From Gammaproteobacteria bacterium HGW-Gammaproteobacteria-13 (GTDB lineage: Bacteria > Pseudomonadota > Gammaproteobacteria > Pseudomonadales > Pseudomonadaceae): 64,000 bases of DNA. A program made the translations under genes and the position numbers. The stretch covers positions 204,179 through 268,178 of the forward strand of contig PGZH01000012.1 of NCBI GenBank assembly GCA_002840155.1, in the 5' to 3' direction. The notes under the pieces are model-generated. The model was given only the letters and a program-made list of their open reading frames with translations. It did not search any database and was not told the DNA's origin. Positions 1 through 64,000 of this stretch are shown one piece after another. How positions within the stretch are numbered: the stretch's first letter is position 1; the number at the start of each line of letters is the position of its first letter.

Positions 1-58
1 CACCCACTTCATTGGCGCCGCCACGCAGCGCCGTCAGCAATTTGCTCCAGACGTTCAT
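1..58 (-). CDS. PspA/IM30 family protein, 5' end only
   Basis: Only the first 19 codons lie in the window (MNVWSKLLTALRGGANEVG, then the edge). This N-terminus matches what I remember of Pseudomonas PspA/IM30 (YjfJ-like) coiled-coil proteins, which bind the inner membrane under envelope stress. An AGGAG ribosome site sits inside the last codons of the upstream gene, four bases separate the two genes, and they are clearly one transcript. The pairing with a YjfI-like protein supports the call. The family assignment rests on very little sequence plus context. Confidence 0.6.
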   Translation of the reverse strand, partial: MNVWSKLLTALRGGANEVG

Positions 59-62
59 AGCA

Positions 63-692
63 TCACTCCTTAGCGTCAGCCTTGAGGAAGCCTTCATAGG
101 CTTCGGTGGCCTTGATCACGTTGTCGGCCAGCAATTCAATCTCGAACACCACATCGGTCAAGGTCGACGCCGAGCTCAGCGCACCAAACATGGTGTAGCA
201 AGGCTGACCGTCCGGCAGGGTTTCCAGACCGATAGAGGACAGTGGAAACAGCTTGTGGGTACGCAGCACCTGCTCGTTGAACGCCGCACTGTCGCGCACA
301 TCGGCGGCAGGCCAAAGCAGGCCCTCGACCACGATCTGTTCGCCAAATACGGCGACAAACAACGGCAGATCGCCATAGTCGTGCATGGTCACGTGCAAGC
401 TGGCATCCGAGCTCTGAATCAGCTCGATGCTCGCCTGCCCGCCCTTGAATAGCTCAACAGCCGACAGTGCATCGTATAAAGCCTGTGCAGTCCAAACCTG
501 CGGCATGCTCATACCCTCCTCCTTTTCCATTGAAGCCAGCTTTACTGAGTGCGGCTGGCGAAGTTTCCGCTCGAACGCCATAAGCAGCGGGGCATGCTCT
601 GGCAGTATCCAGATCTCTTTTTTCACCAATCCCTGCTCGCGCAGACGCTGGCGGAAAAGACGCTGGTAATGGGCTGATGATTTGCTTTCCAT
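63..692 (-). CDS. YjfI-like (DUF2170) protein
   Basis: A 209-residue soluble protein with no signal peptide or membrane segment. The N-terminal ~55 residues are basic and read like a small helical region (HYQRLFRQRLREQGLVKKE); the remaining acidic part (from about residue 65) resembles the DUF2170/YjfI domain, with PSIGLETLPDG-type turns and a Phe/Leu-rich core. In enterobacteria yjfI lies next to yjfJ, a PspA homologue, and the same pairing is seen here with the gene beginning at 58. Biochemical function is unknown. ATG start chosen because upstream is non-coding. Confidence 0.7.
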   Translation of the reverse strand: MESKSSAHYQRLFRQRLREQGLVKKEIWILPEHAPLLMAFERKLRQPHSVKLASMEKEEGMSMPQVWTAQALYDALSAVELFKGGQASIELIQSSDASLHVTMHDYGDLPLFVAVFGEQIVVEGLLWPAADVRDSAAFNEQVLRTHKLFPLSSIGLETLPDGQPCYTMFGALSSASTLTDVVFEIELLADNVIKATEAYEGFLKADAKE

Positions 693-1028
693 GGACGCAG
701 ACTAGACCTACACATGTAACGAATCAACACATCACATGTAATATTTTAAAACGTATGTTTGTTGATTTTCAGGCAAGCAAAAGCGAGCCGCTCAAAAGCA
801 GCGCCACAGAGAACACACAGGGAAAAGTCGCAGGAGGGGAACCATCCAGGGCCAGCAATACCGAGCATCCGTTCGTGGCAGCAATTTAACGCCATATCAG
901 CTGCCAACTAAACAGCTAAATCTGCCAACCCCATCGCAGCCGCAGCGGCCGATAGCGAGCATTGAAATATGACGCAGCACCTCACAATCGAATAGCCTTG
1001 GCCAGCCTAACGCCCAACGGAAGCCCTT
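693..1028. other. Intergenic region between divergent genes
   Basis: This 336-bp stretch separates the YjfI-like gene (leftward) from the CoA-transferase gene (rightward). No credible coding region was found on either strand. It holds an AT-rich patch at about 740-770 and two direct copies of CACATGTAA at 711-719 and 733-741, each containing the palindrome ACATGT, close upstream of the leftward gene. These could be part of its promoter or a regulator site. The right half shows only a GGAAG ribosome site before 1029. Confidence 0.5.
711..741. repeat. Two direct CACATGTAA repeats upstream of the yjfI-like gene
   Basis: CACATGTAA occurs at 711-719 and again at 733-741, 22 bp start to start (two helical turns). 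Both lie within 50 bp of the leftward ATG, where promoter elements would be. Seen directly; the regulatory role is inference. Confidence 0.4.
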
Positions 1029-2228
1029 ATGAGCACAGCCAACAAACCCCTCGCCGGCCTGAAAGTGATTGAGCTCGGCACCCTGATCGCTGGCCCGTTT
1101 GCCTCGCGCATCTGCGCCGAGTTTGGCGCCGAGGTGATCAAGGTCGAGTCACCGGATGGCGGCGACCCGCTGCGCAAGTGGCGCAAGCTGTATGAGGGCA
1201 CTTCGCTGTGGTGGTTTGTGCAGGCGCGCAACAAGCAGTCGATCACCCTTAACCTCAAGCACGAGGCCGGGCGTGAGGTATTGAAGAAGCTGCTCAGCGA
1301 GGCCGACATCCTTATTGAGAACTTCCGCCCTGGCGTGCTGGAAAAACTCGGCTTGGGCTGGGAGGTACTGCACGCACTGAATCCGAAACTGGTAATGGTG
1401 CGCCTGTCGGGCTTCGGTCAAACAGGCCCGATGAAGGATCAACCAGGTTTCGGCGCCGTGGGCGAATCCATGGGCGGGTTGCGTTACATCACCGGTTTCG
1501 AGGACCGCCCGCCGGTGCGCACCGGCATCAGCATTGGCGACTCGATTGCTGCGCTGTGGGGCGTGATCGGCGCATTGATGGCACTGCGTCATCGTGAAAT
1601 GAACGGCGGCAGCGGCCAGGTGGTAGACGTGGCACTGTATGAGGCGATCTTCGCCATGATGGAGTCCATGGTGCCGGAGTTCGATGTGTTCGGTTTTATC
1701 CGCGAGCGCACTGGCAACATCATGCCCGGCATCACCCCCTCCTCCATCCACACCAGCAGTGACGGCAAACATATCCAGATCGGCGCCAACGGTGATGCGA
1801 TCTTCAAGCGCTTTATGCAGGCCATCGGCCGCCAGGACCTGGCCGACGACGCGACCTTGGCCAGCAATGACGGCCGTGATGCGCGGCGCGATGAAATCTA
1901 TGGCGTGATTGATCGCTGGGTCGGCTCACTGCCGCTGCAGCAGGTGCTCGATAGACTGAACCAGGCCGAGGTGCCTGCCAGCCGCATTTTCAGCGCCGAG
2001 GATATGTTCCATGACCCGCAATTTCTCGCCCGAGAAATGCTTCTGTCGGCCAAGCTGCCAGACGGCAAAGCCTTCAAGATGCCCGGCATCGTACCCAAAC
2101 TGAGCGATACACCGGGGGAGGTAAATTGGGTCGGCCCGGAGCTGGGCGAGCACAATGAACAGGTGCTGAGCGGGCTGGGCTACAGCGATGAACAGATCGC
2201 CCAATTGCACAGCGAGGGCGCCATCTGA
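1029..2228 (+). CDS. CaiB/BaiF family (class III) CoA-transferase
   Basis: A 399-residue protein with the usual length and order of family III CoA-transferases: N-terminal LKVIELGTLIAGPFASRICA Rossmann segment, KVESPDGGDPLRKW, LSGFGQTGP at about 126-134, and GISIGDSIAALWG with Asp171 at the position of the catalytic aspartate that forms the acyl-anhydride and glutamyl/aspartyl-CoA intermediates. It moves CoA between acyl groups in the cytoplasm. The substrate cannot be told from sequence: carnitine, formate/oxalate, succinate-dicarboxylate and racemase subfamilies share these motifs. It stands alone, with no acyl-CoA dehydrogenase next to it. ATG start with GGAAG about 8 bases upstream. Confidence 0.88.
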   Translation: MSTANKPLAGLKVIELGTLIAGPFASRICAEFGAEVIKVESPDGGDPLRKWRKLYEGTSLWWFVQARNKQSITLNLKHEAGREVLKKLLSEADILIENFRPGVLEKLGLGWEVLHALNPKLVMVRLSGFGQTGPMKDQPGFGAVGESMGGLRYITGFEDRPPVRTGISIGDSIAALWGVIGALMALRHREMNGGSGQVVDVALYEAIFAMMESMVPEFDVFGFIRERTGNIMPGITPSSIHTSSDGKHIQIGANGDAIFKRFMQAIGRQDLADDATLASNDGRDARRDEIYGVIDRWVGSLPLQQVLDRLNQAEVPASRIFSAEDMFHDPQFLAREMLLSAKLPDGKAFKMPGIVPKLSDTPGEVNWVGPELGEHNEQVLSGLGYSDEQIAQLHSEGAI

Positions 2229-2241
2229 TCAACCACCCCCG

Positions 2242-2976
2242 CTAAAGGTGAACGCCATATTTGGCGTAGATCCCCTCAATAACCCCGCGCCGCTTGAGCA
2301 TCAAAATGGCCGCATCGAGCTTATCCAACCAGGCTTCGTGGCGTGGATGAATACGCATGCTGACATCGAAAGAGCTCATCACGTCGCCGATTTCGAGGTG
2401 ACGGTACTCCGGATTCTTGACCAGGCTGTATTGGGCAATCGCTTTGTTGACCACAATTTGATCGAACCGCGATTTCGCCAACATTTCCAGCAGCTGCGCT
2501 TCATTCAGCGCATTGCGCCGATCAAGCTGCCCCGCCTCGATCAACGCACGCAGGTCAGGGTAGGCATAGCCCCGCACCAACCCCACTGACTTGCCGCGCA
2601 AATCCTCAGGCCGCGACACCGGGAAAGCCTTGCCCGGAGCAAACACCATGACATCGACAACCTTGCCAAACGGCACCGAAAACACCCCAGGCGTCGACTG
2701 CCCCTGCACCCACCCCGGATAAACACCCGGCTCGATATCCAGCTGCCCGCCATTGAACAGCAGACCGAGGCGTGGATAGGGGTAGTACTGCACGCTGAAG
2801 GTGTCGCCCGTCAGCTTGCCCAACTCATCGAAGATATCCTGATAGATACCGGTCTTACCCTGCTCGATCATCATCGGCGGGTAGTTATAAAAACCAACTT
2901 CAAAGGTGGCGGCATAAACGCCAGCCTGGAAATGGACACCGCACAGCAACACAACCGCCTTGATCAACCACTTCAC
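2242..2976 (-). CDS. Periplasmic solute-binding protein (amino-acid ABC type, family 3)
   Basis: Starting at GTG (2976) gives 244 residues with a signal peptide (VKWLIKAVVLLCGVHFQAG, cleavage near VYA-A). The mature part starts FEVGFYNYPPMM and shows the two-lobe family 3 pattern: a lobe switch at DLRGKSVGLVRGYAYPDL, NEAQLLEMLAKSRFDQIVVN, and a C-terminal helix ending RGVIEGIYAKYGVHL. Upstream in-frame sequence overlaps the next gene and looks non-coding, so the GTG was preferred. No permease or ATPase genes lie nearby, so it may be an orphan binding protein or a sensor-like one. Ligand unknown. Confidence 0.75.
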   Translation of the reverse strand: MKWLIKAVVLLCGVHFQAGVYAATFEVGFYNYPPMMIEQGKTGIYQDIFDELGKLTGDTFSVQYYPYPRLGLLFNGGQLDIEPGVYPGWVQGQSTPGVFSVPFGKVVDVMVFAPGKAFPVSRPEDLRGKSVGLVRGYAYPDLRALIEAGQLDRRNALNEAQLLEMLAKSRFDQIVVNKAIAQYSLVKNPEYRHLEIGDVMSSFDVSMRIHPRHEAWLDKLDAAILMLKRRGVIEGIYAKYGVHL

Positions 2977-3007
2977 CCGACTACCTCTACTGCACAACAC
3001 ACTGCCG

Positions 3008-3268
3008 CTAAAACGCGCCAAACCACCAGGCGACTGCAGCACCCAGCACGAGCAAACCCAACAACCAGAAGATACCGCCATGCCCACCAGACTGCACCAC
3101 CGATACACCACCCGCCCGTCGCTCAGACGTGTAGCCATCCACGGCATCCTTGACCTCTTTCAAACCCATCCCCCTGAGCTCGCGCAGCAGTTTGATCGCC
3201 TCGATTTTCTGCCCGCGCTCAAGTGCCGCCACCACCTCCACTGGTAAATCCTGATCAAACTCAGCCAT
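3008..3268 (-). CDS. Small membrane protein with ribosomal L7/L12 C-terminal-like domain
   Basis: An 86-residue protein. Residues ~8-42 (VEVVAALERGQKIEAIKLLR then MGLKEVKDAVDGY) resemble the C-terminal fold of ribosomal protein L7/L12, whose KxxVIKxxRxxTGLGLKEAKxxVE helix-turn-helix contacts elongation factors. After a Gly-rich linker, a single hydrophobic helix follows (IFWLLGLLVLGAAVAWWFGAF) at the very C-terminus, so the domain should face the cytoplasm from the inner membrane. Small proteins of this type are widespread in Pseudomonas; function not known to me. ATG at 3268 was chosen because the homology begins there. Confidence 0.7.
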   Translation of the reverse strand: MAEFDQDLPVEVVAALERGQKIEAIKLLRELRGMGLKEVKDAVDGYTSERRAGGVSVVQSGGHGGIFWLLGLLVLGAAVAWWFGAF

Positions 3269-3308
3269 CACACACCCCGCTCCAGCAACCTTCCCAGAGC
3301 ATAGCCAC

Positions 3309-3343
3309 AAAAAAAGCCGGCCCCTTGCGGGTACCGGCTTTAT
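3309..3343 (-). terminator. Rho-independent terminator of hom-thrC
   Basis: On the minus strand AAGCCGG pairs with CCGGCTT across a 13-base loop and is followed by a run of seven T. It sits 15 bases past the thrC stop codon. Confidence 0.85.
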
Positions 3344-3358
3344 TGACCAGCGCCAGGC

Positions 3359-4768
3359 TTACAGCGGCTTGCCGCGATTGCCGTGCTGAGCCACAAAGCT
3401 CTGTACGGTTTTCAGGTCATTGGCCAGTACCGTGCAGCGCTCTTCACGCTCGAACAGATCCGCCAGGTGCGCCGGCAAGGCAGGCGCCAGACCAACACCT
3501 GCCTTCTCAACGGCTTCCGGGAACTTGACCGGGTGCGCAGTGCCGAGGATCACCATCGGTGTCGCCAGACTACGACGGCACTCACGGGCGGCACGCACGC
3601 CAATCGCGGTGTGCGGGTCGAGCAACTCACCACACTCGTTGAACACCTCAGTGATGGTTTCGCAGGTCTGCGCATCATCCACCGCGAGGGAGTCGAACAG
3701 CTTGCGTGCCTCGGTCCAGCGATCCTGATCAACGCTGAAGCCGCCGCCCTGCTTGAAGGTGGCCATCAACTCGGCAATCGCCGCGCCGTTGCGACCGTGC
3801 AGGTCAAACAGCAGGCGCTCGAAGTTCGACGAGACCATGATGTCCATGGACGGCGACAGGGTCGGGTGCAGGGTGTCCTTCACGTACTGATTGCCGCTCA
3901 TAAAGCGGTGCAGGATGTCGTTGCGGTTGGTGGCAACGATCAGCTGACTGATCGGCAGGCCCATATTGCGCGCCAGGTAACCAGCGAAAATATCGCCGAA
4001 GTTGCCGGTCGGCACCGAGAACGCGATGGAGCGCGCCGGGCCGCCGAGCTGCAGGGCCGCGTGGAAGTAGTAAACGATCTGGGCCATGATCCGCGCCCAG
4101 TTGATCGAATTGACCGCCACCAAGCGCGTGCCCTTGAGGAAGCCCTGGTCAGCGAAGCTGTCCTTGACCATTTCCTGGCAGTCATCGAAGTTGCCTTCGA
4201 TGGCGATGTTATGGATGTTGTCGCCGAGGATGGTGGTCATCTGCCGGCGCTGCACCTCGGACACACGGTTGTGCGGGTGCATGATAAAGATGTCGACGTT
4301 ATCGCAGGCCTTGCAGCCCTCGATGGCCGCCGAGCCGGTATCACCGGAAGTCGCCCCCATGATCACCACGCGCTCGTTGCGCTTGGCCAGCACGTAGTCG
4401 AGCAAACGGCCAAGCAGCTGCAGGGCGAAGTCCTTGAAGGCCAGGGTCGGGCCGTGGAACAGCTCCAGCACCCACTCGTTGCCGTTCAGCTGACGCAGTG
4501 GCGCCACGGCGCTATGGGCGAATACACCGTAGGTTTCTTCGAGGATTTTTTTGAAGTCGGCATCCGGAATGCTGCCGGTGACGAACGGGCGCATCACCCG
4601 GAAGGCCAGCTCGTGGTACGGCAGACCGGCCCAGGAAGCGATTTCTTCCTGGGTAAAGCGCGGCAGGTTTTCCGGCACATACAAGCCGCCATCACTGGCC
4701 AGGCCAGCGAGCAGCACATCTTCGAAATTCAGGGCCGGTGCCTGGCCACGGGTACTGATATAGCGCAT
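3359..4768 (-). CDS. thrC: Threonine synthase
   Basis: 469 residues; converts O-phosphohomoserine to threonine with pyridoxal phosphate, the last step of threonine synthesis. The N-terminus MRYISTRGQAPALNFEDVLL is typical; the PLP-binding lysine is Lys112 in PTLAFKDFALQ; the phosphate-binding loop GATSGDTGSAAIEG and SVPTGNFGDIFAGYLARNMG follow. Length fits the long gammaproteobacterial form. It lies 58 bp downstream of hom on the same strand, forming the usual Pseudomonas hom-thrC pair, with a hairpin in the spacer that could adjust thrC expression. Confidence 0.97.
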   Translation of the reverse strand: MRYISTRGQAPALNFEDVLLAGLASDGGLYVPENLPRFTQEEIASWAGLPYHELAFRVMRPFVTGSIPDADFKKILEETYGVFAHSAVAPLRQLNGNEWVLELFHGPTLAFKDFALQLLGRLLDYVLAKRNERVVIMGATSGDTGSAAIEGCKACDNVDIFIMHPHNRVSEVQRRQMTTILGDNIHNIAIEGNFDDCQEMVKDSFADQGFLKGTRLVAVNSINWARIMAQIVYYFHAALQLGGPARSIAFSVPTGNFGDIFAGYLARNMGLPISQLIVATNRNDILHRFMSGNQYVKDTLHPTLSPSMDIMVSSNFERLLFDLHGRNGAAIAELMATFKQGGGFSVDQDRWTEARKLFDSLAVDDAQTCETITEVFNECGELLDPHTAIGVRAARECRRSLATPMVILGTAHPVKFPEAVEKAGVGLAPALPAHLADLFEREERCTVLANDLKTVQSFVAQHGNRGKPL

Positions 4769-4792
4769 AGGGGCAAACCTTCGGTTGAATCT

Positions 4793-4817
4793 TTAAAAGC
4801 CGCAGCTGCCTGCGGCC
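4793..4817 (-). terminator. Hairpin between hom and thrC, possible partial terminator
   Basis: On the minus strand GCCGCAG-GCAG-CTGCGGC is followed by TTTTAAAG. The stem is 7 bp with a 4-base loop and only four T, so it may be a leaky terminator or an mRNA-stability hairpin between the two cistrons. Confidence 0.5.
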
Positions 4818-4826
4818 AGAGGCTGA

Positions 4827-6131
4827 TTAGTTCAACTGCTCGACGCGGATACGCACAACGCTGCCGACCACATCTTCGAGCGCCTCAAGGGCACTGATCG
4901 CCTCATTGATCTGCGCTTCGACCACGCGATGAGTGACCAGGATCATCGGCACCAGGCCATCCTGCTCCTCGACTTCCTTCTGCATGATCGACTCGATATT
5001 GATCCCGCGCGCCGACAGAATGCTCGCCACCTGAGCCAGCACGCCCGGATGATCCTTGGCCTGGATGCGCAGGTAATAGGCGCTCTCGCAGGCTTCGATC
5101 GGCAGAATCGGGTGATCGGACAGCGAGTCCGGCTGGAAGGCCAGGTGCGGCACGCGGTTGGTCGGGTCGGCTGTCAGCGCGCGAACCACGTCAACCAGAT
5201 CGGCGATGACCGAGGAAGCGGTCGGCTCCATGCCGGCGCCAGCGCCGTAGAACAAGGTGCTGCCAGCAGCGTCGCCATTGACCATCACCGCGTTCATTAC
5301 GCCATTGACGTTGGCAATCAGGCGATCCGCCGGGATCAGCGTCGGGTGTACACGCAGTTCGATGCCAGCGTCGGTGCGACGCGCCACACCGAGGTGCTTG
5401 ATGCGATAGCCAAGTGCTTCGGCGTAGTTCACGTCAGCGGTGGTCAGCTTGGTGATGCCTTCGGTGTAGGCCTTGTCGAACTGCAGCGGAATACCAAAGG
5501 CGATAGACGCCAGGATGGTCAGCTTGTGCGCGGCGTCGATGCCTTCGACGTCGAAGGTCGGATCGGCTTCGGCATAACCCAGCGCCTGCGCTTCGGCCAG
5601 CACGCCGTCGAAGGTGCGACCCTTCTCGCGCATTTCACTGAGGATAAAGTTGCCGGTACCGTTGATGATCCCGGCCAGCCAGTTGATGCGGTTGGCCGCC
5701 AGGCCTTCACGAATCGCCTTGATCACCGGGATACCGCCAGCAACAGCGGCTTCAAAGGCGACGATCACGCCCTTTTCGCGGGCCTTGGCGAAGATTTCAT
5801 TGCCGTGCACGGCGATCAGCGCCTTGTTCGCGGTGACCACATGCTTGCCGTTCTCGATGGCCTTGAGTACCAGCTCCTTGGCCAGGGTGTAACCGCCGAT
5901 CAGCTCGATAACGATATCGATCTCAGGGTTGTTCACCAGCTCAAACACATCGCTGGTCAGGCTAATACCGGTGGTGTCGTACTGCGGCTTGGGCGAGCGA
6001 ATGGCAATCTGGGCAACTTCAATACCACGCCCTGCGCGCCGGGTAATTTCCTCGGCATTTCGCTTGAGTACATTCAACGTACCGCCACCGACGGTACCCA
6101 GCCCACAGATGCCTACTTTCACCGGTTTCAC
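4827..6131 (-). CDS. hom: Homoserine dehydrogenase
   Basis: 434 residues; reduces aspartate semialdehyde to homoserine, the branch point to threonine and methionine. Rossmann motif GICGLGTVGGGTLNVL at 7-22; central GGIPVIKAIREGLAANRI and NGTGNFILSEM segments; a C-terminal ACT domain from about 350 (YYLRIQAKDHPGVLAQVASI), which normally mediates threonine feedback. Monofunctional, with no aspartokinase domain. Starts at GTG (6131) preceded by GGGGAG; this matches the MKPVKVGICG N-terminus expected for Pseudomonas. Upstream gene of the hom-thrC operon. Confidence 0.97.
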   Translation of the reverse strand: MKPVKVGICGLGTVGGGTLNVLKRNAEEITRRAGRGIEVAQIAIRSPKPQYDTTGISLTSDVFELVNNPEIDIVIELIGGYTLAKELVLKAIENGKHVVTANKALIAVHGNEIFAKAREKGVIVAFEAAVAGGIPVIKAIREGLAANRINWLAGIINGTGNFILSEMREKGRTFDGVLAEAQALGYAEADPTFDVEGIDAAHKLTILASIAFGIPLQFDKAYTEGITKLTTADVNYAEALGYRIKHLGVARRTDAGIELRVHPTLIPADRLIANVNGVMNAVMVNGDAAGSTLFYGAGAGMEPTASSVIADLVDVVRALTADPTNRVPHLAFQPDSLSDHPILPIEACESAYYLRIQAKDHPGVLAQVASILSARGINIESIMQKEVEEQDGLVPMILVTHRVVEAQINEAISALEALEDVVGSVVRIRVEQLN

Positions 6132-6155
6132 ACTGAACTCCCCATCTGCACTGCG

Positions 6156-6183
6156 TAAAACGGCCGGAGCAAGCCCCGGCCGT
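6156..6183 (-). terminator. Second hairpin of a tandem terminator after dsbC
   Basis: Minus-strand ACGGCCGGGGC-TTG-CTCCGGCCGT followed by TTTACG. It lies immediately after another hairpin and just before hom, so the two probably isolate hom from dsbC transcription. Confidence 0.6.
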
Positions 6184-6184
6184 A

Positions 6185-6213
6185 GAAAAAGAGCCGCACC
6201 ATACGAAGCGGCT
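6185..6213 (-). terminator. Rho-independent terminator after dsbC
   Basis: Minus-strand AGCCGC pairs with GCGGCT over a 10-base loop, followed by CTTTTTC. Located about 30 bases past the dsbC stop. Confidence 0.7.
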
Positions 6214-6244
6214 GTTTATTAGTCAATCAGGCGCGCGCCTCAGA

Positions 6245-6970
6245 TCACTTGGATTCCAGGGCTATTTTCGCCAGCTGCGGTGCTGGTTGATAGCCGGGAA
6301 TGATCTTGCCGTTGGCCAAGACGATGGCCGGCGTACCGCTAACCCCGATCATCTGCCCCAGCGCGTACTGCTTGGCAACCGGGCTGTTACACTGCGCATC
6401 TGCCACGCCCTGGCGGCTTTTCGCGCGATTCATGGCATCCTGCTGGTCCTTGGCACACCAGACATTCGACAGCTCTTTGGCCGCAGCGCTTTCCAGACCC
6501 TGGCGCGGGAAGGCCAGGTAACGCACCTCAACGCCGAGACGATTGAGCTCAGGCACTTCGCTGTGCAGCTTCTGGCAATAACCGCAATCGGTGTCGGTAA
6601 ATACGGTGATATGGGTTTTTGGCTGTTTGGGCGCAAACACCACCATTTCCGCGGCTGGGATGGCGTCCAGCAGCTTGACCACGCCCTTGCTCTCAGCGGC
6701 CTCGGTCAGGTTCACCGGCTTGCCGTCCTTGACCTGAAACAGGTAACCCTGCAGCAGGAACTGGCCATCAGCGCTGGTGTACAGCTGCCGACCACCGGCC
6801 AGCTCGACCTGATAAACGCCAGGCATCGGACTTTCGGCAATTGCCTCAATCGGCAGAGCCGGATCGATAGCTTTGAGGCTATTGCGGATGGCCTGATCGG
6901 CATCGGCGGCAACGCCCACGCTGCTGGCCAGACCCAAGGCCAATGCAACAACAATGCGGTTAAAACGCAT
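6245..6970 (-). CDS. dsbC: Thiol:disulfide interchange protein DsbC
   Basis: 241 residues with a signal peptide (MRFNRIVVALALGLASSVGV, cleavage near VAA-DA). Residues ~23-85 form the dimerisation domain (AIRNSLKAIDPALPIEAIAE) and ~110-240 a thioredoxin fold with active site Cys129-Gly-Tyr-Cys132 in TDTDCGYCQKLHSEVPEL. The second cysteine pair (WCAKDQQ...DAQCNS) and a cis-proline (GVSGTPAIVLANG) are present. It isomerises wrong disulfides in the periplasm and is kept reduced by DsbD. GGGAG lies upstream of the ATG at 6970; the longer in-frame extension looks non-coding. Follows xerD, as in other pseudomonads. Confidence 0.95.
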   Translation of the reverse strand: MRFNRIVVALALGLASSVGVAADADQAIRNSLKAIDPALPIEAIAESPMPGVYQVELAGGRQLYTSADGQFLLQGYLFQVKDGKPVNLTEAAESKGVVKLLDAIPAAEMVVFAPKQPKTHITVFTDTDCGYCQKLHSEVPELNRLGVEVRYLAFPRQGLESAAAKELSNVWCAKDQQDAMNRAKSRQGVADAQCNSPVAKQYALGQMIGVSGTPAIVLANGKIIPGYQPAPQLAKIALESK

Positions 6971-7063
6971 ACAAACTCCCGGCAGAAGACGACCCAACAA
7001 AAGATGCACGCAGCCTACCATAGAAGCCCACAGAGACCGACCATCGCAGGCTGGACGGCGTTC

Positions 7064-7960
7064 TCAGCCTCGCGGGTGGTGCTGCGCATGCAACTCCTGC
7101 AGGCGCGCGCGGGCAACATGGGTGTAGATCTGCGTGGTCGACAGATCGCTGTGCCCCAACAGCATCTGCACCACGCGCAAATCGGCGCCGTGATTGAGCA
7201 GATGCGTGGCAAAGGCATGGCGCAGGGTATGCGGCGACAGGCTCTTGGCAATCCCCGCCACCTTGGCCTGGTGTTTGATGCGATACCAGAAGGTTTGCCG
7301 AGTCATCTGCTCGCCACGCAGACTGGGAAACAACACATCACTGGGTTTGCCATCCAGCAGAAACGGCCGCGCCTCCTTGCTGTACCGCTCGATCCAGGCA
7401 ATCGCCTCTTCACCCAGCGGCACCAGACGCTCCTTGCTGCCCTTGCCGAAGACGCGCAGCACACCCTGGCGCAGATTGACCTGCTCAAGCGTCAAGCCAA
7501 TCAACTCGCTGACGCGAAGACCACAGGCATACAGTACCTCAAGCATCGCCCGGTCGCGCAGACCAATCGGGTCATCCAGCTCGGGAGCGGCCAGCAAGGC
7601 CTCGACATCGGCTTCGGACAGCGACTTGGGCAGCGGCCGCCCCAGCTGCGGCAAATCCACCTGCAGGGTCGGATCACGACTGATCAGCTGTTCACGCAGA
7701 AGAAACCGGTAGAAACCACGCAAGCCCGAGAGCAGGCGCGCAGTAGAACGCGCCTTGTAGCCTTCATTCAGGCGCCAGGCCAGGTGATCGAGTATCAGCT
7801 CACGCCCAGCATCCGCCAGCTGCACATCACGCAGCTGCAGCCAGCCATTGAACAGCGCAAGGTCGCTGCGATACGCAGCCTGGGTGTGCACGGACAGGCC
7901 CTTTTCCAACCACAACGACTCAAGAAAACGGTCAATCAGCGGATGATCGATAGCTGCCAT
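7064..7960 (-). CDS. xerD: Site-specific tyrosine recombinase XerD
   Basis: 298 residues; with XerC it resolves chromosome dimers at dif under FtsK control. N-terminal SAM-like core-binding domain (1-105) and C-terminal catalytic domain with the complete set Arg149, Lys173, His244, Arg247, His270 and Tyr279 (CGLRVSE, HTLRHAFATHLL, LLGHSDLSTTQIYTHV). These positions match the E. coli enzyme almost exactly. ATG at 7960 with GAGG upstream is preferred over an adjacent TTG. Transcribed toward dsbC with a 93-bp gap. Confidence 0.97.
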   Translation of the reverse strand: MAAIDHPLIDRFLESLWLEKGLSVHTQAAYRSDLALFNGWLQLRDVQLADAGRELILDHLAWRLNEGYKARSTARLLSGLRGFYRFLLREQLISRDPTLQVDLPQLGRPLPKSLSEADVEALLAAPELDDPIGLRDRAMLEVLYACGLRVSELIGLTLEQVNLRQGVLRVFGKGSKERLVPLGEEAIAWIERYSKEARPFLLDGKPSDVLFPSLRGEQMTRQTFWYRIKHQAKVAGIAKSLSPHTLRHAFATHLLNHGADLRVVQMLLGHSDLSTTQIYTHVARARLQELHAQHHPRG

Positions 7961-8065
7961 CAAGAAACCTCAAACGATATGCCCGCCAGTGTCTACGAGC
8001 GCAGCGCCATGGGCCAGCGCTAAGCGTTCCGACCAACGGCTGCTAAACCAGCGAAGAAAGCTCCA

Positions 8066-8090
8066 GTCACCCTATCTTTGGGAGGGTGAC
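8066..8090. repeat. Perfect inverted repeat upstream of the MshEN-domain gene
   Basis: GTCACCCT (8066-8073) and AGGGTGAC (8083-8090) are perfect complements around a 9-base loop ATCTTTGGG. No T-run follows on either strand, so it is more likely an operator or an RNA hairpin in the 5' leader of the gene at 8150 than a terminator. Confidence 0.5.
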
Positions 8091-8149
8091 AGACCGCAAT
8101 CTGCAGACCATGATTGCATCACGCCACTACAGCACAACGGTGCCCACGC

Positions 8150-8824
8150 ATGTCCAGCCAACAGCATTCACGTCTTGGTCAGATTCTGATCAACAAAGGA
8201 CTGATTAACCGTGGCCAGCTGGATGCTGCCATTCAACTGCAACTGACCAACCACAAACGCCTGGGCGAAACACTGATCGAGCAAGGCTGGCTAACCGAAC
8301 GCCAGCTGAAAAAGGCCCTCAGCAAACAGAACAACCTGCGCCTGGCCGCCACCCTGGTTGCCGCGCTGCTCAGCCCCTTCCAGATCGCCAGCGCCGACGC
8401 CCCGAAAAACGCGCCCAACGCCATCAGCCAGGAACAAACGCCGCGCGGCCTGCGCCCCCTGAGCGACATGGAATTGAGCAATGTCAGCGCCCAAGGCCTG
8501 GATGATGTGCTGCAAGGCCTGTTTCTCCAAGCCGGCAGCGGTGACGGCCTGGGCACCGTCGGCCAACTGAGCAAACTGGTGATGCCAGTACTAAGCAGCC
8601 TTGAGGCGGAGACCTCGATGAAGGATGTGCAGTACGACACCAGCAAATTGACCTCGGTGATCAACGCCGACGGCTCGGTGAACGTGCGCCTGCCCAGCTC
8701 GATTGGCGAGCTGCGCTTCGACAATATTCGCGTCGCCGGCGCGCCCCAGGGCCAGAGCATGGGCAGCCTGAGCCTGCATGACATCGACCTGTCGCAAGCC
8801 TCGCTGAAGATCAGCCTTCGCTAA
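8150..8824 (+). CDS. MshEN (c-di-GMP-type) domain protein with membrane segment and exported domain
   Basis: 224 residues. Residues 8-31 and 37-60 are two consecutive 24-residue MshEN motifs (RLGQILINKG...L...Q and RLGETLIEQG...L...Q) split by a 5-residue spacer, the arrangement that binds cyclic di-GMP in MshE-type ATPases. There is no ATPase domain. A hydrophobic stretch at 65-81 ends IASA-DA like a signal-peptidase site. The rest should be periplasmic or exported: a LRPLSDMELSNVSAQG motif near 110, then a beta-rich Ser/Leu tail. Annotation pipelines may call it PilB because of the N-domain, but it is not an ATPase. ATG at 8150 chosen because the motif begins 7 residues later; an upstream TTG is less likely. 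Function unknown. Confidence 0.75.
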   Translation: MSSQQHSRLGQILINKGLINRGQLDAAIQLQLTNHKRLGETLIEQGWLTERQLKKALSKQNNLRLAATLVAALLSPFQIASADAPKNAPNAISQEQTPRGLRPLSDMELSNVSAQGLDDVLQGLFLQAGSGDGLGTVGQLSKLVMPVLSSLEAETSMKDVQYDTSKLTSVINADGSVNVRLPSSIGELRFDNIRVAGAPQGQSMGSLSLHDIDLSQASLKISLR

Positions 8825-8854
8825 CCGCACGCGATACTCGAAACGCAGAAACGA

Positions 8855-8881
8855 AAAAAGCAGCCCGAAGGCTGCTTTTTT
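8855..8881. terminator. Bidirectional terminator between MshEN gene and rplS
   Basis: AAAAAGCAGCC-CGAA-GGCTGCTTTTT is a perfect hairpin with A-run and T-run on opposite sides, serving the converging gene at 8150-8824 and the leftward rpsP-rplS operon. Confidence 0.9.
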
Positions 8882-8897
8882 ATTGGAAAGCCGAGAC

Positions 8898-9248
8898 TTA
8901 GCCCAGTTTTTCCTTGATACGTGCTGCCTTACCAGACAGGTCACGCAGGTAGTACAGCTTGGCTTTACGTACGTCACCGCGACGCTTAACGGCCAGGCTG
9001 TCAACCAGCGGGCTGTAGGTCTGGAAAGTACGCTCAACGCCAACACCGTTGGAGATCTTACGAACAGTGAAAGCACTGTTCAGACCACGGTTACGCTTGG
9101 CGATTACCACGCCTTCGAAAGCCTGCAGACGCTGACGGTCGCCTTCTTTCACTTTAACCTGGACAACAATAGTGTCACCCGGTGCGAAAGTCGGGATCTC
9201 TTTGCCCATCTGCTCAGCTTCGAGCTGCTGAATAATCTTGTTGGTCAT
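8898..9248 (-). CDS. rplS: 50S ribosomal protein L19
   Basis: 116 residues, standard length. Contains the family signatures [40 protein letters not shown] and [21 protein letters not shown]19 sits at the 30S-50S interface. It is the last gene of the rpsP-rimM-trmD-rplS operon, 40 bp after the trmD end. Confidence 0.98.
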
Positions 9249-9288
9249 GCTGCGCTCCTAAGACAGGCCTCGGCCGGTCATCGATACA

Positions 9289-9955
9289 TTAACTATCGTC
9301 CCGCTGGCGGACGTATTCCTCCAGCAGCTTCTTCTCTTCTCCAGAAAGCGAGCGGCTTTCCAGAAGATCGGCGCGTCGTTCGTAGGTCCGACCAAGGGAC
9401 TGCTGCAAACGCCAGCGCCGGATGTGTTCGTGGTTGCCACTAAGCAACACGTCGGGAACACGTTTATCCGCATACACCTCCGAGGCGCGTTACCGCGTCG
9501 ATCAGCACCATGGCCGGCAGCTCACCGCCGGACAGGACGTAGTCCCCAATCGACCATTCTTCATCGACATGCGCCTCAATAAAGCGCTCATCAATGCCTT
9601 CGTAGCGGCCGGCAATCAGGATTAACGCATCCTCATTGGCCAGTTCGCGTACTGCTGACTGCGTCAGCTGGCGACCTTGCGGCGACAGGTAAATCACCTT
9701 GGCCGCACCACCTGCAGCTTGCTTCGCTTCAAGCAAAGCATCTTCAAGCGGCTTGATCTTCATCACCATGCCTGGGCCACCGCCAAAAGGCCGATCATCC
9801 ACGGTGTGGTGACGGTCTGTGGTGTAGCTACGCGGGTTCCAGCAGGTCAATTGCAACAAACCCTGCTTCACCGCTCGGCTGGTAATGCCGTATTCGCTGA
9901 TAGCGGCAAACATTTCCGGGAACAGCGTAATGACTTCAACGCGCAGATTTGGCAT
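9289..9955 (-). pseudogene. trmD: tRNA (guanine-N1)-methyltransferase, broken by an internal deletion/frameshift
   Basis: The N-terminal part (9955 down to about 9480) is a normal Trm[26 protein letters not shown], the SAM-binding knot [13 protein letters not shown] and [20 protein letters not shown]. After AVTRL the frame runs into GGVCG and a stop at 9464. The normal C-terminus ([20 protein letters not shown] to the end at 9289) resumes in another frame only 5 codons later. The segment normally between them (about 29 residues with the conserved DGLLDCPHYTRPE region and catalytic Asp) is absent, an estimated loss of about 86 nt. The product cannot make m1G37 in tRNA. Neighbours rimM and rplS are intact. 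Because TrmD is usually essential, an assembly or cloning error is a serious alternative to a true mutation. Confidence 0.88.
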
Positions 9956-9960
9956 CAGGC

Positions 9961-10497
9961 TTAGAAGTCCGCATCCCAGTCGACCCGCATTTCGCCAGCA
10001 CTCAGATCAATCGACAACACGCATTGCTCTGTATAGGGCAACAGGCGCTCACGATCATCCAGGCTGTCGGTGCAGGGTTTGACCACCATCACATCGTTGG
10101 CACCGGTTTCTAGCAGGTGATCAATCTTGCCGAGCAATTGCCCTGCCTGATCGATAACCTTGAGACCTTCCAACTGGTACCAGTAGTACTCGCCGTCAGC
10201 CAATTCAGGGAACAGATTGCGCGGCACACAGATCTCATAACCGGCAAGAAGACGCGCTTCTTCACGATCATCAAGACCCTTGAGCTTCGCGACCAGGAAC
10301 TTATCACTCCCGCGTCCGCTGACCAGCTCTACCTGTTTGACACTGCCTTCGCGCCTAAGCGTCCAGGACTTGTACTGCAACAGGTTTGCAACAGGATCAG
10401 TAAAGGAATACACCTTCACCTCACCGCGAACGCCATGTACAGAGTAGATCTTGCCGATAACGATCAAATCATCGGTAGAAACAGGCGTCGCGCTCAT
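9961..10497 (-). CDS. rimM: Ribosome maturation factor RimM
   Basis: 178 residues; binds S19 and helps mature the 30S head. N-terminal RimM domain ([24 protein letters not shown]) and a C-terminal PRC-barrel ([43 protein letters not shown]). Five bases separate it from trmD and five from rpsP, so it is translationally linked within the operon. Confidence 0.97.
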
Positions 10498-10502
10498 ATT
10501 GC

Positions 10503-10754
10503 TTAGGCCGCAGCCTTAGCAGCGTCCTTCAACAACTGAGCAACACGATCAGAAGGCTGTGCGCCAACGCTCAGCCAATGGGCCAGGCGATCTTGTTTCA
10601 CGGACAGACGAACTTCCTGACCACGAGCGATCGGGTTGAAGAAACCGATTTCTTCTTTATGCGAACCGTCGCGCGGGTTACGGCTGTCGGTCACGTTGAT
10701 TTTGTAGAACGGGCGCTTTTTGGAGCCGCCAAGGGCAAGACGAATCGTTAGCAT
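10503..10754 (-). CDS. rpsP: 30S ribosomal protein S16
   Basis: 83 residues. Begins [20 protein letters not shown] with the usual SRNPRDG and FNPIARG segments. First gene of the rpsP-rimM-trmD-rplS operon, preceded by a good sigma-70 promoter at 10827-10854. Confidence 0.98.
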
Positions 10755-10826
10755 GTGAACATAGTTCCTGTAGTCGGTGCTGCAAATCTAAATGCACAGC
10801 GGGCATGGGTGCCCGAAAGGCCGCAT

Positions 10827-10854
10827 ATTCTAAGGAATATCCGGATTTTTGCAA
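10827..10854 (-). promoter_or_regulatory. Sigma-70 promoter for the rpsP operon
   Basis: Minus strand TTGCAA (-35, 10849-10854), 16-bp spacer, TAGAAT (-10, 10827-10832). Transcription would start about 65 bases upstream of the rpsP ATG. Confidence 0.65.
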
Positions 10855-10938
10855 ATGGCTTTTTCAGGCGCATGAGGCCGTGCAAGCAAGATTTGCCAGA
10901 GGGCCGCGGTCCAAACCGGCCAATCAGCTCCCGCGAAA

Positions 10939-10963
10939 GGCGGGTTTACTGCAAACACCCGCC
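10939..10963 (-). terminator. Hairpin downstream of ffh
   Basis: GGCGGGTTT (10939-10947) pairs with AAACACCCGCC (10953-10963) apart from a small bulge; on the minus strand it is followed by TTTCG. It lies about 45 bases past the ffh stop. The T-run is weak, so termination is only likely. Confidence 0.5.
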
Positions 10964-11007
10964 AACTCAGCGGGGTTTGCGCCGACATTGCTGCCGACGC
11001 GGATTCC

Positions 11008-12381
11008 TTACATTTTCGGCAGACCGCCCGGCATCATCCCGCCCATGCCGCGCATCATCTTGGCCATACCGCCTTTGGCAGTGAATTTCTTCATCATCTT
11101 TTGCATCTGCTTGTGCTGCTTGATCAGACGACCAATATCCTGCACCTGGGTACCGGAACCCATGGCGATGCGGCGCTTGCGCGAGCCGCTGATGATTTCC
11201 GGATCGCGACGCTCCTGAGGGGTCATCGAGTTGATGATCGCCTCCATCTGCTTGAACTGCTTCTCGGCCGCGCCTTGGGCATTGCCCATTTGCGCCAGAT
11301 TGACGCCGCCCATCTGCGGCAGCTTGTCCATCAGGCCGCCAAGGCCGCCCATGTTCTTCATTTGTTGCAACTGATCACGGAAGTCTTCGAGGTCGAAGCC
11401 CTTGCCCTTCTTCAGCTTTTTGGTGAGTTTCTCGGCTTTCTCGCGATCCAGGGTCTGCTCGGCCTGCTCGATCAGACTGAGTACGTCGCCCATGCCGAGA
11501 ATGCGCGAGGCAATCCGGTCCGGGTGGAAAGGCTCAAGCGCTTCGGTCTTCTCACCCATACCGATAAACTTGATCGGCTTGCCGGTAATCGCCCGCACCG
11601 ACAACGCCGCACCGCCGCGCGCATCACCGTCGACTTTGGTCAGCACCACACCGGTCAGCGGCAGCGCATCATTGAAGGCCTTGGCGGTATTGGCGGCGTC
11701 CTGACCGGTCATGGCATCGACCACGAACAGGGTTTCCACTGGCTTGATCGCCGCGTGCAGCGCCTGGATCTCCGCCATCATTTCGGCATCGATAGCCAGA
11801 CGACCGGCGGTATCGACGATCACTACATCAATAAACTTGAGCTTGGCTTCCTTGATCGCCGCCTCGGCGATATCCACCGGCTTCTGGCTGAGATCGGAGG
11901 GGAAGAAGGTCACGCCAATATCATTGGCCAGGGTTTCCAGCTGCTTGATCGCCGCCGGACGGTAGACGTCGGCAGACACCACCATCACGGTCTTTTTCTT
12001 GCGCTCTTTAAGGAAGCGCGCCAGCTTGCCGACGGTGGTGGTCTTGCCCGCGCCCTGCAGACCGGCCATCAGCACCACGGCAGGTGGCACAGCATTCAGC
12101 GCGAGGTCTTCGTTGGCCGCGCCCATCAGCTCTTCGAGCTCGGCGCGGACGATCTTCACGAACGCCTGGCCCGGGGTCAGGCTCTTCGAGACTTCGGTGC
12201 CGACCGCACGATCCTTGACCTTATTAACGAAGTCCTTGACCACCGGCAGGGCAACGTCAGCCTCAAGCAAGGCCATGCGCACTTCACGCAAGGTGTCCTT
12301 GATGTTGTCTTCGCTCAGCTTGGCTTTGCCAGTGACATTTCGCAGGGTCTGCGAGAGGCGGTCAGTCAGATTTTCGAACAT
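11008..12381 (-). CDS. ffh: Signal recognition particle GTPase Ffh
   Basis: 457 residues. N domain (MFENLTDRLSQTLRNVTGKA), G domain with GLQGAGKTTTVGKLARFLK (P-loop), DTAGRLAID, TKVDGDARGG, then the Met-rich M domain (MKNMGGLGGLMDKLPQMGG, ending MMPGGLPKM) that holds signal sequences and 4.5S RNA. Delivers nascent inner-membrane proteins to FtsY. Shares a 213-bp divergent region with the rightward ypjD-like gene. Confidence 0.98.
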   Translation of the reverse strand: MFENLTDRLSQTLRNVTGKAKLSEDNIKDTLREVRMALLEADVALPVVKDFVNKVKDRAVGTEVSKSLTPGQAFVKIVRAELEELMGAANEDLALNAVPPAVVLMAGLQGAGKTTTVGKLARFLKERKKKTVMVVSADVYRPAAIKQLETLANDIGVTFFPSDLSQKPVDIAEAAIKEAKLKFIDVVIVDTAGRLAIDAEMMAEIQALHAAIKPVETLFVVDAMTGQDAANTAKAFNDALPLTGVVLTKVDGDARGGAALSVRAITGKPIKFIGMGEKTEALEPFHPDRIASRILGMGDVLSLIEQAEQTLDREKAEKLTKKLKKGKGFDLEDFRDQLQQMKNMGGLGGLMDKLPQMGGVNLAQMGNAQGAAEKQFKQMEAIINSMTPQERRDPEIISGSRKRRIAMGSGTQVQDIGRLIKQHKQMQKMMKKFTAKGGMAKMMRGMGGMMPGGLPKM

Positions 12382-12594
12382 GCGCGTTCCTTTCAGGCTC
12401 TACCGAGCCGAGGGTGGGCTTGCAACAGGTCGCGGATTATAACCAAGACTCAAGCCGCTGTTGACGTATCTTTGTCGGCTGCGCCAAGTCATGGCTGGCT
12501 GAGCGAGCCTGAGCCGACGACTGCCCAGATGCTTTCGTGGCGCACGGGTTGTATGCCACACTGGCCGCCTTTCGGGTTTGCCTGACAAGGATTT

Positions 12595-13395
12595 ATGCAC
12601 CCTCTGCTACCCAGCCTCGCCGCTGCCTGCCTCTATGCCGGAGCCGCACTCTATCAAGGCCTGCGCCTGCAACAGCGCAGCACATCCAACAAGCGCCTGC
12701 TGATTGCACTCGGCACACTGGCGCTGCTGCTGCACGGCAGCAGCCTGTTTCTGCAGATGTTCGATGCCAGCGGTTTGTCGCTGGACTTCTTCAAGGCCGC
12801 CAGCCTGATTGCTGCTGCCGTAATTCTGCTGACGCTACTGGCCTGCACGCGCATCCCGGTGGAAAACCTGCTGTTGCTGCTGTTTCCCCTGGGTTTTATC
12901 ACCGTGCTGCTCGCCGAATTTATGCCCAGCGGCACCACCCAGGCCATTGATGAAGCACCCGGCATCCTGGCGCATATCCTGCTGTCGATCACCGCCTACG
13001 GCATGCTGACGATTGCGGTGTTCCAGTCGCTGCTCCTGCTGCTGCAGGACCATCAGCTCAAACACAAGCACCCATCGGGGCTGATCAAGAACTTCCCGCC
13101 CCTGCAAACCATGGAAAGCCTGCTGTTTGGCTTCCTCTGGGCTGGCTGGGCGCTGCTGTCGCTCTCGCTGCTATCTGGCGCGCTGTTTATCAGCGATCTG
13201 TTTGCCCAGCACCTGGCGCATAAAACCATCCTCTCGTGCTTTGCCTGGGTGGTATTTGCCGTGCTGTTGTGGGGCCGCCACCAACTCGGCTGGCGTGGCC
13301 ACAAAGCCATTCGCTGGACCCTGGCGGGCTTCTGCCTGCTGATGCTGGCCTACTTCGGCAGCAAGCTGGTTCGCGAATTTATCCTGCATATCTGA
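12595..13395 (+). CDS. ypjD: Inner-membrane protein YpjD, CcsA/cytochrome c assembly family
   Basis: 266 residues with about eight hydrophobic helices. The region FITVLLAEFMPSGTTQAIDE followed by PGILAHILLSITAYGMLTIA carries the His/Trp-type CcsA/ResC-like pattern, but the protein lacks the large periplasmic WWD haem-handling domain of true cytochrome c synthases. Its place divergent from ffh and before a CorC-like gene is what I recall for ypjD in gammaproteobacteria. Exact role unknown. AAGG lies 6 bases before the ATG. Confidence 0.8.
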   Translation: MHPLLPSLAAACLYAGAALYQGLRLQQRSTSNKRLLIALGTLALLLHGSSLFLQMFDASGLSLDFFKAASLIAAAVILLTLLACTRIPVENLLLLLFPLGFITVLLAEFMPSGTTQAIDEAPGILAHILLSITAYGMLTIAVFQSLLLLLQDHQLKHKHPSGLIKNFPPLQTMESLLFGFLWAGWALLSLSLLSGALFISDLFAQHLAHKTILSCFAWVVFAVLLWGRHQLGWRGHKAIRWTLAGFCLLMLAYFGSKLVREFILHI

Positions 13396-13405
13396 GACCC
13401 CTTCC

Positions 13406-14695
13406 GTGGAAAACGCACACCCCGGCTTCCTGTTCGGCCTGCTGATCTTTCTGCTGCTCTGCTCAGCGTTCTTTTCCAGCTCGGAAACCGGCATCCTCAG
13501 CCTCAATCGTTATCGCCTCAAGCACCTGACCAAAGAAGGTCACCGCGGGGCAAAGCGCGTCAGCGCGCTACTCAGCCGCCCGGACCGCCTGCTCGGCACC
13601 ATCCTGATCGGCAACAACTTCGTCAATATTCTCGCCTCCGCCATCGCTACGGTGCTGGCCATCAAACTCTGGGGCGAAGCCGGGATCGCCATCGCGACAA
13701 TCGGCCTGACCCTGGCGCTGCTGATCTTCGGTGAAATCACCCCCAAGACCCTGGCAGCCCTGCACCCGGAGCGGGTCGCCTACCCATTCAGCCTGCCTCT
13801 GCTGGTACTGCTTAAGCTGTTCTATCCACTGGTGGTGCTACTCGGCTGGATCACCAATGGCCTGCTCAGGCTACTGGGCATCGACCCCACCAGCAAAAGC
13901 AGCGACAGCCTGTCCACCGAGGAGCTGCGCAGCGTGGTACGTGAATCTGGCGCCGGCATGCCGAAAAACCGCCAGAACATGCTGCTCGGCATTCTTGACC
14001 TTGAGCGGGTGACGGTGGACGACATCATGATTCCGCGCAACGAAGTCACTGGCATCAACTTGGATGACGACATTGAAAGCATCATCAGCCTGCTGACCAA
14101 CACCACCCACACGCGCCTGCCGGTGTTCCGCACCGATATCAATCAGATCGAAGGCATCGTGCATATGCGCCAGATTGCCCGACTGCTGACACACAACGAG
14201 CTGAGCAAAGAAGCGCTACTGGCCGCCTGCAACGAGCCGTACTTCGTACCCGAAGGCACGCCGCTGTCGACTCAGCTGATCAATTTTCAGAAGCAGAAAC
14301 GCCGGATCGGCATCGTCGTCGATGAATACGGCGACGTGATCGGCATAGTGACACTGGAAGATATCCTCGAAGAAATCGTCGGCGACTTCAGCAACCAGGA
14401 CACCCTACGCAGCCCGGATATTCACCCCCAGGAAGACGGCACCCAGGTAATCGATGGCGCCGCCTATATCCGCGAAATCAATAAAGCGCTGGACTGGCAC
14501 TTGCCCTGCGACGGTCCGAAAACCCTCAACGGCCTGGTCACCGAGGCGCTGGAAAGCATCCCTGACAGCGCCGTGTGCCTGAAAATCGGCCCTTATCGCC
14601 TGGAAATTCTGCAGTCGTCAGATAACCGGGTAAAAAGCGTGCGCGCCTGGCAAACCCAGCCTAAGGCGCACACCGAGCCGCCGGCGCAAGACTGA
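13406..14695 (+). CDS. CNNM/CorC-type transporter-associated protein (DUF21-CBS-CorC_HlyC)
   Basis: 429 residues beginning at GTG 13406, ten bases after ypjD. N-terminal DUF21 membrane domain (LLLCSAFFSSSETGILSLNR, IGNNFVNILASAIATVL, LLIFGEITPKTLAALHPERV), then two CBS domains (residues ~195-335: DIMIPRNEVTGINLDDDI and RIGIVVDEYGDVIGIVTLED) and a C-terminal CorC_HlyC domain. The family is linked to magnesium/cobalt efflux (E. coli YfjD type). Its 3' end overlaps the convergent SGNH hydrolase gene by 35 bp. Confidence 0.9.
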   Translation: MENAHPGFLFGLLIFLLLCSAFFSSSETGILSLNRYRLKHLTKEGHRGAKRVSALLSRPDRLLGTILIGNNFVNILASAIATVLAIKLWGEAGIAIATIGLTLALLIFGEITPKTLAALHPERVAYPFSLPLLVLLKLFYPLVVLLGWITNGLLRLLGIDPTSKSSDSLSTEELRSVVRESGAGMPKNRQNMLLGILDLERVTVDDIMIPRNEVTGINLDDDIESIISLLTNTTHTRLPVFRTDINQIEGIVHMRQIARLLTHNELSKEALLAACNEPYFVPEGTPLSTQLINFQKQKRRIGIVVDEYGDVIGIVTLEDILEEIVGDFSNQDTLRSPDIHPQEDGTQVIDGAAYIREINKALDWHLPCDGPKTLNGLVTEALESIPDSAVCLKIGPYRLEILQSSDNRVKSVRAWQTQPKAHTEPPAQD

Positions 14696-15401
14696 CGGCC
14701 AGCCCCTGCGCCCACACGCGATAGCCCAGACCTGACGGGTGATAACCATCACGCGCCAGGTACTCGGTGGAAAACTCCAGCTCAACCGCGTGATGCCCTA
14801 CCCCCAGGTTTGCCGCTAGCTGGCGCAAGCGCGCATCCAGCAAGCCTGCGCGCATCCCGAGCAACCGCCGAAGCAGCCAGGGCAAAGCGCTGAAATGCTG
14901 CAGCGGCGGCACACTGCTAAACGCCACCCGAGCGCCGCGCGCGGCCAACGCTTCAGCCATACCGCCGAGTGCGGCGTCCCAACGGGGTAATGAGGTCAGG
15001 TGGGTGGTGTCATTGACGCCGAACACCAGCAGCGCCAGATCAAAGGGCTGATCCAGCACCTGCGGCAGCAGCCGTTCATAAGCCTGCGTAGCGGTAATGC
15101 CATTTTCGCCGCAAGCACGCCAGGCAACCGGACGGCCACAACGCGCCGCCAGGGCAGTCGCCAGTTGACCGACCAGCGCGGCGTCCAGTTCATCCACGCC
15201 CACGCCCACCACGGTCGATTCGCCCAGTACCAGCAAGCGCAATGGCTCGCCCGGCAAGTGCACACCGGCCACACCGTTCAACAACCCAGCCGCTGGCGGC
15301 AAACGCAGGGTGTTGCGCCGCGTGCGCACCGCCAGTGGCAAGGCAACCGGCGCCAGCAGCGCCAGCCCTAGCCACCAGGCATAGGCGCGTAGTGCATTCA
15401 C
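14661..15401 (-). CDS. SGNH/GDSL-family hydrolase
   Basis: 246 residues. An N-terminal hydrophobic helix ([18 protein letters not shown]) probably anchors it in the inner membrane. Catalytic blocks are present: [14 protein letters not shown] (nucleophile Ser), [16 protein letters not shown] (block III GxND) and [14 protein letters not shown] (Asp and His). Esterase or lipase activity likely; substrate unknown. Starts at GTG 15401 overlapping the purT stop by four bases (GTGA), so it is translationally coupled to purT. Its end overlaps the opposite-strand CNNM gene. Confidence 0.85.
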
Positions 15402-16579
15402 AGCTCGACCTTGACCGCCTGCGCCGCACGCGTGGCCTTGGCCCGCGCAGCCTGCAATGACTCGTCACGAGCCAGCGCCACACCCATACGTCGCTGACCG
15501 CTGACTTCCGGCTTGCCGAACAGCCGCAAAGCGGTATCCGGTTCAGCCAGAGCCGCCGCCAGATTGCCGAAGCTGACCTGCTGCGACTCGCCCTCGACCA
15601 ATATCACCGCAGAAGCCGATGGACCGAACTGACGGATGGCCGGAATCGGCAAGCCGAGAATCGCCCGCGCATGCAGGGCGAATTCGGACAGATCCTGGGA
15701 AATCAGGGTGACCAGGCCGGTGTCATGCGGGCGCGGCGAGATTTCGCAGAACCACACCTGATCACCTTTGACGAATAGCTCGACGCCGAACAACCCACGC
15801 CCACCCAGCGACTCGGTAACCGCCAGGGCGATGCGCTCGGCTTCGGCCTGGGCCTTGGCACTCATCGGCTGCGGCTGCCAGGACTCCTGATAATCGCCCT
15901 TGACCTGACGATGCCCCACCGGCGCGCAGAAGGTAGTACCGCCGCTGTGGCGCACGGTGAGCAGCGCGATTTCATAATCAAAATCGATAAAGCCCTCGAC
16001 TATCACCCGGCCCTTGCCGGCGCGGCCACCGGCCTGGGCGTAATCCCAGGCAGCTTGCAGGTCATCCAGACTTTTCAGCACCGACTGGCCCTTGCCGGAA
16101 GAACTCATGATCGGTTTGATCAGACAGGGAAAGCCGATGCTCTCGACTGCGGCGCGGCACTGCTCGAAGGAGTCGGCAAACTGATAAGGCGAAGTCGGCA
16201 GGCCCAGCTCTTCGGCAGCCAGGCGGCGAATGCCTTCACGGTTCATGGTCAGCTGCGCGGCGCGGGCGCTGGGGATGACGGTAAAGCCTTCTTGCTCCAG
16301 CTCGACCAGGGTCGCGGTGGCAATCGCCTCGATTTCCGGCACGATATAGTGCGGCTGCTCCAGCTCGATCACCGCCCGCAGGGCGTCGCCATCAAGCATA
16401 TTGATCACATGACTGCGATGCGCCACCTGCATGGCCGGCGCATTGGCGTAGCGATCCACGGCGATTACCTCAACACCGAGGCGCTGCAACTCGATCACCA
16501 CTTCCTTGCCCAGCTCGCCTGAGCCACACAACAGCACACGGGTCGCGCTCGGCGACAAAGGGGTTCCGATACGGGGCAT
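15398..16579 (-). CDS. purT: Formate-dependent phosphoribosylglycinamide formyltransferase
   Basis: 393 residues; makes formyl-GAR from GAR, formate and ATP in purine synthesis. N-terminal nucleotide-binding part ([20 protein letters not shown]), ATP-grasp domain with [17 protein letters not shown] and [20 protein letters not shown], then [18 protein letters not shown]. Length and order match the family. Together with purL (20.1-24 kb) and guaA/guaB (37-40.6 kb) it makes this region rich in purine genes, although they are not one operon. Confidence 0.97.
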
Positions 16580-16606
16580 GGTGAATCCTCAAACTGATCA
16601 AGAAAG

Positions 16607-16798
16607 TTACAGCAGAATGCCTTTGGCCTTGGCCCGCTCATGACACTGCACCAGCACCTCACGGCGCTCAGCGTTATCCATCAGGCTCCAGCGGGTGATT
16701 TCAGCGACCGAGCGTTGGCAGCCGATACAGATATCTTCATCGTCCAGCGCGCAGACATGCACGCAGGGCGAGGCGACGGGACGTTCCTGCGATTGCAT
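16607..16798 (-). CDS. DUF1289 small cysteine protein
   Basis: 63 residues. Carries the DUF1289 signature SPCVHVCALDDEDICIGCQR then EITRWSLM: four cysteines in a CxxxC...CxxC arrangement likely to bind a metal or cluster. No transmembrane segment. Overlaps the end of the gamma-carbonic anhydrase gene by one base (TGATG), so it is co-translated with it. Function not established. Confidence 0.85.
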   Translation of the reverse strand: MQSQERPVASPCVHVCALDDEDICIGCQRSVAEITRWSLMDNAERREVLVQCHERAKAKGILL

Positions 16799-17322
16799 CA
16801 GCCGTCCTGCTCCTGCAGATCACGGGCATAGCGCTGGGCGTTGTGCACGTAATGGGCGGCGCTGGCTTCGAGCATCTTTTTCTGTGGCTCGGTCAGTTCA
16901 CGCACCACCTTGCCGGGCGAGCCCATCACCAGCGAACCATCAGGAATTTCCTTGCCTTCACCGATCAGGCTATTGGCGCCGATGATGCAGTACTTGCCGA
17001 TTTTCGCGCCATTGAGGATCACCGCATTGATGCCGATCAGGCTGTAATCGCCCACCGAGCAACCGTGCAGCATGGCGTTATGGCCAATGGTCACGCCGGT
17101 GCCGATATTCAGTGGAAAGCCCATATCGGTGTGCATCACGGTGCCATCCTGCACATTGCTGTTCTCGCCGATATGAATCAGCTCGTTGTCGCCACGCAGC
17201 ACGGCGTTGAACCACACGCTGGCACCCGGTTCCAGCTTGACCTTGCCGACCAGGGTGGCATTCGGTGCAACCCAGCTGTCGGCATGGGCCTCGACGTGGG
17301 ACGAACCCAGGCGATATTTCAT
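16798..17322 (-). CDS. Gamma-carbonic anhydrase family protein (YrdA/PaaY type)
   Basis: 174 residues folding as a left-handed beta-helix of hexapeptide repeats ([20 protein letters not shown], then repeats to about 140). The metal-binding histidines are present in VMHTDMG and [21 protein letters not shown]-terminal helix follows. Family members bind Zn or Fe; carbonic anhydrase activity is proven for only a few. First gene of a leftward group with DUF1289. Confidence 0.9.
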
Positions 17323-17340
17323 GGATGCTTCCTCATAGGC

Positions 17341-17946
17341 TCAGGTGAGCTTGATAAAGTGCTCGGGCGGCTGGTGCATATCAATCTGCACATCGTCAAA
17401 CGCCAGGTTGACCAACTCGACCAGCATGATCGCCGTCAGCCCCCAGATTTTATATTCGCCATAGCGGTAACTCGGCACATACCAACTGCGCCCGAGGTAA
17501 TCGATACGGTGGGTGGTTTCCCGCGGGTCGTCGCGAAAGAACGCCAGCGGCACGGCAAACACCGCCGCTATTTCACCGTCATTAGGCTTGTACTCGACAA
17601 AGTCCGGCACCAGCCCGACATAGGGCGTGACCTGAATACCGTGGCGCGACACCAGGGTGCTAAGCGGCCCGACCACCTCGACCAGACCGGGCGGCAAACC
17701 GATTTCCTCTTCCGCCTCACGCAGGGCAGTCTCGATCAGGTCGGCATCTTCCGGGTCACGCCGGCCACCGGGAAACGCCACTTCACCGCCGTGGGTAGAC
17801 AGACCGCTGGCGCGCAAGGTCAGTACTACTTCCGGCTCGTCGCTGCGGGTGATGGGCACCAGCACTGCGGCCTCAGGGTAGCGCTTGTCGGTCTGCAGAA
17901 TGTGCGGGCTATAGCCACGCATGCGATGGAGCAACTCATCCAGCAT
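17341..17946 (-). CDS. CoA pyrophosphatase (NUDIX, NudL type)
   Basis: 201 residues from ATG 17946. Contains the CoA-ase signature VVLTLRASGLSTHGGEVAFP followed by GGRRDPEDADLIETALREAE and EEIGL (NUDIX box in the NudL form). Predicted to hydrolyse CoA to 3',5'-ADP and phosphopantetheine. Longer in-frame upstream sequence has no ribosome site and was excluded. Divergent from the other NUDIX gene at 18120. Confidence 0.9.
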   Translation of the reverse strand: MLDELLHRMRGYSPHILQTDKRYPEAAVLVPITRSDEPEVVLTLRASGLSTHGGEVAFPGGRRDPEDADLIETALREAEEEIGLPPGLVEVVGPLSTLVSRHGIQVTPYVGLVPDFVEYKPNDGEIAAVFAVPLAFFRDDPRETTHRIDYLGRSWYVPSYRYGEYKIWGLTAIMLVELVNLAFDDVQIDMHQPPEHFIKLT

Positions 17947-18119
17947 GGGGATTCTCAGTCTTTTATTCTGCGTTCGATCATGGCACGAAAGCAGCGCACG
18001 GCCCAAGCCCCGCGCCGCTGACTGCAATCATTCAGGCGCTCGATAGCCCGACCCACCAGGCCGCTTGCCGAGTAGCTGAAATGCGCGCCAAGATAGCTGA
18101 CACGCAGCGAGGGTCTGGC

Positions 18120-18677
18120 ATGAAGTTCTGTAGCAACTGTGGCGGCGCGATCAGCCACATCATCCCGCAGGGCGACAACCGTCTGCGCCACGTCTGCGCG
18201 CAGTGCCAGACCGTGCATTATCAAAACCCGCGAATCATCGCCGGCTGCCTGCCGGTGTGGGGCGAACAGGTGCTGCTGTGCCGCCGCGCCATCGAGCCAC
18301 GACGTGGCTACTGGACCCTGCCGGCCGGTTTTATGGAGAACGGCGAAACCCTGGAACAGGCCGCCGCCCGCGAAACCCATGAAGAAGCCTGCGCACGGGT
18401 GCGCAGCTTGAGCCTCTACACCCTGTTCGACCTGCCGCACATCAATCAGGTGTATATGCTGTTTCGCGCCGAGCTGGTCGACCTGGACTTTGCTCCTGGC
18501 GAAGAAAGCCTGGAGGTGCAGCTATTTCACGAACAGGACATCCCCTGGTCAGAGCTGGCTTTCCCGACCATCGGGCGTACCTTAGAATGCTACTTCGCAG
18601 ACCGCCGGGAGCAGCACTACCCGGTCCGCAACGAGCCGCTTGAAGCCTTGCGCGCACATTACAAGAAAGCCTTTTGA
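18120..18677 (+). CDS. NUDIX hydrolase with N-terminal zinc ribbon
   Basis: 185 residues. An N-terminal zinc ribbon (CSNCGG at 4-9, CAQCQ near 27) precedes the NUDIX box GFMENGETLEQAAARETHEE. The ribbon resembles that of NADH pyrophosphatase NudC, but the protein is shorter and lacks the NudC C-terminal SQPWPFPxS motif. Substrate is therefore unknown; a nucleotide-sugar or dinucleotide diphosphate is plausible. It is followed within 15 bases by the L,D-transpeptidase-fold gene. Confidence 0.85.
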   Translation: MKFCSNCGGAISHIIPQGDNRLRHVCAQCQTVHYQNPRIIAGCLPVWGEQVLLCRRAIEPRRGYWTLPAGFMENGETLEQAAARETHEEACARVRSLSLYTLFDLPHINQVYMLFRAELVDLDFAPGEESLEVQLFHEQDIPWSELAFPTIGRTLECYFADRREQHYPVRNEPLEALRAHYKKAF

Positions 18678-18692
18678 TCCATGGGAATTACG

Positions 18693-19196
18693 ATGCGCTG
18701 GTTGTTCGCCCTACTCTGCCTGACCGTTGCCCTGGCTGGCCACGCCAGCACCACGCCGACCCTTAACGGCAAAACCATCGACAAAGTGCTGGTGGTCAAA
18801 TCCGAACGCAAGCTGCACCTGATCAGCCGCGGCGACACCCTCAAGTCCTACCGCGTGTCCCTGGGTAAACAGCCTGAAGGGGCAAAGCAACGCGAAGGCG
18901 ACCTGCGCACCCCGGAAGGTTTCTACTGGATCGACTGGCGCAAGACCAGCGACAAGTACAACCTGTCCATGCACATCTCCTACCCCAACGCCCGCGACCA
19001 GGCGCAAGCCCGCGCCAAAGGCGTACCGGCCGGCGGCATGATCATGATCCACGGCACGCCACTGGACGAGGAATACCCCGAGTGGTTTTTCCACACCCTG
19101 GACTGGACCGAAGGCTGCATCGCCGTGAAAAACACCGACATGCGCGAGATCTGGGCCCTGGTCAAAGACGGCACGCTGATCGAAATCAGACCCTGA
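18693..19196 (+). CDS. L,D-transpeptidase (YkuD) family protein
   Basis: 167 residues with a signal peptide (MRWLFALLCLTVALAGHAS). The YkuD domain spans ~30-167, with VVKSERKLHLI at the start and the active site MIMIHGTPLDEEYPEW then DWTEGCIAVKN, Cys in a TEGC rather than SHGC context. That variant is typical of YafK-like members, some of which hydrolyse rather than form cross-links. Acts in the periplasm on peptidoglycan. ATG 18693 has GGGA about 8 bases upstream; an in-frame ATG at 18681 would add four residues. Confidence 0.85.
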   Translation: MRWLFALLCLTVALAGHASTTPTLNGKTIDKVLVVKSERKLHLISRGDTLKSYRVSLGKQPEGAKQREGDLRTPEGFYWIDWRKTSDKYNLSMHISYPNARDQAQARAKGVPAGGMIMIHGTPLDEEYPEWFFHTLDWTEGCIAVKNTDMREIWALVKDGTLIEIRP

Positions 19197-19206
19197 TCAA
19201 CAGACA

Positions 19207-19236
19207 TAAAAAAGGCGCCTTCATGGCGCCTTTTTT
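19207..19236. terminator. Bidirectional terminator
   Basis: AAAAAAGGCGCC-TTCAT-GGCGCCTTTTTT, a perfect hairpin with A and T runs, between the rightward YkuD gene and the leftward gene ending at 19242. Confidence 0.92.
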
Positions 19237-19241
19237 ATGAA

Positions 19242-19559
19242 TTAGAACTGGATATCTGACAGCCGCCACACCTCAAAAGCCGGCGTCTCGTAGGGATGCT
19301 GCTTCTTCATCGCCTTGACGGCGTCATGAATCAGCTCATCGGCCACGACCATCTCGACTTTCCACTCGGCCACCTGCTCGACCTGCCCAGGCTGGCCGAG
19401 AAATGGCTGACTGCCTTCCAGAGCGCGGAACTGACCCTGCCCCAGGGTCTGCCAACAACACTGATCATAATGACCAATACGTCCGCCACCGGCGCTGAAT
19501 ACCGCGTTTTTCACGGCATCCAGATGAGTTTCAGGCACATAAAAACACAGCTTGTACAT
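19242..19559 (-). CDS. NIF3/YqfO C-terminal-like (CutA-fold) protein
   Basis: 105 residues, ATG at 19559. The sequence YKLCFYVPETHLDAVKNAVF then AGGGRIGHYDQCCWQTLGQG and HPYETPAFEVWRL matches the YqfO/NIF3 insert-like family, a small CutA/PII-like ferredoxin fold found alone in many proteobacteria. It is sometimes misnamed structural toxin RtxA. No catalytic residues can be named. Function unknown. Confidence 0.8.
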   Translation of the reverse strand: MYKLCFYVPETHLDAVKNAVFSAGGGRIGHYDQCCWQTLGQGQFRALEGSQPFLGQPGQVEQVAEWKVEMVVADELIHDAVKAMKKQHPYETPAFEVWRLSDIQF

Positions 19560-19717
19560 CGAAGTCTCCGCCGGCAAGACTGATAAAAACAGTTCGATAA
19601 TGATGCCACACAATAATGGCATTTTGCCTTATCGGGTATTCGCGCAGCCCATCACACTTGCACCCTATGACCGGATAATGTGCTGTGTGTTCAACCTATT
19701 AGCGCTATCAGCTAGAC

Positions 19718-19984
19718 CTACAGGCCGTGCCAGAAACGCCGCCAGCGAGCCTTGAAGCCGCTTACCGGCTGGTTATGGCTACCATCACAGTAAGGTAGAC
19801 GTTGCGAGCGAGCGCAACGGCAAAGCAGCAGAATCTGCTCACGCTCAGGCTGCAGTTCAAGCACATCAGGGCAGGCGGAAACACAATCGGGAAGCTGGGA
19901 CGAACGCCCGCAGCGGCACAGCAATAAGGTATCGCCAGGTTTGACCTGGCGCACCTCAGGCAGAACAGAGTCTTGCGGATTCAC
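19718..19984 (-). CDS. CDGSH-type iron-sulfur protein
   Basis: 88 residues with two related halves. The C-terminal half has the full CDGSH signature (LLCRCARSQRLPYCDGSH: three Cys and one His) that binds a [2Fe-2S] cluster. The N-terminal half repeats it imperfectly (LLCRCGRSSQLPDCVSAC), with the last His replaced, so probably only one standard cluster forms. No signal peptide. It sits downstream of purL in the same direction but is separated by a repeat hairpin. Role unknown. Confidence 0.85.
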   Translation of the reverse strand: MNPQDSVLPEVRQVKPGDTLLLCRCGRSSQLPDCVSACPDVLELQPEREQILLLCRCARSQRLPYCDGSHNQPVSGFKARWRRFWHGL

Positions 19985-20009
19985 ACGCCCTCTCCCGCCC
20001 TTCGGGCAC

Positions 20010-20033
20010 CCTCTCCCGCAAGCGGGAGAGGGT
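20010..20033. repeat. REP-like perfect palindrome between purL and the CDGSH gene
   Basis: CCCTCTCCCGC-AA-GCGGGAGAGGG is an 11-bp perfect stem. A partial copy (CCCTCTCCCGC) lies just before it at about 19986-19996. Such CCCTCTCCCGC palindromes recur in intergenic regions of many GC-rich gammaproteobacteria. It could also act as the purL 3' hairpin. Confidence 0.65.
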
Positions 20034-20060
20034 CAGCAGAGGGCCGCATTGCGGCCGCTA

Positions 20061-23000
20061 TTAATCCACCCACACGCGAGCGTTGCGGAACATCCGCAGC
20101 CAGCCGGCATCTTCCTGCCAGTCATCCGGCTTCCAGGAGTTCTGCACGGCGCGGAACACCCGCTCCGGGTGCGGCATCATGATGGTCACGCGACCGTCGC
20201 GACTGGTCAGACCGGTAATCCCGCGCGGCGAACCGTTGGGGTTGGCCGGGTAGGTTTCGGTGACCTTGCCGTGGTTGTCGATAAAGCGCATGGCCACGCA
20301 GCCGGACAGATCGGCCTCGAGCAGCGCCTCCTCATTCTCGAACTCGGCATGCCCTTCACCGTGAGCGATGGCGATTGGCATACGCGAACCGGCCATGCCA
20401 CGCAGGAAGATCGACGCTGACTCCTGCACCTGAACCATGGCCACGCGCGCCTCGAACTGCTCGGAGCGGTTGCGCACGAAGTGCGGCCAGAACTCGGTGC
20501 CGGGGATCAGTTCGTGCAGGTTGCTCATCATCTGGCAGCCGTTGCACACGCCGAGACTGAAGCTGTCCTTGCGTTCGAAGAACGCCTGGAAGCCATCACG
20601 GGCACGGCTGTTGAACAGGATCGACTTGGCCCAGCCTTCGCCGGCACCCAGCACATCACCGTAGGAGAAGCCACCACAGGCGACCAGGCCCTTGAACTCG
20701 TCAAGGCTGACGCGACCGCTGAGGATGTCGCTCATATGCACGTCGATCGCGTTGAAGCCCGCGCGGTCGAAGGCCGCAGCCATTTCCACCTGGCCGTTGA
20801 CGCCCTGCTCACGCAGCACGGCGATCTGCGGACGTACACCTTTGCGGATATACGGCGCGCTGATGTCCTGATTGACGTCGAAGCTGAGCTTGGCCGACAA
20901 CCCTGGGTTTTCCTCGTCGAGGATGGTGTCGAACTCCTGCTCGGCACACTGCACGTTGTCGCGCAGACGCTGAATCTGATAGCTGGTTTGCGCCCACTGG
21001 CGCTGCAGCAAGCGGCGCTGGCCGCCGAATACCGGCTGACCGTTGAAGCTGATTGCCACGTCGTCGCTGTTGACCGGCTGACCGATCACCGCCACGCAGT
21101 CGCCCAGGCCGGCAGCGCTGAACTGCGCCAGCACTTCCGGGGTGGCGTCCTGATGCACCTGAATCACTGCACCCAATTCTTCGTTGAACAGCACAGCGGC
21201 CAGCTCAGCGCTGTCGTCGGCCAAAGCATCGAGGAACAGGTTCAAACCGCAGTGGCCAGCAAAAGCCATTTCCAGCGCGGTAACCAGCAGGCCACCGTCG
21301 GAACGGTCGTGGTAAGCGAGGATATGACCGTCGGCATTCAGACCCTGGATCACCGCGAAGAAGGCTTTGAGGTCTTCTGCGTCATCCACATCCGGCGCCT
21401 GGGTGCCGAGCTTGCCGTACACCTGGGTAAGGATCGACGCACCCATGCGGTTCTGCCCACGGCCCAGGTCGATCAGGATCAGGTCGGTTTCGCCCTTGTC
21501 CATGCGCAGTTGCGGGGTCAGGGTCTTGCGAATATCGCTGACCGGAGCAAAGCCGGTCACCACCAGCGACAGCGGCGAGGTCACGCTCTTATCCGTGCCT
21601 TCATCGCGCCACTGGGTTTTCATCGACATCGAGTCCTTACCCACCGGGATGGTGATGCCCAGCTCGGGGCACAGCTCCATGCCGACCGCTTTCACGGTGT
21701 CGTACAGACGCGCGTCTTCACCCGGGTGGCCGGCAGCGGCCATCCAGTTGGCGGACAGTTTGATATCGGACATCTTCTCGATGCGCGAGGCCGCCAGGTT
21801 GGTCAGGGTTTCGCCAATCGCCATACGCCCGGACGCAGCAGCATCCAGCAGCGCCAGCGGCGTGCGCTCGCCCATGGCCATGGCTTCACCGGTATAGACG
21901 TCGAAGCTGGTGGCGGTGACCGCGCAATCAGCCACCGGCACCTGCCACGGACCAACCATCTGGTCGCGAGCAACCAGACCGGTAATGGTGCGGTCGCCGA
22001 TGGTGATCAGGAAGCTCTTGCTGGCCACAGCCGGGTGATGCAGCACGCGGGTCACGGCTTCGTCGATGGCCAGGGTGCTGGCATCGAAATCATCGCCCAG
22101 CTCAGCTTCGCGGGCGGCCGAACGGTGCATGCGCGGCGGCTTGCCGAGCAGCACTTCCAGCGGCATGTCCACCGGGGTGTTGGCGAAATGGCTGTCAGTC
22201 ACGGTCAGGTGGGCTTCTTCAGTGGCCTCACCAACCACGGCAAACGGGCAACGCTCGCGTTCACAGATCGCCTTGAACCGCTCGAAGTCAACGGCGCTGA
22301 CGGCCAGTACGTAACGCTCCTGGGACTCGTTGCTCCAGATCTCGTGCGGGGCCATGCCCGGTTCGTCGTTGGGCACATTGCGCAGTTCGAAGCGGCCGCC
22401 ACGGCCACCGTCATTGACCAGCTCAGGGAAGGCGTTGGAAATACCGCCCGCGCCAACGTCATGGATAAAGGCGATTGGGTTGTTGTCACCCAGCTGCCAG
22501 CAACGGTCGATAACCTCCTGGCAACGGCGCTCCATTTCCGGGTTCTCGCGCTGTACCGAGGCGAAATCCAGATCAGCCGAGCTGGCACCGGTGGCGACCG
22601 ACGACGCGGCGCCGCCGCCCAGGCCGATCAGCATGGCTGGACCGCCGAGCACGATCAGCTTGGCGCCGACGGTGATCTCGCCCTTCTGCACGTGATCTGC
22701 ACGGATGTTGCCCATGCCGCCGGCGAGCATGATCGGCTTGTGGTAACCACGCACTTCTTCACCACGCGGGGTCTGGATCGCCTGCTCGAAGGTACGGAAG
22801 TAGCCGGTCAGGGCCGGACGGCCGAACTCGTTGTTGAACGCCGCGCCACCCAGCGGGCCTTCAATCATGATGTCCAGCGCGGTAACGATGCGCTCAGGCT
22901 TGCCATAAGGCACTTCCCAAGGCTGCTCGAAACCGGGGATGTTCAGGTTGGATACAGTGAAGCCGGTCAGCCCCGCCTTCGGCTTGGCACCACGGCCGGT

Positions 23001-23957
23001 GGCACCCTCGTCGCGAATCTCGCCACCGGAACCGGTGGACGCACCGGAGAACGGCGAGATGGCCGTAGGGTGGTTGTGGGTTTCCACCTTCATCAGAATA
23101 TGCACGGGCTCCTGGGTCGCGCCGTACTGGCGGGTCTCAGGGTCCGGAAAGAAACGCCCAGCAACACTGCCGACGATCACCGAAGCGTTGTCCTTATAAG
23201 CGGACAGAACCCCTTCGCTGTGCATCTGGTAGGTGTTCTTGATCATGCCGAACAGGGATTTTTCCTGGCTCTGACCGTCGATATCCCAGCTGGCATTGAA
23301 GATCTTGTGGCGGCAGTGCTCGGAGTTGGCCTGGGCGAACATCATCAATTCGATGTCGTGGGGGTTGCGCCCCAGACCGTTGAAGCTGGTCACCAGGTAA
23401 TCGATTTCGTCTTCGGCAAGGGCCAGGCCCAGCTCAACGTTAGCCTTCTCCAGTGCAGCGCGACCACCACCGAGGATGTCCACGGCAGTCAGCGGCTTGG
23501 GCTGCGCATGGCTGAACAGCGCAGCGGCACCTTCGAGGTTATCCAGCACCAGCTGGGTCATGCGGTCATGCAGCACGTCGGCAACCTGCTGCGCCTCGGC
23601 GGCATTCAGCTCGCCGCTGACGTAGTAGGCCAGGCCGCGCTCGATGCGCTGAATCTTTGCCAGGCCGCAGTTGCGGGCGATGTCGCTGGCCTTGCTCGAC
23701 CACGGCGAGATGGTGCCAAAGCGCGGAATGGTCAGGAACAGGCGGCCGCTTGGCTCCTGCACCGGCACACTCGGGCCGTATTTCAGCAAACGGGCCAATA
23801 CCTGCTCTTCGTCGGCAGTCAGAACGCCGGACACTTCGGCGAAATGCGCGAACTCGGCATACAGGCCGGTGACCGCAGGTACCTTGCTGGTCAGTTGTTC
23901 AAGCAGTTTGCCGTGACGAAAAGCAGAAAGGGCGGGAGCGCCGCGCAGGATCAACAT
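20061..23957 (-). CDS. purL: Phosphoribosylformylglycinamidine synthase
   Basis: 1298 residues, the large single-chain form; converts FGAR and glutamine to FGAM in purine synthesis. N-terminal PurS-like region ([20 protein letters not shown]), two AIRS-related synthetase domains with [37 protein letters not shown] and [20 protein letters not shown], and a C-terminal class I glutaminase with [18 protein letters not shown] and the nucleophile in [17 protein letters not shown] 23957 gives the usual N-terminus; the longer reading frame upstream runs into the mltF promoter and was rejected. Confidence 0.98.
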
Positions 23958-24010
23958 CGGGGACAGCCTCTGGGAAGGGGTGTACTTTGAGGCCGTGCAT
24001 TCTAGCCTAA

Positions 24011-26061
<2,051 letters not shown>

Positions 26062-26063
26062 GC

Positions 26064-27434
26064 TTAAACGACCTCAATTGATGCCATAAGACCAGTTTCC
26101 ATATGGTCGATCACATGGCAGTGGAACATCCATACCCCCGGATTATCCGCGACCAGCGCGACGCGGGCACGCTCATTCTTGCCCAGCAGGTAGGTGTCGG
26201 TGAAATACGGGATGATCGACTTGCGGTCCGAGGCCAGCACCTTAAAGGTCATGCCATGCAGATGGATCGGGTGCTGATACTGACTGAGGTTGCGCAGCTC
26301 GAAGATATAGCTCTTGCCCAGCTGCAGACGGGCAATCGGCCGGTCTGCGCAGGTCTTGTCATTGATATCCCAGGCCTGGCCATTGATCTGCCAGAAGCTA
26401 TGCGCCGCGCCCTGGGCCAAACCAACCGAAACCGCGCCGGCCCATTCGAAGTTGAATTTGACGGTTTCTGCATTGGCCATATCAGGCTCAGCCACCGGAT
26501 TGGCGGGCAACGCAGGCGGCCACTCACCCGCACCCTCGGCGCTGGGCTGCGCGCGCAAGGTCGCCAGACGCAATGGCCCATTACGCAGCGACAGCTCCGC
26601 GCCAGCAGCCGGAACCTTCAATCCCAGCTCAATGCGCATACCCGGCCCCAGCCAGTACTCCTTGCCCAGCGGCCGTGGCTCGACCGGGTTGCCGTCCAGC
26701 GCATAAATACGCGCATCCGCGCCGGGCAGATTGAGGCGATAGGTCAGGGTGTTATCCAGATTGATCAGACGCAGGCGCACCACCTGCCCGGCGGGTAAAT
26801 CCAGAGTCGGCGCATGCTGGCCATTGACCGTACTCAAGCGCCCAGGGGTGCCGCCACGCGCCGCCTCGCGCGGTACGCTGAAATCGGTAAAAGCGCCCTG
26901 CTCGTCGATATGCCAGCTTTTCAGATTAAGTGTGTGGTCGTGGCGAAAACCGGTCGGCTCGCGCTCCTCGACGATCAACGCACCAACCAACCCGCGCCCC
27001 AGCTGCTCGCCGCTGGCGACGTGCGGGTGATACCAGAAGCTGCCGGCATCTGGGGTGATGAAGTTGTAGTCGAAGTACTCACCCGGCAGCACCGGCGCCT
27101 GCGACACATAAGGCACGCCGTCCATCGCCAGCGGCAGACGGATGCCATGCCAGTGAATGGTGGTCGGCACGTCCAGCTTATTAATAAAGCGCACGCGCAG
27201 TCGCTCGCCCTGCCGGCAACGCAACTCCACCCCCGGCGCCTGGCCACCATAGGCCCAGGCCGGCGTGCTATGCCCCGGCACCAACTCGATATCCAGCGGC
27301 GCGGCTATCAGTTCATAGTCGTGGGTCGCCACATTTTCCGGGCGACCCAGCCAATAGCGCACGCCACCGGCACCAAGGCCGACGACACCAAGCCCAGCCA
27401 GGCCAACCAGCATTTGTCTGCGGGTAAAAGACAT
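26064..27434 (-). CDS. Tat-exported multicopper oxidase
   Basis: 456 residues. Tat signal with FTRRQMLVGLAGLGVVGLGA. Three cupredoxin domains carry all copper sites: HWHG (94-97), HPH (136-138), HPIHLHG in domain 3 and HCHVIDHMETGLM (438-450), where Cys439 links type 1 and the trinuclear centre. There is no Met-rich insert like that of CueO. The family includes CopA/laccase-like enzymes oxidising Cu(I), Fe(II), Mn(II) or phenolics; sequence alone does not decide. It sits next to the iron-uptake cluster but faces away from it. Confidence 0.9.
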   Translation of the reverse strand: MSFTRRQMLVGLAGLGVVGLGAGGVRYWLGRPENVATHDYELIAAPLDIELVPGHSTPAWAYGGQAPGVELRCRQGERLRVRFINKLDVPTTIHWHGIRLPLAMDGVPYVSQAPVLPGEYFDYNFITPDAGSFWYHPHVASGEQLGRGLVGALIVEEREPTGFRHDHTLNLKSWHIDEQGAFTDFSVPREAARGGTPGRLSTVNGQHAPTLDLPAGQVVRLRLINLDNTLTYRLNLPGADARIYALDGNPVEPRPLGKEYWLGPGMRIELGLKVPAAGAELSLRNGPLRLATLRAQPSAEGAGEWPPALPANPVAEPDMANAETVKFNFEWAGAVSVGLAQGAAHSFWQINGQAWDINDKTCADRPIARLQLGKSYIFELRNLSQYQHPIHLHGMTFKVLASDRKSIIPYFTDTYLLGKNERARVALVADNPGVWMFHCHVIDHMETGLMASIEVV

Positions 27435-27444
27435 TGAGATTCCC

Positions 27445-27465
27445 GTAGCCCGGATGCAATCCGGG
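27445..27465. repeat. REP-like palindrome (CCCGGAT...ATCCGGG)
   Basis: GTAGCCCGGATGCAATCCGGG: CCCGGAT and ATCCGGG are complementary around 3 bases. The word GTAGCCCGGATGCAATCCGGG is a familiar dispersed repeat in gammaproteobacterial intergenic DNA, here just upstream of the oxidase ATG. Confidence 0.6.
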
Positions 27466-27718
27466 AAGATATCAAGCCGGATTAAAACCGGATCACCAGT
27501 TGCAATATCTTCTCATCTCAACAGCAAGGCTGACGACCGAGAAAAACGGACAGGATGCCGCAGCAGTCTCTTGGCGCAGCAACAGCGACCTCAACACGCG
27601 ACCTGAAACCGGCTAGCGCAGGCAAATCGGCCATCGATCAGAAGCCCGCCAAGCCGCTCCCGGCGCACGCGTACGGCAGAACACACGGCTTGGCCGGCTG
27701 CAGCGAATCCTATATATT

Positions 27719-27741
27719 GCGAATCATTATTAATTATATTC
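27719..27741. promoter_or_regulatory. Putative Fur box upstream of the ECF sigma gene
   Basis: GCGAATCATTATTAATTATA is AT-rich in GC-rich surroundings and resembles the Fur consensus (NATNATNATTATNAT pattern), 35-55 bases before the GTG start. Fits iron control of a FecI-type gene; not a perfect match. Confidence 0.5.
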
Positions 27742-27774
27742 AGATACGCCTTCGCGGGGCACAGGACAGTTTGC

Positions 27775-28284
27775 GTGACCACCACCGAGCTTGCACTTCA
27801 GCAGCAGATCGCCGACCTCTATAGCGACCATCATGGCTGGCTGCAGAACTGGCTGCGCCGCAAGCTGGGCGATTCCTTCATGGCCGCCGATCTGGCGCAA
27901 GACACCTTTATCAGCCTGATCACGGCAAACAGCGCCAGCGCGATCCGTACACCGCGCCCCTTCCTGGTGACCATCGCCCGCCGGTTGATCGCCCATCGCC
28001 ATCGGCGTCAGCTGCTGGAAACCGGTTACCTGGAAATGCTCGCCACCCTGCCGGAAGAGCTGGCACCGTCGCCTGAGGCACAGCTGCTGGCAGTCGAAGC
28101 GCTGCAGCAGATCGACCGCGCCCTGGACGGTCTGCCCCCACAGGTGAAGGAAGCGTTTCTACTGGCGCACCTGGAAGAGCTGAGTTACGCCGAAATCGCC
28201 ACACGTTTGAGCGTGTCCACCAGCTCGGTCAAACAGTACCTGACCCGCGCGAACCGGCAATGCCTGTTCGCCCTGGCGGTCTAA
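27775..28284 (+). CDS. FecI-type ECF RNA polymerase sigma factor
   Basis: 169 residues from GTG 27775. Region 2 (WLQNWLRRKLGDSFMAADLA followed by QDTFISLI) and region 4 (LPPQVKEAFLLAHLEELSYA followed by EIATRLSVSTSSVKQYLTRA) match iron-starvation ECF factors of the FecI/FpvI group. Expected to be held by the FecR-like protein 9 bases downstream and released when the TonB receptor binds its ligand, then to transcribe the receptor gene. Pseudomonads carry many such systems. Confidence 0.9.
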   Translation: MTTTELALQQQIADLYSDHHGWLQNWLRRKLGDSFMAADLAQDTFISLITANSASAIRTPRPFLVTIARRLIAHRHRRQLLETGYLEMLATLPEELAPSPEAQLLAVEALQQIDRALDGLPPQVKEAFLLAHLEELSYAEIATRLSVSTSSVKQYLTRANRQCLFALAV

Positions 28285-28292
28285 CGCTCGCC

Positions 28293-29348
28293 ATGCATAC
28301 GACCCACTCAGGCGACACGCCCCAGCCCCACCACACGGCACCCATGGCCGGCGGCCAGCCCATTAGCGACGAAACCGCAGACCAGGCGGCGGATTGGCTA
28401 ACCCTGCTGATGTCCGGTGAGGCAACAGCCGAAGAACGGCAGCGCTGGCAGCAATGGCGCGCCGCGCACCCCGACCACGAACGGGCCTGGCAGCACATCG
28501 AGGCCATCACCGGTCGGCTAAAGCAGATGGAACCGAAAGCGGCCTACCGTACGCTCTCGCCCTACGTAACACCGCCTCTCGGCGCGAACACGCCCGCCTC
28601 GCCAAGCCGGCGCAAGGCGCTGCATATGCTGATGTGGGGCGGCGTAGCCTGCACCAGCGGCTTACTGGCCTCACGCACGCAGACCTGGCAACAAACGATG
28701 GCCGAGCACCGCACCGGCATTGGCGAACAACGCAGCCTGGTACTGGACGATGGCACCCAGATCACGCTCAACACCGACAGCGCAATCAATGTGCGTTTTG
28801 ACAACGAGCGGCGCCTGATCCGCCTGGTGGCCGGCGAGGTGCTGATCGTCACCGGGCATGCCAATAACCGTGGCCACGATGAAACACGCCCGTTTATCGT
28901 GGAGTCCGCTGAAGGCGATGTTCGCGCCCTCGGCACCCGCTTCACCCTGCGCCAACTGGACGGGCAGACCCATGTTGCCGTGCTGGAAAGTGCAGTGCAG
29001 ATTACCCCCCGCGACAACAACACCCAGGCGCGCATTCTCCAGGCAGGGACACAAGCCGCCTTCTCCCGGCGGACTCTGGATGACGATCAGCCGCTGGACG
29101 AACAAGCCACAGCCTGGTCACGCGGGCAGATCGTGGCCGACAACGTACGCCTGGGGGATTTTCTCGCCGATCTGGGGCGCTACCGTCCCGGCCTGCTGCG
29201 CTGCGACCCGAGCGTGGCCGACCTGCGCGTCTCCGGCGTGTTCCCGCTGCATGACACCGACCGCATCCTGGCCACGCTGCCCACTGTGCTCCCGGTGCAC
29301 GTCCGACAACGTACCCGCTACTGGGTAACGGTCGCTGCTTCGCGCTAA
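28293..29348 (+). CDS. FecR-like anti-sigma/sigma regulator
   Basis: 351 residues. N-terminal DUF4880 sigma-binding region (ADQAADWLTLLMSGEATAEE then WQQWRAAHPDHERAWQHIE), a single membrane helix at about 110-125 (KALHMLMWGGVACTSGLLAS), and a periplasmic FecR domain (GEQRSLVLDDGTQITLNTDS; RLIRLVAGEVLIVTG; VRALGTRFTLRQ) ending in a region that meets the receptor STN domain (DFLADLGRYRPGLLRCDPSV). ATG 28293 is nine bases past the sigma gene stop. Relays the receptor signal to the sigma factor. Confidence 0.9.
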   Translation: MHTTHSGDTPQPHHTAPMAGGQPISDETADQAADWLTLLMSGEATAEERQRWQQWRAAHPDHERAWQHIEAITGRLKQMEPKAAYRTLSPYVTPPLGANTPASPSRRKALHMLMWGGVACTSGLLASRTQTWQQTMAEHRTGIGEQRSLVLDDGTQITLNTDSAINVRFDNERRLIRLVAGEVLIVTGHANNRGHDETRPFIVESAEGDVRALGTRFTLRQLDGQTHVAVLESAVQITPRDNNTQARILQAGTQAAFSRRTLDDDQPLDEQATAWSRGQIVADNVRLGDFLADLGRYRPGLLRCDPSVADLRVSGVFPLHDTDRILATLPTVLPVHVRQRTRYWVTVAASR

Positions 29349-29523
29349 CGCCCTCACCTTAAAACACCATCACCGCAACGCCATCCACCCCGTCACACCT
29401 GGGCTTTAGGCACCCGCACAGAAGGCCGTTGAAAATAATTCTTGTTCTTGACTGCCCGATTTCCTTTCTCGCGGCACCTTTTAGCAAGCACATCATTTTC
29501 AACATCGCCCTTGCGAGGAATTC

Positions 29524-32094
29524 ATGCCTGCCCCGATCAACCCGCACGCCTGCCGCCCAGCGCCTGGCAACACCCGTCAAACGACCCTCGTTGCTCGGCA
29601 GGCGCATAACCCGGTGTTTACCCAGCGCGCCGTTGCTTATGCAATCAGCGTGGCGATCTGCAGCTTTACCCTGGCCATAACCGTGCCCAACGCTGCGCAG
29701 GCGCAAACACCGGCAGCGCAACAGTCGGCCAACACACACCAGGTCTACAACATTCCCGCTGGAGCACTGGCCCCGGCACTGCGCAGTCTGGCCAGTGCTG
29801 CCAACGTGCTGCTGACCTTTACCGCCGACCAAACCGATGGCAAGACCACTGCGGGGCTGCAAGGCCACTACACCACGCAGGCCGCCCTGAACACGCTGCT
29901 GGCAGGTACCGGGCTGCAGGCGGCGCAACTGGACAACGGCGGCTATGTGCTGCGTGCAGCGCCAGTAACTGAACGCCAGGCCGCGCAGGTCACGCCGGCA
30001 ACCACCCTGCTGCCAGCCGTAATTGTGCATGGCAGCCTGGACGACAACGTGCTTGAGCAAAGGATGAGCCTGTCTGCCGCCAAGATCATCGTCGACCGCG
30101 AAGAAATCGAGACCTTCGGCGACGCCAGCATGGGCGAAGTAATCCGCCGTATGCCCAGCATCAGCTTTGGCGGCCCGCCAGGCGAAAACAACGACGCGCG
30201 CATCCGCGGCCTCAACAAGGAATACACGCAGATCCTGATTGATGGCCAGCCCGTTTCGGCCCGCGACTTTTCAATCGACCAGATCCCGGCGCAGCTGGTT
30301 GAGCGCGTCGAGATCATCCGTACGACAACCGCCAATATGGACAACCAGGGCATTGCCGGCACGGTCAATATCATCATGCGCGAGCCCCCAAAGACGCGCA
30401 CCTCACGCTGGCATGTGGCCACAGGCACGCTGCCAGATGCACCCGGCGCCGGCACCTTTGGCAGCGCAGGCATGACGCTCGGGGACAGCCTGGATAACTT
30501 CCGCTACCAGGTCGATGGCGTAGTTCAGCGCCGCAACGGGGTTAGAACCAAGGATCGCCAGGACTACAACAACGGTGGCGCAACCCTGACCAACCGCGAG
30601 CTCGACTATGAATACCGCGAGCATGACGAGCTCGGCCTGTCTGCGCGCCTGAACTGGCAGCTCAATGAACAGGATGAGTTCAGCCTCGATCCGCGCTACC
30701 TCTATTCGCGTGAAGACAAAGAGCGTGACCGGCTGAAGAAAGCGACCTTGAGCGATGCCGAGCGCATGGACCAAGCCAAGACTCGCCAGTACCTCGGTTT
30801 GAACGGCCAGTGGCAGCGCACCGCAGACCCCGCGACCCGCTACAAGCTGGGCTTCAACCTGCAGGGCACTGACATCCAGACCGACAAAACCGAACGCAAG
30901 GGCGCTGCGGGCGGCTCGTTTACAAGCCTGCCGACCTTCACCAGCGGCAATGATGACAGCATCCAGGAAAAAGGCCTCGCCGTCAGAAGCTCCATGCAGA
31001 AGCACTTGGGCGGCATCCACGCGCTGGACATCGGCGCCGAAGCCGGCAAAACCCAGTGGGATCTGCATAAGCGGGGCTGGAAGAAAATCAACCGCAGCGA
31101 CGAAGCTCACACCAGCTCTTCAGTCGATGAAACCAAGTTTGCTCTCTATGCCCAGGACGAAATCCTGATTGGCGGAATGCATGTACTGACCCCTGGCCTG
31201 CGCCTGGAGAGCGTCAGCACGCAAACCGACAACAGTCAGGCAGAAAGCGGCAGCCAACATCACCTGCAGCCGAGCCCATCGCTGCACTGGCTGACCAGCA
31301 TCACGCCCGACCTTAACTGGCGGGCCAGCGTCACCCGCAGCATCCGCCGGCCGAAGTTCGAAGACCTCGCCGGGCTGACCGAGAGCAAAGCAGGTACCGC
31401 AGACGAACCCGACGTAGTCGGCAACCCCAACCTTGAGCCCGAGACGGCATGGGGCGCGGAAACCAGCCTGGAGCACCTCTTCGCCGAGCGTCGCGGCGTG
31501 GTCAGCGCCAACCTGTTCTACCGCGACATCACCGACCTGATCGAGAAAACCATCGTGCTGGATGCGGACAGCGGGCGCTATCAGCAGATGCCCATCAACG
31601 TGGCCAAGGCCAGCACCTGGGGCGTCGAGCTGGACGGTTCCTACCGCTTCGAGCTGACCCCTGCCCACGGCGTGACGGTGCGGGGCAATTACAGCTGGAT
31701 GGATTCCGAAGTAAATGACCCGGCCACGGGCGGCAAGCGCCCAATCAACGACCAACCGGAATACATATTCAATGCCGGGGCCGATTACGAATACCGGCCC
31801 TGGAAGCTCAAGTTTGGCGCGCACTACAACGAAATCGGACGCCTGCAGAAAGTCGACAAGGTCGGCAGCAACCTGCGTACCCAGGAGCAAGACCCTTCGC
31901 GCTACCTGGATCTGAGCGCATCACTGCCCATCAGCAAAGACTTCACGCTCAAGCTCAGCGCACTCAATGCGCTTGAAGCCGAGAAAAACCGCTCCCGCAC
32001 CACCGTGCGCCCCAACGGCACGACCGCCCTGTTCGAGCAGGAAGACGAAAGCTCCTCGCGGGCCTTCCAGCTGCTTGTCGAAGGCCGCTTCTAA
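29524..32094 (+). CDS. TonB-dependent outer-membrane transducer with STN domain
   Basis: 856 residues. A long basic leader then a signal core (AYAISVAICSFTLAITVPNA, cleavage near AQA). Residues ~70-140 are an STN signalling domain (VYNIPAGALAPALRSLASAA, LLAGTGLQAAQLDNGGYVL). The plug begins about 180 (GEVIRRMPSISFGGPPGENN, LIDGQPVSARDFSIDQIPAQ, IAGTVNIIMREPP) and the 22-strand barrel ends in the outer-membrane signal FQLLVEGRF. It senses and imports an iron chelate or similar ligand and signals to the FecR-like protein. GAGGAA precedes the ATG. The ligand is unknown; the plug differs from ferric citrate and pyoverdine receptors I remember. Confidence 0.9.
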   Translation: MPAPINPHACRPAPGNTRQTTLVARQAHNPVFTQRAVAYAISVAICSFTLAITVPNAAQAQTPAAQQSANTHQVYNIPAGALAPALRSLASAANVLLTFTADQTDGKTTAGLQGHYTTQAALNTLLAGTGLQAAQLDNGGYVLRAAPVTERQAAQVTPATTLLPAVIVHGSLDDNVLEQRMSLSAAKIIVDREEIETFGDASMGEVIRRMPSISFGGPPGENNDARIRGLNKEYTQILIDGQPVSARDFSIDQIPAQLVERVEIIRTTTANMDNQGIAGTVNIIMREPPKTRTSRWHVATGTLPDAPGAGTFGSAGMTLGDSLDNFRYQVDGVVQRRNGVRTKDRQDYNNGGATLTNRELDYEYREHDELGLSARLNWQLNEQDEFSLDPRYLYSREDKERDRLKKATLSDAERMDQAKTRQYLGLNGQWQRTADPATRYKLGFNLQGTDIQTDKTERKGAAGGSFTSLPTFTSGNDDSIQEKGLAVRSSMQKHLGGIHALDIGAEAGKTQWDLHKRGWKKINRSDEAHTSSSVDETKFALYAQDEILIGGMHVLTPGLRLESVSTQTDNSQAESGSQHHLQPSPSLHWLTSITPDLNWRASVTRSIRRPKFEDLAGLTESKAGTADEPDVVGNPNLEPETAWGAETSLEHLFAERRGVVSANLFYRDITDLIEKTIVLDADSGRYQQMPINVAKASTWGVELDGSYRFELTPAHGVTVRGNYSWMDSEVNDPATGGKRPINDQPEYIFNAGADYEYRPWKLKFGAHYNEIGRLQKVDKVGSNLRTQEQDPSRYLDLSASLPISKDFTLKLSALNALEAEKNRSRTTVRPNGTTALFEQEDESSSRAFQLLVEGRF

Positions 32095-32134
32095 ACACGC
32101 CACTGGCACCACCAACCTGAAAAAGGACAATTCC

Positions 32135-33301
32135 ATGAGAACACTTACTGCCGCTTCTGCACTGGCGCTCAGCCTGGCACTTGCACTGCCGCCGATGGCC
32201 GCCCACGCCCACGAAGACATGCGCCTGCAGGCGTGGCTGAATACCCACCCAGCCACTGTCACCAGCGATTTCGAGCACGCTCAGGTCTACGCCCAACTGG
32301 GCAATCTGTGGAAAGAGCTGGGCGACGCGCCTAAATCGAGCGACTTGTTCGCCCGCTCCGACTCGGCCGCCAAACGCGTACAAGACGACTACATCCGCGA
32401 TGTGCTGAAGGCCCACCTGGCCAATGAACTGGCCTCCAGCGGCCATTACGACGACGCTCTGCAGGCGCTGGACAAGGTGCAGGACACCGACGTCTGGGTG
32501 AAAACCGCGTGGAAACTCATCGGCAAATTCGCCAAAGCCAAGCAACCGGAACGTGCCGCCAAGCTGCTGGAGCAAGCAGAAGCACGCACCCGCACGGTGG
32601 AAGAACCGCTGCTGCGCGCCGAACTGCTTTCGGGCACCGGTGCAGCCTATCGCTATGTCGCCCAGGCCAAGGGCGAGAACCTGGTTTATGAGTCCTACGG
32701 TATGGCGCAGATGCTGCCAGACCTGTACGAGCGCGGAGTGATGCTCAACGAAGCGGGCGCGCACCTGGTGGACATCGGCCATCGCGAGCAGGCCCTGGCG
32801 GTTTTCGACGCCGTTGACCGCCTTGCGCCACAGATCGAAAACCCACTGCAGCAGGCTCAGGTTCTGGCCATGCTGGGCGGCGAAATGGCCGAGAAGAACC
32901 TGCGTGATCGCGCTGTAGGCGCCCTCGACAAAGGCCGAGAAGTCGCCCTCAGCCTGCCCGAAGGCGAAGAGCGCTCGGCAGTGCTCAGCGAGATCTCGCG
33001 CAACTACGGCCAAAGCCATCGCTTCGAGCCCGGTATTGCACTGGCCGAAAAGATCGCTGATCCGTACCACCGTATCGAAGGCTTTATCCGTAACGCCAAG
33101 AACATGGCCCGCACCGGCCAGCAGGATGCCGCCTACAAACTGCTGGAGCGCAGCGAACAGGAAGCCGAGCTGGTGAAGTCGCCCTACTTGCGCGCCACCG
33201 TACTGCGCAAGCTGGCCTCGGAACGCATCGAAGCACGTCAGCCAGAACAGGCCAAGGAACTGCTCAGCCGCGCAGAACGTGCCCTTGCCGGTGCGGCGTA
33301 A
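32135..33301 (+). CDS. Periplasmic helical-repeat (TPR-like) protein of the iron cluster
   Basis: 388 residues with a clear signal peptide (MRTLTAASALALSLALALPP, cleavage near AHA-HE). The mature protein is a string of about eight paired helices of 33-40 residues (for example HLANELASSGHYDDALQALD, GAHLVDIGHREQALAVFDAV, RNAKNMARTGQQDAAYKLLE), i.e. TPR or Sel1-like without a catalytic motif or Cys. It lies 40 bp after the receptor and 34 bp before the PepSY gene, so it belongs to their transcript. Likely a periplasmic scaffold; the role in uptake is unknown to me. Confidence 0.75.
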   Translation: MRTLTAASALALSLALALPPMAAHAHEDMRLQAWLNTHPATVTSDFEHAQVYAQLGNLWKELGDAPKSSDLFARSDSAAKRVQDDYIRDVLKAHLANELASSGHYDDALQALDKVQDTDVWVKTAWKLIGKFAKAKQPERAAKLLEQAEARTRTVEEPLLRAELLSGTGAAYRYVAQAKGENLVYESYGMAQMLPDLYERGVMLNEAGAHLVDIGHREQALAVFDAVDRLAPQIENPLQQAQVLAMLGGEMAEKNLRDRAVGALDKGREVALSLPEGEERSAVLSEISRNYGQSHRFEPGIALAEKIADPYHRIEGFIRNAKNMARTGQQDAAYKLLERSEQEAELVKSPYLRATVLRKLASERIEARQPEQAKELLSRAERALAGAA

Positions 33302-33335
33302 ACAAGGTGACAAACGCATATGAGCGCCGCGCGAG

Positions 33336-34592
33336 ATGAAGGCGTTGATCCATCGCCTGCACGTCTGGTGTGGCGCCGGCGCCGGCTTGTTCATTCTGCT
33401 GCTGTGCCTGAGCGGCAGCCTGGCGGTGTTTCGTCTGGAAATCAGCCAATGGGTTGCCGGCGGGCTTAACGCTCCGGCGAACTGCACGCTTGCGGCTGAC
33501 TCGGCGCTGACTACCTTGCGCAGTCGTCTGCAGGAGGCTCCCGATAACGGGGGCCTCCTACGCCGTTTGAGCCTGCCTGAACTCACTGGCGGCTATTGGG
33601 AGCTGCGCCTGGCCAATGGCGAGCGGGCTCAGGCCGACCTCTGCGGCAACGCACTGCAAGGCCCACGCAGCCAGACAGCGGACTTTCTGGTCAACCTGCA
33701 CACCCGTTTGTTTATGGGCAAAGCCGGGCGCTGGATCGTCGGTCTGTTTGGCGTATTGATGCTGCTAAGCCTGCTCTCCGGCGTGCTGCTGCATCGCAAG
33801 CTACTGCGTCAACTATTCACCTTACGCACCGGCAAAAGCCCCAGACTTGTGCGCTCCGATGGGCACAAGCTGCTCGGCATCTGGCTCTTGCCCTTTCTGC
33901 TACTCAGTGCATTCAGCGGTGCATGGCTGGGCCTTTCCACCCTGGTAGCCACAGCTGAGATCAAAGGCGTACAGGCTGCGGCCACACCTGCATACACAAC
34001 CCCTGCCGGGCTGGAGCAGATGCTGGACGATGCACGCAAACAGCTGCCTGGGCTGGTACCGGTTTTTATCGATTTCTTCCCTGACAAAGGCCATGTGAGC
34101 GTACGCGGCAACCTGCCCGGCCACCTGGTACAGCGCTACAGCGCAGAGGTTTTGTATGCAGGGCACAGCGGCGTGCTGCTGGGCGTGCACGACCCTCGTC
34201 AGCTCGAAGGCCTGGGCTGGTGGCATCAAGCAATGATGCCTTTGCATCTGGGCGACTGGTCGGGGATGAGCCTGCGCTGGCTGTATGCCGTGCTGGGCCT
34301 GGCTTGCTGCGTACTGACCTGGCTAGGGCTCTGGCTGTGGGCAGACCGTCGCTTGAAGGTTGCAGGCAACCTGCTGCCGCGCGGCAGGTTGGCCAGATGG
34401 GTGTTCACTGCAGGAGTCAGCACAGCGCTATTGACTGCGCTCGGCACAATCCTGTTCTGGCGCATCAAGTACAACGCGGCAGGTAACGACCTCAGCGCGT
34501 GGCTGATCACCAGCGCGGCTACCGCGCTGTCCGGCCTGCTGCTAGTCTATTTATGGCGCAGAGCTAAACGCTCTCGGCAGAACATGCATTAG
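33336..34592 (+). CDS. PepSY-associated membrane protein (possible ferrisiderophore reductase)
   Basis: 418 residues with four main helices plus C-terminal ones: LIHRLHVWCGAGAGLFILLL followed by CLSGSLAVF, VNLHTRLFMGKAGRWIVGLF then GVLMLLSLLSGVLLHRKL, HKLLGIWLLPFLLLSAFSGA and a C-terminal group. Conserved His in RLHVW, NLHTRL and the WWHQAMMPLHLGDW loop fit the haem-binding PepSY_TM family, which includes inner-membrane reductases of iron-siderophore complexes. Last gene of the sigma/receptor cluster, which supports an iron role. Confidence 0.85.
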   Translation: MKALIHRLHVWCGAGAGLFILLLCLSGSLAVFRLEISQWVAGGLNAPANCTLAADSALTTLRSRLQEAPDNGGLLRRLSLPELTGGYWELRLANGERAQADLCGNALQGPRSQTADFLVNLHTRLFMGKAGRWIVGLFGVLMLLSLLSGVLLHRKLLRQLFTLRTGKSPRLVRSDGHKLLGIWLLPFLLLSAFSGAWLGLSTLVATAEIKGVQAAATPAYTTPAGLEQMLDDARKQLPGLVPVFIDFFPDKGHVSVRGNLPGHLVQRYSAEVLYAGHSGVLLGVHDPRQLEGLGWWHQAMMPLHLGDWSGMSLRWLYAVLGLACCVLTWLGLWLWADRRLKVAGNLLPRGRLARWVFTAGVSTALLTALGTILFWRIKYNAAGNDLSAWLITSAATALSGLLLVYLWRRAKRSRQNMH

Positions 34593-34614
34593 CGGCGCTC
34601 AGCCAACTGCAGAA

Positions 34615-37143
34615 TCAGGAAGCATCCGGTTTGCCGTCGCCCTGGCCAACCTGACGCAGCGCGGCGCTCAACTCATCCGGCATGCCATGCAGATTGAGGT
34701 CGTACTGGTTGTACGGGATGCTGATATTGGCCGCCGCAAGCGCCTGCAGCATGCTCACCATCAGTTCGCTGCGCGTAGTGAGCCAGCGGTCGTAGTCCTG
34801 CGCCCAGGCGCGCACGCTGAACTTCAAGGCGCTCTCGCCATACTCCTGCAACAACACAACCGGCGCAGGCTCGGCGGCCACCCCGGGCACCGCACGCGCC
34901 ACCCTGACCAGCAGATCGATCACCGCCGCGGGGTCGCTGCCGTAAGCAACGCCAATCGGCACTTCGATGCGCCGATTGCGATCCAGCAGCGTCCAGTTGG
35001 TCAGGTTATTGGCAACCAGGGTGCCGTTGGGCACTACGACATCGGCGCCATCGAAGGTGCGAATCTTGGTGGCGCGCAGGCCAATTTCGCGCACGCTGCC
35101 GCTGGCGCCGTTGATCTCGATTACGTCGCCGGGCTGAATCGGCCGCTCGAACATCAACACCAGCCCCGACACAAAGTTGCTCACCAACCCCTGCAAACCA
35201 AAGCCGATACCCACACCCAGCGCGCCGAACAGCAGCGTCAACTGACTGACCTTGAAACCTGCCGCCGACAGGGCCAGGAGAAAACCCAGCAACAGCAACG
35301 CGTAATAGGTCAGCGAGGCGATGCTGTTACCCACCCCGCGCGGCAAGTGGCTATGCCCCTGTAGCTGCTCGCGCAGGATCAACTTGGTCACGCGCGCAGC
35401 AGCAATGGTGATCAGTACCGACAAAGCAAACACCAGCACATCACCGAGGCTGATGGACAACTCGCCGACCTCAACGTCATAGCCCAACACCTGAGTGACG
35501 AACGCCTGCACCGGCAACAACACGCGAAAGCGGTCCATGCTGTACAGCAGCCAACTGATTGCCGCTGCCAGTAGCAACGCACGACGCAACCAACTCAACA
35601 ATGCCTGGCCGTGTCGACGAAACAGCCATACCCGCTGTACAGACGGCAACTCCATCAGCATCCGCAGCAGCGCATTGACCACGGTCATGCTGGCGTACAG
35701 CAGCAGGCCAATATAGCCGCTGTCGATCACCGCGCTGGTGAGCGTCTGCGTCAGCAGCACGGCACCGGCCAGATTAGCCGGCAGTGAAACCAGCAACAGC
35801 CCGCCGCCCAGCCAGACCACCCCACGCACCAGCGAGCGCGCCCAGTCGGCAGTGCGCTCAACTCGCTGCGACATCTGCCGCAGCAGCCAGAGCGTGAGCA
35901 GCAGCGCGACGACCGTCAGGCCAAATTGAAACAGCCGATAAACATCCTCACCGCCCCATAGCAGCGCCCCAAGCCGGTCCGCCAGATACAAGCCAGCCGC
36001 CATTATCGGCCAGCTGCCCAGCAGGTCATGGGCACGCGGCGGCAGCATGCGCAACGCCGGCACCACTGCCAGCAGCGTCAACAGCTCAAGCGCCAACAGG
36101 GGCGCACCCGACTCGAACACCTGCACCGCCATCACGGCCAGCAGCAACCAGGCGGAAAACGGCCGCGCGGCTACCCGCTGGCTATCCTCATCACGGCCCG
36201 AATGAGGAGCCACACGCTGCTGGCGCGCCAGCCAGAGCAACACAAGCAACAGCAGCAACAACACCGCTTGCAACGCGTGCACCTTGATGCTGTTGACCGC
36301 GCCGTAGGCATCGGCAAAGCGCACCTCAATATCCAGCCCCTGTACAGCTGAGTCCGCCTCTGCGTCCTGACCAGTGCCCAAGTGCAGCGCTTGCCACAAC
36401 GGCGGCGCATCACGGCTGAACAGGCGCGCATCAACACCACTGATGACCCTGTCCACGTCTTCACGCCCCAGCTGAATGCTCGAATTGATCGCATTGGCGC
36501 GCTGCCCCAACTCAATCAAACGCTCAAGCGGAGCGGCAAGCGCCCGCTCAGCCGCCTGTAGCTCACTGATCATCGTGTTGATCTGCCGAGCCAGCGGCGC
36601 GGGCATGCTGTCTGCCGGGGTCGCTGCTTGTGTGGCCTGCCAACGCGCACGGCGCAGCGACAGCTCGGCCGTGTCATCGGCATACGGCTTGATGACCACC
36701 CGCATCTGCGCGCGCCAGACTTGCATGCGGTGGGCGTCGAAGCTCCAATGCCGCGCCAGGCTCTCCAGCCGTACAAAGGGCAGTTGGCGCAGCTCATCCA
36801 CACTGAATGCGCGCAATTTCTCATCGACAGGTCGTGCAATGTCATCGAGCAGAACGCCAAGCGCGGCCGCCGGGTCGGCGCTTGCAGCCCTGCGCAGAGC
36901 CCGATCCGCCAGGCGTTGGTCCTCATCCGCGCGCAGCAGAATGTCGCTCAGGGCGATTGCCGCAGAAGCCGCAGTGGCCGGGGCCGCCGGAGCAGGCGAG
37001 TCTTGCGCCCAGGCAGGGCTGACGGCCAGCAGCAGAGTACTTAGGGCAAGCCTCAGCAGATGGGCAAGAAACGTATCCTCGGTTACAACGCACTGACGGC
37101 AGCAACGCCGCGCCATGCTCACCAAGGCAAATAGTGCGGTCAT
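34615..37143 (-). CDS. Large MscS-family mechanosensitive channel (MscK/YbdG-like architecture)
   Basis: 842 residues. Signal peptide or first helix (LLRLALSTLLLAVSPAWAQD), a periplasmic helical region to ~250, then about ten membrane helices and a C-terminal MscS core: pore helix GALGVGIGFGLQGLVSNFVS then GLVLMFERPIQPGDVIEING, followed by GLRATKIRTFDGADVVVPNG and the beta/alpha-beta domain. Opens under membrane tension during osmotic downshock. ATG 37143 has GGGAG 8 bases upstream; an in-frame start further up is rejected. Convergent with the PepSY gene; isolated from guaA by two terminators. Confidence 0.92.
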   Translation of the reverse strand: MTALFALVSMARRCCRQCVVTEDTFLAHLLRLALSTLLLAVSPAWAQDSPAPAAPATAASAAIALSDILLRADEDQRLADRALRRAASADPAAALGVLLDDIARPVDEKLRAFSVDELRQLPFVRLESLARHWSFDAHRMQVWRAQMRVVIKPYADDTAELSLRRARWQATQAATPADSMPAPLARQINTMISELQAAERALAAPLERLIELGQRANAINSSIQLGREDVDRVISGVDARLFSRDAPPLWQALHLGTGQDAEADSAVQGLDIEVRFADAYGAVNSIKVHALQAVLLLLLLVLLWLARQQRVAPHSGRDEDSQRVAARPFSAWLLLAVMAVQVFESGAPLLALELLTLLAVVPALRMLPPRAHDLLGSWPIMAAGLYLADRLGALLWGGEDVYRLFQFGLTVVALLLTLWLLRQMSQRVERTADWARSLVRGVVWLGGGLLLVSLPANLAGAVLLTQTLTSAVIDSGYIGLLLYASMTVVNALLRMLMELPSVQRVWLFRRHGQALLSWLRRALLLAAAISWLLYSMDRFRVLLPVQAFVTQVLGYDVEVGELSISLGDVLVFALSVLITIAAARVTKLILREQLQGHSHLPRGVGNSIASLTYYALLLLGFLLALSAAGFKVSQLTLLFGALGVGIGFGLQGLVSNFVSGLVLMFERPIQPGDVIEINGASGSVREIGLRATKIRTFDGADVVVPNGTLVANNLTNWTLLDRNRRIEVPIGVAYGSDPAAVIDLLVRVARAVPGVAAEPAPVVLLQEYGESALKFSVRAWAQDYDRWLTTRSELMVSMLQALAAANISIPYNQYDLNLHGMPDELSAALRQVGQGDGKPDAS

Positions 37144-37251
37144 CGCTGATCTCCCTGCATAAATGGCCGGACACCTGGATTCTGGTTCAATCCACCGCCC
37201 GAGCATAGCCACGATAAGCGCTGCACGTCTCGCCAGCCTGCGGCTGACTGA

Positions 37252-37296
37252 ATAAAAACAGCCGCTGCCTCTAAGCCAATAGAGAACAGCGGCTGT
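37252..37296 (-). terminator. Long rho-independent terminator downstream of guaA
   Basis: Minus strand ACAGCCGCTG pairs perfectly with CAGCGGCTGT; the loop contains an inner stem CTCTA-TTGGCT-TAGAG, and TTTTTATT follows. A back-up terminator after the one at 37347, isolating the MscS gene. Confidence 0.8.
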
Positions 37297-37345
37297 GCGA
37301 TACCCATGTGTGGCGCCTAACGCTGGCGCAAACTATCAGGGCTAA

Positions 37346-37371
37346 CAAAAAGGGGCCCGTAGGCCCCTTCT
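37346..37371 (-). terminator. Rho-independent terminator of guaBA
   Basis: Minus strand AAGGGGCC-TACG-GGCCCCTT followed by TTTG, three bases past the guaA stop. Confidence 0.88.
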
Positions 37372-37373
37372 GC

Positions 37374-38954
37374 TTACTCCCACTCGATGGTGGCCGGCGG
37401 CTTGCTCGACACGTCGTAGGTAACGCGGGAGATGCCTTCGATTTCGTTGATGATGCGGCCGCTGACGGTTTCCAGCAGCTCGTAAGGCAGGTGCGCCCAG
37501 CGGGCGGTCATAAAGTCGATGGTTTCCACGGCGCGCAGGGCTACGACCCAGGCGTAACGACGGCCGTCACCGACCACGCCCACCGATTTCACCGGCTGGA
37601 ACACCACGAACGCCTGGCTGACCTTGTGGTACCAGTCGGCCTTGCGCAGCTCTTCGATAAAGATGTGGTCGGCGCGGCGCAGCAGGTCGGCGTATTCCTT
37701 CTTCACTTCACCGAGGATGCGCACGCCCAGACCCGGGCCCGGGAATGGGTGGCGGTAAACCATGTCGTACGGCAGGCCAAGTTCCAGACCCAAACGACGC
37801 ACTTCGTCCTTGAACAGTTCGCGCAGCGGCTCGACCAGTTTCAGGTTCATTTCTTCCGGCAGGCCGCCGACGTTGTGGTGCGACTTGATCACGTGGGCCT
37901 TGCCGCTTTTCGCGCCAGCCGACTCGATCACGTCCGGGTAGATGGTGCCCTGGGCGAGGAACTTGATGTTGTCCAGCTTGCAGGATTCGGCATCGAACAC
38001 GTCGATAAAGGTGCGACCGATGATCTTGCGCTTCTTCTCCGGATCGGCTTCGCCGGCCAGGTTATTGAGGAACTGCTCCTCGGCGTTGGCCCGAATCACT
38101 TTGACGCCCATGTTCTCGGCGAACATGGCCATCACCTGCTCGCCTTCGTGCAAACGCAGCAGGCCGTTGTCGACGAATACGCAGGTCAGCTGGTCGCCGA
38201 TAGCTTTGTGCAGCAGCGCCGCGACTACCGAGGAATCCACACCGCCGGACAGGCCGAGCAGTACGTTGGCGCTGCCGACCTGGGCGCGCACATTGGCGAT
38301 GGCGTCTTCAACGATGTTGGAGGCAGTCCACAGCGCTTCGCAGCCGCAGATTTCCAGGATGAAACGCGAGAGGATGCGCCCGCCCTGCTTGGTGTGGGTC
38401 ACTTCCGGGTGGAACTGCACGCCGTAGTAGCCGCGGCTGTCGTCGGCCATGGCGGCAATCGGGCAGCTCGGGGTGCTGGCGAGAATATGGAAGCCTGCTG
38501 GCATGGCGGTGACTTTGTCGCCGTGACTCATCCAGACGTCAAGGCCGAATACGCCGTCGTCATCGACGTGGTCTTCGATGCCGTTGAGCAGGCGGGCTTT
38601 GCCGACGATATCCACGCGGGCGTAACCGAACTCACGCAGCTCGGAGCCTTCAACCTTGCCGCCCAACTGCTCGGCCATGGTCTGCATGCCGTAGCAGATA
38701 CCGAAAACCGGCACGCCGAGGTCGAACACGGCTTTCGGTGCACGCGGACTGCCGGCTTCGTGTACCGACTCTGGGCCACCGGCGAGAATGATGCCGCGCG
38801 GGGCGAAGGCACGGATGTCATCGTCGCTCATGTCGAACGGGTGCAGCTCGCAATACACGCCAATCTCGCGCACACGGCGAGCGATCAGCTGGGTGTACTG
38901 GGAGCCGAAATCCAGAATCAGGATGCGGTGAGCGTGGATGTCTTGATGAGCCAT
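37374..38954 (-). CDS. guaA: GMP synthase (glutamine-hydrolysing)
   Basis: 526 residues. N-terminal class I glutaminase with the nucleophile Cys in [17 protein letters not shown] and His/Glu in [18 protein letters not shown]-pyrophosphatase domain with [21 protein letters not shown]-terminal dimerisation domain ending [17 protein letters not shown]. Converts XMP to GMP. Downstream partner of guaB, 228 bp apart with the palindromic element between them. Confidence 0.98.
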
Positions 38955-38988
38955 GGCCGTCTCTCGTAGCGAAATTCACAAATAACTC

Positions 38989-39023
38989 GGGGCTGTCCCG
39001 TTTTTCTCAACAGCAACAGCCCC
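38989..39023 (-). repeat. Hairpin in the guaA leader
   Basis: GGGGCTGT (38989-38996) and ACAGCCCC (39016-39023) form an 8-bp stem with a 19-base loop; no T-run on the minus strand. Could be an RNA structure ahead of guaA; only the stem is seen directly. Confidence 0.4.
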
Positions 39024-39042
39024 GCGCTTTCCCAATCTTTCC

Positions 39043-39182
39043 AAAAATCGATTTGCCGCGTCGCGAGCGCAGGTCAGGCAAGGCGAAAAGAAGCTAGAAA
39101 GCGGAGTTGGCTGAAGCCAATGAGCATTTCGAGTTTCTTTTCAACGCAGCATGGCCAAGCGCAGCAGCGTCAAATCGATTTT

Positions 39183-39183
<1 letters not shown>
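39043..39183. repeat. 141-bp near-complete palindrome with 13-bp perfect terminal inverted repeats
   Basis: Ends are AAAAATCGATTTG (39043-39055) and CAAATCGATTTTT (39171-39183), perfect inverted repeats. The interior is also an imperfect inverted repeat (GCGAAAAGAA on one arm mirrors TTCTTTTCAACGC on the other), and the centre is TTGGCT-GA-AGCCAA at 39107-39120, exactly at the midpoint. It contains no ORF. The right end overlaps the guaB stop codon. It looks like a MITE or large REP-derived hairpin placed between guaB and guaA. As RNA it would fold into one long hairpin. Confidence 0.8.
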
Positions 39184-42940
<3,757 letters not shown>

Positions 42941-42970
42941 CTATTTAGATCGGTTCAAGGACGAACCCAC

Positions 42971-43525
42971 TCAAGCAAGATCGACCCGCACCAGCGACAC
43001 CGGATAGCCCAAGCGCGCAGCAAACTCGTCGAGAAAGCTTTGCTTGAAGCCGGCATCCGCCCAGTTATTGAAGATAAAGCCCAGATTGGAAAAGCCACAG
43101 GGCTGCAGAAACAGAAAACCGTTGATGTCATCTTCATGGCCGCAGCGCGGGCAGGTGAAGTTATCGGTATGCCCCGGCATCCACTCCTCCAGGCTGTCGA
43201 ACAACGCCTCGCCCACTTCCTTGCGACACTTGGCACAGCCGGCTTCTTCGAGAAAGCCGCTGGTCGGGGTATAGATGCAGCGTTTGTAGATAATCTCCAG
43301 GCCATGCACCGCCTGGCCGAACGGCAACAGCTCAGGCCGCTCGACCACCCGCCGTGCGCCCTCGGCAATGCCATAGCCCATATGTTTGAAGGTACGCCCG
43401 CAGGTGCTTAGCTGCTCCTCGATGATGTTCTGCTTGACCAGCCAGCGCACGATCAACCGCGCCCGCGCCTCGTGGCCGGGAAAGCTGGAAATCTGCGGCA
43501 CGATGATCGCCTGCTGCTCACTCAT
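42971..43525 (-). CDS. Conserved zinc-ribbon protein of unknown function
   Basis: 184 residues, soluble. An N-terminal helical half (HEARARLIVRWLVKQNIIEE, TCGRTFKHMGYGIAEGARRV) leads into two CxxC knuckles, GCAKCRKEVG (near 100) and FTCPRCGHEDDINGF (near 130), a likely zinc ribbon. Related Pseudomonas proteins have sometimes been labelled sugar ABC transporter ATPase, but there is no P-loop or ABC signature here, so that name should not be used. Divergent from xseA. Confidence 0.6.
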   Translation of the reverse strand: MSEQQAIIVPQISSFPGHEARARLIVRWLVKQNIIEEQLSTCGRTFKHMGYGIAEGARRVVERPELLPFGQAVHGLEIIYKRCIYTPTSGFLEEAGCAKCRKEVGEALFDSLEEWMPGHTDNFTCPRCGHEDDINGFLFLQPCGFSNLGFIFNNWADAGFKQSFLDEFAARLGYPVSLVRVDLA

Positions 43526-43630
43526 AACGGGACTCGGTTTGCGCTAAAGGCGCGCAGCTTAATGGGCTCACGGCGACGGTCAAGACCAATCCGCTATGGC
43601 CGACAGAGCAAAGCCTTTATTATGCAGGCC

Positions 43631-45010
43631 ATGATCAAAGACCCCTTCCAACGCCTAAACCTCGACCGCGAGGTGCTCAGCGTCAGCCAACTGAACAACC
43701 GCGCACGCCTGCTGCTGGAAGATGTATTCGGCGGCATCTGGGTCGAGGGGGAAATCTCCAACCTGGCCAAGCCAGCGTCCGGGCATATCTATTTCACCCT
43801 TAAAGATAGTCAGGCCCAGGTGCGTTGCGCGCTGTTCCGGCAGAACGCTGCCAAGGTGCGTCAGGCGCTGCGTGATGGCCTGGCGGTCAAGGTGCGCGGC
43901 AAGGTCTCGTTGTTTGAAGGGCGAGGCGATTACCAGCTGATTCTCGATGCCGTGGAACCTGCCGGCGATGGCGAGCTGCGTCTGGCTTTTGAAGCGTTGA
44001 AGGAGAAACTCAGCGCCGAGGGGCTGTTCGCAACCGAGGCCAAAGTCGCCCTGCCGGCCCACCCGAAACGCATCGGCATTATCAGCTCGCCCACCGGCGC
44101 GGTGATCCGCGACATCATCAGCGTATTTCGCCGTCGCGCGCCGCAGGTCGAACTAACCCTGATCCCCACCGCCGTGCAAGGCCGTGAAGCCACCGCACAG
44201 ATCGTCCGCGCCCTTGTTGTGGCAGACCGCAAGGGCTTCGATGCGCTGATCCTGGCTCGCGGCGGCGGCTCACTGGAAGACCTCTGGTGTTTTAACGAAG
44301 AACCGGTGGCCCGCGCGATTGCCGCCTGCGTCACGCCCATCGTCAGCGCCGTAGGCCATGAGACCGATGTATCCATTGCCGATTTTGTCGCCGACGTGCG
44401 CGCACCAACACCTTCCGCTGCCGCCGAGCTACTGGCCCCCGACAGCAGCGAACTGGTGCAACGCCTGCACAATCTCAAGCGCCGCCTCAACCTGCGCATG
44501 CAGCACCGCCTGGAGCGCGAGCGTATGCGCCTGGAAGGGTTGCAGCGACGTTTGCGCCACCCCGGCGAACGCCTGCGCCAGCACGCCCAGCGCGTGGATG
44601 ACCTGGAGATGCGCCTGACCCGCGCTTTCGCACGCCAGCTGAATAGCCGCCGCGAACGCCTGAATCATCTGCAAACCCGCCTGCTCAGCCTGCACCCGGA
44701 ACGCAACCTCAAGCTGCTGGATCAACGCCTGCAAGCCCTGGCCGAACGCCTGCAACGCAGCATGCGCGAAAGCCTTAAACAACGCCGCCTGCAGCTACAA
44801 AGCCAAATGCACACCCTGCACGCAGTCAGCCCGCTGGCGACCCTGGGGCGTGGCTACAGCATCCTGCTCGATGAGCGCGGCCGCGCCATCCGCAACGCCG
44901 CAGACACCCAGCCCGGTCAGCGCCTGAAAGCACGTCTAAGCAATGGCGAGCTGGATGTGCGGGTCGAAGACAACCATGTGCAGCCGGTCACCCTCTCGCT
45001 GCTCGATTGA
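43631..45010 (+). CDS. xseA: Exodeoxyribonuclease VII large subunit
   Basis: 459 residues. OB-fold N-terminus (VSQLNNRARLLLEDVFGGIW, VEGEISNLAKPASGHIYFTL), catalytic core with RIGIISSPTGAVIRDIISVF, ILARGGGSLEDLWCFNEE and SAVGHETDVSIADFVADVRA, and a C-terminal coiled coil (residues ~290-420) ending LATLGRGYSILLDERG. Degrades single-stranded DNA with XseB, which is not in this window. ATG 43631 matches the MIKDPF start; an ATG nine bases upstream is also possible. Confidence 0.96.
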   Translation: MIKDPFQRLNLDREVLSVSQLNNRARLLLEDVFGGIWVEGEISNLAKPASGHIYFTLKDSQAQVRCALFRQNAAKVRQALRDGLAVKVRGKVSLFEGRGDYQLILDAVEPAGDGELRLAFEALKEKLSAEGLFATEAKVALPAHPKRIGIISSPTGAVIRDIISVFRRRAPQVELTLIPTAVQGREATAQIVRALVVADRKGFDALILARGGGSLEDLWCFNEEPVARAIAACVTPIVSAVGHETDVSIADFVADVRAPTPSAAAELLAPDSSELVQRLHNLKRRLNLRMQHRLERERMRLEGLQRRLRHPGERLRQHAQRVDDLEMRLTRAFARQLNSRRERLNHLQTRLLSLHPERNLKLLDQRLQALAERLQRSMRESLKQRRLQLQSQMHTLHAVSPLATLGRGYSILLDERGRAIRNAADTQPGQRLKARLSNGELDVRVEDNHVQPVTLSLLD

Positions 45011-45073
45011 CCTTTTCGATTTACCTTTTAAAGCGGTGGATAAGCTTCACGTTATCCACCCTACGGATACTCA

Positions 45074-45898
45074 ATGCGCCTGTTCACGCTTATCACCCTG
45101 TTCTGCCTCGCCCTGCCCGTCCACGCCGAAGGCTTTATCAGCCGACTGCTGAATAAACCCGTGCCCGGCGGCGTGGCCGTGGTGGATCTGGGGCCAGCGA
45201 GCAGCGCGCCCAGCGTGCGCTATCAGAACAAACCGGTGCTGGTGATTCACGAGGATCAGCAACGCTGGATCGCCATCGTTGGCATCCCGCTGAGCATCAA
45301 ACCGGGCAGCCAGCAGATCAGCGTCAACGGCAGCCAGACCCTGACCTTTCAGGTGGGCAGCAAGCATTACGTCGAACAGCGCATCACCATCAAGAACCAG
45401 CAGCAGGTCAACCCGAACGCGGCCAACCTCAAACGCATCGAGCGCGAACTGGCCGAACAGACCCGCGCCTATCAGCAGTTCAGCGCACGCCAACCGAGCA
45501 ATCTGTTGTTCGACAGGCCGGTCAACGGCCCGCTGTCGAGCCCCTTCGGCCTGCGCCGTTTTTTCAATGGCGAGGAGCGCAACCCGCACTCAGGGCTGGA
45601 CTTCGCGGCCAATAGCGGCACGCCGATCAAGGCTCCGGCCGCTGGCAAAGTGATTCTGATCGGCGACTACTTCTTCAATGGCAAAACCGTGTTTATCGAC
45701 CACGGCCAGGGCCTGATCAGCATGTTCTGCCACCTCTCGGCCATCGGCGTGAAAGTCGGCGATGAGCTGCCACGCGGCGGCGTACTCGGCAAAGTCGGCG
45801 CCACCGGCCGCGCCACCGGGCCGCACCTGCACTGGAACGTCAGCCTAAATGATGCGCGCGTCGATCCGGCGATTTTTATTGGCGCGTTCACGCCCTGA
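45074..45898 (+). CDS. M23 (LytM) family peptidoglycan endopeptidase
   Basis: 274 residues with a signal peptide (LITLFCLALPVHA). An N-terminal beta-rich domain (~25-130) is followed by the LytM domain (LSSPFGLRRFFNGEERNPHS then GLDFAANSGTPIKAPAAGKV, and GATGRATGPHLHWNVSLND), with the zinc ligands His and Asp of HSGLD and the HLHW histidines. Predicted Zn-dependent DD-endopeptidase in the periplasm. 63 bp after xseA. Confidence 0.92.
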   Translation: MRLFTLITLFCLALPVHAEGFISRLLNKPVPGGVAVVDLGPASSAPSVRYQNKPVLVIHEDQQRWIAIVGIPLSIKPGSQQISVNGSQTLTFQVGSKHYVEQRITIKNQQQVNPNAANLKRIERELAEQTRAYQQFSARQPSNLLFDRPVNGPLSSPFGLRRFFNGEERNPHSGLDFAANSGTPIKAPAAGKVILIGDYFFNGKTVFIDHGQGLISMFCHLSAIGVKVGDELPRGGVLGKVGATGRATGPHLHWNVSLNDARVDPAIFIGAFTP

Positions 45899-45927
45899 CC
45901 GTTCATCGACCTGGCTCCGCGAACATC

Positions 45928-45954
45928 TCAAGCCTTCTCAGCACATGCCGATTA
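45928..45954 (+). promoter_or_regulatory. Sigma-28 (FliA) promoter of the protease-flagellin gene
   Basis: TCAAGCCT (45928-45935), exactly 11 bases, then GCCGATTA (45947-45954). This matches the FliA pattern TAAAGTTT/TCAAG-N11-GCCGATAA and would start transcription about 40 bases before the ATG at 46003. It supports expression as a late flagellar gene. Confidence 0.8.
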
Positions 45955-46002
45955 CGTCTGTGACACCGGGTTTTCCGCCCGGTCGAGCGGGTACACACGT
46001 AG

Positions 46003-47679
46003 ATGCTGACGGTTAACACCAACATCTCGTCGTCGTTCACGCGCCGCCAATTGGAGAGCAATAGCACGGCACTCGGTACTTCGCTGCAGCGCCTGTCCAC
46101 CGGACAGCGCATCAACAGCGCCAAGGACGATGCCGCCGGGCTGCAAATCTCCAACCGTCTGACCTCGCAAGTGCGGGGGCTGAACGTGGCCACGCGCAAC
46201 GCCAACGACGGCATATCGCTGCTGCAGGTAGCGGAAGGCGCTTTGCAAAGCGTCACCGACGCCCTGCAGCGCATTCGCTCGCTCGGCTTGCAGGCCATGA
46301 ACGGTTCCAACGGTGCCAGTGAACGTGCCGCGCTTGATCAGGAAGCACAACAGCTGCTGCAGGAGATCAACCGGGTCAACGAAACCACGACCTTTGCCGG
46401 CCGCAAAGTATTTGATCAAGGCACCTTTTCGGTCCTGGGGGATCTCGACCAGCGGGCCGTACTCAATGCCTTAAAGGGCTTCTGGATCAGCGAAGGCGAG
46501 CAACGGGTGTTCGATGCCTTCGGCCTGACTGCCGATGGCGCTGAGCTGGAAATAACCTTTACCAATGACTCATCCAGCCAAACCCTGGCCTCGGTTTCTG
46601 GCACCTCCGGCGCTGGCGGGAAAATCTTTGATCAGGTACTCAATGTCAACCTGGCCTATTTCGATGCCTCCAGCCTGCCCAACGGCGGCAGCACACCGCA
46701 GTACACCGACAGGGTGATTGCCCACGAAATGGCCCACGCGGTCATGGGCCGCACCATGAACTTTGCCGGGCTACCCAGCTGGTTTATTGAAGGCAGCGCA
46801 GAAGCCTTGCAGGGTGCCGACGAGCGCCTGGCTGGAGACACCGCAGGCGGCACCAATACAGCCGCCATCCTGGCTGCATTTAACGCCGACGATGTCAGCG
46901 CCTCTGCCGGCTATTCAGGCGGCTACGCTGCCGTGCGCTATATGCACGAGGAAATCAAAGCGGCGGGCGGCAAAGGTATAAAAGACATCATGGGCTACCT
47001 GCAACAGAACAGCGGCTCGACCCTGGACCAGGCTTTGACCAACGCCAGCAAAGGAGCCTTTAGCAGCCTGGCCGACTTCAATACCCAGTTCAATGCCGAT
47101 GCGGCGACCTACGTTGCAGGACTAGACCTGAGCAACGCTGATACCGGGGCAATTGGCGGCTTCGATGCTGACGGTGGCAATGTGCTCACCGCCGAGAATG
47201 TGCTGCCCAATCAGGGGACTGGGCTCCCAGGCTCCAAAGGCTTCAAGCTGGTTGAGCCGGAGCTGTTCAATGCCAACGGTGTGGGCGGCAACACCATCAC
47301 CCAGTTCCAAGTCGGAGCCCAGGCCTATGAAACGATCCAAATCGGCTTCAGTGCATTCAGCGTCGATGCGATGGCCCTAAGTCGCCTAGACCTCAGTCAG
47401 ACACCTGGCCTTGCCGTCATGGACATTGATGATGCCCTGGCCTATATCGACCGCCAGCGCGGCTATATGGGTGCCCTGCAGAATCGCCTGGAAAGCACCA
47501 TCAACAATCTGCAAAGCATTGCCGAGAACGCCGCTGCCAGCCGCTCACGCATCCTCGACACCGATTTCGCGGCAGAAACCTCCAACCTGGTTTCTCGGCA
47601 GATCATTCAGCAGGCCGCGCAAAGCGTACTTGCCCAGGCCAATCAACGGCCGCAAGCCGTGCTAAGCCTGCTCGGTTAA
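46003..47679 (+). CDS. Proteolytic flagellin (flagellinolysin-type)
   Basis: 558 residues. Residues 1-~140 are a normal flagellin N-terminus ([60 protein letters not shown]) and ~480-558 a normal C-terminus ([33 protein letters not shown]). The variable middle holds a metallopeptidase: HEMAH (241-245) with Glu242 catalytic and a third ligand Glu263 in FIEGSAEAL, the HExxH-(18)-E gluzincin layout. Flagellinolysins, first described from Clostridium, carry such a domain on the filament surface; this looks like the same class. It has its own FliA promoter and no flagellar neighbours. Expected to build or join filaments displaying protease. Proteolytic activity is inference. Confidence 0.9.
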
Positions 47680-47811
47680 GCGCTCGCAATCGCCGCTACA
47701 TATTCGCCACATCACCGCAAAAAAAACCCAAAAAACCCTTAAACAAGCAATCATAAAGCGTTTTTTTATCAATGCTTGCACGCTTTACCCTCGCTGGTTA
47801 GGGTTGACGCC

Positions 47812-47889
47812 ATGCACACTAATCACACTCTTATTCTGCTGCGCCAACACGCCAACCTCTGCTTGGTCAGCCAGCGACTGCGTGGCTAA
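47812..47889 (+). CDS. Putative leader peptide of leuA
   Basis: A 25-codon frame (MHTNHTLILLRQHANLCLVS, then QRLRG, stop) with six Leu, 157 bp before leuA and just downstream of a possible promoter (TTGCAC at 47776, TTAGGG). GCGTGG (47880-47885) and CCACGC (47899-47904) form a hairpin that overlaps the end of the frame, followed by a T-rich TTAATTTTT. Resembles leucine attenuation leaders; not confirmed by comparison. Confidence 0.5.
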   Translation: MHTNHTLILLRQHANLCLVSQRLRG

Positions 47890-47919
47890 TTCTTACGCCC
47901 ACGCCCTGCCTTAATTTTT
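47880..47919 (+). terminator. Weak hairpin and T-run after the leuA leader (possible attenuator)
   Basis: Six-bp stem GCGTGG/CCACGC with a 13-base loop holding the leader stop codon; TTAATTTTT begins seven bases after. The stem is short, so termination is uncertain. Confidence 0.35.
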
Positions 47920-47968
47920 CAAATTCCGCCCGGCTCGCCGATTGCCGCCGCGCTAAAAGGATTACCCC

Positions 47969-49639
47969 ATGAGCATGCTTAAAGACCCATCCAGCAAGTA
48001 CCGCCCGTTCACCCAGATCCAGATTCCGGATCGGACCTGGCCGGACAAGATCATCGACAAGGCGCCAATCTGGCTGTCCACCGACCTGCGCGATGGCAAC
48101 CAGTCGCTGATCGAGCCAATGGATGCCGAGAAGAAGATGCGCTTCTTCAAGTGCCTGCTGGCCGTGGGTTTGAAGGAAATCGAAGTGGGCTTCCCGTCCG
48201 CCTCGCAGACCGATTTCGACTTCGTCCGCGAGCTGATTGAAGGTGGCCATATCCCAGACGACGTGACCATTCAGGTGCTGACCCAGGCCCGTGACGACCT
48301 TATCGAACGCACTTTCGAGTCGCTGAAAGGCGCGAAGAAAGCCATCGTTCACTACTACAACGCCTGCGCGCCGAGCTTTCGCAAGATCGTTTTCAACCAG
48401 GACAAGGCCGGCGTCAAAGCCATCGCCGTGGCCGCCGGCACCACCATCAAGCGCCTGGCCGACGCCGCGCCGGAAACCCAGTGGGGCTTCGAGTATTCGC
48501 CGGAAGTGTTCAGCTCCACCGAAATCGATTTCGCCGTCGAGGTGTGCAACGCGGTAATCGAGGTGTTCCAGCCGACCCAGGCGAACAAGCTGATCCTCAA
48601 CCTGCCGGCGACTATTGAGTGCGCCACGCCAAACAACTACGCCGACCAGATCGAGTGGTTCGGCCGCCATATCGACCAGCGCGACAGCGTGCTGATCAGC
48701 GTGCACACCCACAATGACCGTGGCACCGGCGTGGCGGCCTCCGAGTTGGCCGTGATGGCGGGCGCGGATCGCGTCGAAGGCTGTCTGTTCGGCAATGGCG
48801 AGCGCACCGGCAACGTCTGCCTGGTGACCCTGGCGCTGAACCTCTACACCCAGGGCGTCGACCCACAACTGGATTTTTCCGATATCGACACCGTGCGCAA
48901 GGTGGTCGAGGACTGCAACCAGATCCCAGTGCACCCACGCCATCCGTACGTCGGCGACCTGGTCCACACCGCCTTCTCCGGCTCGCACCAGGATGCGATT
49001 CGCAAGGGCTTCGCCCAGCAGAAGAGCGACGCCGTCTGGGAAGTGCCGTACCTGCCAATCGACCCAGCTGATATCGGCCGCGATTACGAGGCGGTAATCC
49101 GCGTCAACAGCCAGTCCGGCAAGGGCGGTATCACCTTCCTGCTGGAGCAGGAATACGGCATCAACCTGCCGCGCCGTATGCAGATCGAGTTCAGCCAGGT
49201 GGTGCAGAAGGAAACCGACCGCCTCGGCCTGGAGATGAGCGCCGCGCAGATCTATCAGCTGCTGGAGCGCGAATACCTGCAAGCCACTGCTCCCTATGCG
49301 CTGAAAGGCCATCGCCTGCAGGAAGAAAACGGTACCAGCGCGGTCGATGTCGAAGTCATCAATGCTGGCGAAACCCAGCACTGGCGCGGCATCGGCAAAG
49401 GCCCGCTGGAAGCCCTGGTCGCCGGCCTGCCGGTGGCCGTGGAGATCATGGACTACAGCGAACACGCCATCGGCGCCGGCACCAATGCCAAGGCGGCGGC
49501 CTATATCGAGCTGCGGGTTAACGGCGGCCGCGCGCTGCATGGCGTCGGCATCGATGAAAACCTAACTACCGCGAGCTTCCGCGCGCTGTTTAGCGCGCTC
49601 AATCGGGCTCTCGCTCAGACCGCCGAGCAAGCGGCCTGA
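47969..49639 (+). CDS. leuA: 2-isopropylmalate synthase
   Basis: 556 residues; condenses acetyl-CoA with 2-ketoisovalerate, the first step to leucine. Metal and substrate site at [57 protein letters not shown]-terminal regulatory (LeuA dimer) domain from ~430. AAAAGG lies 8 bases before ATG 47969. Preceded by a putative leader peptide. Confidence 0.97.
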
Positions 49640-49654
49640 TAACAGCGCGAGCAG

Positions 49655-50722
49655 TCAGGTAGCTGACGGCTCGTTCGCCAGGTAACGCGCTGTAGCCTGC
49701 AACGCCTGGTCGATATCCGGCCACTGCAATTGATGGCGCTGCGCCAAAGCCTGGGCCGCGCCGGTATCGAAGCGAGTGGTCTGGATAAAATCCAGCGACT
49801 CGGCATCAGTACGCAGTAATCGCGGCACACCCGGAATCTTCAGCAACGCCCGCAACAAAGGAATCGGCATATGCCGATTCGGCGCACTGACGCCCAGCGT
49901 CTGCGCCAATTGCTGCAGCATGCCCTGCAGGTTTGGCGTCGCGGCATCCAGGGCGAGAATCTCCTGCCCAGCCTGCTGCCCATCAAAGGCCGCGGCCACG
50001 ATCAGCTCGGCAAGAAAATCCACACTGACCAGCGGCAACCAATGCGCGGTCGAGCCTGGAATCGCACTGAGCCGGCCGCCTGCCAGATTGCCGATCAGTC
50101 CAGCCAGCGGCTGCGCTGGCAGAATATGCCCACTGCGGCTATGACCGCACAAAGTAGCCGGGTGCACCACCGTCAGTGGCGCCTGCAACTCAGCCATGCG
50201 CGCGTGCACGCGAAAATGCGCCTCCAGCTTGCTGCCCTCGTACGCCCCGGTGCGTTGATAAACATTGTCCCAATCGGTGCGCTCTGGCCGCTGCAGGTCA
50301 ATGCCGATGAGCTGCAGATGCCCATGATTGGCCAGCATAAAGCCGCCCACCATCAGCAGCCGGCTGCCTTGCTGCGCAGCCAGTTCAGCCACCGCCAACG
50401 CGCCCTCGACATTGACCTGGCGTGCCTGCTCGGCAGCCAGCCCCCAGGCGAACTGCGCGCCCAGGTGGAACACCACGTCAGGCTGACGCACCTGCTCACG
50501 GGCAGAAGCATCCAGCCCCAGGCCAGCCCGTCCGAGGTCACCCGCCACAGCCGTCAGCAGCTCACCGCAGCCGCCCAATCGCTCAATCTGTGCACGCAAG
50601 GCCGGCAAGGCTTGCGGCTGGCGCATCAGCAGCGTCGCCGAGTGGCCCTGACGAGTTAGGAGCGCCAGAAGATGCTGACCAATAAAGCCGCTGCCACCGG
50701 TTACCAAACAGTGTTTATTCAT
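49655..50722 (-). CDS. NAD(P)-dependent epimerase/dehydratase (extended SDR)
   Basis: 355 residues. N-terminal Rossmann motif LVTGGSGFIGQHLLALL, the catalytic Tyr/Lys pair replaced in part by TGAYEGSKLEAH (YxxxK-like, Tyr and Lys present with the usual spacing) and a C-terminal substrate domain. Substrate unknown. ATG 50722; it diverges from a MerR regulator across a 76-bp region that carries a MerR-style dyad, so the regulator likely controls this gene. Confidence 0.82.
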   Translation of the reverse strand: MNKHCLVTGGSGFIGQHLLALLTRQGHSATLLMRQPQALPALRAQIERLGGCGELLTAVAGDLGRAGLGLDASAREQVRQPDVVFHLGAQFAWGLAAEQARQVNVEGALAVAELAAQQGSRLLMVGGFMLANHGHLQLIGIDLQRPERTDWDNVYQRTGAYEGSKLEAHFRVHARMAELQAPLTVVHPATLCGHSRSGHILPAQPLAGLIGNLAGGRLSAIPGSTAHWLPLVSVDFLAELIVAAAFDGQQAGQEILALDAATPNLQGMLQQLAQTLGVSAPNRHMPIPLLRALLKIPGVPRLLRTDAESLDFIQTTRFDTGAAQALAQRHQLQWPDIDQALQATARYLANEPSAT

Positions 50723-50756
50723 GATCAATCCACCCGAGTCATTAGTGACCCGAGCA

Positions 50757-50787
50757 GGCTAAACTGTCGAGCACACTCTACAGTCAA
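50757..50787 (-). promoter_or_regulatory. MerR-type operator/promoter for the SDR gene
   Basis: CTGTCGAGCA-CACTCTACAG (50764-50783) is an imperfect dyad. On the minus strand TTGACT (50782-50787) and TTAGCC (50757-50762) lie 19 bp apart, the long spacer typical of MerR-activated promoters, with the dyad between them. Confidence 0.6.
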
Positions 50788-50798
50788 GCGGAATTTGC

Positions 50799-51185
50799 AT
50801 GCGTATTGGTGAACTGGAAAAACGCAGCGGCGCCAGCCGTCACACCCTGCGTTATTACGAAATCCTGGGGCTGATCAGCGCTCTGCGGCACGACAACAAT
50901 TACCGCGAATACAGCCAGCAAACGCTCAATGATCTTGGGTTTATCCAGCAAGCGCAGGGGATGGGCTTTTCCCTCGGCGAGATCGGCGAAATCCTCAAGG
51001 CCCGGCGCGAGCAACAGCTGGACTGCGCTCAGGGCGCCGCGCTGGTCAGCCGCAAGCTGATGGAGGTGGAACAGAAGATTGCCGACCTGCAGCAACTGCG
51101 CGACTTTCTATGTAGCGAGAAGCTGCGCCTGGAAGCCAGTGCTGCCGAACAGGCGGCTATACGGACGACTCTGGCGGCGCGCTAA
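50799..51185 (+). CDS. MerR-family transcriptional regulator
   Basis: 128 residues. N-terminal winged helix MRIGELEKRSGASRHTLRYY followed by EILGLISALRHDNNYREYS, then the dimerisation coiled coil (ALVSRKLMEVEQKIADLQQL). Two Cys (near 74 and 106) are not in a metal-site arrangement I recognise. Binds the dyad upstream by inference; inducer unknown. Confidence 0.9.
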   Translation: MRIGELEKRSGASRHTLRYYEILGLISALRHDNNYREYSQQTLNDLGFIQQAQGMGFSLGEIGEILKARREQQLDCAQGAALVSRKLMEVEQKIADLQQLRDFLCSEKLRLEASAAEQAAIRTTLAAR

Positions 51186-51270
51186 ATCAACCCGGCTATC
51201 AGACCAAGCGCACGGCGAGCGCACGAGCGACATCTACACTAAAAGCTATGGATTGCAGGAGTACCTGACC

Positions 51271-52026
51271 ATGCGTTCACTGACACACTGGATGTGCACC
51301 CTCACCCTGCCACTGCTGCTCGCCTGCAATGCTAATAGCCTGGCGGCCACCGTGGTCATGGCCTTCGGTGAAAAGATCCCGCCCTTCTGTTTCCCGGAAA
51401 GCGACAGCGGTATCGAGCTGGAAGTGATTGGCGAAGCCCTGGCGTTTCGCGGCCACACACTCGAACCTCGCTACTTTCCTCTGGCCCGCGTGCCACTGGC
51501 GTTTCGCAAAGGTGAAGTGAATGCAGCCATGACCGACCTGGGTCAGGACCTTGCCGCAGTCGGTGGTCACTACGGCAACCCGGCGGTGATCTACTCCAAC
51601 GTGTTTGTCAGCCTGCAAGGCCGGCGCTTCGACATCCAGAAGCCTGAAGACCTCAAGGGCCTTAGCGTGGTGGCCTTCCAGGGCGCGGCCCAACGCTATC
51701 CCGAATGGCTGGCCGCCAGCCAGAAAGATGGTTTGTACTTCGAGCAAAACAATCAGGAACTACAGGTGCTGGGCCTGAACAAGGGCCGCTACGATCTGGT
51801 GCTGAGTGATCGCAGCATCTATCGCTACTTCGAACTGCTGCTCGAACGCACCACCCTGTTCAAGGCCAAGAGCATTGCCATGCACCAGTTTGTCGAGGAA
51901 GACCCGCAGAACTACCGACCCGTATTTCGCGACCCGCAGATCCGCGACGACTTCAATTCCGGCCTCGCCCAGCTCAAAGCCAGCGGGCGTTACCAGGCGA
52001 TTTACGACCACTACCTAAAGCAGTGA
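51271..52026 (+). CDS. Periplasmic solute-binding protein (family 3-like)
   Basis: 251 residues with signal peptide (MRSLTHWMCTLTLPLLLACN, cleavage near SLA-A). Mature part: VVMAFGEKIPPFCFPESDSG, LARVPLAFRKGEVNAAMTDL, FDIQKPEDLKGLSVVAFQGA then AQRYPEWL, QLKASGRYQAIYDHYLKQ. Resembles the other binding protein at 2242-2976 and lacks ABC transporter partners nearby. GGAG lies about 10 bases before the ATG. Confidence 0.75.
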   Translation: MRSLTHWMCTLTLPLLLACNANSLAATVVMAFGEKIPPFCFPESDSGIELEVIGEALAFRGHTLEPRYFPLARVPLAFRKGEVNAAMTDLGQDLAAVGGHYGNPAVIYSNVFVSLQGRRFDIQKPEDLKGLSVVAFQGAAQRYPEWLAASQKDGLYFEQNNQELQVLGLNKGRYDLVLSDRSIYRYFELLLERTTLFKAKSIAMHQFVEEDPQNYRPVFRDPQIRDDFNSGLAQLKASGRYQAIYDHYLKQ

Positions 52027-52035
52027 AGTCGCCCA

Positions 52036-52830
52036 TCAGTCAGCCAGGGTAAAAGCGTCCGCATCGCGATAAGCCGGGAAACGCTCACGGTAAGCAGCCA
52101 ACTCCGAGGCTTTGAGGGTTACCCGAAACACTCCATCCGCCGCCCCTGGCTCCAGCAGCGCCTCGCCCTGGAAATCCAGCACCTGGCTGTCGCCGCTGTA
52201 GGCGTGGCCTTTGCCGTCCTCACCAATGCGGTTAACCGCCGCGACATAGCAGAGGTTTTCGATGGCCCGCGCTGGCAACAGGCGATTCCAGTGATTGCGC
52301 CGCGCGGCTGGCCAGTTGGCGGTGTAGAGCAGCAGGTCGGTGGCCTGCGGGTCGCGGCTCCAGACAGGGAAGCGCAGGTCGTAGCAGATCAGCGTACGCA
52401 CCTGCCAGCCGTTAACCTCCAACAGTACCTGCTCAGTGCCTGCTCTGTAGTGCTTGTGCTCACCGGCCATGCGAAACAGATGGCGCTTGTCGTAGTGCGC
52501 CACAGTACCATCCGGCCGCGCCCAGAGCAGGCGGTTGCGGTAGGAGCCATCGACGGCCTGGATAATCAGGCTACCGCAGATCACTGCATTGATGTGCCGG
52601 GCCTGCTCGCGCAGCCACTGGCTGGTCGGGCCATTTTCCGGTTCAGCCAGGGTGGCGGAGTCCATGGAAAAGCCGGTGCTGAACATCTCCGGCAGCACGA
52701 TCAGATCGACACCGCGCGCCTGCTCCAGCAGGGGTGCAAAATGCGCGCGATTGGCCGCAGGGTCCTGCCAGGCCAGAGTGGTCTGGATCAGAACCAGCTC
52801 AAGATCGGGCAACAGGCTTAGATCGCGCAT
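52036..52830 (-). CDS. Nitrilase-family amidase (YafV-like omega-amidase)
   Basis: 264 residues. Catalytic triad present: Glu in VLPEMFSTGFSMD, Lys in YDKRHLFRMAGEHKHY, Cys in TLICYDLRFPVWSRD. In E. coli YafV pairs with a glutamine transaminase in salvage of 2-oxoglutaramate-type products; here the aminotransferase gene overlaps it by 13 bp upstream, supporting that pathway. Confidence 0.9.
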   Translation of the reverse strand: MRDLSLLPDLELVLIQTTLAWQDPAANRAHFAPLLEQARGVDLIVLPEMFSTGFSMDSATLAEPENGPTSQWLREQARHINAVICGSLIIQAVDGSYRNRLLWARPDGTVAHYDKRHLFRMAGEHKHYRAGTEQVLLEVNGWQVRTLICYDLRFPVWSRDPQATDLLLYTANWPAARRNHWNRLLPARAIENLCYVAAVNRIGEDGKGHAYSGDSQVLDFQGEALLEPGAADGVFRVTLKASELAAYRERFPAYRDADAFTLAD

Positions 52831-53966
52831 AGTTTGTCCGCCGCCTGGCGCAGGGTTTCTTCACGCTTGGCAAAGCAGAAGCGCACCAGGCGCAGATCCT
52901 TGGGTGGTGTTTGGTAGAACACTGATACCGGAATCGCCGCCACGCCATGCTCGCGGGTCAGCCACTCGGCCATGGCGACATCGTCCAGATCATTGCGAAT
53001 GGCCGAGTAATCGACCAGCTGAAAATAGGTACCGGCGGCGCGGGTGAAGGTAAAGCGCGAGCCGGCCAGCAGGTCGCAAAACAAATCGCGTTTGGCCTGA
53101 TAGAACGCCGGCAGCTCTTCGACATGCTCGGGATGCTCGGCCATATAGTCGGCCAGCGCCCACTGCAGCGGTGTCACGCCGCAGAAGCTGACGTACTGAT
53201 GGACCTTGCGCAGTTCGGCGCTCAAAGCCGGCGGCGCCACCACATAGCCGGTTTTCCAGCCGGTAACGTGGTAGGTCTTGCCAAAGGAGCTGACCACAAA
53301 GGCACGCTGATACAGCTCTTCGTGGGCCAGCACGCTGGTGTGCTGAACGCCATCGAATACCAGATGCTCGTAGACCTCATCGCTGATCAGATAGATATCG
53401 CGCTCGCGGATCAAGGCCGCAAGCTGATCCAGCTCCGCGCGGGTAATCAGCGCACCGCTGGGGTTATGCGGGCTGTTGAGGATAATCAGGCGAGTCCTGT
53501 CGCTCAGCGCATCCTGCAGGCGCTGCCAGTCGATGGCAAAATCCGGCAAGGCCAACGGCACATGCACGCAGCGCCCGCCGGCAAGCTCGACCGAGGGCTC
53601 ATAACTGTCGTAGCTGGGGTCAAAGACGATCACTTCATCGCCCGGCTGAATCAGCGCCTGGATAGCGCAAAAGATGCCTTGGGTCGCACCGGGAACTATG
53701 GTGACTTCGCTGTCCGCGCTGACTGTTCGGCCATAACTACGGGCAATCTTCGCCGCCACCTGCTCGCGCAGCGCTGGCAAACCGGTCATCGGCGCGTACT
53801 GGTTATGCCCAGCAGCAATATGCCGGCCGACCGCATCGCGTAAGGCCTGCGGGCCATCAAAATCCGGGAAGCCCTGGGACAGATTTAAAGCACCTGCTTC
53901 CATAGCCAGTTGCGACATGCGGGTAAAGATGGTGGTGCCGACGTTCGGCAGCTTGCTGATAATCAT
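52818..53966 (-). CDS. Aminotransferase class I (YbdL/methionine-glutamine type)
   Basis: 382 residues; PLP enzyme. NLSQGFPDFDGPQALRDAV near the start, ILNSPHNPSGALIT, and the Schiff-base Lys in VSSFGKTYHVTGWKTGYVV. Best matches the methionine/phenylalanine transaminases of the YbdL group. Together with the overlapping omega-amidase it can recycle 2-oxo acids using glutamine as donor. ATG 53966 chosen over a longer frame. Confidence 0.9.
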   Translation of the reverse strand: MIISKLPNVGTTIFTRMSQLAMEAGALNLSQGFPDFDGPQALRDAVGRHIAAGHNQYAPMTGLPALREQVAAKIARSYGRTVSADSEVTIVPGATQGIFCAIQALIQPGDEVIVFDPSYDSYEPSVELAGGRCVHVPLALPDFAIDWQRLQDALSDRTRLIILNSPHNPSGALITRAELDQLAALIRERDIYLISDEVYEHLVFDGVQHTSVLAHEELYQRAFVVSSFGKTYHVTGWKTGYVVAPPALSAELRKVHQYVSFCGVTPLQWALADYMAEHPEHVEELPAFYQAKRDLFCDLLAGSRFTFTRAAGTYFQLVDYSAIRNDLDDVAMAEWLTREHGVAAIPVSVFYQTPPKDLRLVRFCFAKREETLRQAADKLCAI

Positions 53967-54041
53967 CGAGGCAATATTCCTGGGCCAGCGCCGGGCTTGA
54001 ACGCTATTGATGCGGCAGAATAGCCGATCCCCCAGAGACGC

Positions 54042-54065
54042 AAAAGGCACCCGCAGGTGCCTTTA
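54042..54065 (-). terminator. Rho-independent terminator after der
   Basis: AAAGGCACC-CGCA-GGTGCCTTT, perfect 9-bp stem; on the minus strand it is followed by TTTTGCG. Lies 33 bases past the der stop. Confidence 0.8.
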
Positions 54066-54097
54066 TAGAGCGTTAAAGCTGGAAATAACTCCGGGGC

Positions 54098-55570
54098 TTA
54101 GCGCTTGTCTTTGCGCTTCTTCTCAGCCTTTTTGTGGTGGCTCATCAGACGACGCTTCTTGTTTACCTGACGATCTGTGAGGGTGTTCTTGTTGCCCTCA
54201 TACGGGTTATCGCCGCCCTTGAACTCGATCCGGATCGGCGTACCGACCAGTTTGAGCACGCGGCGGTAGGTGTTTTCCAGGTAGCGGATATAGGACTTGG
54301 GCACCGCCTCGACCTGGTTGCCGTGGATCACGATCAGCGGCGGGTTGGCACCACCCAGGTGGGCATAGCGCAACTTGATGCGGCGATTGTTGACCATGGG
54401 CGGCGCATGGTCGCTGACGGCGTCTTCAAGAATCGTGGTCAGACGATTGGTCGGCCAGCGGGTGATCGCCGACTTGAACGAGGCCTGCACCGACTTGTAC
54501 AGGTTGCCCACGCCGGTGCCGTGCAGCGCCGAGATAAAGTGGATATCGGCGAAATCGACGAAGAACAGCCGGCGTTGCAACTCGACCTTCACATAGTCGC
54601 GTTCGCTCGGCTCCATGCCGTCCCACTTGTTCAGGGCGATGACCAGGGCACGGCCACTTTCCAGGACGAAGCCGAGCAGGTTGAGGTCGTGATCGACCAC
54701 ACCTTCGCGAGCGTCCATAACGAACACCACGACGTTGGAGTCCTGGATCGCCTGCAAGGTTTTTACCACCGAGAACTTTTCCACCGCCTCAAAGATCTTG
54801 CCGCGGCGACGCACGCCGGCGGTGTCGATCAGGGTGTACTTCTCATCATCGCGCTCGAACGGGATGTAGATGCTGTCGCGGGTGGTACCCGCCTGGTCGT
54901 AAACGATAACCCGCTCTTCACCGAGCATGCGGTTGACCAGGGTCGACTTACCGACGTTAGGCCGGCCGATAATCGCCAGCTTGATCCCGTCCTTCTCGCT
55001 TGGGCCGGGAATGCGCTTGGCTTCCTGACCTTCGAGGACGATCTCCTCTTCCTCGCCCTCTTCCGGCTCGGTGGCATCCTTGGGGAAGGAGCCCAGCACG
55101 GCTTCAAGCATCTGGGTGATGCCACGACCGTGAGCACCGGCAATCGCCAGGGACTCGCCCATACCCATGCTGGAGAACTCAGCGCGGGCCAAGTCGGCGT
55201 CGATGTTGTCGACCTTGTTGATGACCAGGAAGCTGCGCTTGTTACGGCGACGCAGGTGCTCACCAATCATCTGATCGGAAGCGGACAACCCGGCGCGGGC
55301 ATCCACCAGAAACAGCACGGCATCCGCTTCTTCGATGGCTTGCAGCGACTGCTCGGCCATCTTCGCGTCAATGCCTTCCTCGTCACCGGAAATACCACCG
55401 GTGTCGATGACGATATAGGTTCGCCCCTGCCACTTGGCCTCGCCGTACTGGCGATCACGGGTCAGACCAGACAGGTCGCCGACAATCGCGTCACGGGACT
55501 TGGTCAAGCGGTTAAACAGGGTGGACTTGCCGACGTTCGGACGGCCCACCAGGGCAATTACGGGAACCAT
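54098..55570 (-). CDS. der: Ribosome biogenesis GTPase Der
   Basis: 490 residues with two tandem GTPase domains: G1 [20 protein letters not shown]-like at the start and [18 protein letters not shown] at ~200, each with DTGG/DTAG and NKVD/NKWD motifs, and a C-terminal KH-like domain. Needed for 50S assembly. ATG 55570 ([14 protein letters not shown]). Downstream of bamB but separated by a terminator. Confidence 0.97.
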
Positions 55571-55601
55571 TAGGCTCTCCACTTCGTTATTTCAGAAAAT
55601 A

Positions 55602-55626
55602 CAAAAGCCGCTGCAGGGGCAGCGGC
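55602..55626 (-). terminator. Rho-independent terminator after bamB
   Basis: Minus strand GCCGCTGC-CCCT-GCAGCGGC followed by TTTTGTATTTTC, between bamB and der. Confidence 0.8.
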
Positions 55627-55699
55627 CGGAATTCATTGCACTGGCCAGTGCTACACGGCCCTAGGTGCTGTGCAGCATAGCCAAAGCGTCAGCGAGCAA

Positions 55700-56851
55700 T
55701 CACTTGATGGTCAGGGCCACCAGATTGCCGCCGTTGCCGTAGGCATACAGCCAATCACCCACGACCAGCGGACGGGCACGCAGACCGTCGCTGTCGATAC
55801 GCGTGCGGCCGACAAAACGACCGTCCACCTGGCTAACCAGGTGCAGGTAGCCTTCCAGGTCACCAAACGCGATATAGCTGGAGAACACTTCCGGCGCCGA
55901 CAACTGGCGGCGAGCCAGGGCGTCATTGCTCCACAGTGCCGAAGCCGAACGCTCGTCGATACCCTCAACGGTACCGCTGGCCAGGCTTACGTAAACACTG
56001 CCGTAACCCTGAGCCACACCGACCGAGCTGGACGCTTCACGCTGCCAGAGGATACGACCGCTTTCCAGCTCCAGCGCCGCAACGCGACCCTGGTAGCTGA
56101 CAGCATAAAGAGTGCCCGCCGAAAGCAGCAGACCGCCGTCGATGTCGACCACACGATCCAGTTCGGAACGGCCCTGTGGAATAGCCACACGCTGTTCCCA
56201 GACAGGAATACCGCGCTGAGCATCCAGCGCAATCACCTTGCCGGTGGACAGACCGGCAATCGCCAGACGGTTGGTCAGTACCGGGCTGCCAGTGCCGCGC
56301 AGGGTCAGTACCGCCGGGGTATTTTCAAAGATCCAACGCTGCTCGCCAGTGTTCATGTCCAAAGCGATCAGACGGTCATCCTGGGTCTGTACCAGCACCA
56401 CGTCGCCGTTCAGCGCAGGCGGGGCCAGCACTTCACTGGTCACACGAGCGCGCCACTTCTCTTCACCGCTAGCGGTGTCGAGCGCGACGATCTCACCTTT
56501 CAGCGTGCCGACTACCACCAGGCCATAGCCTGCGCCGACAGCGCCGGAAACCGGCAGCTCCAAGTCGGCCTTCCAGATGACCTTGCCGGTCATGCGGTCC
56601 ATGGCTACGACCAGGCCTTCGACGTCGGCAGCATAGATCTGCTCGCCATCAATCGCCGGTACCAGCATGTTGAAGGACTCGCCCTGGCCGTCGCCAATCG
56701 AGCGACTCCACTGTTTCTGCAGGCTGACTTCTTCCTCGAACTTGGGCAGATCGGCCGGTGGCAGTTCCTTCTTGCTATTGCTGCTGCAACCTACGGCCAG
56801 AACGGCCAGGGCCAGCAGTGCGGCATTCTTCCAGCGCATCACGTCACGCAT
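55700..56851 (-). CDS. bamB: Outer-membrane assembly lipoprotein BamB
   Basis: 383 residues. Lipoprotein signal MRDVMRWKNAALLALAVLAV then GCSS (lipidated Cys). Eight-bladed beta-propeller with PQQ-like repeats (VYAADVEGLVVAMDRMTGKV-like, LIALDMNTGEQRW, VIALDAQRGIPVWE). Part of the BAM complex. Its start overlaps the upstream yfgM end by 8 bases, so the genes are coupled. Confidence 0.95.
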   Translation of the reverse strand: MRDVMRWKNAALLALAVLAVGCSSNSKKELPPADLPKFEEEVSLQKQWSRSIGDGQGESFNMLVPAIDGEQIYAADVEGLVVAMDRMTGKVIWKADLELPVSGAVGAGYGLVVVGTLKGEIVALDTASGEEKWRARVTSEVLAPPALNGDVVLVQTQDDRLIALDMNTGEQRWIFENTPAVLTLRGTGSPVLTNRLAIAGLSTGKVIALDAQRGIPVWEQRVAIPQGRSELDRVVDIDGGLLLSAGTLYAVSYQGRVAALELESGRILWQREASSSVGVAQGYGSVYVSLASGTVEGIDERSASALWSNDALARRQLSAPEVFSSYIAFGDLEGYLHLVSQVDGRFVGRTRIDSDGLRARPLVVGDWLYAYGNGGNLVALTIK

Positions 56852-57488
56852 CCCCTTTTGCCAGATCATCCAGCTTCATTTGCAGACCACCGACAGCGGC
56901 ATCTTCAGCGAGCGCAGCCTTGGCTTTTTCGTAGGCGGCATGCGCATCATCGGCACGGCCGAGTTGCACCAGCAGGTCACCTTTGAGTTCTTCACGGCTG
57001 GCGGCAAAGGCCGGCGCAACCTTGGCATCCAGCAGTTTCAGGGCATCGTCTGCCTTATCCTGCGCAGCCAGCACGCGCGCCAGGCGCTGACGGGCCAGCT
57101 CAGCCAGGCTGTCATCAGCCGGCTTGTCGACAATCGCCTGCAGCTCACTGGCAGCGTCATCCAGCTTGCCTGCTTCAACCGCGACCTTGGCGACAAACAG
57201 ACTGCCGTACTGGGCGTAATGAGTGCCGGAAAAATCTTTTTTCAGCGTGCTGGCCAGCTCGGCGACCTTGCCGGCGTCAGGCTTGCCGCTTGGGTCCAGC
57301 GCAGCTTCGAGCAATTGCTGATACACCAGCGAAGCACCCTGGGACTGATTGGCCTGGTACTTCTGCCAGCCCTGCCAGCCGAACACCACCACCAACGCCA
57401 GCACAACACCGGTCAGTAATGGCATGCCATTGCGCTGCCACCAGTCCTTGATTACTGCCAGTTCTTCATCATCAGTACGCGAAACCAC
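56844..57488 (-). CDS. YfgM-like inner-membrane TPR protein
   Basis: 214 residues starting at GTG 57488 with AGGAG upstream. One membrane helix (MPLLTGVVLALVVVFGW) near the N-terminus, then periplasmic TPR-like repeats (ALDPSGKPDAGKVAELASTL and on). YfgM links SecYEG with periplasmic chaperones in E. coli. Standard gene order hisS-yfgM-bamB-der. Confidence 0.92.
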   Translation of the reverse strand: MVSRTDDEELAVIKDWWQRNGMPLLTGVVLALVVVFGWQGWQKYQANQSQGASLVYQQLLEAALDPSGKPDAGKVAELASTLKKDFSGTHYAQYGSLFVAKVAVEAGKLDDAASELQAIVDKPADDSLAELARQRLARVLAAQDKADDALKLLDAKVAPAFAASREELKGDLLVQLGRADDAHAAYEKAKAALAEDAAVGGLQMKLDDLAKGDA

Positions 57489-57525
57489 CCCAACACTCCT
57501 ATTCGCTAAATCACTTAACAGACGC

Positions 57526-58815
57526 TCAGGCCTGATCGGCACAGGTCGCCAGATGATCGGCCAATGCCGACCACGCAATACTTTGTTGTTCGCCCTGACC
57601 GCGCAGCGGCTTGCAACCTACCACTTGCTGGGCCAATTCGTCTTCACCCAAGATCAAGGCGTACAGCGCGCCACTCTTGTCGGCCTTCTTGAACTGACTC
57701 TTGAAGCTACCCGCTCCGGCATTTACCTGCAGACGCAGATTGGGCAGCTGATCACGCAGTCGCTCGCTTAAGGCCAGCGCCGCCAGTTCAGCCGGCTCGC
57801 CGAAGGCGCACAGATAAACGTCGACCGTACGGGCGATTTCAGCCGGTACTTTACCTAGAGTTTCGAGCAACAGCACCAAACGTTCGATGCCCATGGCAAA
57901 ACCCACGCCTGGCGTCGGTTTGCCGCCCATCTGCTCGACCAGGCCATCGTAACGGCCGCCGGCGCAGACAGTGCCTTGAGAGCCGAGCTGATCGGTTACC
58001 CACTCGAACACCGTCTTGCTGTAGTAATCCAGGCCACGCACCAGCTTGGGGTTGATCACGTACGGCACACCGGCCGCATCCAGACGGGCCTTGAGCCCTT
58101 CGAAATGCACGCGCGATTCTTCATCCAGGTAATCCGCCAGCTTCGGTGCATTGACTAGCAGGGCCTGGGTTTCCGGTACCTTGCTGTCCAGCACACGCAG
58201 CGGGTTGCTGCCCATGCGACGGCGGCTGTCTTCATCCAGCTGATCGGCGTGCGCAGTCAGAAACTCAACCAGCGCATCGCGATACACCGCGCGCGCAGCG
58301 CTGGTGCCGAGGCTGTTGAGCTCAAGCTTCACTGCATCACGGATACCCAGCAGGCCCCACAGGCGCCAGGTCAGCACGATCAGCTCGGCGTCGATATCCG
58401 GGCCGTCGATATTGAAGACTTCCACACCGATCTGGTGGAACTGGCGATAACGGCCTTTCTGCGGACGCTCGTGACGAAACATCGGGCCGATATACCAGAG
58501 TTTCTGGGTCTGCCCACCGCCCGCCAGACCATGCTCAAGCACAGCGCGCACGCAGGCAGCAGTGCCTTCCGGACGCAAAGTCAGGGAGTCGCCGTTGCGG
58601 TCGTCGAAGGTGTACATCTCTTTTTCAACGATATCGGTGACTTCACCAATCGAGCGCTTGAACAGCTCGGTGAACTCAACAATCGGCATGCGGATCTGCC
58701 GATAGCCGTAACCGTCCAGCAGACCAGCGACGGCACCTTCAAAATAACGCCAAAGCGGAGTCTGCTCAGGCAGGATATCGTTCATGCCACGAATGGCTTG
58801 CAGGGACTTGCTCAA
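57526..58815 (-). CDS. hisS: Histidyl-tRNA synthetase
   Basis: 429 residues. Class II motif 2 [20 protein letters not shown], histidine-binding [16 protein letters not shown] and motif 3 [17 protein letters not shown], then the C-terminal anticodon-binding domain. First N-terminal residues [20 protein letters not shown] are typical. Confidence 0.97.
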
Positions 58816-58833
58816 TTCAATTCCTTAACGGTG

Positions 58834-59943
58834 TTAGCTGCGCAGAATCAGAGCGGCGTCAGCTGCGACCTTGTCGGCCGCTTTCTGGCGGATCAGCTTT
58901 TCCAGCTCATCAACCAGGTTGTCATTGCCCAGCTTGAGCGCTGGTTTGCCATCGATATAGATCAGATTGGGGGAGCCGCCGGTCAGGCCGATATGGGCTT
59001 CCTTGGCTTCGCCAGGGCCGTTGACCACACAGCCGATCACCGCCACATCCAGCGGCACCAGCAGGTCTTCGACGCGCTGTTCCAGCTCGTTCATGGTTTT
59101 CACCACATCGAAGTTCTGCCGCGAGCAACTCGGGCAGGCGATAAAGTTGATACCGCGGGAACGCAGACGCAACGATTTGAGGATGTCGTAGCCAACCTTG
59201 ATCTCTTCAACCGGATCAGCGGCCAGGGAAATGCGGATGGTGTCGCCGATGCCCTCAGCCAACAGCATGCCCAGGCCCACGGCCGACTTGACCGTACCGG
59301 AGCGCAAACCGCCAGCTTCGGTGATCCCCAAGTGCAGCGGCTGCTCGATCTGTTTGGCCAACAAGCGATAGGCCTCGACGGCCATAAACACGTCAGAGGC
59401 TTTTACGCTGACCTTAAAGTCGGGGAAATTCAGGCGATCCAGATGCTCGACATGACGCAGTGCGGACTCTACCAGTGCGGCAGGAGTCGGCTCGCCGTAT
59501 TTCTTCTGCAGATCTTTTTCCAGCGAGCCTGCATTGACCCCGATACGAATCGGAATGCCCTTGTCACGCGCCGCCTCGACCACCGCACGCACGCGGTCTT
59601 CACGGCCGATATTGCCCGGGTTGATACGCAGGCAGTCGACGCCCAGCTCCGCCACGCGCAAGGCGATCTGATAGTCGAAGTGGATATCGGCCACCAGCGG
59701 AACTTTGACCTGCTGCTTGATCTTGCCGAAGGCTTCGGCTGCATCCATATCCGGCACGGAAACCCGCACGATATCGGCGCCAGCATCTTCCAGGCGACGA
59801 ATCTGCGCCACGGTGGCGGCCACATCATTGGTGTCGCTGTTGGTCATGCTCTGCACAGCGATAGGCGCATCGCCACCTACCGGCACGGAACCCACCCAGA
59901 TTTTGCGTGAAATACGGCGTTTGATCGGTGACTCGCAATGCAT
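58834..59943 (-). CDS. ispG: 4-hydroxy-3-methylbut-2-en-1-yl diphosphate synthase
   Basis: 369 residues; [4Fe-4S] enzyme of the MEP isoprenoid pathway. TIM-barrel start [20 protein letters not shown]; cluster Cys in [14 protein letters not shown] and [23 protein letters not shown] 59943 immediately follows the rodZ stop, so the two are translationally close. Confidence 0.97.
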
Positions 59944-59944
59944 G

Positions 59945-60916
59945 TTACTGCCCACCCAACTTCAGACGCGCGGTCTCACCGGAGATAAACGGTGCCACAT
60001 CGACCGGATTGCCATTCAGGCTGACCTGCACACCGCGGGCATAACCCAGACGCAGCTCCAGCGGAGCCTTACCGGCCAACTGCAGGCTATCGCCTTTGCG
60101 CTTGAGGGCGCTGAACAACACCTTGCCATTGGCATCGGTGAGTTGCGTCCAGCAATCGGCAATAAAGGTCAGGCTGACCACTGCCTCGCCTGCGCCAGCT
60201 TGCACTGGAGCGGTGGCAACTGGCGTTGTGGGCGTAGCCTCGGCAACAGCAGGCGCGGCATTGGCCGGCGTAGCAACTGCGGCCGGAGCACTGGGCGTTT
60301 CGCTGAGAACTTGCGGCTGTTCAGGTTGCGGGGCCACCTCGGCAGCCTCGGACAACAGCGGCAACGCGGCTTCTGTTTCCAGCTGGGCAGCTTCCACCGC
60401 CTGGTCTTCCGGCTCATCCAGCGGGTGAATCTGCGTGGTGCCGTCGGCGCCGTCTACTTCAACATGTTCAAGGCTGGTTGACGCCAGGTCTTCGGCGCGG
60501 CGTTCGGCCTGCTCCTGCCACCAGAAAAAGCTCAAACCAGCCAGCGCCAGCAACAGCACAAAACTGACCATGCGCAAGATGCGCTGCGAGTAGCTAACTG
60601 GCTCCTCGATGCGCCCCAGGCTGTGCACACTGCTACCGGCGGCGTCGCTACCGGTGAACTGATCAAACTCCAGCACCAGGCGGTTCTGGTCGACTTCCAG
60701 CAGCTTGGCGTAAGCCCGCACATAACCGCGAGCAAAAGTATGCCCAGGCAGCTTGTCGAAGGCACCTTGCTCGACCTGACTCAAGCGCTGCGGGGTCAAA
60801 TTCAACTGCGCAGCAACCTCGGCAATGGTCCAACCGCGGCTCTCACGAGCCTTGCGCAAAGTCTCACCCGGATTGATGCGGGGAACTGCTAGCACTTCTG
60901 GATGCGCCGCTTTCAT
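59945..60916 (-). CDS. rodZ: RodZ-like cytoskeletal protein
   Basis: 323 residues. N-terminal XRE-type helix-turn-helix ([20 protein letters not shown] then [18 protein letters not shown]), one membrane helix ([20 protein letters not shown]) near 115, a Pro/Ala-rich linker and a C-terminal DUF4115 beta domain ([20 protein letters not shown]). Anchors MreB for rod shape. An ATG three bases upstream is also possible; GGAG spacing favours 60916. Its start overlaps the pilF stop. Confidence 0.92.
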
Positions 60917-61674
60917 CATTGCTCCGACAGGTATTGCTGATATTCCGGCGTGCCCGGATAAAGTCGCTTCAACTGCAAACCGAGGCTCGCGGCATTGTCG
61001 CGCTCCTCGAAAATCTTCGCCAAGCGCACGCCAAGCAGCAGACTACGGGCGTCATGATTGGCCAGGGCTATATAACTTTCGTAGTAACTGCGTGCAGGGA
61101 CATACTGCTTGTCCTCGTAAGAAAGCTGTGCCATTTCCATCAGCGCACGCGGTTGTCGGCTATTTAAGCGCAGCGAGCGCTCAAAATAGACCTTGGCCTG
61201 CTCTCGCTGCTTAAGTTGCAGCGAAGTCAAGCCGAGGTTTTCAAAAACCCGTGACCGCTCTGGGTACAAGGTGTCCTGCGAGGCTTGCAGATAGACCTCT
61301 AGGGCCTCTGGATAACGCTTCTGTTCAAACAGGAAGCCTCCATAGTTATTCAACAGACGTGCATCCCCTTTGCGCAATGAAATGGCTTTGAGATAGTGCA
61401 TATCCGCAAGCTTCGGCTCCATTTCAGTTTGGAAAACGACGCCAAGAATCGCATGAACGTCTGGATTGGAAGCATCAAGATCAAGTGCTTTTTTAAGCGG
61501 TACTTTGGCCCGCTCAGTATCTCCCTGCTGCAGATAACCAATGCCCAGCTGTATATAAGCGTCGCGCGCTTCTTCTCGGCCCTTGCCGGTTTTCATCGGA
61601 TCGACATTACCGGTGGTAACGCAACCGGCTAACAGACTGGCGGCCAACAGCAATAACGCGGGACGCAAGGTCAT
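60916..61674 (-). CDS. pilF: Type IV pilus assembly lipoprotein PilF/PilW
   Basis: 252 residues. Lipoprotein signal MTLRPALLLLAASLLAGC, then six TPR repeats (AYIQLGIGYLQQGDTERAKV and on). PilF localises and assembles the PilQ secretin in the outer membrane. Located in its usual place between rlmN and rodZ. Confidence 0.93.
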   Translation of the reverse strand: MTLRPALLLLAASLLAGCVTTGNVDPMKTGKGREEARDAYIQLGIGYLQQGDTERAKVPLKKALDLDASNPDVHAILGVVFQTEMEPKLADMHYLKAISLRKGDARLLNNYGGFLFEQKRYPEALEVYLQASQDTLYPERSRVFENLGLTSLQLKQREQAKVYFERSLRLNSRQPRALMEMAQLSYEDKQYVPARSYYESYIALANHDARSLLLGVRLAKIFEERDNAASLGLQLKRLYPGTPEYQQYLSEQ

Positions 61675-61687
61675 GGGTATCCTCCCC

Positions 61688-62836
61688 TCAGGTTCGATTG
61701 GCGGCGGAACTCGGCGTTTCGGCCTCGCTACTCAATTCACGCACAGCAATATAGCGTTCACTACGGCGGGTACGGTCTATAACCTGGCCGACCAACTGGC
61801 CACAAGCCGCGTCAATGTCCTCGCCCCGCGTGGTGCGTACGGTGACATTGTGCCCGGCTTTGTGCAGCAGGTCCTGAAAACGGCGAATAGCATTATTGCT
61901 CGGCCGCTCGTACCCGGAGTGGGGGAAGGGATTAAACGGAATCAGATTGATCTTGCAAGGCACATCTTTGAGAAGTGCGATCATTTCCTCAGCGTGCTCG
62001 GTCTTATCGTTTACATCCTTGAGCAGGGTGTATTCGATTGTAAGCACGCGTTTCTCGCCCAGGCGCGAGACATAACGCTTACAAGCCGCCAGCAGCATTT
62101 CCAGCGGGTACTTCTTGTTGATCGGCACCAGCTGATTGCGCAGCGCATCGTTCGGCGCATGCAGCGACAGCGCCAGGGACACATCAATCACTTCGCCGAG
62201 CTTGTCGATCATCGGCACCACGCCGGAGGTGGACAACGTCACCTTGCGTTTGGATATGCCGTAGCCGAGGTCGTCCATCATGATCTTCATGGCGGCGACT
62301 ACGTTGTCGAAGTTCAGCAACGGCTCGCCCATACCCATCATCACCACGTTGGTGATGGCACGGTCGACCTTCGCCGGCACGCTGCCGAACGACTTGTTGG
62401 CGATCCACACCTGGCCGATCACTTCGGCGGCGCTTAGATCGCTGTTGAAACCTTGCTTGCCAGTCGAGCAGAAACTGCAATCCAGCGCACAGCCGGCCTG
62501 CGACGACACACACAAGGTGCCACGCGTGCCCTGGGGGATATACACGGTTTCTACGCAACTGCCTGACGCCACCCGCACTACCCACTTGCGCGTGCCATCA
62601 GTGGAAATATCTTCGCTGACCACTTCCGGGCCGCGGATTTCAGCACAGGCCTTGAGCTTTTCGCGCAAGGCCTTGCTGACGTTACTCATGGCATCGAAAT
62701 CATCGACGCCAAAGTGGTGAATCCATTTCATCATCTGACCGGCACGGAAACGCTTTTCCCCGATGCTTTCGAAGAATTGCTCCATCTCTGCCTGGGTCAG
62801 ACCCAGCAGATTGATTTTACCGGTAGCTTCAGTCAT
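61688..62836 (-). CDS. rlmN: Dual-specificity rRNA/tRNA adenine-C2 methyltransferase RlmN
   Basis: 382 residues; radical SAM enzyme making m2A2503 in 23S rRNA and m2A37 in some tRNAs. Radical SAM motif [34 protein letters not shown], and the C-terminal accessory Cys in ACGQL. ATG 62836 matches the family start [13 protein letters not shown]. 13 bases before pilF. Confidence 0.97.
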
Positions 62837-62859
62837 GGCTTCACCCTCACCCGATTCGC

Positions 62860-63291
62860 TTAGCGAATACGTGCGCAAACTTCGGTGGAAGCGAAGAAGT
62901 AAGCGATTTCACGGGCAGCAGAGGCTTCCGAATCGGAACCGTGAACCGCGTTCTCGTCGATGGAAACGGCGAAATCAGCACGAATGGTGCCGGCAGCAGC
63001 TTCTTTAGGGTTGGTAGCGCCCATCAGATCACGGTTAGCAAGAACAGCGTTTTCGCCTTCCAGAACCTGAACGATAACTGGACCCGAGGTCATGAAAGCA
63101 ACCAGGTCCTTGAAGAAGCCGCGCTCGCTGTGCTCAGCGTAGAAGCCAGCCGCTTCACGCTCGGACAGTTGAACCATTTTCGAAGCAACGACGCGCAGGC
63201 CGGCTTTTTCGAAGCGGCTGGTGATCTCGCCAATAACATTCTTGGCAACGGCATCAGGCTTGATGATGGAGAAAGTGCGTTGAACAGCCAT
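62860..63291 (-). CDS. ndk: Nucleoside diphosphate kinase
   Basis: 143 residues. [20 protein letters not shown] at the start and the phosphohistidine loop [19 protein letters not shown] near 117-135 (catalytic His in NAVHGSD). Balances NTP pools. Typical spot between iscX and rlmN. Confidence 0.98.
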
Positions 63292-63324
63292 GTGAAACTC
63301 CAGAAACAGTGATTAAAGCGAAAA

Positions 63325-63351
63325 ATTAAACCCGCGAATTATACGCGGGTT
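63325..63351 (-). terminator. Rho-independent terminator of the isc operon
   Basis: Minus strand AACCCGCG-TATAATT-CGCGGGTT followed by TAATTTTTCGC, 35 bases past the iscX stop. Confidence 0.75.
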
Positions 63352-63385
63352 CCGGTTAAATGCGTAGGCCAGGCCAAAAGGCCGA

Positions 63386-63586
63386 TTAGTCCGCCTCTTC
63401 GATCCAGGCCGCTTGAATGGCTTCAAGCACTTTCTCGCCGCCGCGCTGTGGATCGTCACTGAACTCCGGCAACGCCAGAATCCACTTATGCAGATCAACA
63501 AAATTCACGTAGCGAGGGTCCACCTCAGGCTTGGACTCAGCCAGCTGAATGGCGATTTCCAGAACATCAACCCACTTCAGACTCAT
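63386..63586 (-). CDS. iscX: Fe-S cluster assembly protein IscX
   Basis: 66 residues with the acidic IscX signature (KWVDVLEIAIQLAESKPEVD, DPRYVNFVDLHKWILALPEF). Binds IscS and iron. Last gene of the isc operon, 14 bases after fdx. Confidence 0.96.
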   Translation of the reverse strand: MSLKWVDVLEIAIQLAESKPEVDPRYVNFVDLHKWILALPEFSDDPQRGGEKVLEAIQAAWIEEAD

Positions 63587-63600
63587 AACAGCTCCTTGAA

Positions 63601-63942
63601 TCAGTGCGGCGCTTCGGCGGCGTGGTTGAGTGAGTACTTGGGAATTTCCACGGTCAGGTCTTCATCACCGACAATAGCCTGGCAGGACAAACGCGATTGC
63701 GCCTCCAACCCCCAAGCCTTGTCGAGCATGTCTTCTTCCAACTCGTCAGCCTCAGCCAGCGAGTCGAAGCCCTCACGAATAATGCAGTGACAGGTGGTGC
63801 AGGCGCAGACACCGCCGCAGGCGCTTTCGATCTCGATATGGTGCTCATGCGCCACTTCAAGCACCGAGGTACCCGGCGCGACCTCGACCACCAGACCTTC
63901 CGGACACAGCACCGCGTGAGGCAGAAAAATGATCTGCGGCAT
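63601..63942 (-). CDS. fdx: ISC-system [2Fe-2S] ferredoxin
   Basis: 113 residues. Cluster ligands in ESACGGVCACTTCHCIIREG (Cys-x5-Cys-x2-Cys) with the fourth Cys in SRLSCQAIVGD. Electron donor for cluster assembly. Two bases after the hscA stop. Confidence 0.97.
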   Translation of the reverse strand: MPQIIFLPHAVLCPEGLVVEVAPGTSVLEVAHEHHIEIESACGGVCACTTCHCIIREGFDSLAEADELEEDMLDKAWGLEAQSRLSCQAIVGDEDLTVEIPKYSLNHAAEAPH

Positions 63943-63944
63943 GC

Positions 63945-64000
63945 TTATTCCTCAATCTCATCAAGACTACGGCCGGCCAGTGCGGCCTTGACCGTGGCAT
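63945..64000 (-). CDS. hscA: Hsc66 chaperone HscA, 3' end only
   Basis: The last 18 codons (ATVKAALAGRSLDEIEE then stop) reach the window edge. The position directly before fdx and iscX is that of hscA in isc operons, and the tail fits HscA, an Hsp70 specialised for IscU. The call rests mostly on context. Confidence 0.75.
   Translation of the reverse strand, partial: ATVKAALAGRSLDEIEE

Follow-up and report, generated by a model that had tools for sequence, protein, structure and literature searches.

A flagellinolysin gene with a FliA-type promoter and a putatively mosaic origin in a pseudomonad

Described flagellinolysins

The flagellinolysin family was described in 2017 and covers at least 74 species (PMC5595980), and by 2020 it counted 265 putative members in 194 species (PMC7643111). 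The family is classed as M101 in MEROPS according to PMC7643111. Activity has been shown for recombinant relatives from Clostridium haemolyticum and Hylemonella gracilis (PMC5595980, PMC7643111) and for purified filaments of C. haemolyticum. The characterised relatives favour cleavage where P1' is a large hydrophobic residue. Characterised examples of enzymatic flagella are very few, and PMC7643111 counts its own report as the second. The 2017 paper names flagellar genes and other peptidases among the neighbours of these genes (PMC5595980), and the Hylemonella gene lies apart from flagellar genes (PMC7643111). The 2017 work also appears in the reference list of PMC9927476.

The gene studied here lies in a 64,000-nucleotide stretch of DNA (the window) from a pseudomonad. 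Its product resembles C. haemolyticum FliA(H) in that flagellin ends enclose a gluzincin insert with an HExxH motif, a downstream glutamate and a "basement" alanine, and in being a second flagellin alongside an ordinary FliC (PMC5595980). Unlike FliA(H), which is encoded in a flagellar cluster (PMC7643111), it is encoded alone between an M23 peptidase gene and leuA, and it differs further by its own FliA-type promoter and its pseudomonad-type flagellin ends. With H. gracilis HgrFlaMP it shares a Gram-negative host and a location away from flagellar genes; the recombinant form of HgrFlaMP is active as a Ca-dependent zinc peptidase (PMC7643111). The HgrFlaMP lineage differs, and in the domain the window protein shares 44.1% identity with the copy from a Hylemonella metagenome-assembled genome (L095), a different strain from the characterised one. 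The family is a known one; measured against the passages covered of the cited papers, the promoter and the mosaic origin add new detail. It is very probable that the protein is a minor, proteolytic second flagellin of recombinant origin, made under FliA and carried in the filament.

Protein architecture and active site

The gene occupies positions 46003..47679 on the + strand and encodes 558 residues from an ATG start. A preliminary description, made from the bare sequence, had proposed that flagellin ends flank a peptidase insert, and the Pfam search bears this out. The N-terminal helical region (D0/D1; 46012..46419, +, residues 4-139) matches Flagellin_N (PF00669) with 137.1 bits against a cut-off of 26.6, and the C-terminal helical region (47425..47673, +, residues 475-557) matches Flagellin_C (PF00700) with 81.8 bits against 23. 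The proposed insert of about 340 residues was too large. The peptidase fold itself spans only residues ~142-400 (46426..47202, +), and the stretch that follows, up to ~474, includes the flagellin's own D1 β-hairpin, with strands at 431-436 and 444-449 in the model. The AlphaFold model of the whole protein has a mean pLDDT of 88.3. Over 268 residues its flagellin core can be superposed on filament subunits.

The family assignment is supported by an equivalog model, by the active-site residues and by the predicted fold. An HMM search, which had been suggested as a check, returned NF033876, the NCBIfam equivalog for flagellinolysin, far over its cut-off (423.2 bits against 205) and along the entire model (positions 1-384 of 384). 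Structure prediction, the second suggested check, gave a gluzincin fold for the insert, and the active-site motif is intact. The HEMAH motif (46723..46737, +) supplies H241 and H245 for zinc binding and E242 as general base. Glu263 (46789..46791, +), within WFIEGSAE, is the third zinc ligand, and Ala266 corresponds to the published basement alanine. Judged by spacing, the equivalents of this pair in C. haemolyticum FliA(H) are Glu262 and Ala265 (PMC5595980).

A pattern search confirmed at least 198 relatives, of which the best 80 (L067-L146) were used; 73 of these had both flagellin ends by the thresholds applied. H241, E242, H245, W260, E263, G264, A266, E267, D380 and G382 are invariant in all 73 aligned sequences (the window protein and 72 full-length members), an invariance that is partly built in, since retrieval used the patterns AHEM.HA and WF.EG.AE. 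The near-identical L067 was left out of the alignment; its frame has HEMAH and Glu263 at identical positions.

These residues bear on the idea that the protein is a structural or antigenic flagellin whose peptidase activity has been lost. The activity of the window protein is a prediction, which leaves some room for such a variant, but HExxH and EG.AE are intact here and in all 16 other Pseudomonadaceae homologues fetched, which are 70-97% identical, and the loss of activity is highly unlikely. An active peptidase is the preferred reading.

Among PDB sequences no convincing relative of the peptidase domain was found (best E 0.72), and Foldseek gave weak matches with the domain model (best E 0.018), from which a second aligner recovered the gluzincin fold. 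The modelled domain has an M9-like peptidase fold; the M9 collagenases from Grimontia (8jt1) and ColH (4ar1) are 17% and 10% identical to it. Filing under M9 collagenases (Pfam PF01752) was rejected because the score of 19.4 bits is under the cut-off of 26, although the fold is close.

Genomic location and distribution

The window's genome comprises 4.55 Mb in 26 contigs and is 99.95% complete. Flagellin_N matches three of its proteins: the flagellinolysin, an ordinary FliC (494 residues from the ATG) and FlgL. The ordinary fliC that had been set as a check is therefore present, and it lies together with the FlgL gene on contig C8, apart from the window on C23. Two FliS-type genes stand 3-4 kb from fliC.

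The neighbours named in the preliminary description are confirmed. Upstream lies the M23 peptidase gene (45074..45898, +; PF01551, 103.3 bits, cut-off 28.7), with xseA 5' of it (TIGR00237, 506 bits, cut-off 180), and downstream lies leuA (47969..49639, +; 2-isopropylmalate synthase model TIGR00970, 799 bits, cut-off 697.4). Both are the usual neighbours and stand outside the flagellinolysin system. In the 16 other Pseudomonadaceae loci that were fetched (L047-L062), leuA is downstream in 15, and 14 have the M23 gene upstream, one of them at a distance of ~6.3 kb. Among same-genus genomes without a flagellinolysin, the gap between the M23 gene and leuA is below 1 kb in 20/23 (a count obtained by subtraction), so the two genes that flank the flagellinolysin gene are close neighbours even where it is absent. 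In six flagellinolysin-free loci, blastn matched the window only at the M23 end and the leuA side of the interval, and no gene remnant was found, as nothing matched within the flagellinolysin gene.

The interval appears to acquire genes repeatedly. An MscS-type gene stands upstream of the flagellinolysin gene in L048, L058 and L061, downstream of it in L049, L056 and L057, and between the M23 gene and leuA in the flagellinolysin-free L176; PF00924 is over its cut-off in the tested copies (L048, L049, L176), and the others were recognised by similar starts. At 47812-47889 (+), 5' of leuA, a 25-codon open frame (MHTNHTLILLRQHANLCLVSQRLRG) is found in the window, where Rfam has no match. Comparable frames precede leuA in the flagellinolysin-free L178, L179 and L181, and the frame possibly encodes a leader peptide for leuA.

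A pseudomonad copy had been called striking, which was too strong, as 16/298 sampled Pseudomonadaceae genomes carry a flagellinolysin over the NF033876 cut-off. The counts are 7/298 in the genus sample, 6/398 in the phylum sample and 3/38 among relatives; the four samples overlap and include the window's genome. Named carriers among the matches listed include Pseudomonas peli, P. guguanensis, P. alcaligenes, P. otitidis, P. mangrovi and Atopomonas hussainii. The nearest named record there that is not a metagenome-assembled genome is P. peli DSM 17833, at 96% in the domain and 97% along the whole protein. Because pseudomonads grow readily and their genes can be deleted without difficulty, this 97% homologue makes the role of a flagellin-borne protease in the living cell directly testable.

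The remark that a location away from flagellar genes is striking likewise went too far, since this location is usual in the loci examined and had already been reported for Hylemonella. When FliC, FliD, FlaG, FlgK and FlgL of the window's genome were searched by tblastn within up to 8 kb on each side, flagellar genes were found near 4 of 80 loci (L118, L137, L144, L145; the best 80 of at least 198), a lower bound given short contigs and divergent genes. In the same set, L085, L130 and L146 matched a regulator query alone.

Promoter and leader

The FliA (sigma-28) consensus used for comparison is TAAAG-N14-GCCGATAA-like. The FliA promoter that had been placed about 48 bases before the ATG was located at 45928..45954 (+) as TCAAGCCT-N11-GCCGATTA, ending exactly 48 bases before the start codon; read as TCAAG-N14-GCCGATTA, it matches 11 of the 13 consensus positions. 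All 16 other Pseudomonadaceae loci fetched have a GCCGA -10 element 14 bases 3' of the -35, which is TCAAG or TTAAG in 15 of them and TTCAG in L052; 43-51 bases separate the end of their 8-base -10 box from the start codon.

FliA-type promoters recur upstream of flagellinolysin genes across the family, as judged from sequence scans. The best FliA-type site within 250 bases outscored base-shuffled copies (P <= 0.05) in 58/77 named loci, against 44/583 neighbouring ORFs of those loci in the same scan (100 and 40 shuffles per sequence, respectively), and scores of at least 11/13 were reached by 30/77 and 5/583; related loci are not independent in these counts. The 77 come from the best 80 of at least 198 loci, less L132 and L135, which have no N-terminal match, and L125, with <200 bases upstream. 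A FliA gene is present in the window's genome (275.7 bits), and FliA probably controls the flagellinolysin gene. The recurring promoter gives a specific regulatory prediction. The words "promoter" and "orphan" are absent from the main text of PMC5595980 and PMC7643111, and "sigma" denotes a reagent supplier in the passages covered; neither the promoter recurrence nor the leader hairpin nor the mosaic described below figures in the sections covered.

Between the promoter and the start codon lies a predicted leader hairpin, ACCGGGU-UUUCC-GCCCGGU (45965..45983, +). The stems were taken as the best of each sequence, and pairs were not counted on an alignment because MAFFT misaligns the hairpin arms. 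The best stem starts 11-13 bases past GCCGA in 16/19 pseudomonad leaders, many of them close relatives (the L055 leader equals that of L047, and L062 that of L060), against 149/1900 shuffled leaders. Support for the hairpin comes from this shared position; only 9/19 stems outscore their own shuffles (P <= 0.05). The exceptions are Atopomonas L054, which has no stem, L052, whose best stem is elsewhere, and L050, in which a competing stem outscores the shared one. The arms vary jointly at 3/7 pairs (G-C to A-U, as read from the stems) and the loop length is variable, which is more in keeping with an RNA hairpin than with a protein-binding palindrome. Rfam gave no match at the gathering threshold in the 64,000-nt window and hence none for the hairpin.

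The expected dose is lower than that of FliC. The predicted Shine-Dalgarno pairing averages -4.4 kcal/mol in 20 flagellinolysin leaders and -8.1 in 17 ordinary flagellin leaders; in the window's genome it is -6.2 kcal/mol for the flagellinolysin gene and -9.3 for FliC. The promoter pattern TAAAG-N14-GCCGATA precedes 9/17 ordinary flagellins with a leader of 93-104 bases, and it is unmatched within 150 bases of the other 8/17. The flagellinolysin gene appears set for a lower dose than FliC because both its promoter match and its Shine-Dalgarno pairing are weaker.

A horizontally acquired gene that stays unexpressed in the pseudomonad would agree with the patchy presence (7/298 in the genus sample, 16/298 in the family sample) and with the weak ribosome-binding site. 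Such silence is very unlikely, as all 16 other Pseudomonadaceae loci fetched retain the open frame, the active-site motif and a FliA-type promoter whose spacing hardly varies, and the hairpin position is kept in 16/19 leaders while much of the surrounding intergenic DNA differs. An expressed gene is thus preferred. Past its stop codon, at 47720-47780, an A-rich/T-rich stretch with short inverted repeats was seen by eye that is possibly a terminator.

Origin of the gene

By sequence comparison, the gene is a mosaic with ends of the Pseudomonas FliC type and a protease of the betaproteobacterial flagellinolysin type. Over 219 columns, the flagellin ends are 69.9% identical to the bacterium's own FliC and at most 59.4% identical to any non-Pseudomonadaceae flagellinolysin in the set. 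A tree of the flagellin ends (46 rows) places the pseudomonad flagellinolysins in one clade (support 100/100), apart from the other flagellinolysins. Pseudomonas FliC plus two marine gammaproteobacterial members join this clade at 100/100, and FliC alone joins it at 86/85 (not starred). The tree took in 21 non-pseudomonad flagellinolysins and 17 ordinary flagellins, hand-chosen to cover the spread; 52 ordinary flagellins had been collected from the genus and class samples and from loci L137 and L144. A single clade of all flagellinolysin ends was rejected (AU p 0.03), a result that is suggestive only and whose constraint was set up after an exploratory FastTree.

In the tree of the protease domains, the pseudomonads group with Rhodocyclales and related members (97/88), with Methyloversatilis nearest (94/82, not starred). 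The Methyloversatilis domains (L079, L080) are the nearest non-Pseudomonadaceae ones compared, at 60.2-61.0% identity to the window's, whereas their flagellin ends reach only 43.1-48.4%. This reversal is notable because in 20/30 non-pseudomonad members compared with the window the insert is less similar than the ends. A constraint joining the pseudomonad protease domains to those of Neiella and Pseudoalteromonas (L117, L146) was not rejected (AU p 0.083).

Most likely, a Pseudomonas-type flagellin gained the protease when it recombined with a betaproteobacterial-type flagellinolysin gene, and the gene would have settled between the M23 gene and leuA. A partial transfer of this kind was described for Clostridium in 2017 (PMC5595980). 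The mosaic ends suggest a route by which an enzyme domain may be grafted onto the host's own filament protein. A wider reading, for and against which we would give equal weight, is that of a portable, self-regulated module. Such a module would travel outside flagellar clusters, bringing along its own FliA-type promoter; in pseudomonads, a covarying leader hairpin and a weak ribosome-binding site would keep its dose in the filament low. The protease domain alone would recombine from one resident flagellin into another, always at the same site just 5' of the D1 β-hairpin, and each new host would rebuild the enzyme on its own filament chassis.

Proposed function

In the proposed mechanism, FliA would drive the flagellinolysin as a second, minor flagellin, and the flagellar secretion apparatus would export it. 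Its intact D0/D1 ends would let it build in among FliC subunits, and the zinc metallopeptidase would be displayed on the filament surface, cutting nearby protein. Export, co-assembly, low dosage and activity are all expected rather than observed, with activity and filament location carried over from C. haemolyticum and H. gracilis. By the same analogy, proteolysis at the filament surface should depend on zinc and calcium, and the filament of this bacterium probably digests extracellular protein, as the preliminary description had suggested. Candidate purposes of the cleavage are nutrition, biofilm and attacks on the flagella of others.

The protein might alternatively leave the cell through the flagellar apparatus as a soluble protease that is not retained in the filament; PMC7643111 names secretion by this route as one possibility. 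Some relatives point the same way. In the proteins of Pelosinus (L121:7611-9272) and Sporomusa (L129:7560-9194), the protease motif is intact and the flagellin ends are strongly degraded, with Flagellin_N weak and no Flagellin_C at E 0.01; these proteins may leave the cell without being built into the filament. One Alteromonas protein (L064:5533-6783 / L135, Alteromonas sp. C1M14) exceeds the NF033876 cut-off (238.5 bits against 205) without any flagellin match. In the window protein, however, both ends are intact and superpose on filament subunits, as described above, and the C. haemolyticum relative was found in the filament (PMC5595980). Soluble secretion is therefore improbable here, and assembly into the filament is the preferred reading.

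The N-terminal part of the Alteromonas protein has no Pfam assignment; it may be related to the inserted domain but free-standing, or its flagellin ends may have been lost. A 309-residue flagellinolysin frame in L065 (reverse complement, 5058-5987) covers only model positions 122-375 of 384, and it adjoins sequence that resembles the tail of a transposase.
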